From positions 10,715,517 through 10,779,516 of the forward strand of contig NC_053414.1 of the NCBI RefSeq assembly GCF_016859285.1: DNA of 64,000 nt. The letters are read 5' to 3'. The notes below the pieces were generated by a model. It made no database searches and was not told the origin of the DNA. It worked only from the letters and a program-made list of their open reading frames with translations. Shown here in pieces: positions 1 to 64,000 of this stretch (position 1 is its first letter; the number at the start of each line of letters is the position of its first letter). The position numbers and the translations under genes were made by a program. Origin of the DNA: Xiphias gladius. Taxonomy: Eukaryota > Chordata > Actinopteri > Istiophoriformes > Xiphiidae.

Positions 1-1378
1 TTAATATTAAATTCTATTAAAACATAAGCATTTGCTTTTTCTTCAAACTAGTGTAGATATTGCGCATGTAACCGTATTAAACCGTTTTAACTGTACTAGA
101 TAGTTTTAATGCTACCGAAGACGACAACACAGTCGTTAAGATCATCTAATAATAAACAACCGGGAAGGCTCATAGTATGAGAATCATCATTGATAGATTG
201 TTAATCAGTTTTTTATTATCATTATTATTATTTTCAGTTTTAGTATGTCGCTTGTTATCAGTGGAACTAAAGTTGACGGTTAAGGGGCTGATCGACCGCT
301 ATTTTGTAACACGACCTGTAGCAAAGTAGTTAGCAAAGCTAACACTAGCGGGCTAACATCGCTTCATCCAAAACGACATGCTGGCTGAAATCTTGCACGG
401 AAAAGGTGGGTGTCACGAAAATATGAACACATCTCAATGCTTAATGTCAGTTAAAACAAAGAAACGCTGAGAGAGGTGCACCGAAAGAAATAGATCTTTG
501 ACATCGTCTACGACTTGCCAGCCTGTTTGACAGCTTCCTGTTATTTAGCTAGCAGCAAGCTTAGTGACGGTCGCTGTTTTAAGTAGCTTTGATGTAGGGA
601 AATGGCATCTTGTTGCTCGAAATAACTCACAACATACAGGCGTTGTTTACCTCGCGCTGGCGTATAACCGGCGGGTCAAGATTACTGTTATCTGTACCGA
701 GATTTCTCAATTTTTAGAGCTGCCGTGAGGACACAGTAAACGTTAGCTTGAAGGAGCATTAAGAGTCATCACAGCTCTCCACCATTTGTTAGGTTGTAAT
801 TTGCAGATTCCACGTTAAACTCGAATCTAAGCTGAAACTACCATAGCGACATTGTAGAAAGAGCCCACATTCATACCTGGCTGTTTTGATGGCCTTGCTT
901 AACGTTCCTAGCTGTAACGTTAGTAAACAACATATGTCAAACGTGGACCATCCAGCATTCATACATGTAGCATTTATAATATATAAATTCGTGCAATCGC
1001 AGCAAACATGAGGTTAGTTTTTAATGTATCGATTCAATGTTTGTTTACATTTACTTAATGGTTTATTATAGATTAGAATATTTGTGGATGTTAACATTTT
1101 TCTTCCAATTTCAAGAACCAGACACTTTAATCAACACATCATTGTGCCTTATATAGCTAATGAATGAATTTTCATTCGTAATAGGATAACCTAATGAAGT
1201 TATGAATCTGGTCATTGACATGCCAATTTACTCTGGGATGCAAGTGTCTGAAGCAACCATCAGACCAGTTTGTGCACACACTTCATGTGTGAAAGGAACA
1301 CTGAGCAGCCTGAGCAGCAGTACGTCCGACAACAAAATATCAATGTAAATCTAGGTTTTGTTTTGTTTTTTTCCTCAG
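1..1378 (+). other. Upstream region and 5' UTR side of osbp2
   Basis: No coding exon is visible here. A strong 3' splice site (T-rich tract then CAG, AG at 1377-1378) precedes the first coding exon, so at least one non-coding 5' exon and the promoter should lie to the left. I cannot place that exon's donor or the transcription start. The sequence is AT-rich with short fish-type GCTAAC motifs and has no clear TATA box or CpG island. Confidence 0.4.
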
Positions 1379-1415
1379 GCTCTAAACTCACCCAGTGAAA
1401 CCACAGGCTGTTCAG

Positions 1416-4400
1416 ATGTCAGAGCCTAAGCCCCCTACTCCAATCCCTGGAGACACATACAAGGGTTGGCTCTTCAAGTGGACTAACTACATAAAAGGTT
1501 ACCAGCGACGCTGGTTTGTTCTGAGCAATGGACTGTTGTCATATTATAGGTAAGTTATATCTAATTTATATGAATTTACAGGATTTTCCTGGACTCAACA
1601 TGTGGCCAAGGTGGTACTTAGCAGGGAGGGACATTGAGGCCATATACCCTAACCATACAGTCTATATTTAAATCTCACTCTTTTTCCCTAATTTAAGTAA
1701 AGCAGCCTTGTGAAAATAAAATGGTTCCACAATATTCCGTACAAACCAGTTATTTAGATCGCTGAGCTTTACCGTCCTTCATTCTGTTTTTCTTCAGGAC
1801 CCAGGCAGAGATGGGTCACACATGCCGAGGCACCATCAACTTGGCCACAGCCAATATTACTGTGGAGGACTCGTGCAATTTTGTCATTTCCAACGGTGGG
1901 GCACAGACGTACCACCTGAAGGCCAGCTCAGAAGTAGAGCGCCAGCGATGGATCACTGCGCTGGAGCTCGCCAAGGCAAAGGCCGTCCGTATGCAGTTAG
2001 AATCTGGTGAGAGGGAAGAAACATTGATTTGAGACATAAAATGAAAATCATATATACTGTAGCTTATAAAGCAGCAGCTATGAGAGGCACAAATGTGTGT
2101 ATTTCTCTGTGTGCAAAGCATTTTCTGGTGACATTTCTTTGTTTTGGTCATATTATCTTCCCTTTCTTCTTCCTTAGATGACTCAGGGGATGATTGTCCT
2201 GCAGTGCCCCCCACCTCAGGACAGGGGGGAGGCTGCCGTAACTCAGAAATCCAGTCCACACTACGGACACTGAGCAGCAAGGTGGAGGACCTCACCACCT
2301 GCAATGATCTCATTGTCAAGCATGGGTCTGCCCTCCAAAGGTAGCAGTTATCCGAGCAGTTTGACTTCTTTTGAAAGAAACAATTTTATTCAAAGAAAAG
2401 AGGGATGGGTGAAGGTCATTTATTTATTTTGTTTGTCTATTTATATGTTCCTTAATGTATTCCTTTATTCTACACACACAGGTCTTTGTCAGAACTGGAG
2501 GGGATTCGTGTCGGAGGGGACATGGGGGAAAAAATCAGACAAGTTACAGAGAGGGCCACACTGTTCCGAATCACCTCTAACGCCATGATCAATGTAAGTA
2601 TTCCCGGTTTAAATCACAGAGGAACACACTACACTGTTGTTGACTCTCTCGCTGACATGTTGCTGTTGTGTTCCCATGCTCCCCAAGGCATGTAGAGACT
2701 TCCTCTCCCTGGCCCAGAACCACAGTAAGCGCTGGCAGAAGGCCTTACAGACTGAAAGAGACCAGAGGATACGGCTGGAGGAGACTTTAGAGCAGCTGGC
2801 TAAACAGCACAATCACTTGGAAAGAGCTTTCAGGGGAGCGACAGTTCTCCCCCCTTCATTCAGCAATCCTGCCTTAGGTAACAAAGGTAAGGCTCTCAAC
2901 CCCAACCGAACCTCCACCTATCAACCGAGGCCAGTTGAGCCTTTTAGTCGCTCATTCATCCACTGTCTTTCTTCACTTTAGCTGGTGTTTCAGGAAAAGG
3001 TGATGCCAGTGACGAGGATGATGACAATGAGTTCTTTGATGCTATGGAAGACCCAGCAGAGTTTATTACTGTCCCTGCTGACCCCAAGTATCACAGGTTA
3101 TTAACTGTCTTTCTTTCTTCAAATGTCAGTATTTGTTTTGTTTTTTTAGTCTGAACTTTTTTCATTGTTTTCTCTCTTTACGTAATGTTTTGTCTTAAAT
3201 TTGCTGCTGTTTTGTCTCTCTGTTCTACAGGAGATCTGGCAGCAACGTTAGTGGGATCAGCAGCGAGATTGGAATGGACGATCAGTCGGTAAATGTGTGT
3301 TAAGTTGGTTTTTACAAGCAAGTCCTGATTTTGTATTGACTGGGCATCTTTTCTGCTTGTCAACACACCAAAGTTACCTGAACCTTAAGGTTGTTTTCCT
3401 TTTCTTCCTTCAGTTTGATGAACTGTCTTTGGCATCCAATCCGGAGTCTCCCCAGCCCCTTGAGCTGGAGCCAGTTAGACAAAGACGGACTCGTATCCCT
3501 GACAAGCCCAACTATTACCTCAATCTGTGGAGCATCATGAAGAACTGTATTGGAAAGGAGCTTTCAAAGATACCAATGCCTGTAGGAAACCCACACACTC
3601 TTTGGCATCTAAGTGTTTTTTTCTTTGATAATAATCAGAAGTAATCATACTTCTTCTCTGTGTGGCTTTGCACCTGCTAGGTGAATTTCAACGAACCCAT
3701 CTCAATGCTGCAGCGTCTATCTGAAGACCTGGAGTACTACGAGCTGCTGGATAAGGCTGCTAAATGTCAGAGTTCTCTAGAGCAGATGTGTTATGTTGCC
3801 GCTTTCACAGTCTCTTCCTACTCCACGACCGTCCACCGCACAGGGAAACCCTTCAATCCTCTGCTGGGAGAAACCTTTGAGCTTGATCGACTCAGAGAGT
3901 GTGGATACCGCTCCCTGTGTGAACAGGTATGTTGAACCAACATCCTAACTAATCAGGGAACACAGTCAACTATGGGCTTTTTGCAGTATATAGCTGTTTC
4001 CCTTTAGACTGAAGTTCTTGTTTACTTCCATGTACGGGATAACATTCAGGTTTTACCAGATTCCAGTTCTAAAAAATAAACATGCTTGAAGTATGTTTAA
4101 ACAAGCATTTTCATATTTATTTTGAACAGGTTCGAGCCATTACATTATCACAATGTTTAATATTTAACTTTGCTACCTCTTCTCTCCCTTCATTTCACTC
4201 ACCTCTTCTCAGGTGAGTCACCACCCACCTGCCGCAGCTCACCACGCTCTCTCTGAAAAGGGCTGGACCCTCAGACAGGAAATTACGCTAGCCAGCAAAT
4301 TTAGAGGAAAATATCTCTCTATCATGCCCTTGGGTGAGTGACTGTGTGTGTTTGTTGAACTGTTTGTTAGTCAGTGCACACTGTGTAAAAAATTAAAATA

Positions 4401-7400
4401 ATTCCTTATTTCTATGGAGTCTCTCATTTATAAGCTCATAACTTCTGTATGTGGGATTCAAGTTAAGTACATTTTCACGGAGCAGGATAAAAATTAAGAC
4501 TGTTGAATGTAACATCATTCCCTCTCTGTCACCAGGTTCTATCCAGTGTCTATTTGATAAGAGCAACAATCACTACTCTTGGAAAAAAGTTACTACAACA
4601 GTACACAACATTATTGTGGGGAAATTATGGATTGATCAGGTAACCCTAAAGCTGAGGAAGTGTTGATTAAACTTATGTTAACATCATTAAACATGTGACA
4701 CAACTACTAACTATTTAAGGAAAAATGAATGACATAGATGTCTTCAGCAAAACAAAAAACAGCAAAACATTTTGTCCCTTTCCGTTCTCTCCTTCCAGTC
4801 AGGGGAGATAGATGTGGTGAACCACAGGACAGGAGATCGCTGCCACCTCAAGTTTGCTCCCTACAGCTACTTCTCCAGAGATGTACCAAGAAAGGTGGGC
4901 TTTTCACATGTATTTTTTTTTCTTTGTATTGTTATTTTATGCTATAGCACTTACTGCATGTGAAACCAGACTTTACAGGGAGATAGAAATGCATAAACCT
5001 ACAGTTTTGGGTGTACCAGTAAATTATAGAGTTTTTTTTTATTTTTTATTTTTTATGACTGGATTGGGCTCTTGGCTGCTTGTTCAGAAATGATTTTGCT
5101 ACCCCGAAACCATGCAGCTATTAATTCTCTTAACTTGTATTACCATCTGTCAGCTTTTTTGATTACATTCTTCACTGAAAGCTATGTTTTTTCTCTCAGG
5201 TAACAGGGGTCGTAACAGATAAGGATGGAAAGGCCCATTACGTGCTGTCGGGAACATGGGATGAGAAGATGGAGTTTTCCAGGGTAATGCAGAGCAGCAA
5301 AGGCGAGAACGGCACTGAAGGCAAACAGAGGACCGTCTATCAGACCCTCAAAGCCAAAGAAATCTGGAGAAAGAACCCTTTGCCGTAAGCTGCTATTTTA
5401 TAGCAAAAGTTGAAAGTGCCTTTAAACAAATGGAGCTGTAGAGGCAGGGCAGTATACTGTGGCTTCGTGCCTGTGATCTTCTATTGTCATGACTTTTCAG
5501 AGAGGGAGCAGAGAACATGTACTACTTCTCCTCACTGGCCTTGAGTCTCAATGAACCTGAAGAGGGAGTGGCGCCAACAGACAGTCGAAGACGCCCTGAC
5601 CAGCGATTAATGGAGGATGGCCGTTGGGATGAGGCTAACGCAGAGAAACAGAGGCTAGAAGAAAAACAGCGCACGGCCCGTCGAGAAAGGGAGAGGGAAG
5701 CCGTTAAAGCAGCCAGCCCGCCAGACGAAGGTAGGAATGGAAAGAAGGCAGCTTGGTTTTGGCTATTTGTCTTGTGTTTCTGTCCAATGTTTTTTTTTTT
5801 TTCTTTTTACTGTTCATACATCTTTTGTCCACTTTGTCTGTCTTGGTATACTTTGTCTGCTTGTCTCTGTCTCAACCCTAAGCTGTCACTGAGGATTCAA
5901 TCAATGACTCACCCTTGAAAAGCAAGTACTCTTCTCTTAGTCTTTTCCCACCGTAGGTCTGCACTTTTTATTGACGCTAGAGTCGAAAACACACATACAA
6001 CATGTTTGTATGTGTAATAAGAAGGTGCTAAATGTCTTCTACATCATCTTGATAACAGCTCATTCACATTTTACTGTCCCTTCATACATTTCTGTTCCAT
6101 TTAGCTGATGCACAGGAGACTGGCACAGAAGCAAGTGAGGTTTCTGATGAAAGCAAGTATCACTTCACAGTTAAACATGAAGTGTACTTTTTAAAGGTGC
6201 TTTGAGTGGCATTTTAACAAAGCAGTGAGTAAGAAATGACCTTGGCATATCCACAGGAGGCCGATGGGCTTCTTTCTCTATTCTAAATGACTTCACAGTT
6301 ACTTAAACCAGTGCTGAGATTTGTGGAGAAAAACTTGCTTTTTGTCACATGCTGTTTGGAACAGGATACGCAAGATTCCCTCACCGGGCATTTTCAACTG
6401 TTCTTGTTCATGGTGGACAGAGCTAAATGTGACAGGTTGACAGAGGTCAGAGGTGATGTAATGCCCATTTTACATTACTAAATTTTTACCACGTGTACTT
6501 TGAAACATCAGTATAATCGGCTTAAACAAATGAGACCAGCACCGAATAAGTTTTGCACTTACATTAGTTTCGACATTACATTTGATAAGAGAGATTAAAT
6601 AGGAAAGTGCCTAATAGTTTTATGGCAAAAAAAAGCATTGATTGACATTTAAAAATGGGAGTAGGGCTGGTCAGTGTGGGGGGGGGGGGCGACTTCAACT
6701 GAAGAAACAGATATTTTCTTTGTAGCATAAAGCAAAGGCATTAATGGGAAACATGGCCATAATTTTAAGAAAAATGTTAGTACTGACGACATACTTACAT
6801 GAGATGGAGGTCAAAAATTGTCTCGACTGTGGCCTCTTTTGTTTATGATGAGTATACTGCCACAAGCAGCACTTTTAAAATGTACACAAACAAGAAACTG
6901 GTGTGGATTTTGGTCTCTGAGTTGTGGATTTACATCTTTCTTTTTGTGCTGGTGTTGCTCAGCTGACACAGAGGAGTCTCCCCCTCATACACCTGTTGCA
7001 TGCAAGTAGCCCCTTACACTTTCACTCACTATTCTTCTTTGTATCAATCATTTTTGGATCATACCCATTCTTTTATTTCTCATCTCCCAAAACTTCATCC
7101 GTCATTCCTCTTTTTCAGCCCCTTATGGACCACCACTCTTCCCTTATTTAAGCAAGTATTCTGGTCATGATGAAACACATACAGTGCAATTATTTGAGGT
7201 TTTCTAGTAATTTAGTAGAATCCAGATTAAAAAATCCTTGTTCATCTTCCATCATTTCCTCTTTACATCCTTTGCAACTTGCTCTCTCTTAGTGGAAGGC
7301 AAGGAAGGTCCTTATGGAGCTCCAGCCAAAAGCAAGTAACATCAGTCCTGCTCTCTATTGCCCCCACCCCCCCTTTTTTTAATTTTTTTTATTTTTTTGT

Positions 7401-7998
7401 TATTTAGCCATGTGTTAATGGTCCTTAGGTACTCTTATTGGGGACTAGCTTTAGCTAACTGTAGAATTTGCACAATAAACCCAGCACTCAAAGATTGTGT
7501 TTTAGTGTAGTATTTGTTAGTCACTGATCAGTATATACTTTGGTTCTGGGCAGTTAGTGCATTCACTGTGAGCCTTGTTCTCTCCTCATGGTACATGATA
7601 GAGAAAGTAATTGGTGTTTTCACCCAATGTGAACCGATATTTTGCCTCCTGCATTCGGTTTGAATAAGATGCATCTGAAGACCACGCAATCGGTAACATT
7701 TAATACTGTTATCTCTATTTCTTAGCCAACTATCTGAAGGCATATTGGCTTAATTTAAGCATGATATGTTGTCATGGCTCAGCGGCTTCCTAACCCTCAC
7801 CTCATGTCCCTCTAAAGCTTCTTCTTGGTGAAAGATGTTCTTTCTTTTCCTCCAGGCGCCCATCAAGACAACCACCATGCACTGTGGTTCGAGAAGCTAG
7901 ACGACCCCGTATCCGGAGAGACCTTGCATGTCTACAAGGGGGGTTACTGGGAGGCAAAGGACCAAGGCAGCTGGGACATGTGCCCTGACATCTTCTGA
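1416..7998 (+). CDS. osbp2: Oxysterol-binding protein, osbp2/ORP4-type (15 constitutive coding exons)
   Basis: Exons: 1416-1549, 1798-2006, 2178-2340, 2482-2593, 2688-2886, 2982-3096, 3231-3288, 3414-3581, 3681-3926, 4213-4333, 4536-4639, 4799-4894, 5200-5384, 5501-5730, 7856-7998. All have GT-AG borders and the phases sum to 2,283 nt (760 residues). The PH domain spans about 15-107 ([19 protein letters not shown]). A coiled-coil follows ([18 protein letters not shown]). A FFAT motif, EFFDAME, sits at 289-295 for binding VAP on the ER. The lipid-exchange domain starts near 366 and carries the family signature EQVSHHPP at 467-474. By family knowledge, such proteins move sterol and PI4P between ER and Golgi membranes. 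The C-terminal half ([19 protein letters not shown]) is closer to OSBP2 than [15 protein letters not shown] in the linker is OSBP-like. The long Gly/Ala-rich N-terminus of the mammalian proteins is missing, and the ATG directly precedes the PH domain. The 2877 donor is an alternative to 2886. Optional mini-exons between 5730 and 7856 are listed separately. Confidence 0.9.
5883..5921 (+). CDS. osbp2: osbp2 mini-exon 1 (39 nt, candidate GC-AG cassette)
   Basis: Acceptor CCCTAAG ends at 5882 behind a pyrimidine-rich tract. The exon is open in phase 1 and encodes [13 protein letters not shown], ending in phase 1 if the donor is GCAAGT at 5922-5927. Using the GT four bases further on makes the length 43 nt and breaks the frame of the conserved last exon. 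The acidic/Ser-rich peptide would extend the linker before the C-terminal ALWFEK segment. No transcript evidence is available. Confidence 0.6.
6105..6152 (+). CDS. osbp2: osbp2 mini-exon 2 (48 nt, candidate GC-AG cassette)
   Basis: Acceptor TTCCATTTAG ends at 6104. The phase-1 frame encodes [16 protein letters not shown], and the GCAAGT donor at 6153-6158 gives a 48-nt, frame-preserving exon. A second GCAAGT lies inside the exon at 6131-6136 but would give 26 nt and shift the frame. The peptide resembles mini-exons 1 and 3 (an A-x-T/Q-E-acidic-Ser pattern), suggesting exon duplication. Confidence 0.6.
6963..7001 (+). CDS. osbp2: osbp2 mini-exon 3 (39 nt, candidate GC-AG cassette)
   Basis: Acceptor GTTGCTCAG ends at 6962 after a T-rich tract. 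The phase-1 frame encodes [13 protein letters not shown], with donor GCAAGT at 7002-7007. The length of 39 nt keeps the frame. The start ADTEES parallels ADAQET of mini-exon 2. The exon is about 0.8 kb downstream of mini-exon 2. Confidence 0.6.
7119..7151 (+). CDS. osbp2: osbp2 mini-exon 4 (33 nt, candidate GC-AG cassette)
   Basis: Acceptor CCTCTTTTTCAG ends at 7118. The phase-1 frame encodes [11 protein letters not shown], with donor GCAAGT at 7152-7157 and a length of 33 nt. The Pro/Tyr/Gly-rich peptide resembles mini-exon 5 (GPYGAP). It also resembles the TPYDPY stretch I recall at this position of mammalian OSBP. Confidence 0.6.
   Translation, partial: PLMDHHSSLI
7293..7331 (+). CDS. osbp2: osbp2 mini-exon 5 (39 nt, candidate GC-AG cassette)
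   Basis: Acceptor GCTCTCTCTTAG ends at 7292. The phase-1 frame encodes [13 protein letters not shown], with donor GCAAGT at 7332-7337 and a length of 39 nt. It is the last of the array, 524 bases before the terminal exon at 7856. Joining it to the terminal exon gives a Ser codon at the junction and then [13 protein letters not shown]. Confidence 0.6.
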
Positions 7999-10680
7999 AC
8001 ACAGCGGAATCAGCCTGTTTCCCTCAGTAGTGTGCAAATGAGAAGATGGTAAGAGGTGGTCTACCTTACATCAGCTAAAGTGGGGAATCAAGCCTGACGT
8101 CAACCCATCTTCAATGTCTGTAGCTTCAACTGATCACCCCCCCCCCCAGCTCCCCTCTATTCCAGCAGAGATTTGCTCAGGATCAAGGGCATGTGGATTT
8201 CACCCTCAACGTAGTAACATTGCATCAGGTTGGTGTTCAGAATCCCCTCTCACTGCCCTGTCAAACACTTTATCTAGGTCTTGGTCTGCTACTTGGTCTC
8301 AGTCCAGGGACCTGTTGTACAGCCTTTGAGTTGCATTTGGCAGTCGGTTATTCTGTTAATGCCACTATGCATTTTCTTTGGAAGCACTATTGTCAGAGGC
8401 AAGATTCATCCCGATGACATCTTATAATATATTAGGTTTGCTTAGACAGAGTGAGCCACTACCTAACATGTAATTTATGTGTTTGTGTTTGTTGTGCACT
8501 CCTTATGTTTATTAATTTCACACTAAATTTATTGCAGCTTCCCCAGAACAGCACCACTGCAAGTCAAAGTCTAAATATACCCAACATTTTCAGTAGTTCA
8601 CACAGTAAATATTCACTACACCAGTTTCAGACCACATCAAATGCAAAAATAGAAAGGCGTCAGTGATACTGACAAAAGTGAGTTCAACAGGTTTTTTTTT
8701 TTTTTTTTCTTAAGGAATTAATTACTAGTATATTTAAGCAATTACTTTAAATGTGAAGTGTCACAAACACCAACATGATACAGAGTTTGCCTTTGAATTT
8801 ATGGTGAATTGCGGTGCTACTTTATTAACTGAAGTGAAACAACAAGTCTAGAGGTATATTATATCTACATATTAGCCTTCTTTTTTTTTTTTTAGTTTTT
8901 GCAGTCAACTAGGCTATTTCAAAATATGTTGGTGATAATAAAGGGCAGTGGTGTAGACCTGTAAAAGTAGTTCATTATGATTATGCCACTCCTCTTCCTG
9001 TAATACTCACTCTTGAAGCATAACATTTCCTTTGTCTTTGAGGAAAAATAATGGTAAACTGAAGTAGTGGTACCAACACAAATTTGTATTGGTACCGATG
9101 AAAATATGAAATACAAAAATATGAATGGCATTCTTGCAAACGACGAGGGAGGAAACATTTGAACGTCAGCAGTTCATTTTAAAGACTGTAGCTGTTGACC
9201 ATCTAATTGAAAGCAGGATCCAGGCCATATTGTCTGATGCAGTGTGTTAGATTTACTTTAATCCTTATGTCTAAGATAAAGTGTGTTAGCAAGTCTGCCC
9301 TGCTCCTCCACCCAAGTACATGAATTTCAGACTTGTATTTTCACACCTAAAGTTTGTAATACTTGGATCAACGATTTCAACGCTGCTTTCAAAGTAAGGG
9401 CTCACAGGACAACGGTTGTTTTGTGAGCCTCTGTTTAGTTGTGACTAAATTTAGAGCAGCAGGGCTGCACTCTAAGTTGTCACTGAGCTGTGCGCGGATT
9501 TCTTCCAGCTTGATGATTAGTTAAGTGATGTGAAATGAGGCAAGTGCTTTTGTCTTCCCGGTTTCCTTCAAACTTATTGACCATAGCTTTAATTTTGAAG
9601 TAGGATATTTTTGTCTTTGTGTTTTGTGACTGTAGATTTTTAACTGACAGCAATAAGAGTGCCTCAGTGCGTATACGTGTGGCACAAAATGTGATATGAG
9701 GGCAGTGTGAGGCAAGACGGCTAAAACTCTCTGTTTGTTGTCTGTCATTTGAGTGGAAGAAGGACTGTGGCTGATGGAATTGTTCATTTCATTTTAATAT
9801 TTAAGTGTACTTAAAAGGATAACACTGAAAATGAAGATCACAAAACATATTGTTGCAAATATTTCTGTTTTAAATATATTAAATAGTAAAGTAATTGTGA
9901 TTTTAACTTGTTATGTTGATAGACAACCTAGGGGCAGTGATGCAGTTTTAATTTTTTTTTTTTTTCTTTGTCATTTTTATTTACTCAGATCTGGAAATAT
10001 TTTCATTGTCTGAAGTGAGTGTACCATGTTACCATAAGTCACCCTTCACAGACTAGGAAAGCTTTATATTTTAAATTATAATCCTTTGTTTTTGATCTAC
10101 ACTGTTCCTTCCTACCGTCAACTTTTGCTTTGTACATCATTTAAACAGATATCTCGATACTAGATTACATCTCTTCAAGTACGGAATGAGTTTACAGGTT
10201 TCTTTCTGTCCTCTCTGTCCTTTTTAATACAATATAATCTTGATTTTTATCCACTGGTCTTAATTGTCTAGCCCAAGCATTACTTCTTTGTTTTTAACTG
10301 TTTCTTAAGTTTATACTTTTTTTTCATCTCTCTTATTGTTTAAGCTATGGTTTTTTTTTTCCCTGCACAAAATGAGACTGAAGGTATTATTGCACTTTAG
10401 TACAGTACATCAGTGATTTAATTTGCCCTTGATTTTGACTGATTAACGGTCAGCTTTTGATGTCCGCTACTGAAGACTTTGTCACTTTGTGAGTTTGTTT
10501 TGGAAACTATTCCTAAACCATGTTCAGTAATTGCAAACATATGTACATAAGTAAAAAATATACATATGTATCACTTTCAGTCTGAGCATACTTTTCCCCT
10601 TTTCTGTCAATTAATTGTTTTTTAAGCAAGATTGTATTAGAGGTTGACAATATTAAAGTCTGTATGGACATGAAGTGCAT
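7999..10680 (+). other. osbp2: Probable osbp2 3' UTR
   Basis: This is non-coding, AT-rich sequence after the TGA. Candidate poly(A) signals are AATAAA at 8937-8942 and ATTAAA at 10652-10657; the latter is followed by a GT-rich stretch and looks the better end. A Pumilio-type TGTANATA match (TGTACATA) lies at 10542-10549. The extent is inferred only from these signals. Confidence 0.4.
9400..9428 (+). other. Near-perfect hairpin in putative osbp2 3' UTR
   Basis: Inverted arms GCTCACAGGACAAC and GTTGTTTTGTGAGC can pair along almost the whole 29 nt, with two G-U wobbles, leaving only a tight central loop. It is visible directly in the sequence. Its function is unknown. Confidence 0.4.
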
Positions 10681-12100
10681 ATCTTTGGTTTCATTAATTT
10701 TTCTTTCAACAGTAAATCACAAAACAACTCATACTAGTTAAGATTTATAAAGCATAATTTTACTTTTATTTTAACCTGCTTGAAGTGGTGTACAGGTGGG
10801 TTTAACCACATTAAATACGCAATACCAGGCAAAAAAAAATATGTTAAATAAAAGATATCTCTAAACACTCGAGGTAGAAATGTAAATCTTCATCTGTGCA
10901 GTTATAGCATAGTACCCAGCATTCAGTCTGCAACATCTAATGACTGATGGGGCTCATTTCATAAATACAGACCTGGAAAAATTCAGTGATGATTAGTGAG
11001 GATATGGCAGAAAAAAGTCTGTATTTCCATGGGGTAAGCATGGTCTCAAACAACGTTTTCCTTTCTCTCTGGTCACTTAACAGTAATGTTAAATAAAAAT
11101 CCTGGGCCAAGTTTGTCCAGGGCTCCATTGTATTTAGATTTTGCTTTTCTTTTTTTAACTTAAGCAAACGTAGCCAAATCACAATGTAAAGGTCTAGCAT
11201 CCAAAATTACACCTAAGAATAGAGCATACAGTCAACTCTAGTGTCAGGTAGTATCATAAAACTCTAAATTAAAAGTGCTCATACAGAAAGGTTAGTTAGA
11301 AATGTTATATTACTGGATAATTACTGATGCACTAATGTGTAAACAGTATATATTAATTCTGCCTTGTTGAAGTACAGCTAGTCTAGTCTTGACTGCCTTA
11401 GTTAGTTAACAATTGTTGCTACCTAAGTAAAGTACTTGTGTAAATACGTTCCACAATAATACACAGCTTTTACTTGTGAGATAGTCTGGTTTATTATTCA
11501 GGCTTTCGATCAGTCAGTGTTTAGTCCTGTGAAATGCTAGTTTAGGAGAAAAACCATAGTAATTTTCTCCAACTCTTAGAAAAGTATTATCACAGATCTT
11601 TATCAAACAACATCCAATTTATAATGTTTACACATCCGTGACAGTCAACTAGAGCTTTATGATTAAAAATGATAGACTCTAGGGTGGCATGAAGTAGAGT
11701 TTATTTAGGAGAGAAAACAATTAAGTTTGAAATCTCCAGTTTAAAAAAAAACAACAGAATGTATGCATTAAAATCTCCTGATATAATATGCGGTAACATC
11801 AGGGGTAATAAAAATTTTTCTCTGGGAATTTGCGGGGTTTACGGGCAGTCTGAAACTGACACTGAGACTACAGGTCACTAGCAGTTTTTATAGGTGTATT
11901 TGAATGTTCTTACCGCTAGGGCAGTGCGAGGGAGGCTCGGAAACAGCATCGAGAACCCTCAACCCTCAATGAGAAACCTTTATTTTTAGTTAACTGAATA
12001 CATACGATATAAAAATCCAAATGGTGTGTCGGGTGAAAATTCCTTACTCGGTAATTGTTAGGGGGAGAAAAAAAAAAACAAAAAAAAAAAAAGCAATGGG
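10681..12100. other. Intergenic between osbp2 and casp3
   Basis: AT-rich sequence with no gene, splice-site pair or recognisable repeat that I can support. It contains short A/T homopolymers. The ORFs here are short and not conserved-looking. Confidence 0.5.
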
Positions 12101-12324
12101 CGTCATCAGAGGAGGAGGCGCGAGTCGCCTCTCACAACGGGAGGACGGGGCGTCTATAACGAGCGCATCTCCGCGTTACGCTAGCATCTTTGTTTACCGG
12201 CCAGGCGCGGCTAGCTGGTTCCTCTCCCCCTAACTCGCCTGTTTCGGTGGTTTGTGAGTGCTGCCGTGTAATCACACAGGGCGTGTAGTTGTACTGTCTG
12301 GTTAGCGGTTAGTGAGCGGAAAAG
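12101..12324 (+). promoter_or_regulatory. casp3: casp3 core promoter / 5' UTR, GC-rich
   Basis: A local rise in GC and CpG content (GGAGGCGCGAGTCGCC, GGACGGGGCG, GGCCAGGCGCGGC) directly precedes the caspase-3 ATG. The surroundings are strongly AT-rich. This fits a CpG-type promoter plus 5' UTR. No TATA box is seen, and the exact start site is unknown. Confidence 0.45.
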
Positions 12325-15300
12325 ATGTCGGTTAATGGACCTGGACCTGGAGAAGACTCCACAGACGCAAGGCGAGACGATGGACAACAGTGAGTCACTC
12401 CTAATATAGCTAGATAGCTATCTTTAGCTTTTGTTGTTAGCAGTCAGTGATGAGAACACTGTTCGTTCCGTGTCACTAGCATAATATTTCACTCGCTGTT
12501 TATTACATACTAGCTGTTGTTTGTAATCCTGTAAAAATCTTTTAGCATTGAGTTATTCAGGTCATATATAAAGTACTATTGCAGGCCTGTAGCTCCGGGT
12601 TTAAATGCTTCCTCCATTACTTACATCAGCCTGTTCTTTATTGTGCGTTGCTCACTGCTTGTTGTTGTCTTCCATATCTTTGTTTTCCTTCAGGTCAGAG
12701 GGGTCTTCAGTTTTTGCCCTGGACGCGGGGGCCAAGCCTCACTCCCACAGCTTCAGATATAGCCTCAGTTTCCCCAGCATCGGCCAGTGCATCATTATCA
12801 ACAATAAGAACTTTGAGAAAAGAACAGGTGTTTATTTTGTTTTTTTGTGCTTATTTTGGCAGGGCTGTGGTCACTTAATGACTGATGAAACAAAACTTTT
12901 CATAGTCAGATTCAGCCTATTTTTTTACTTACTGCTGAAACTGAAGAATTGGAAATTATTAGTTAATCATGGTAAGAAAAAGTACAAGCATCTGGTGGTA
13001 ACTTCTACTTAAAGCTAAATATTTGCTTGCTCTTCTACACTCTGTATCATTGTAATTTGAATATTAAATACCCGCAGGTTTTGGACTCAATTAGTCAGAC
13101 AAAATAAGCAATTATGAGACACAGTGTTAGGTTCTCATGATTGGCATTTGTCATTTGCTATATTTGATACTCTAAAGTGTAATCATAGTCAATTATAGTA
13201 TAAGTTACAAGGTAATGAACACTCTCTCTTGATATTGTCCAATCAAAAAAAAAGCCACGCAGGAACTTTAGAGATCCCACTTTAAAATGCTGAGTTTATC
13301 TAGACTAAAGTGACCATTTAGCCTAAGGTTAATGGCTAAGGTACGTTGGCTCAAATGTACACTGTTTGTTTAGCTGTTAAAAAGGTAGCTGTCCCTAGAG
13401 GTGCCTGTGTTATCCCTGCAGTAGTGTCGCCAGTTTCCATTTGGCGTACCCCAGATATGGTAATCTGATGCGAGGACATTCCTGTCAGAAAGCTGTGATG
13501 TCGCTTGTGAACCTGCCAGCGATTGTGAGGTGATGCCGCTTCTTGTGCAGGTGATTGACCAGCAAGTGTTTGGTTGGGTTGAACTCCATGGTGAGATCTC
13601 TAGGCAGTGGAGCTCACTGGTGTTGGTAGACGTGGGCCTGTGATTATTTGTAGTGTTTGTCTGTCCTTCTGCAACCGGGCTGTTTGCTCCAATATGCTGT
13701 ATATATCAGAACCAATCATACATGGCCTGGCCTTACAGAAATAGACATCTCGGTCTGAGAGAAGCACTCTGCCTTTTTTTTTTTTTTTCTATAGGTAACA
13801 GTAAAGTAATGCTTTGCTTCTTGCACTTGCCATCTCAGTATATAGCAGAGCAAGTGATCTATCAAATCAAACATCCACACCTTCATGAGATGATAGGTCT
13901 GCTAAGGGACCCAATTTAAACTTGTTGCTGTGGATATCATTTAACTGCATCCCATGCCAGTTAAGTAGATGTTCAAGTTAGATCAGTGGCAGTTCCTATG
14001 TTGGCTGTAGAGAATGAGAACAAGCAGGCCGTTGCTATATAATTCATGTATATGCATTCATGCATTTGATAACACAACACAGTACAATTCAATAACAGCC
14101 AGCGCAGCGTACTGTCAGCAGCCCATCAGGAAGTTCAGGTATATGTGTGAGGATGTTCATTCTGTACATGTACTTAATGGCACATTCACATGGATATTCT
14201 GGTGGTCTTGCTTCAGGGTGACAGTATTCAAAGAAAGTCATCACATATGTTGTTACATGTATCCTTTTGGGTGTTCATAATCTTTTTGTGAAGCATGACC
14301 ATGTCTGCCCCTTAAGGGTCTATGGGGGAGTATATGTCTAGCACTTGCTTCTCTGAGAATATAAAGGCTTGATGTCTTGAATAGTTGGAGATACTGTATG
14401 AAACCATGAGTTGACCTCAGTCCTCGTCTACCCTTTATTGGAAACAGGGATGTTGTTCAATCTAAGCTGGACGAGCTGTGTCTGCTAGTATTGAAAGAGC
14501 CTCTAATATCTGGCTGAGAAGACCTTGGATATCAATGCAAGCAAATACAGCTTCAGTCTGCCCTTAGTGTATAGAGCATCAGAGTCTGTTATGGTCTTTT
14601 TTCTGCTGTCAGGCTTGTGTTTCAGAAACCTGTCTAGCAGGACTAACTGAGTACACCTGACTGCTTGCTCATTGGATGGCTTGATGTTCTAAGAGCAAAT
14701 ACATGATATTAGTTGGGTAAACATCAGCAGCAGTTAAGCCTGTCAAGTTCATTTAATTCTTTCCATCTGTTCAACCAAGAAAAGATTCTTGTTATGGTAG
14801 ATTCGTTCATACGTAGAATTCCCCTAACCCTGTTTCCAAGAAAATTACAGCATTTTTTGAAATAGCCAATAAGATTTTGTGTTAAATTTAGCTAGGTAGT
14901 TGTGGCCCACAGCCTCGCTCTCACAAACAGAGCAGGTGACCACAGCTACTGTAGCTAACAAACCAGAGATGTCCAATCCTCCAACAGTGAGTGGCCAGGT
15001 GGCTAAATGGTGTAGTTTGATGGTACACGACGTAGTTGCGCCCATCCAGCGTTGTTAAAAATGTAGCAGTATTAGGGTGTAAGTAAAAGTCAGATCAAGA
15101 CTCAGTCTGACAAGATGCACTAATCGCTCTTGGAAGGAGCTGATCCTGATCTGTGTAAAGTAGCTCTGTGTTTAAAAGGTTTGACAATGTACATGTACCA
15201 TGGCTAAAAGTATTAAAACATAAAATAGATTATTTGAATAGAATTAATGTATACATTAAATAAAATCAATTTATTTCAACTAATTTTACAAAATTAAGAT

Positions 15301-17342
15301 TTCAGTAAAAAAAAGTTATTTTGTAACTGCCTGTATAGGCCTTTTTCACAGAAGACATTTTGACATGTCATAGTAGGAAAAGCACATATGTTAAACAATA
15401 ACTTAATGATGGCTCTGTTCTATTCAAGTGGCCCAGTATGACAGTGAGCCAGCAAATGGAATTCAGCCATCAATAATTTTATTATTTACTGTGTAGGTGT
15501 TTTCAGCGGACGTTATGTACTATTAAGAATGGGTGCAACCCATAACCCCACCAGCATGGTGGCGGTTTGTGCAGGTTGGGTGTTGTTTTCATTCCGTTTG
15601 AATTGGGCACACAAAATGGCACATGCCAGTTACACCAACCCGAATCGCAGGCTCTGTGGGCCACGTAAACAAAATACCCTGTGTACCAACAGCATTGGTA
15701 CAGAGAAAATGAATACATTTGAGTCGGCATGGCTGAATCCAAAAGGTTTTGTAGTGTCTTTGCCGTCACTTACTAGCTGTGCAAAGATAGAATTAAAGTT
15801 TATCACAGCATCTCTAGCACATGCTTCTGTTTGATTCTCAGCAGACAGAGATTCAGCGTCATACCAGCCGTCTCCTTTACCTCCTCCACGCCATTTAAGC
15901 GGGTTTCTCCGGCCTTGCCACAATGTAAAAAAATGGGACGCTGGCATGACCAAATGGAGCGCAGTCAATGATAACGGTGTAATTTGTCCCACCCTTGCAG
16001 GTGCAACAAAGCTAACATGAGAGTGAGGCACAAGGCAATCAAGCACAGTCCATTCACTCCCACCCAGTCACAAAAAGAGGTCTAATTAGCCAAAATAATT
16101 TTAATTGCCTTTGGGGTTGTAGCATGGGTGTGCATGGCCTTTTAAAATTACAGGAAAATAGATCAATATGCGCTTTGTTTCCAGCTGCCTATAGTGTGTA
16201 CCAGTGGAAAAATCTATAGTACTTATGAGGAATCAAGAGATGTGGTGTTTTTTTTTTTTTTTTTTTTTTTGTTGTTGTTTTTTTTGTAAATGTGTTTTCA
16301 TTGTGTTTGTCAAGTAAACAGAACAACAGTTGTTCTGTTTTTATTTAAGGTATGAATCAGCGAAATGGTACAGACGTAGATGCAGCCAACGTGATGAAAG
16401 TGTTTACCAAGTTGGGTTATAAAGTGAAGGTCTACAACGACCAGACAGTCGAGCAGATGAAACAGGTTTTAACTTTGGGTAAGTATAATGTAAAATGACT
16501 ACAAATTACAAATACAAATTAATACTGTGACTCTTTTCCCCCTTCTATATCAGCTCGTATAAAAACATATTGAATACTATACTTTTTTTTTTTTTTTTTC
16601 CCCCCCTTCAGTGTCAAAGGAAGATCACAGCTGCTCTGCCTCATTTGTCTGTGTTCTGTTGAGTCACGGAGATGAGGGTGTGTTCTTTGGTACAGATAGC
16701 TCAATAGAGCTTAAGTACCTCACATCACTTTTTCGAGGTGACCGCTGCAAATCTCTGGTTGGAAAGCCCAAACTCTTCTTCATCCAGGTATTTTAAGAGT
16801 TTGTCCTTTTCCCCCCTCTGCACTAACCTATCTTGGGCTTTGCTAAAGTATGTAACCTGTAACCAGTTCCTGTTCTTTTTGTGTGCACATTGAGTAGGCT
16901 TGCAGAGGCACTGATCTGGATGCAGGCATTGAACCCGACAGCAGACAAGAGGACACTCCCAAGATCCCCGTGGAAGCTGACTTCCTCTACGCCTTTTCCA
17001 CAGCCCCAGGTTAACACTAATACACTCAACAGAGGTCTTTTTGCATATGTATTGTTTCCTTTTTAAATATTGTATTGAAATACCTTTTATTCTATCACTC
17101 ATCCATCTACAGGCTACTACTCATGGAGGAATACTATGACCGGGTCCTGGTTCATCCAGTCGCTCTGCGATATGATAGGCAAATATGGAAAAGAATTGGA
17201 GCTCCTGCACATCATGACACGAGTTAACCACAAGGTGGCAGTAGAGTTTGAGTCTGTCTCCAACTCGCCAGGTTTTCATGCAAAGAAACAAATCCCATGC
17301 ATCGTGTCAATGCTGACCAAAGAGATGTATTTTTCTCCTTGA
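12325..17342 (+). CDS. casp3: Caspase-3 (executioner caspase), casp3a-like
   Basis: Six coding exons: 12325-12389, 12694-12827, 16350-16478, 16612-16787, 16898-17009, 17113-17342. All have GT-AG borders and sum to 846 nt (281 residues; human caspase-3 has 277). The catalytic His is in LLSHGDEG (His128) and the catalytic Cys in QACRG (Cys170). The large/small subunit linker has a caspase-type site, IEPD, ending at Asp182. [17 protein letters not shown] and [18 protein letters not shown] are hallmark small-subunit segments. The protein starts with a short prodomain and lacks CARD or DED domains, as expected for an executioner caspase cleaving DEVD-type sites in the cytosol and nucleus. [13 protein letters not shown] favours caspase-3 over caspase-7. 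The [12 protein letters not shown] segment resembles zebrafish casp3a as I remember it, but the a/b paralogue call is tentative. Confidence 0.95.
12828..16349 (+). other. casp3: casp3 intron 2 (3.5 kb)
   Basis: This large intron contains no casp3 exon. The 15500-16050 part is unusually open on both strands (up to 138 codons on the minus strand) and more GC-balanced than its surroundings, so it may be an old mobile element. I recognise no domain in it. A run of 23 T lies at 16248-16270, shortly before exon 3. Confidence 0.5.
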
Positions 17343-18805
17343 TGTCATCTCCACATCAGAAGACTTCAGCCCGGCAGAGCTTCAGCTGCGAAAGAAAGGC
17401 CTGAGGATGTGTATGGGAGGGCCGTGTTTGTGAATTATTTTAGTTTACACTTTCAAACTGAATATATCTTGAATCATAACCTTACATATTTCTGGGAGAG
17501 GAATTGTGATGCAAATTCCTATTACATTTCACAAGCTTGGGATTATAAGGTTCTTTATGTGTGAGCTACTGTTCTGAGATATAAGGCTGTCAAATTTTTA
17601 TCCCAGCAGCATTTCTTTTTACGCATTTAACCTGGAAAAGTTATTTTTAAAAACATTGTCAAAATAAAACAAAAACATTTAAACTTTGAAAATCATGAAA
17701 ATCTGCAGATAAAAAATGTAATTTACCTTATAATTCCAAAACTCACAGTTTGTTACCAGTAGATGCCTCTTTGCTGTACACAACACACACATTTCAGGGA
17801 AAAATACTGGGAGCCAGTTTGAAATCAAGTGTTAGATTGTGTATCTGTTTAATCATGAAACCATAGAAGGGCTTATTGCCCTACAGCAGGAGCATACTTG
17901 TGAATCAGCCGTGTAACTCGAGTCTAAGCAAGATCTGTTTTGTCTGTCATTAAGGGATCATGTGTGTAATTTCTGTGCCTTTGTTTTCTGTTGTTATTAT
18001 TTTTTACACTGATGAGTCATTGTAGACATCTGCTGTCAGTCAGTGAATTTGTACCTGAAGATTTGGCTGGAGCCTAAATGAATGCATCACTTACACTCAG
18101 TAGGTAAATCAGCTAATAATGTTATGTAGCATGTGCAGGAGCACCCAGTAAGCTATCGTGTGTTTTGTTAGTTTTAAGGCTAAGAATTAAATTCTTGATG
18201 TTTTTCATAATTATTTTCTAAACACGAATTTCTTTTGAATGAACTGTTCCCTATAAACATCCCTAAATTAGTGGGGATTCAAGTTTTTCTGCATAGCATG
18301 CATGAGTAAAGCCAGCCAACCTGGACACTGCTGTTATTTGAGGCAAAATTTGTTGAGTTTTTCCTACTTGAACTCAACTTAATATTTCATATTTAGCTGT
18401 GGTTCATGTATTACTTGTGGTTTTTAAAAGATGTGACAGCAAATTGGATGCCTTTTTTCCTTTGCTAAGGTACTAACTATCTTTCACTTCTCTGTGAGTC
18501 AAACCTTTGTATGTAACAATCAGCATTCAGTGATCTATAACTAAGCACAATGTGACGATGCCCTACCCCAGGTCCTGGTCATTTTTAAGTGAACTGACTG
18601 CTTTCAATATTTTTGGCAAACTAGCTGAAATCGCTTATACAGTTACAGATATTTCACTGTTATTTGACAATCCAGTTTTTATATCCTATGAATATACTAC
18701 AGTTTGCTATGACCGTGACCCTTTGGCTTTTTTTGCAATATCACTGTTTTGTAAGCGGTTTTGTTTTTTGTTTTTTTTGAATAATAAAGACCACTTTTCA
18801 AAAAC
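17343..18805 (+). other. casp3: casp3 3' UTR with two poly(A) signals
   Basis: Non-coding sequence after the stop. AATAAA occurs at 17663-17668 and 18783-18788, giving short and long 3' UTR candidates. The end point is inferred from the second signal. Confidence 0.55.
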
Positions 18806-20390
18806 AGTGTTACTAATTTTGTTTTTGGCTCTTATGCTATAACAGCAGTAAAGATAATTACAAGATAAAGAACAGATGTATCATTAAGGTTAAGGCGCAC
18901 ACATTTTCATGAAGTCTTCCCAGTTTTGTTCATATCTTGTAAAAGAATTAACCTCTACAAACACTGCAAAGGGTCTATTTGTGTACACTGCCTTGAGTGT
19001 AAGCAGGCAGGATTACTCCAGATTTGGCATGCCTGGAGGTGAGAAAAACTGGGCCACCAGATCCTGAGGCCCGGGGCCAAATAAAACTGGGCCTCAGATT
19101 CCTTCACTGCCAGCACTGAGGCACTGTACCTAAAACTGCTTCCACACACGGACCATTTACTACATGCTGGATGTTCTGAATACATAGAACCACAGCTGAT
19201 TTTTCTGTGGTCAACGCCCGCATTCAACAAAATACACCTTTGAATTAGAGTTCGATTTTAAAAAAAACTACACCTTAACATTGCCACCCAAACCCACTAG
19301 TTCATACGCATGACATCCATTCATTTTCTTCACCCCTATTCATTTTAAGAATATAGTCTTGGGACTGGATACAATCAGCAAGGGACACAATCACAAGTAA
19401 ATCATTTCTAGAATGATTTATTGACTGTACTGTGTGATTGTTGTTTGCGTAAGGCATTACAACGTTACTTTTTGTTGGTAGATTTATCTATTGCCCTACC
19501 TGTAGCAACGTTTCAACAGTAAATGCACCATAGTGTGCATTTAGTGGGGCTGACTTGTTACCTAGTGGTGCCCGTGAGGGCGACGAGCCAGACAGCTACC
19601 GTGTGAGCACTGACCTGGTTTGAAACACCCTAGTGTTAAGCAACCCCTCTTTGAATCTCAAATCCAACCCTTTGTCAAACTCGCTCACTCCGCTGTTATT
19701 GTGAATTTTCAACTTCCTTTTTACAAATTTAGTATCACTTTCAAATTGAACACCAATGGTGTCATTTCTCAATATTATGTAATCACGTGTCATTATTTGT
19801 ACAGTTCATGATATCTATCAAGTAGGATGTGAACTATTAGAAAAAGGTGAAAAGGTCCATCACAGTATCCCAGAGCCCATGGTGAATTCATCAGACGCCT
19901 CGTTTTGTCTGACCAACAACCCAAAAACATTCAATGCTTTAAATGAAAAGCCGAAATTTTTTTTCCGATTTAATAAACTCAAACCATCAAATTGTGTAAT
20001 TTTTGCAAAAATTCAAAGATTACTTTATTTATAATTTGATAAATGATGAATGAATTGACAAAATAGATGCAAAATAGTACATTTTCTGTTGTTCAACAAA
20101 CCACCAACAGTTACAGCTCTAAAACAATTTTATTATGGGGTTGATGTGTGAAATGCATATTAAATATGAGTGGTTCCAGTTGGAGGTGCTCATGAGCTGA
20201 CAAAGATTCACCTGTATTTAATAATAAACAATCATCTAATAAATACTAGTATTTCAAGGCTGTGGAACTTATACGATGGCGTTGATTCAGTTCTATGGCT
20301 GCGTTTTGCGCGTCTTGTGTTGGGTTTGCATGACACTGTAAGACGTTTTCCTAAGACGTTTGCCTCCCCGTAGGTGTAAATGAGGTGGGC
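18806..20390. other. Intergenic between casp3 and stox2, left part
   Basis: No gene is recognised. The 91-codon minus ORF near 18955-19230 has no recognisable domain and no splice context. The segment contains a nested inverted repeat at 19387-19441 (see findings). Confidence 0.45.
19387..19441. repeat. Nested inverted repeat
   Basis: Outer arms ACAATCACA (19387-19395) and TGTGATTGT (19433-19441) enclose inner arms TAAATCAT (19398-19405) and ATGATTTA (19413-19420). Both pairs are perfect complements. This could be a cruciform-capable palindrome or the remains of a small inverted-repeat element. Confidence 0.4.
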
Positions 20391-20399
20391 TGAATATTC

Positions 20400-20760
20400 C
20401 ACACACCCTTTTAATACATGAAGTTCCGCACCGCCTCACCACCAGCAGCCTCACCACCGACCTGCAGCGACACCCAAACAACTAAGCGGGCCTCAACAAA
20501 GACTGGGAAACTGAAGTGAGCTACTGTTTATCCGGATCCCCTTGTGGACGACCCGGTGCAAGGAGTTCTTTTGGCACTCACGCCATCAAACTGTTAAATG
20601 CTCGGGCCGGGGCAGCCGACGATCAGCCCTCCATATAATATTGGTGGATGGTGATGGTGCCCTCGGTTTTTTTATGTCTGTTGTGCAATGTGTAAACCAC
20701 TTTTTACAGCCACCTAGTAACGAATGTGCTACATAAATAAATTGCCCATCCTTGTTTGCA
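20400..20760 (+). mobile_element. Decayed retroelement 3' end (LINE-like tail)
   Basis: A broken coding remnant reads SSFGTHAIKLLNARAG in one frame, resembling the common C-terminal SF-x-x-AIxLLN of fish non-LTR reverse transcriptase ORFs. About 150 bases later comes GTGCTACATAAATAAATTG, a tail typical of such fish elements. Frame breaks and stops make it inactive. The family assignment is from memory and weak. Confidence 0.35.
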
Positions 20761-21618
20761 CTGTTGATGATTGGGTGAGATGATGAACACCTGGTTTCAT
20801 CTTATGCTGTCACCGGCGTACATTATTTCATATGACCCTGTGGGGGAAATTTTAACACACGTATATGTATAATGTATATATACTTATTAATTACTACTAT
20901 TACTATATTTACTTATTTTTGTGATGTGTTTTAGGTATTTTATCATGCTTTATATTTATCTCTATGTGTGTTCGGTGCTACCTTGCAGCAAATTTTCTAC
21001 CTGAGGACAGTGAAGTTACGGTTGAAGTTGATATTGCGTGTCATCTTACAGGTGTTTCTATTATTTTTTTTTATGGCCGCTGTGACACAGTAGTGTTGTT
21101 GAGCCAACCCCTTTGCCAAAACCTCTTTTTGGTCTGTTGGGTCATTGGTAAGGGGATTAGTAAACACGGTTTCTAGAAAAAAAAAAAAAGAAAAAAAAAA
21201 AAAGCTGACTTTGGTGGATTTCCAAAGTGGAAAGTAGGAGTTTACGAGTAACACCTGAACGCAGCACAAGTCCTCGCCTCCTTTGTCGCTGGAAATAGGC
21301 CCTAATACTCTTTGACAGTTGGGGATAGTTGGCTGCAGTGGACGGCGTGTCAGGTTGCCGATTTCCCGGGTTTTACATGTCGCACCTGTGTTTAACGCTT
21401 CTAACGCCCTGTCGGAGACTCGGGATCAGCGCAGAGCGTTTCTTTGACCTTGTAGCCATTCTTTAACAAGTCTAAACTAGCCTAAAATTATCAGGCAGTC
21501 TTGGATAGACCTGGAAAAAAAAAAGGAAAAAAATCTGCGCAGTAAAAACAATGTCGTACACTTGAAAAGCAGTCGCTTTCTTTGTTTTCCATGTGGATAA
21601 ACTTTGACGGGAGCAGGC
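20761..21618 (+). other. stox2: Intergenic and likely stox2 upstream promoter / 5' UTR
   Basis: No gene is seen. A-rich runs occur at 21176-21203 and 21513-21531. GC content rises from about 21270 toward the first stox2 ATG at 21619, which fits a promoter/5' UTR. No precise element can be assigned. Confidence 0.35.
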
Positions 21619-21979
21619 ATGGAGAAGTTCATTCAGATAGCTCCGCACTCTCTGGCCCTGGTGCTGTCGCAGGTTTGCGGCGATGAAGATGACGATGACG
21701 ATGAAGATGAGGAGGACTCGCCATCATCGCCGGCCGTGCTCTCAGTCCAGTTGCAGCATCACACCGGCTACGAGGTCTTCGCCAATTTCAAAGCCGTCAA
21801 CATGCAGCATTTCTGGAACAAGGCGCTGACGCACGCTCTCTCCGAGATCTTCTTCCTCGGCTGGATAGATGAGCATGTGCTGCTGATCCAGGGCAAAGAA
21901 GTTCACTTGCAAGTCCTCAGGAACGGGTGGACCAGGCGCACACTCAAACCGCCACAGGGCTTTGACATCGAGTGCATAG
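21619..21979 (+). CDS. stox2: stox2 alternative first exon 1a (STOX1-like N-terminus)
   Basis: ATG at 21619 opens 120 codons plus one base and ends at GTGGGT (GT at 21980). It encodes MEKFIQIAPHSLALVLSQ, an acidic stretch, then FWNKALTHALSEIFFLGW and VLRNGWTRRTLKPPQGFDIE. This matches the N-terminal region of STOX1 (APGSLALVL; LRPPRGF) rather than the usual STOX2 start. It joins in phase to the exon at 32373. An upstream in-frame TTG at 21604 is not needed as a start. Confidence 0.85.
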
Positions 21980-24900
21980 GTGGGTATGCGTGTCCATCGT
22001 GTCATTTAAGTGTAAATGACACGGGAAACGGGGGACAACGCGCTAATACCAACAGTATCACCCCGTTACCTGGAAAAAAAAAATACACAGCAGAAAGTTT
22101 CAGAGGCATAAGCGAAAAGTGGGGGATTCCCCTTAATCTCATTCCACGTGGATGTGTTTTCAGGTCATGAGGCGAGGTGCTGGGGTTACGGAGGCCGAGC
22201 ACTGGGACCTTTTAAGGAGGCTTGAGTTATTCACATGTTCGGAGACAAAAGTTTTATCTCCTTTGTTCAGTTTGGAAATTTTAATTTGCAGGAAGACCCA
22301 AAAAAAGCCACATCAAAACAAGTTTACTCATCAGTAAAGCAGACTTTAAAAAAAAAAAAAAAGGATTATTTTTGATTCTAACAATGAGTCTTTAGGAAGC
22401 ATAAAATTGATTCACAGTTGGTAAATCTCGGCCTCTATTCACACAGTCTGTCGGAAGGACTTGATCAGGTCACCTGACCATGTTATATGCAAGGAGAAGA
22501 ATAAACAAAGTAAAATTTTGACTTTGATCACCGTCAAGCCTGTAGGCTGGACTCTTGGTCTCGGATTTGCTGACAGACTTCACTTATTTGAGACTTTACT
22601 CCCAGCTGACTTCCACTGACTGGAGACTTTGAAATCAAAATTTAAAAGTCTTAATTCTGAGCCCGTAAAGTCCAATAAAGGAGCAATAAAAAATAAATAA
22701 AACAGCACCGGGGAGGCCTTACATAGCTGCCTCTCTATTTATTATGCCTGTTCATTTAAAGTACTTGGTCAAGGACTTGTTCTCCGGTACGTAAAAAACA
22801 TAAGCATCGCGACGTTGTAAGGAAAGCGTTAGAATGCTGTGGCATTGTAATGTTATCGCTAAGAGACCTGAAGGACATGCAAAAACTTGCAGCTTGCTTA
22901 TGAAGACTTGAGACTTGACTTGGACGTGAACCAAGATGTTTAAAAACGAGTAACTGTCACTGAGCGATGCAAAGATCTAACCTTCTCGCTTCCAGTACCT
23001 CGATTCAGAATATCAGTACAGAGTACTGGTATGATGCCTGTGCATTCCTTTCTCAAATCTACTATTTGTATACCTCACTGCATAGAACTCATTGGAATCT
23101 TTTTTTGTGTACAGCTGACAATCCGCAACGAAGGGATGAATGTAATCGATAGGGGAAAGACCATATTTTATATTGACGCTGAATAAAAAACTGTTTTTGA
23201 TGTGGATCGGTCGCTTGAAACTGATCTGGCGTGTTGTACCGATCTCTGTATGCCTGACCCCTGTTTGTTAGTTTGAACTTGTCATCACTCTTTGTTCCTG
23301 CAGTTTCTCAGTGTTTTTACCAAAAGAAACCTCAGCTCAAGGTTCACTTACTTGCTTGTTCTGGAGCTTTCAACAATATCACACAGTGCTCAGTTCTTTC
23401 AGTTGCCGCGGAGCTACGTTTGTTCAAACTTTCCACGTTTCCGAACATTGCCAGGACTTTTCATCCATGCTTACTCAAAAGTTAAGATTTTCTTTTATAG
23501 TGAATAAGACTGTTACTTAATCTGGACATCTTTTTTGATTTATTTAACTGCAGCTTGTGGCTCTTAGGAGTTGTGCTGGTTGTTTCAGGCTGATCACCAC
23601 ACCTCTTTGATTGCAGGCAAATGCTGATGATTGGCATTGGAACCTAATATGACCCTCCATCGGTCACAATTTCCAGACGCCGGTTGAAGCTTTTCTGAGT
23701 AAAAAGGAGTTTAGACGGCATCCCACCTTATAACCTCAGCTACTTCATATCTTGTAGGTTTACTAATTCAGAAAGAAGAACCAGGACTGAAGCCCAGTTC
23801 TGCTGCAGTTCAACATTCCCTCGTGCATACTCATCTTCCTCTGACAAGGCCATAATTCATTGTATGTGCTGGTACAGGTTTGGACGACTTAAGGTTGTCA
23901 ACAAGTCTAATCGTTACGCCCATCATACTGCCCTCATATCTTTCCCTATCTGAGCTCGCATGTGTGTGTGTGGAAATGACAGAGAGGCATGCAGCATGTC
24001 ATGGATCCTCTTATTTATGTCTGTTTAACAATAGAGTTTGGGTTTAGATCATCTATTCCGTCAGTGAGCAGCACACTGCAGCAGAGAAAAACAGAAAAGG
24101 TTATGGAGCAGAAAGGAGGGATGATGAAGACTTGTAGAAGTCTTACATTTTCAATACTTGTTTGTTCGGTCCATTGAAGATTGCAGACTGACACATTGTT
24201 CCTAAATGAAAGCATGGCAAATATCATTAAAGTTTACTTAATGCATTAGTCATGTAATTGAAGGGATAAAAGTAAAACAAGCAGGGTTTTCAGCAGTGTT
24301 TTACAGGGGAGGAAAATATTAATAAACTTTTTATGATGTGAGCTTTCCAGAGAGAAAAGCTTTTTCCAGAGAAAAGAGCAGCAGTGCTCTTTCATGCAGC
24401 AAATTCGGTATATTTAAATCTGCACTAATCAATGTTTTTATATTAACAATGGGTCAGATTAGTTTGTGTAATGTGAAAGGAGTTGCTTGTAGTGACAAAG
24501 ACACAGAGAATTAGCCCCTGATTCTACAGCTTCCCTCAACTCTACAGGGCGTTTTAGCGTCTTTCAGCGAATTGTTTTGGTTTTATGGCCATAACATTAC
24601 TGTTTTGGCTCAGACTAACCACCACTGTTGTTTCCAGCAGTGACAGGCATTCGTGTCAGTGAAAAAGCTCTCAAAACGCCCTTTATCATACAAAGTTAGT
24701 GACTAGCTAGTAAACACAGTCGCAAATTTAGCGGTGAAAGAGCCAGACATTCCCACAGGAGTTGGTGCAGACCAAAACAGAGCTAAAAGGAAAGTGAATA
24801 TTTTTAGTAACATTCAAAAAAATGCCATAATAACTTTATAATGAGATTGTATGTCAGTGTTGTGTTGCACTGCAAACAAGTGGCTTAGAATTAATGCAGG

Positions 24901-27900
24901 TTTAAGGAGTATAGCTATTGTTTATGCCACCCTAACTAAACTGATTATGAGCCAAGCTGTGTCAGGATCTTACGACTTCAGCTAAAGAATTTCCCAGGGG
25001 AAATTCTGCAGAGTGTCCTTTGAATTGGTATTACAGATCTGCAAGTAATTTAACAGATTATTTTCCGACAAGAATTTGGGATTAGCCACTTTATACTTGT
25101 GTCAACTCAACCTGTGCACCTTCTGCAAAGGCACAACACTGTCCAGTTCCTTCAGTGTTTTGACTGAAGTGCAAATTTGAAGGTGTATCGAATGTTCAAA
25201 CCCTTCTGCAGCTCTGTGTATGTTATCAGATTTCTACGTTTGAGCTGCTTGACGCTGATTGTATTGAAATGAAAAGCTGCAGTACCTTAGGTACTGTTAT
25301 AGTCCAAAGTAAATCTTAAGATAGATTGTGGTTGTGTGAAGCTGATTTGTTTTTGTGTCTACCCATCAGAAGAGGTGAAATAGTTCCTACTGAAGCAAAC
25401 ACTGATAATGTCTGGAATGTTTGTCTTATAGCTAATAACTCACCAGGCTCTATAATGCCTTAACCAACAGAGCATATATGCTGACGGTGCATTTATTGTA
25501 TAAAATACGTTTTTCACATCTAGCCCCATAATCTAGGATAGATATTGACATGGAAATCAATTTAGATCAGGAACAATACTGAAAATTCATTTTGTTGTGT
25601 TGCAATGCATGTAATAGACAATAGACCTGTGTGCTGGTCACATTATTGGGCAGCATAATCAATCTTTAGTTTAATAATAAGCTCGTGTGAATTCGACTAG
25701 CAGTTAAATTTTAACCCTTTTGCCTCTTTGAGAAATACCTGAAACACCTCTAGCATGCAAAGCATTTCTGTAAATCAGATCACTTTGGTGTTCCTCGTGT
25801 TTCTGATTCCAGTTGCTGTTTTTTACTCTCGTGGAAAAAATAACAATAATAGTATACAGATGAAAACCAGTGCGGCACTGATTTTCTAGTGTGAGCCGCA
25901 AGCTGTTGTTGTGCGCCTCGTTTTCTTAGCTGTGGTGTCAAGATTGTTGGGTTGCGAGACTAGTTCAAAAAAAGTTCAGACAAATTTTCACATTTCAGAA
26001 TAACATGACAACATTGTCTTTTCTTAACAAGGTTTTGGACAAATAAATGCATCTGAAAGAGTTTTTTATGGACATGCCTTGCACAAAAGAAACTCTCAGA
26101 CACAGGTATAAATGAGGCTGCGGTGAAACAGGGATTGATCAAAGCTTTATCACTGGTAAATAAAATCCAGTTACTACAGTTTTGTGAAGTCTTATTAGGG
26201 AGAGTAATATTGTTTTGAAATGCCTTTTGTTGTCAGACTGTTACGCATATTATAAGAACTACAGTTTCACATAGTCCAGATTATCCACCAAACTGCCTGA
26301 GAATGTTTGATTAGGGCTGAGAGCCAAAAAAGGAGCTTGATTAATTCATTCATACAAAAGTTGTGGGTTTTCAGCTGTGTGGAAACAAGGTGTTTTTTAA
26401 TACTGACAATTCAATCTGATTAACTGAGGGACTTTGTATCCGTTAGCAGACCACAAACAATGGATTGGGAGGAGTGTGGGCTCCTAAGGAAGGAAAAGTG
26501 GAGCATTTGTTCAGGAAAACATTATTGCACTGCATTCCCTGCTATAGCATACTCCTCCATTGGAAGGAAAGGGAGGGTCCCAGCAGATAATTGGGGGAAA
26601 TGTTTGACGCAGCCTAGAGATTTGTTGCTTTATATCTTAATGTCAGATCAGGATGTGTTATATCGGTTGTTGTGGCAAAAACCCTTTTGTCTCTCTGTTC
26701 AGTGTCTGGCCTAAAGAGCAGACTTCTAACAGAACTGTGTTTTCATAAATTGTCCACTGGAGGGCAGACCACCGGCAAAAAATGGAAGTTGGTTTAAGTT
26801 GTTAACTGCTATCATAAATGGCAGGCTTATATTATTATTATTATTATTATTATTATTATGTCATTATGAGCTTTAGATAATAATTAACACAATGTAATAA
26901 ATGTATATGTTATATGTGGGATTTATCATGCACGCAGAGTTTATTTAATGGCATATTTTACTGGTAAAAATAGTAAAAAAATCCAGACGTTCTGACTGGT
27001 AATATGTAGCTTAAGCTCTTCAATCGCACTGGGTTATCCATTACAAACTCTCTAATGTTCAGCCAAACTTTGCCAACATCTACGGAACATTATTTTAAGT
27101 CCTAGAAGTTATCTCAGCATTCCCAGAAATACCAAATAACAAATGTGTACAAAATGCTGGACAAGACATCTAGAAAACTGGATGTTAAGGTATTAAAGCA
27201 TACTAGTTACATGTACATACACATCCAGTCTGCATCAGATTAGTGTTATTTTGCTCTGAGCTGATGTACATATGATGAGGATTCAACACAATGTAACTTT
27301 GAAGTATCTTCAAAAGATTTTTGGCTTGTGGAGTGGCACCGTGGATGGAATGCTAACTGGTCAGTTGGTCCGTCACTATTAGATGGATTGCCATGAGACT
27401 TTGTACAGATATTCATGCTCCCCAGAGGATGCATCCTACCACCTTCACTACTCCCCTGACTTTCATCTAGCGCCATGATCTGGTCAAATTTTCAGTTTGT
27501 CCAGTACTTTGGTTTATGAACAAATACTTGTAAAACTAGTGACATTCCCATCAGCCTCAGCTGTACTTTGTATTTATTGCTAATTATCAAATGTTAGCAC
27601 ACTAACACACTAAACTAAGATAGTGAATATGGTAAACATTATAACTTCTAAACATCAACATTATCACTGTGAGCAAGTTAGCATGCCGATGTTAGCATTT
27701 AGCTCAAAGAACAGCTGTAGCTAAGTATACAGCTTCACAGAGCTGCTAGCGTGCGGCTGTACACTTTTTTTTTAACTAGGTCTCATTTTTAACTAGGTCA
27801 TGGACTCTAAGACCGTGACGCTCGGTAAACCTATGATCGTGCGCATCAATAATAAATCACATTAATCTCCTCTAGGGCTGCAATGAACAAATTATTTTTA

Positions 27901-30900
27901 TCATCAGCTAAATTGCTGAATGTTTTCTCAAATAATTGATTAATGTTTTTGTCTACAAGATGTCAGAAAATAGTGAAAAATTCATATTATAGGTTCCATG
28001 GTCCAAAGTGAAAACAATGATTTTTTTTTTTTTTTTTTTTTTAATTTATCTTCACTGCCATAATATGACAAAGAAAAAGCTGCAAACCTAAACATTTGAG
28101 AAGCTGGAACTAGTGCATGGAAAATCACTGAAATAATTAATCATTTATTAAAATAGTTGCTGTTTAGGTTTATGTCGTTCTATTAATCAGATTATCCACT
28201 AATCGTTCCGGCTCTAATTGCCTCACATTTGGTGTAACCAAAATCATTGTAGTCACATACATGCATGTATTTTTTTTATTTATTTTTTTTTTAATCTTTC
28301 CGCTATCAGGATATGACGCTGTTTTTTTTTTCCCCATTTTGTATAGTTGTGTCTCACGGAGTGAGTGTTGAGGGATGTCAAATTTTCAGGAGCGATGCGG
28401 GAGTATTTTCTGTCCATGTGACAGACAGTCAGTCCTCGTCTATGTGGTGTCTGTCTGCTTCTGATCTTGAGTAACTGGCTCTTTAAGGGAACAGCACTCA
28501 AAGGTAACAGCTATGAGATCATCGGCTTGCGTTGTCATGGCAACAAAGGCTGTTGCAGCACTACTGAGAAATAAAATGGCTGGCGTGGTGTCGCTCTCCC
28601 TCCTCCTCCTCCTCCTCCTCACCCCCCCATTCCCTTCCCTTCCTCTCCTCTTTCTCTTTGGTATCAGTGAACTGGAGCAGATTGGTTGTGACACTGTCCC
28701 CCCTCCACCCGTGCCCTGTCCTGCCCTCTCACTTTGCTCCTTATTCTGTCCCTCCAACCGTCCATTCACACTCCACACATGTGAGTCAGCAGGAGTCTGC
28801 AGCGAGCAGGAGCTGCCACTCTGGACATGATTAAGGTGATGCTTTGGGCTTTTTCTGTTGGGAGTTCAGCTGCTGTCCACACAGTTTAGTTACTGAATCA
28901 ACCAGTGGGAAGCACTGATGAGAGAGGCCCAAATCAGCACCGTTAAAGTGATTCCCTTCGGTTGTGGCTCTGTCAAGTTTTTAGATTTGGCCTTAGACTC
29001 AGGTGAGACACACAGTATTACAGAACGGGTGAGGGAACAAGAACGGGGAAGGAGGGTGAGGATGGAAATTTAGCCAAAGATTCAAAGCTCTTGCCATCCC
29101 CTGGACATCACCTGAGGACGGGAAATTTTAACTTTAATTTTTTTTATTTGTCTGTGTGTGTGTTTCTAGCTGTTGATATTTGCTCTCCTCTCTGCCTTAT
29201 GTATGTCCTCGATCTCTCTCCCTCTCTCTCACCACCACCACCAACCTCCCCCAACCCCCCCACCCCTCAGCCTCAATCACCCAGACACAGACGCATGCAT
29301 GCTCACGCAGAATTGCGCGCAGCAGGCGGATGCGCGCATACTCTCTCTCTCTCTCTCTCTATCACACACACACTCACACATACACGTATACACAAAAAAC
29401 ACACACACACACACACACACACATACTCACACACCCTTCCTGGAGGTGCTGGGAGCAGCTGCAGCATTAGCGTTGAAAGAGATTTGCCGTTCACTGGAGT
29501 TTGCATCCCCCCTGTTAATGAATGGATGCTACGGCGATCGGCTCGGGAGCTTCTTCCGTTGGATTGCGGGAAACGGTGGATATCTATTCTTGAATTTATT
29601 TATTTATTTCTATGCTCTCCATTTTTTTCTCCCCACCCTCTCCTTGTGTGCTGTTGTCGAAAGGACGATGGGGTCTTGTGCTTGATCGGATAAAGATGGA
29701 GGTGAACGTGGCGTCTCCGTTGCTTGGCATACTACTGAGGTTTCACTGCCCATTAGGGTGAATGGCGCTTTTATTTCTGTTTTTTTTTAAGTGGGCTCTT
29801 TTGTTTTCCGGGGATCGGCCGAGCACTCCTGTGGTGAATTGAGCCATTGTCGAAGACTGGGCCTCTTGAAGCTTTGAATCTTTGACCATCCATCCATCCC
29901 CTCCCTTCCTTTCCCCTGTTACCTTCTACTCAAAAGGAACAAGCGGACCCCAAAACCTCCACTGAAATCTCTCCTCACCATCCTCCTTACTTCCAATGCC
30001 CCATTTCCCTCATCTCTACCCCTGCCCCCCCTGCTCTCCTGCTCCCTCCTCCCACATCAGAGCGGCTACGTAATGTGCCTCCCTACGCATGCAAATGGGG
30101 ATGCTACAAATGGTGGCTGGGACTGATGCCGATGAAAGGGTGATGCCTCGCGCAATCACCTGCACTTCTGCCACCGCTGCAACAGCTCCAGATCAGCCTG
30201 GGAGAGCCCAGCAGCCGATGACAACCACCCACAGTGTGAACACAGTCGTTTGTAGCTTGCTCGTGGATGTAAATGAGACGTGTGTATGTGTGTAAAGGTG
30301 CACACTGGTTCCTGCCATGTCTGCTGTGTGATCGCTCTAGCGGGACGTTCTTACTGATGCGGGGGAGGCACTGAGCCTGAGGTTGGTCGACCTCCCCCTG
30401 CACATCCCTCCCTTTCCCACCTCCCTCCTTCCTTCCCCCTCCTCCCCATTCCACTACCCCACCCCACCTTACCCCAGAAGCCCCCGGGGAGTGAGGCCAC
30501 CTGGTAAAGGGGTCACGATGAAGAAGAACCGCAGCAGCAATCTGCGGCGGGCCTGGCCCAGCTCGGAGCTTACTGAACGCCCGCTGGAGCACAACCTCTC
30601 CCGTAGTGAGAAAGACATCCGTGTGCCGAAGCAGCATCTTCCTCCCCCTCCTCCTCCTCATTTCTCTCCGTCCCCGCCAAGTTATCGGGCACCAGGTGAG
30701 TCAGACATTCCCACCAGGACAAGCTCCACCCTCTTTACACAGAGCTGCTCAGAGTTTGACACAGTTTGATTTGGGGACAAAGGGAAGAGCTCCAAGTGAA
30801 CAATATTTTCATGGTCTCAAGTCAGAAATTTTTCCCTTTTCTTCACTTTCCTAATGTGTTTAAACTAAAGCTTTCACATATTATGGGTCCTATTGGGCAC

Positions 30901-33326
30901 TCATTTGGCGTGTTTCAAAATTAATTAGAACTGTATCTCAGTGGGTCCAAATCTCTGTAACTTTCTTCCTTCCCGACACAAAGATAAAACCAATGGTGAA
31001 ACGCTATGAAAAAATGTACATTTGTCAATTTTATACCATTTATTTGTTTTTTGTGATGTATAATATTTTTTCTAATTCCCAAAAGTTCAATAGTTGTAGG
31101 ATTGCATCACCTTTGCACCAAATCTTGTGACAGATTCATATTTTGTGTTTGTTGAGATTGCAAAAGGGCTTTGGGGCCATCTCATATCACAAAGCACTGG
31201 CCTTCATGGTATGAAAGTCAGATCCTTTCAGTCCCTTTCATAATAAATATTTGCACGCTTTTCTGCGGTCTTTCTTGCTTTATTATAAGATGTGAAACAT
31301 AAACACTACAACCTCATTCCCACACTCGTTGGAGATTTGTACAATCCATAAAAAAAAAAGAAACTATAAAACGCAAAAGACAGGGGGACTTTTGTACTGA
31401 TTCACTGGCAGATCCAGCCTTTCTCATGTTTACTACAAACCGAGTAAAGCCTTGTAAAGCCACATAAAGCTTAAGGGGCTGTGATACTAAGCAGAGATAA
31501 CGTCATCATGTTGCTTAACTGACCATTGAGCTGAGTGTAGTGAGGAGGCAGGGCCCTACACAGATGGCACAGTTAAAAGAGCTGTGAGCAGTAATGGACA
31601 ACAAAACTTTAAACAACTGTCATCCGTCAGGCAAAATTAATTCTGTAAACTAGCTGTGAATCTTGGAAAACATACCTAGATTATTACGAATTCTAATTAT
31701 TACCAGATAAGAAAGTAATAATGGAAGGTTTGATGTTATAGTTTCTACATCGTATTGTGTGAATCTCTATCGATCACCAGATTTAGGTCAGAGGAGAGGG
31801 TCACTACAGCACAGATGCTGCAGTGGTGGATTCAGTGCGTTGCTTTACAACCTTTCAGTAGGGCAGATGTTTGCTCTCACAGGGGCTTGAAGCCGGGCCG
31901 GCTGGTTGTAGGATGATCTCACTTCTCACTACTGCTGACAGCAAAGCCAGCTTAATTCAACAAAGGCGACAGAGAATCTCTGTATGTAAGCTCCGAATGT
32001 GCTGCTAAAGTCAGTTATATTTTGTTAAATTTCAGACATTAATTTTGACTTACTGAGGGATTGTGTAAGCTTCCCTCTCTGTTTGTCAGATGATATGAAT
32101 CGGATAATGAGGTGGCGAAGATTCAGGTGATCTCACGCTATGGCTACGGTTGCTGCAGCAGCTGCCTCGTTTTTGCTAACCTCCGAGAAACAGGAGGAAT
32201 GAGAGGCTAAGGAAGCACAGAGAGGAGGGGTGGAGCCGTTCCAGGCAGCATGCAAACTGCTGCTGTTTGACCATTACATCATAGCTTCACACGCTGCGCC
32301 TGCTGTTCATTCATGATCTAACAGTTGTGCTTGTGCCCCCTCCTCCTCCTCCTCCTCCTCTTCCTCCTGCAGGTGACGTGTCTCCGATCAGTATGTCACC
32401 CATCAGCCAGTCACAATTCATCCCGCTGGGGGAGATCTTGTGCCTGGCCATCTCTGCTATGAACTCTGCCCACAAGCCTGTCAACCAGGAGGCCCTGGTG
32501 GAGCACCTCACTGCCAGCTTCCCAGGTACGATCCTCTCACCTTGTTCCTAAAATGAGACTGCGCTAAAGCATGCAGACACTCTTTTTGGAATACATTACG
32601 GGGCATATGTGGTTGAAAAATTAGCAGCATCAGTAAATACTAAGATAGAAATAGTGATTTTTGTGTTTCATGCCTTGGTTTGTTGTTTTCTAATTTGTTA
32701 CCAGTTTTTTATTAATAATCCCCTCACTAAATTCTCCAAACACAAGATTTACACACTTTAAGTTTTTATAACAAATTTTAAACACATCTACTATAGAGAC
32801 CAGGTTCAAAGAGCAAAGTAAAGATCTATTTAGCCTTCAAACATCTATTGATCTCCATTAACGAGTTCCTGACACGGAGATTAATTAAAAATTTAGATAT
32901 TTCAGTGCTTCATATCTTGCAAACAGCATCATTATGTTTCAACAGGAATAGATCTGAAACAATTAGTCGATTAAGCAATTAAAGTATCGACAGAAAATTA
33001 ATTGGCAACTATTTTGATATTTTTCAAGCAAAAATGCTGGCTCCTGCTTGTGAAATATGAGAGTCTGATGCTTTCCTTTGTCATGTATCATTGTAAATTA
33101 AATATCTTTGGATCTTATACTGTTGGTCGAAAAAAAAACAAGTGATTTCAAGATGTCACTTTGGGCTCTGCGAAATTAGGATGGACATTGTTCACTATTT
33201 TCGGACATTTTAAAGACAAGATGGTTAATCGATTGCAGCCCTAAACAGGGATATTAAATCCACAACCACTCTTAAACAGTGTTGGTGAAGCAAGCTGCCC
33301 TCCTATTTTTCTTCACAGGTGAAGAC

Positions 33327-33412
<86 letters not shown>

Positions 33413-36400
33413 TAATGTCCCCCCCCTTTGAATAGGGTGACATTATGCAAGTAGCACTTTTTATGTTGTCATTATTTTTATTATAATACTATCTCTTCTT
33501 GTGAAGCTTAGGGCTCTTTAGGTCCTCACCAGAATTTTCTGATTGCAGTTCTCACATAGTGCGAGACAATGATTTTATCTGGTGTTTTTTTTAGTGATGT
33601 GTTTTTACCGTCTCCAAATTGCCCTTCTACTCCAACAAAATGTCCACAATGTCCTTTATTTTGACAGTTTGAACATAAGCAATGTTGTTTACGGAGAGTA
33701 TAAATTAATTAAATTCAGTATTATTCTCAAACAGTATTGGTGAAATAGCCTAAAATGCACGAAAACAGAGTGATCATCTTCAGATTCCTAACACAAGGCT
33801 TAAGAGCACAGGTTTAACCACCACACACAGCCAAGTTGTCAGTTTTTTAATGGGAAGCATGTCCTTCAAATTTTATCTTTACTTTAATACAATACCAGAG
33901 TGGAAATGAGTTGAACTAATAGGTTGCATCATTTCTGAGGGGTGATGTAATGTCAGGCAACACATGGTATTGCAAGACAGTGGTTATGAACGGTGTTGTT
34001 AGTTAATGTTGATTTGGTAATTTATAGTATGTAAACTCTTTAAGTTGACTGATAGTGCTTTGTATTCAAATTACCTATTCAGTCATTTGCGTCCTCTGCG
34101 AACTGAAGTAATTAGTTTATTCATTTATTCAAACACACATATTAAATCTTAGATCATGTTATAGTATCAGTATTATAGATAAAAACCATGAGCATTCCTG
34201 AAAATGCATTAAAAAATTCCTTGAAAAGACCTCACCATTATTATCTGATAGCAGTCCTCACATAGTGCTGGCAGAAAAATCGGTTAAATCATGATCGATT
34301 CATTTTGATTGTCTTTTTTGTATCTCCAAATTGTTCCAATGCGCCAATACAATGATCACAATGGCTTGTATTTTAACTGTTACATATCACATTCTCTTAA
34401 AATAAGTATATAAAACTGTGCATCAACTTAGTCTAATCTGTTTCCTTCAGGCGTGCCTACACCAAGCTCAGAGGTTCTGCGACATACCCTGAACATGCTG
34501 GTGCGAGAGAGGAAGATCTACCCAACTCCAGAGGGCTACTTCATTGTCACTCCCCAGACCTACTTTATAACTCCCTCCCTCATTAGAACCAACAACAAGT
34601 GGTATCACCTGGATGATCGGCTGCCAGAGCGCCAACAGCAAATACAACAGCAACAACATCAACAGCAACAGCAGCAACCTCAGCAATGCACTTCGCCTCA
34701 GTCTGGCAACATCACACCATCCACACCTGGCTGTCTGAGAGAGAGACCTCCTCGCAAGAATCACAATGACTCATACAATTCCTATCGCGAAGACCCCTCC
34801 AGACTTCACGCCTCTGCGCTCCAAAGTAAGTCACCAAAGGAGCACAGGGGGGATTCCTATCAGAGTAAGCCACCTAAGGATCACAACAGCGGGGAACCTC
34901 CACCGAGCGCTTCAGCCAAGGAGCACCGAGGAGAACCACCTTCATACCCCTATCCCCCGCTTCCCACCTCCCCTCCTGTCCAGCAGCAACCACCGCCTCA
35001 AGATCCAGCCGATAAGAGCAAAAGCATCACTTCTTTCCCTTATAAAACTGACACTCTGACCAAAAAGAAAGAAGGAAGTGGTGGTGGTGGAAGTGGCGAG
35101 AAGCAATCCAAAAGGTTTGGACTCAGGCTGTTCAGACTGAGTTTCAAGAAGGACAAAATGCGGCAGCTGGCCACCTTCTCAGCCCAATTCCCCCCAGAGG
35201 AGTGGCCTCTTCGTGACGAAGATGTGCCAACCACGCCCATTCCCCGCGAGGTGGAGATGGAGATTATCCGCCGAATCAACCCTGACCTAACAGTGGAGAA
35301 TGTGGCAAGGCACACAGCTGTGATGAAGAGGCTGGAAGAAGAGCGTACACAGAAGAACAAGGCAGGGTCTTCGGCCCAGCACAGTGCACGCAGCAGGAGG
35401 GGGAGGGGCCACCGGAGGGCTCCACATGGTAAGTCCCGCTCTCATAGCAAACCCCGGACCTCTAGGGGAGACCCATCTGAGGGTTCAAACTGGGACCTCG
35501 TGTTCATGGAAAGAGATTACCGCTTCTTTAGCCACTCGTTAGTTCGCTCGCCTCGGGAGGCCATGTACACCTTGGAGCGCAGGCGAAGTGGAGGTGCAAC
35601 TTACCTAGTCCACAGCAACCCCAACATTACTGAATCATACTGCCCTGTTACCCCTGAGTGGGACGTGTCTGGGGAGCTAGCCAAGAGACGGACGGAGATG
35701 CCCTTCCCCGAGCCATCACGTGGAACTTGCCAGTCCAGAGTGCAAAGAAGTCACAGTCACAATCAGGACCGGAAGTCACGTCACGAGAGGTCCGATCAAG
35801 CTAAAGAACGATCTCGATCCATGGACAACTCCCTCAAGGGCCTGTCACTGGGTGCGCCAGAAGACTTTGAACCCAGTCTGGAGGAGCGTAGTCATTACTA
35901 CACTGATGACGGCACCCTGCGGGCCACGCAGAAGTCCTCCCACTACTCAAGGATCATGTTCTCTGCTGCTAAGTTCCACTCGGATTTTAATGTGCCTGAT
36001 TTGGGGAAAGGGAGTTTGGACGAGTCAAGGATCCGGAGTACGATGGAGAGGAACAAAAGCAGAGACAGCTTGCCAACGTACAATGAGCTAATGGGACTTT
36101 CTCCTAAGCCCTCAACAGATGAGTACTTCCAGTGCAATACGTCAAATGAAACAATCCTAACTGCCCCTTCGCCTCAGGCAAAATCAGAATATGACACATT
36201 AACCTCATCAGGGGGACTCCGAAAGGGCTCTCCGGCTGACCGCCAAACGCCTCACCTCACCTCTCCTCATACAATGGAGTACAAAGAGGACTCGTCGGCA
36301 GCAAAGGGACAAAATGGCTCGGTACGACTGACACCGAGCCAGACGCCGGAGCCGGTACAAAATGCCCGTTTGACGCCACACCAACACAATGTAGATCCCG

Positions 36401-39311
36401 GAGGGGGAGGAGGCGGTATGGTGATCAAGAGGAAAGAAATCTTCAGCAAGGACACTTTGTTCAAACCTCCACACAATGCCTTGTCCACAGGCTACGTGGA
36501 CAGCAGCTACACCAAGTCCGGCACATTGCGGAAAGCCTCACATGCCAAATCAACAGAGGCCCTAGACAATCCTGAGCCCCAGCAGCCTTCCAATTCAGCC
36601 ACTTCCTCAGCGTCACCTGCAGTTTTACAGAGCTGCTTAGAGCCAACAGTCCCCTCCGCCTCCTTTGACTATTATAATGTATCAGACGATGAGGAAGAGG
36701 AAGAGGCAGAGGAGGACTCGCACAAAGAGTTGGCTACTACAGAGGACAACAAAGACCATGGGGAAGGGGGTGGTAATGGTGGAGGCAGTGGTGGTGGTGG
36801 GGAGGGAACCATGCAGTGGCTCCTGGAGCGTGAGAAGGACCATGATCTGCAGCGGAAACTGGAGACCAATCTGACCTTACTCAGCCCCAAGGAGACGGAG
36901 AACAGCAGCAGCCAGAAGTCAGCCCACTCTGCCCGTTTGGACAGCATGGACAGCAGCAGTGTCACAGTGGACAGCGGATTCAACTCCCCCAGGTGTGTGG
37001 AAACGTAAACTGCATATTACATAAAACTGCAACTTAGAGTGTGTTTTGGATAAGTAAATATAACACAGTGGGACCGAAGGTATTCCAAAATGTTTGGGAT
37101 ACTCTCAAACCAGGTACTGACACATGTGGTCCTTATATAACATATCTACAGTCACTCAAAGTTGAGTGAAATTCACGAACCCTTTCTTGCACCCCCAAGC
37201 TAAATGAAAGATGTCATCGTGGTAGCTGTGAAGGCTCTAAGGCCAAATCATTTTATTCTTACTATGCTTTTGGCAATTCTGTGTTATCCACCTGTTAATC
37301 TACAGTCTCACTGTAGCTGGTGATGCTCCAGAAGTAAGATGAATGACAAATCTGTCACAAAGGAGGAGAAAGAGGCTGGTTTATATAGTTACATTACAAT
37401 TCAGGTCTTAACTTAATAATTATATCTAGAATAATGTTTTATGGAACACAATCCAAATGCGAACACTGAATAGGCAGAATTGTACCCTGGACATTCTTAC
37501 TGTTCTCATCTTAAGAACATCTTTTAAAGGCTTATTCCAACTGTGCTATCTTATCAAATTAAAAAGTTTGTGAATCAAGGCATCCTGGCAGCATTGCGGT
37601 TAGGAAGCATAACATGCAATAACAATGTCAAAGGTTCAAGTCCACCCTGGGAACTTTTTTAACATGTCACTCCCCATCTCTTCCCATGTTTCCTGTCCAC
37701 TCTTCTTTTGCTAAACAAGTACCAGGTTCCTGCTTTTAACAGCCGTCAAATAATATTTCTGACAGCAAAATCTCTCTCAAGACTAGACATAAAGTATGTT
37801 GTTTTCAATAAAAGGTGTGTAGCAGTTTTGTGCTCAAGCCCCATTGCACCAGTTTCGACCCTGGATTGGGATTTTGTGTAAAGCACACACATAAGACTGT
37901 AAATATGTTAATTAAAGTGTGCCCACCCTCACAGTCTGATCCAGATATTTGAACAGATAGATTCACTACTGTCATTACATTGATGAAAGTCATCAGATTC
38001 ATGATGCCTAACAATAAATCTGCATACAATTAATTAACAGTTCATTCTGTTGGTTGGTCTAACTGGAATGGCACGTAAAGAAGTTTAGTAATTCACAGAC
38101 ACAGTGGATCACACTGAGTTGTGACATGAAAGACTCATTTTCTTTTTTTTTTATCTTGATAGCAATAACTGACCTTTGGAAGTGACTGTAATAATTTTAT
38201 AATAATAAAACACTCTTTTGTCCCAACTTTAAACAAAACAGTGATAGTAACAAGCATATAAAAGTAAAGTACATACAAACAAGATGAATTGTTTCAACTT
38301 CACATTAGCAACTGCAAATATCTGTCTATCAGACAAATGTACTAGCAAGCTATTTCTCATCCTTCAGTGGAACATGAGCATAGTGCAGCAGTTTGTGAAG
38401 CACCTAAGCCATAGTTACCAGACAGTTAAAGGGGTATTCCACCAATTTAGTGTTTCACTTCCATAAAGTTGTTGGATTTAATAGTCAAAATCAAAGCAGC
38501 AGAGGCCGACTTTATGGCCTAGCTCCAAGAACTTACCAAAATGGAACTCGGTTACATCTGTCATTGGCCCCCCGAAATTTGATACCAACTATACCAACTC
38601 CGTATAGACACAAAACAGAGCAAAAGGAGAGTGAATATTTGACTAACGTTCACCAAGTGGTCAGAATCACAACTCAAAAGGAATGATAATGTTGTTCCAT
38701 AACTGCTGGATTTGTAAATATGTCAATGTTGTGTTCACAACCTGTTTCCACTGTCCCCAAGTGGGAAAAAATGTCATTGCAGCTTTAAGGCTTATACTTC
38801 TCTTTTATTATCTCTTTTTTATATATTTGTATGTATTTTCAAGATGAATGACCTAAAAAAAACTTTGCACTGCCTTTCCCAGTCCTGGAAGGAATTTGCT
38901 CTTTTTATTATTCTTAGTAACTCCAATTTATCTGCTTCTTTCATCAGTCAAAATATGCTTTAAAATAGTTTCATTTTAGAGGTATCCCTCTTTCTTGCCA
39001 ACCACCACATATACTGTACACAACATGAACACATTTTCATTTGGGTATTTTAATTCATGGTGTATTTTTGAAAGCAAGCACTTGACTTTATGTTATCTCT
39101 GTTGCACAGGACACGTGAAAGCCTTGCATCCAACACATCCAGCATTGTGGAAAGCAATAGACGGCAGAATCCAGCACTGAGCCCAGGCCACATCGGCACC
39201 AGTAGCATCGGACTGCCATTCAGCTTTCGCGCCATCCCAGAGCCCCCCACCACACAGCCTGAGAAACTCCAGAAGTCATCAAACTGCCTGGCCTCCATCA
39301 CCAGCGTCTGA
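21619..39311 (+). CDS. stox2: Storkhead-box protein 2
   Basis: Exons: either 1a (21619-21979) or 1b (30518-30695), then 32373-32525, 34451-36992, 39110-39311. Both first exons end in phase 1, giving 1,085 or 1,024 residues (human STOX2 is about 926). In the 1b isoform the storkhead winged-helix domain runs from about 61 to 167 (DVSPISMSPISQSQFIPLGE, then GYFIVTPQTYFITPSLIR). Further conserved blocks are KQSKRFGLRLFRLSFKKDK, FSAQFPPEEWPLRDED, PREVEMEIIRRINPDLTVEN, EWDVSGELAKRRTEMPFPEP, SFDYYNVSDD and LDSMDSSSVTVDSGFNSPR. The C-terminus ends SITSV, which fits a class I PDZ ligand. A Gln-rich insert (34633-34686) follows the winged helix. By family knowledge it is a putative DNA-binding regulator. 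The human neighbour relation of STOX2 and CASP3 (4q35) supports the call. Confidence 0.95.
24765..24906 (+). mobile_element. Interspersed repeat copy A (shared with 38.6 kb)
   Basis: The block AACAGAGCTAAAAGGAAAGT plus GAATATTT and the later GTCAGTGTTGTGTTGCA and TTTAAGG match the copy at 38605-38790 in the same order. The full element probably begins further left, near 24490. It is a non-autonomous repeat with no ORF. Confidence 0.5.
26829..26859 (+). repeat. (ATT)n microsatellite
   Basis: About ten tandem ATT units inside stox2 intron 1. Confidence 0.85.
27310..27770 (+). mobile_element. Percomorph-type interspersed repeat
   Basis: Segments such as GGATTGCCATGAGACTTTGT, CTTTCATCTAGCGCCATGAT, TCCAGTACTTTGGTTTATGA, CCCATCAGCCTCAGCTGTAC and CACAGAGCTGCTAGC occur in the same order in a very common percomorph fish element that I know from many loci. 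It has no coding capacity. The boundaries are approximate. Confidence 0.65.
27872..28217 (+). mobile_element. TAGGGCTGCAA-type MITE, copy 1
   Basis: It begins TCTAGGGCTGCAATGAAC and ends with a decayed inverted copy, ATCGTTCCGGCTCTAA. Internal landmarks are GATGTCAGAAAATAGTGAAA, a T22 run at 28021-28042 and ATTTGAGAAGCTGGAA. This is a widespread fish inverted-terminal-repeat element. A second copy in the opposite orientation lies at 32949-33244. Confidence 0.7.
28500..30517 (+). promoter_or_regulatory. stox2: Internal stox2 promoter and 5' leader for exon 1b
   Basis: A pyrimidine-rich, locally GC-elevated stretch with CT and CA microsatellites (29341-29426) precedes the classical STOX2 start. 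A strong acceptor (C/T-rich tract then CATCAG, ending at 30060) suggests that the exon holding the MKK start is spliced from an upstream non-coding exon in this stretch. Several upstream ATGs, for example near 30089, would make short uORFs. The start site itself is not determinable. Confidence 0.4.
30518..30695 (+). CDS. stox2: stox2 alternative first exon 1b (classical MKK start)
   Basis: ATG at 30518 encodes MKKNRSSNLRRAWPSSEL and RSEKDIRVPK, matching the known STOX2 start MKKTRSTTLRRAWPSS. A proline-rich tail and YRAPG follow. The donor GTGAGT is at 30696 and the exon ends in phase 1, the same as exon 1a. The frame stays open upstream to about 30383 without an ATG. The ATG is chosen because of the human match. 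Confidence 0.9.
32949..33244 (-). mobile_element. TAGGGCTGCAA-type MITE, copy 2 (inverted)
   Basis: It ends GGTTAATCGATTGCAGCCCT, the reverse complement of the start of copy 1. It contains TTCACTATTTTCGGACATTT, the inverse of the internal GTCAGAAAATAGTGAA landmark. Its left end ATAGATCTGAAACAATTAG is the decayed partner terminus. Confidence 0.65.
33329..33403 (+). repeat. (TG)n microsatellite
   Basis: About 37 uninterrupted TG units in a stox2 intron. Expected to be length-variable. Confidence 0.95.
37807..37812 (+). terminator. stox2: Candidate intronic poly(A) signal in stox2
   Basis: AATAAA with a GT-rich downstream element within about 10 bases. It would end a transcript lacking the last coding exon. 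Confidence 0.35.
38430..38790 (+). mobile_element. Interspersed repeat copy B
   Basis: It starts AAAGGGGTATTCCACCAATT and ends TCATTGCAGCTTTAAGG. It shares AACAGAGC-AAAAGGAGAGT plus GAATATTT, TAATGTTGTTCCATAACTGC and TCAATGTTGTGTTC with copies I know from fish genomes and with 24765-24906 here. No ORF is present. Confidence 0.55.
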
Positions 39312-39840
39312 CAGGCAGCATAGACTGTGACCATGAAGGTGGTGGAGGAGAGAGGAAGCGAGGTGTTTCACCGTTTTGGCCCTCACTTTCCTCAACCAAC
39401 ACACACACACACTTACACATAAAAACCCGCACTCACACACACGTCTTCAGACTCCTGAGAATCCATTTACTGGGACTGTTACAAAAACAGGCATGGCTTC
39501 AAGAGACTGTTCCCACAGCTTCAAGAACTTTACTGCAAAAAAGAGAAGAAAAACTACAGAATATCAAGACCACAGTAGGTGAAGAAACCTACCTGAAGTA
39601 CTTTGATTTTGGTGACATGGACTCTAGTTTGGCTTATATCAAGATTCTTGATTATTGGTATTGGAAGTAGTAGACTATAGGATTCAAGTTACATTTGGAA
39701 ATATCAAAAAACTTTTTATATTACTTAACAATACATGTCCAATTAAATGTTCTCCTTCCTGAAACAGCGTCACGTTCTTCAGGATGATTCAATGTATCAG
39801 CACAATGTCAATACAATAAAAGTTGATCCTGAGAACAACG
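39312..39840 (+). other. stox2: stox2 3' UTR
   Basis: Non-coding sequence after the stop. AATAAA at 39815-39820 (AATACAATAAAAGTTG) is the likely poly(A) signal. A short CA repeat lies near 39400. Confidence 0.6.
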
Positions 39841-39945
39841 AATGAAAGATATAAAAACATAAATCAGCTCAGATTTGTGTACCGCAATGCAAATGATGTA
39901 TGTATACTCAATACTTTTGATATCCTAATTATTATAATGGTGGTA

Positions 39946-41547
39946 TTAAAGATGCTATGTGACCAAAATGATGTTTGGACAAAATGAGCTGCACCTCACC
40001 CTGCACCTCACCCTCACATGCACATCCACAAGAAAATCTCACCGCAAGTTTAGTTTTGCATCTGATGCAAGGCTTATGCTCGTATCGAGTGATCTTTTAC
40101 TCTGTAGACTTGAGTCTGCTCAGTTGTCACGGTATTGTAGATGTTGTAGTGAGATTGTTTTGTCAACTACTGTTTCCATGGAAATTAACGATGAATTTTT
40201 CACTTCTCTATGCCTTGAAACGGTGTAGATATGTTGCATTGTGGGAACTAGTAGGCGGAATGAGTAGATTGTGTAACCAGTTGTTACAACTGCAGTCCAC
40301 TCAGCAGTCATGGATACTGGAAAACTTACAATGTTTGTTCATATAGATTTCATTTTCTATTTTCAGTAGGTAATGGTCTCTAATCAATCGCTTTTGTATT
40401 GCCGGTGTGTGAACCCATTGTAACGTAACTTTAAAAAATGAGACCTTCCTCGACTTTCTCAGTTGCCCACAAAAGCCCGTGGACTGATTGAATTTTTCTG
40501 GGAAAATCCAGAGGATGTGATGTTTATGCTTGCTCCCAAGTGCCTTGGCTCAAAGCCTCTCTTCCGCTCCCCCACATTGCCAACAGTGTGCAACACTAGC
40601 TAACGTTAGCTTAGAAATGGAGTCCAAAACAAAACGTCTGTTCTTTAGAAGCGGTTGCTTTGTAGATTATTTGTGCATTATCTCCAGACTAACAACCCAC
40701 TCCTATCATCTGTGTATAACTGACGTTAGTTTGGGATTATTGTTGTCTAAACTCACTGCTGGACCCATTCAGTAAAGTTACTTGACAATGTAAAAGGTCT
40801 CTTCTATTATGCTGAAACATTAGCACATTGATTTAGCAAAACGAGAGTTGTGATGGAAGCTATCACGACAATAATGAAGTGTGGCAACACATCTTATTTG
40901 TAATATTCCATCTAGTTCACTAACCGTTCGCGTCATCATCCAGCAAATTCAGCTATGCTGACATTGCTGAGCCTCTCGGTGAAGGCTAGACAAGCAGTGG
41001 TTGATAAAGCTGGCTAGCTAGCTAATGCCGGCAAATCATATAAATAACGTCAATGTATCATGCAACAAGAATGGATTAGTTCAATGTCACTAGCCTATAT
41101 TGTGCTCGCTAGCAGGCTAATAACGATATTACGCTTTAGAAATCCTATTTTAAAAAAACATAACGTCAGTCAAACTATAGTCTCTCATAGCCAGCCCTGT
41201 CTCCACATTTTTTTTTAGTGCTGTGCCAGCGCTGGAGTCAAATATGGTCAAACTGCCCGGCCTCCATCAGCATAACAGTGTAACTAAAGTGTGACTGTTA
41301 TTATAGTTTGACTGTAAACTATAATAACAGTGTAACTTTAGTCGCCTCATCTATCAGCATGATGCCAGTCAATAATGTACAGTCTTGTGTTTGTCACGTC
41401 ACTGTTTTGGCCGATGCCCAGGACGTTGGCTCATGCCGACCTACAAGGTGCAAGCGCAAGCAACAGGATGCTGACTGCAGTTCACTTAGGAGCCACCGGT
41501 GTCACTAATAACAAGGGTTTTCTGAACGTCACATATAGTGCCTTTAA
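39946..41547. mobile_element. 1.6 kb TTAA-bounded inverted-repeat element
   Basis: TTAA at 39946-39949 and 41544-41547 bracket termini that are inverted copies of each other: AGATGCTATGTGAC on the left, and AGGCACTATATGTGAC read inward from the right. They differ by three transitions and a 2-base indel. The interior has no long ORF. TTAA target duplication is a piggyBac trait, but the terminal sequence is not a classic one. It is probably a non-autonomous DNA transposon. Confidence 0.5.
41295..41330. repeat. Perfect 15-bp stem hairpin
   Basis: CTGTTATTATAGTTT (41295-41309) and its exact inverse AAACTATAATAACAG (41316-41330) flank the 6-base loop GACTGT. A partial outer match, TAAAGT/ACTTTA, extends it. 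It lies inside the TTAA-bounded element. Confidence 0.8.
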
Positions 41548-41689
41548 TTCATAAGTATTTTTTAAGCAAAAATGACAAAAACTAATTTGTTTCAGCTTCT
41601 CAAATGTGAACATTTTCTGCTCTTTTAGTTGTCTATGATAGTAAATTGGTTGGGCAAAATAGGGCATTTTATCAGCGCGGGCTTTTAAT

Positions 41690-41890
41690 TGTTAGTTGTA
41701 ACCAAGGTGCATTTTTTTCACCTAAATTCTTTTGGGCTGATGGTAGAAATCTCTGTAGTGCTGATTTCGAAAACCTCAGCATATGAAACCAAAACTATTT
41801 GCAATGATAGATACGATTGGAGGTAAGTGAGACAAGCTGTTTTTTTTTTTTTTTTTGTAATTTGGGTGAACTGGTCCTTAACTGACTGCA
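41690..41890 (+). mobile_element. Interspersed fish repeat fragment
   Basis: CTGATGGTAGAAATCTCTGT, GTTTCGAAAACCTCAG-like sequence, a T-run and TTTGGGTGAACTGGTCCTT form an order I recognise from dispersed fish repeats. The boundaries are approximate and there is no ORF. Confidence 0.4.
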
Positions 41891-42138
41891 GTTCTCTGGA
41901 CGAACTGCGGGTAGAGACAAAAGTCAAAACGGCGAAGCAGATCAGACGCACCGCTGCAGCTTTAGAGGGTCAGACGTCGGGGGGGGGGACTACAGGCAAG
42001 ACCAGGTCAACCTGACCCAGCCCAACAATGCATGGCGAACAGTGTGCAATACAAAAAATGTTACACGGCACAAACGCCCCAGAGCTTTCTTTCAGAATAA
42101 AAGCTCTAATTAATAGAATTATGTCCACTTAAAACGAG

Positions 42139-42420
42139 CGTTTACGAGCGTTTAAATCAACGTTCTGTACTCATCCCAGTAAGGCTCCTGGTCGCATGAG
42201 GAGCCCACGACCATGGCTGTAGGCGCCACTTCGCAGCACTGAGCTCCGAAAGGCTCAAGCTTGGCGCCCTCTCGTGGGCAACTGGCGGGCACGGGCGTAG
42301 CTCCTGACACCTGGGCGTGTGCGCGCTGCGCCAAACGGGTTGACGACTCACGACAGCTCATCGAACGGATCCTATGAGAGGTAAGTGGGTTGTCCCCACG
42401 TACCAGCAAGCTGCGGCGTT
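42139..42420. other. Small GC-rich island with strong plus-strand donor
   Basis: A compact GC/CpG-rich segment in AT-rich intergenic DNA. The plus strand has an AG/GTAAGT donor (GT at 42380-42381). The minus strand has an 85-codon ORF (42152-42409) ending CDQEPYWDEYRTLI that I do not recognise. It could be a non-coding RNA first exon, a gene remnant or part of a repeat. Confidence 0.3.
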
Positions 42421-45400
42421 TGAAATGGGTCAGAATATGTTCACGGGAGGTACGAAGGCCAACAACATCAGAGATAAGAAATTAGATTGTAAGAATAGGG
42501 AATTCTTTTCAAAAAAAAAAAAAAAAAAAAAGCAACATTGTTGTTGCTTGCCCAAAAAAAGTAATGATTAAAGCCTCCATGCGTTTAAATGTCCTTCAAT
42601 TAAGATTTCACTTATGCTCCACCTGGATTAAAACACTATAAATCCTGACAGTCTCACTGAATTTATCATAAGAAACTGTGTCAATACCAATAGTGCAAAT
42701 AGTGTGTCCATGGGGTTTTATATGGAGTCTGAAGTCTGCCTCTGGCGTGAATTATAGCCTTTTTCAGTGTTCCATTGTAACGAACTAATAAAATGATACT
42801 TAAAAAAAAAGAATTAAACTGTGAATTGATTAACTAAATTTGCTTTGCAAATGGTGACAGGGCAGCAAGAGGAGATCTGATTGGTTGGCGTTGGCAGTTG
42901 GCAGGGGTCGTGTGGGGTCAGATCTGGCCAGTCAGAGCTCCTGTTGCTGCCCTGTGGGTTGGTTAATATCTCAGTGGCACACTGCTTGGCCGTCTTTAAA
43001 TTACACGGAGCTGTATTTGAATTACGTTGGAGTTGAAGCATTATGTTAAAGCCCGGAAACAAATTAATTGTGAGGTGCAGTAGCACTGGAAGCTAATACC
43101 TAAGAGTGGCCACCGAATTAAGAATATTTTGTGGCAAATATTTGTTTCCTAAGGTGAAGGATTAACTCACATGGTCAGAAAAAAAGCAAAGAGCAAAGCA
43201 AAAAAATTTTTTTAAGCCACCGTGAATGAGAAGTGCAAAAAAAGATAAATTTGAACATCAACAATTCCATGACAACTAGGAAAACTCCATCTGTTGAGGA
43301 AGATCATGTGACACGATCAAAAGATCCAGAACGGCTACTAAATGTACCATGTGGTGAGATCTTTTTGGTCAAAAATTTTAAAACTAAAATTTTATAATAA
43401 ATTATTAAAATGTATTTAGCGACTCCATTTTAAAATTATATCATGAATTCATCATTTAACACAAACTACGAAAACAATGATCATTTGTAAAATTTTAATA
43501 ATATTTTTATTGTTTCTTTCGTTTTTTAATGCATCATTTAAATGTTAAATTTATAACAGCTATCAGTTTATTAATTAATTATAATTTAACAAAAATGATT
43601 CAGGTGCCGCTCTCTAGACTCCATGGACTCAAAGACAAAGACATAGTAACTGTAGAAATAATCAATGAATGGTGCATATATGGGGCTTTAAGTGGCAGAA
43701 ACAACTGCAGGCAGGAAAATAAAAGTCTAACAAAACACTCAGACAAGCTTTATGCTTATTTAGAGTAGCTTTTTTTAACTTTGCTAAACAACTGGGAAAC
43801 TGAGTAACTTTCATTTAATTGGAGCCACTGATGTCCATAATTCATCATCAGGTAGCCAACAATGTGCCTTCACTTGATAATTACCTCAAAGGGAAATGCC
43901 AGGATTCGATTTAGGGAACAATAGTTGGCACGGTACTTGTCTCATCTAAGCAGGTCAAAAAACCAGAACCCATACACAACACAAAACACAGCAATAATAT
44001 ATGAAACACACGTGTAGTTTTTACCTGCGTGTATTTTAATGACTGATGCAGAGGACGTCTTGTCAGTGTCTCTGAACTACAGACACAGAGGTGGAATGAT
44101 GGAACAAAAACTACAGTGGATCAGGGTCACCTGGAGCTTGGCACGTACAGCAGTGAATGATTCAACTTAAAAACATGCAGCTTACAGACATACACACACA
44201 TCGATTCTCTATAATCTCCTATAAACACACACTTACACACAATGCATTTAACACAGAAACGATGCAGCGTGTATGCACCGGACACTCCCTCAACTTTACA
44301 GCACTTTGCTCTCCACGCTCCAAATTTACAGAAGGGAAGTGTGTGTTCAGATACTGGTTGGGGAATGTGCATGTAACTCTGAGAGCAGCTACAAAAATGA
44401 CACAAACACACATGCACCATAGACACTAGCTCACACACAGACTACATTTCCCATGTTTTGTTTTTTTTCACAATAAAACCATTCAAGATCTTCAAAAAAA
44501 ATGTAATACGCTGCCAAAAAACCTTGAAAACACAAGACGCCTGTGCAAGGGCACAGGATCGACCTCCATACATTTGGTTCTAAGGCAATTGTGTAGTTCA
44601 ACAGGAGTAGTGCTGTTGATGCAGTGTGCTGTCTGCATGCTGACTGTGTCTGCATTTGAAAACCTTCATTCAGTCATTCAGTGTATGTTTATTTTAGCAC
44701 CATGGGAATCTCTCCTTCAATCAGAATCGTGTCACTCCGAGAGACAGCTGAGAAATATATCCCCTTCCAATATCCACTGAAAAAAAAAAAAAAAAAGAAT
44801 CTCATGATTATTGGGGCTGAAGAGGAAACCGGAAACATCCGTGGAATTTGCTCAGTTTGTTACAAGACGGTGAGAATCAAAAACAGCATGGACACACAAC
44901 ATAATGCAAGGCTTTACATTAACATCACAGATCATTTGGAAATTCTCCATTTGCATTTTTTATCTTTTTATTTTTTTCCATTCCACAATTGTCGTCTGCA
45001 TGAGCTTTAAGCAAAACGGGCAAAAAGGTCGGACTTCAGCCTTATGTTTGTTCTTTTTCTCTGTACACACACACACACACGTACACACACATACAGTAAA
45101 CACAATGGGTTTTACAATAAGACATGAAATAAAATAATCTGCAGCCGTTCTGAGCTGGGTTGAAGAGACCAGTTCCCAGGCATCAAAGGCAATAAAAATG
45201 TCTGTTTAGTGTTTCCTTCAGTTACTGTGGGTGATGAGCAGCCCTCTGATCACAGTAATTCGCACAGTTCCCGGATTAGGGAGCCAGAGAAGACTCCCGG
45301 ATGCTTTTTCCTGTAGCTCTTTAGTTCCTTTAGCATACATAGTTTAGCATTCTGAATATGAATCTAGTGTGTGTATGTGTGTTTGGAGCCTTTAGTTGTG

Positions 45401-45804
45401 CAACCATGAGTATCTCAGTAAACTGATTTGGATCTTCGGCGACCCTCTTTCCACATTGAACAAGGGTAGCTTGATGCGCAGCAGTGAAAACCATCTCCTC
45501 CGCGAAAATGGCTTCAGTCAGTCGCCAGCACATTTCCACGCGTTTGCTGAAACTCATATTGGTATCTAGTTGTTTTTCCTGTCTCATCTCAGGGTGCGCC
45601 GACCTGTGTGGAGCCAGAGAGGGAGACAAATGTTCACTAAAGTATCGCCTTCCTCTCGCGGCTGGCGAACGTCCACAAACATCCACATCTGTCTGTGGGT
45701 CCGAGAAGAGGGGTCAGGCTGTACTTTTCTCGTTGCCATGGCGAAGGTCAGGGTAACAGTGGCGGGGCTGCACAGAGGTCAGAGGTCACGGGCTGCGTGT
45801 GAGG
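42421..45804 (-). other. tll1: Intergenic and tll1 3' UTR
   Basis: The right part is the 3' UTR of tll1 (minus strand). Candidate poly(A) signals read on the minus strand (TTTATT on plus) lie near 44967, 44688 and 43506, and I cannot choose among them. The 45330-45760 ORFs on both strands are shadows in the UTR. The rest, left of about 43500, is AT-rich with nothing recognisable. Confidence 0.4.

Positions 45805-64000
<18,196 letters not shown>

Follow-up and report, generated by a model that had tools for sequence, protein, structure and literature searches.

The probable osbp gene and its neighbourhood

The window, meaning the whole 64-kb stretch of DNA analysed here (C15:10715517-10779516, from a genome of 690 Mb), carries a gene for an oxysterol-binding protein, the principal features of which are collected in Table 1. 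Pfam identifies a PH domain (residues 15-103) and an Oxysterol_BP domain (residues 367-748) in the predicted 760-aa protein; this pairing of a PH with an oxysterol-binding domain is that of the OSBP/OSBP2 type, and the best solved relative of the protein is human OSBP (PDB 7v62, E 6e-185). When the genome was searched at the protein level with exons 14 and 15, three genes were recovered, namely the one in the window, a paralogue on C12 and a further gene on C20. Exons 14 and 15 of the C12 gene are 84% and 63% identical to those of the window gene, and those of the C20 gene 73% and 55%. A pattern scan with the exon 14 peptide gave 372 matches in other genome contigs and 41 in viral contigs, among which no fish-like sequence was confirmed.

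Table 1. Positions of the osbp gene, its last exons and the candidate mini-exons in window coordinates
Feature	Position	Strand	Description
osbp coding span	1416..7998	+	ATG at 1416, TGA at 7996-7998; 15 coding exons, 760 aa, mini-exons left out
Exon 14 (penultimate constitutive exon)	5501..5730	+	ends in phase 1, GACGAAG|GTAGGA
Mini-exon 1	5883..5921	+	39 nt, 13 aa; weak acceptor CTAAG; donor AAAA|GCAAGTACT; homologue in the C12 paralogue
Mini-exon 2	6105..6152	+	48 nt, 16 aa; donor AAA|GCAAGTATC
Mini-exon 2, alternative 30-nt in-frame form	6105..6134	+	GT donor CAA|GTGAGG at 6135, matrix score 3.97
Mini-exon 3	6963..7001	+	39 nt, 13 aa; donor CAT|GCAAGTAGC; related to mini-exons 1 and 2
Mini-exon 4	7119..7151	+	33 nt, 11 aa; donor TAA|GCAAGTATT; strongest acceptor of the five
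Mini-exon 5	7293..7331	+	39 nt, 13 aa; donor AAAA|GCAAGTAAC
AATAAA followed by GT-rich sequence	7474..7479	+	downstream of the stop met if the mini-exon 5 donor is unused; candidate signal for a composite terminal exon
Terminal exon, coding part	7856..7998	+	entered in phase 1; ...ALWFEKLDD...CPDIF*

The initial annotation had labelled this gene osbp2; its place in the OSBP/OSBP2 type is upheld by the two Pfam domains, and the choice of osbp2 over osbp is doubtful. In its lipid-binding domain the window gene shares 85.4% identity with the C12 copy, 71.5% with human OSBP (PDB 7v62) and 70.2% with the C20 gene, which itself shares 67.5% with human OSBP; in this comparison of the window, C12 and C20 genes with human OSBP, the values of 71.5% and 70.2% are too close and the identities leave the choice between osbp and osbp2 unsettled. 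A presumably SART1-like ORF lies ~3 kb to the left of the window; ~20 kb away from the start of the C12 gene is a deltex-like ORF that carries a WWE domain, and an ORF of the triose-phosphate-transporter family lies ~5 kb past the C20 gene. Because the neighbourhoods of the C12 and window genes fit OSBP (human 11q12-13) and that of the C20 gene fits OSBP2 (22q12), the window gene is probably osbp, a preference drawn largely from these neighbourhoods. A translated comparison of stretches of 60 kb and 40 kb revealed no neighbour genes common to the window and C12 or C20, returning just two weak matches of <55% identity over 32-33 aa. It is plausible that the osbp duplication dates to the teleost whole-genome duplication.

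Other open frames were seen in the window and on C12. An 858-aa frame at 34432-37008 of the window, presumably STOX2-like, begins with a Storkhead winged-helix match and has relatives on C23 and C11, not on C12. Several CUB- and EGF-like open frames occupy 47435-62428 on the minus strand (one CUB domain confirmed, the other domains assigned by eye) and, in our judgement by eye, resemble a tolloid-like gene. On C12, a Thr-rich, mucin-like open frame of 1476 aa is found at about 10439374-10443801, on the strand opposite to the C12 osbp gene.

Five candidate mini-exons in the last intron

The last osbp intron (5731-7855) holds all five candidate mini-exons. The initial annotation described five phase-1 open segments of 39, 48, 39, 33 and 39 nt, each ending in GCAAGT, and these are borne out; the common end is in fact longer, A-N-GCAAGTA, with 8 invariant positions in the five mini-exons and in a copy in the C12 paralogue. 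A sixth GCAAGT is located at 6131, within mini-exon 2, and together with the GT donor at 6135 takes up 6131-6140. At 33-48 nt the segments fall within the limit of ≤51 nt by which a microexon has been defined (PMC12064062), with flanking splice sites known here from sequence alone.

Chance clustering or a repeat, with no exons at all, was weighed against several controls. In 3000 dinucleotide-preserving shuffles of the intron, combinations of an in-phase acceptor with GCAAGT numbered zero, one, two and three in 2769, 194, 34 and 3 shuffles, respectively, with a maximum of 3, as compared to 7 combinations on 5 distinct donors in the real intron; the acceptor threshold was that of the weakest of the five, a post hoc choice that favours the finding but was applied to the shuffles as well. 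The extended word GCAAGTA occurs nine times on the plus strand of the window, five of them in this intron. On both strands of ~204 kb, comprising the window with the 40 kb on its left, 60 kb from C12 and 40 kb from C20, the highest count per 1450 nt is 5, in the last osbp intron; a single place on C12 reaches 2, and everywhere else the maximum is 1. On the side of chance or a repeat can be set the U1 pairing, which is at background level (see below), together with a Tandem Repeats Finder run that shows no array in positions 1-12000 and a short-repeat scan that gives mainly brief two-copy families. The shuffles, the regional word counts and the conservation in the paralogue all speak against this reading, which we consider extremely unlikely. 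When mini-exon 1 and the 36 bases that follow it were searched against the genome as DNA, only the query itself was returned; as this search also missed the C12 homologue, it argues against recent dispersed copies only. Both chance and a recent dispersed repeat were rejected.

A homologue of mini-exon 1 in the C12 paralogue

The corresponding C12 intron, of 285 nt, has a single GCAAGT, which ends a 39-nt segment lying behind an AG acceptor, CTGTCGATGAGGACTCTCTTACTGATCCCTCCTTAAAAA. This segment matches mini-exon 1 of the window in length, phase and the GCAAGTA word (7/7 identical), and 27 of its 39 nt are identical to mini-exon 1, distributed over the three codon positions as 9/13, 11/13 and 7/13. 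None of 5000 shuffles of the C12 intron equalled the observed match of 34/46 (shuffle maximum 28). The encoded peptide, AVDEDSLTDPSLK, is similar to the 13-aa peptide of mini-exon 1. The flanks have diverged, with 17/60 identities upstream and 29/60 downstream. Inclusion of the C12 segment is in frame with the GC donor, and a donor shifted to the GT at +4 leads to a stop behind ...LKSKLTS. Mini-exon 1 is very likely a real coding exon. The array itself is real as a feature of the sequence, and the observation is stronger than the initial annotation had it because an evolutionary replicate exists in the same genome.

No such exon was found in the 496-nt C20 intron, where the best match to mini-exon 1 was equalled by 886 of 2000 shuffles, and the C12 intron holds nothing homologous to mini-exons 4 and 5. 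A pyrimidine-rich stretch was observed directly after the weak donor of mini-exon 1, at 5922-5950 of the window, and after that of the C12 copy (minus strand), the first 20 bases being alike at 16 positions; it is possibly a site for a U-rich-binding splicing factor.

Relations among the mini-exons

Global alignments were made of all 15 pairs of the five mini-exons and the C12 copy, each scored against 1000 shuffles without correction for multiple pairs. No shuffle reached the score of mini-exon 1 with 3, of 2 with 3, or of the C12 copy with mini-exon 1; the C12 copy was equalled by 1/1000 shuffles when aligned with mini-exon 3 and by 3/1000 with mini-exon 2. Values rose to 12/1000 for mini-exon 5 with the C12 copy, 53/1000 for mini-exon 1 with 2, 62/1000 for mini-exon 4 with the C12 copy and 64/1000 for mini-exon 4 with 5; the other six pairs, which are those of mini-exons 4 or 5 with 1-3, gave 90 to 482 of 1000. 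As these scores tie mini-exon 3 to both 1 and 2, the first three mini-exons probably arose as duplicates. An in-frame PYG-x-P stretch (13/15 bases) is common to mini-exons 4 and 5, which show no clear relation to mini-exons 1-3 and may be of other origin. The proposal that the whole array arose by exon duplication is supported for the first three and not clearly so for the last two.

These relations bear on whether only mini-exon 1, or only mini-exons 1-3, might be working GC-AG exons, the rest being decayed or chance copies. The absence of mini-exons 4 and 5 from the paralogue and their lack of clear relation to the others favour such a restriction, against which all five hold an open phase-1 frame with the 8 invariant positions, and mini-exon 4 has the best acceptor of all. 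We regard the restriction as possible though somewhat doubtful; it overlaps the reading preferred below and does not compete with it exclusively.

Reading frame, splice-site strength and donor register

With GC donors, all five mini-exons are open and in phase 1, and every one of the 32 inclusion patterns ends in the native C terminus (...CPDIF), as the initial annotation had claimed; all 32 likewise stay open when the 30-nt form of mini-exon 2 is swapped in. A rival reading accepts the exons and places the donor at the GT four bases downstream (CAA|GTA), in which case a single inclusion would shift the frame of the last exon and swap the conserved C terminus, acting as a switch-off or as a C-terminal switch. 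The earlier statement that this donor breaks the C terminus and produces a TGA at a mini-exon join was confirmed: the native end is kept in only 4/32 patterns (none included; 1+4+5; 2+4+5; 3+4+5), and the join of mini-exon 1 to mini-exon 2 gives TGA straight away. Under this reading the differences in length among the mini-exons (+9, -6), which preserve the frame, would lack an evident reason, and the invariant GC would sit unexplained within the exon.

Splice sites were scored with donor and acceptor matrices built on approximate frequencies, so that the scores are rough. Mini-exons 1-5 have acceptor scores of -1.1, 3.0, 2.2, 6.9 and 1.8, compared to 0.8 to 11.8 for the other 14 acceptors of the gene under the same matrix; the description of all five as strong acceptors is therefore not sustained, with just that of mini-exon 4 strong. 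At the donors, 5/5 window mini-exons and the paralogue copy show GC at intron +1/+2 and have an AG acceptor further downstream, and since the latter copy carries GCAAGTA, GC stands in all six. All six also have A at -2 and AAGT at +3 to +6. G is the usual base before a donor, and here that base is A or T in every case and G in none, in keeping with a caveat raised in the initial annotation. The donor consensus has been given as (A/C)AG|GT(A/G)AGT, and GC-AG introns are described as having the rest of the donor near consensus (PMC2490688); in the osbp donors the -1 G is absent and the U1 duplexes are weak. A minor-spliceosome (U12) donor was rejected, the six donors being unlike the U12 consensus.

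Pairing was modelled with the 5' end of U1, with U in place of pseudouridine. Each of the six donors forms its best duplex through AAGUA(U), spanning +3 to +7/+8 of the GC register, with energies of -2.8 to -3.3 kcal/mol, compared to a mean of -7.7 kcal/mol for the gene's 14 ordinary donors. The GC register stays the best for U1 at all six, though with weak pairing, even when the stretch around the downstream GT is folded, which supports the register originally proposed. Among background sites in window 11001-34000, 31-36% of 1470 GT sites and 14-21% of 1034 GC sites pair with U1 as well or better; pairing at this level therefore fails by itself to mark the six sites as donors. Such weak pairing fits regulated cassette exons yet is the main reason for doubt.

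The downstream GT gains some credit from being the usual dinucleotide and from the match of GCAAGT to GYNNGY, a known class of tandem donors (PMC4267661). Its matrix scores are -3.4 to -0.4, the least bad site being that of mini-exon 5, where it is not worse than the GC donor once a GC penalty is added by hand. Taken with the U1 register and the frame results, these scores make the downstream GT unlikely as the donor, and GC is likely the donor of mini-exon 1. Within mini-exon 2, the internal GT at 6135 forms a duplex of -5.1 kcal/mol, versus -3.3 for the GC donor, and because it pairs better with U1 this mini-exon may be used mainly as the 30-nt exon with GT-AG splicing.

Alternatively, the donors could be read through to give composite terminal exons, with proteins ending ...SK* or in a short tail and an intronic polyadenylation site. 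A stop lies two codons past the donor in mini-exons 3 and 5, and mini-exon 5 (TAA) offers the best case, with an AATAAA at 7474 followed by GT-rich sequence; the read-through tails of mini-exon 1 (11 letters) and of the paralogue (SKYSSFCLFL*) are alike, and human and mouse genes with GC-AG introns are reported to be richer in alternative last exons (PMC7242645). The stretch that is alike past mini-exon 1 is, however, pyrimidine-rich, and the 285-nt C12 intron has no AATAAA or ATTAAA. In the window intron the AATAAA at 7474 is the only one, and ATTAAA is found twice, at 6594 and at 7226; a near polyadenylation signal is therefore missing for most of the mini-exons. Composite terminal exons are thus very unlikely.

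A proposed weak, regulated cassette array

The preferred reading, to which we assign a probability of roughly 0.7, is that these are weak, regulated GC-AG cassette mini-exons that vary the OSBP linker. The last osbp intron would contain five candidate cassette mini-exons of 33-48 nt spliced as GC-AG introns. Since each GC donor pairs with U1 over about +3 to +8 only, it would be weak, and inclusion would occur only where splicing regulators help. Each mini-exon would add 11-16 residues, 66 if all were used, leaving the frame unshifted and lengthening an acidic, Ser- and Pro-containing linker that would follow the sterol-transfer domain's presumed long C-terminal helix, as in ORP structures, and precede the last conserved segment of that domain. 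The coding nature of the mini-exons, the phase argument and the linker location proposed initially are all supported. Mini-exons 1-3 would derive by tandem duplication from an exon already present when osbp duplicated.

That all six copies have C, not T, at +2 suggests that the weakness itself is selected, such that inclusion stays regulated. The chance that free drift would leave all five other copies matching the C of the first may be put at ~1 in 32, if C and T are equally acceptable at +2 and the sites drift freely; these assumptions are strong, since recent copies would share C by descent. It is plausible that the five mini-exons form one regulated combinatorial module. The fuller version of this idea, in which selection would have preserved the weak GC of such a module in all duplicates and also in the paralogue ever since osbp duplicated, with up to 32 in-frame linker forms as the yield, is put forward tentatively, at less than even odds.

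GC-AG introns account for 0.8% of human protein-coding introns (PMC7242645), or ~0.9% of human splice sites (PMC4176328). In mammals, conversions from GT to GC have been counted at 298 versus 40 for the reverse; selection for alternative splicing has been proposed as a cause, with neutral fixation followed by recruitment judged more plausible (PMC2490688). The osbp donors resemble vertebrate GC-AG introns in having GC at +1/+2, AAGT at +3 to +6 and, presumably, a tie to alternative splicing (PMC7242645, PMC2490688), and differ in that five are adjacent in one intron and all six carry A or T at -1. A precedent is the mouse Snap23 microexon, a short cassette exon that has GC at its 5' splice site; its inclusion is regulated through the weak donor and becomes complete when GT is put in place of the GC (PMC12064062). 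Snap23 has a single such exon, whereas the osbp intron has five candidates and the paralogue one more, read from the genome sequence of one species, and the osbp donors lack a G ahead of the GC. GYNNGY tandem donors, whose alternative use is described as mostly noise and in part regulated, often via nonsense-mediated decay, formally include GCAAGT (PMC4267661); in osbp, unlike that class, the GT further on is not in frame and is weak, and the conserved word pairs with U1 in the GC register. The array is also like the general class of tandemly duplicated alternative exons, in which related neighbour exons share one intron and one phase, with the difference that the osbp lengths are multiples of three, so that any subset is open and mutual exclusion is not forced.

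In the titles and abstract openings covered, on GC-AG tandem exon duplication, OSBP2 alternative splicing and zebrafish OSBP splice variants, no such array is described; the subscription literature lay largely outside this scope, so prior publication is possible. Two unannotated osbp exons emerge after injury of the zebrafish telencephalon, and as the passage that describes them gives no position within the gene (PMC8162057) they are a lead only. Because the mini-exons are short and their donors non-standard, RNA aligners and gene callers could easily miss them. If the proposal is true, five GC donors in a row and one in the paralogue, each with C at +2, would provide a natural replicate test of whether selection retains weak GC donors so that exons stay regulated, a possibility raised beside neutral fixation and later recruitment (PMC2490688), and a much studied lipid-transfer protein would possess a modular linker.
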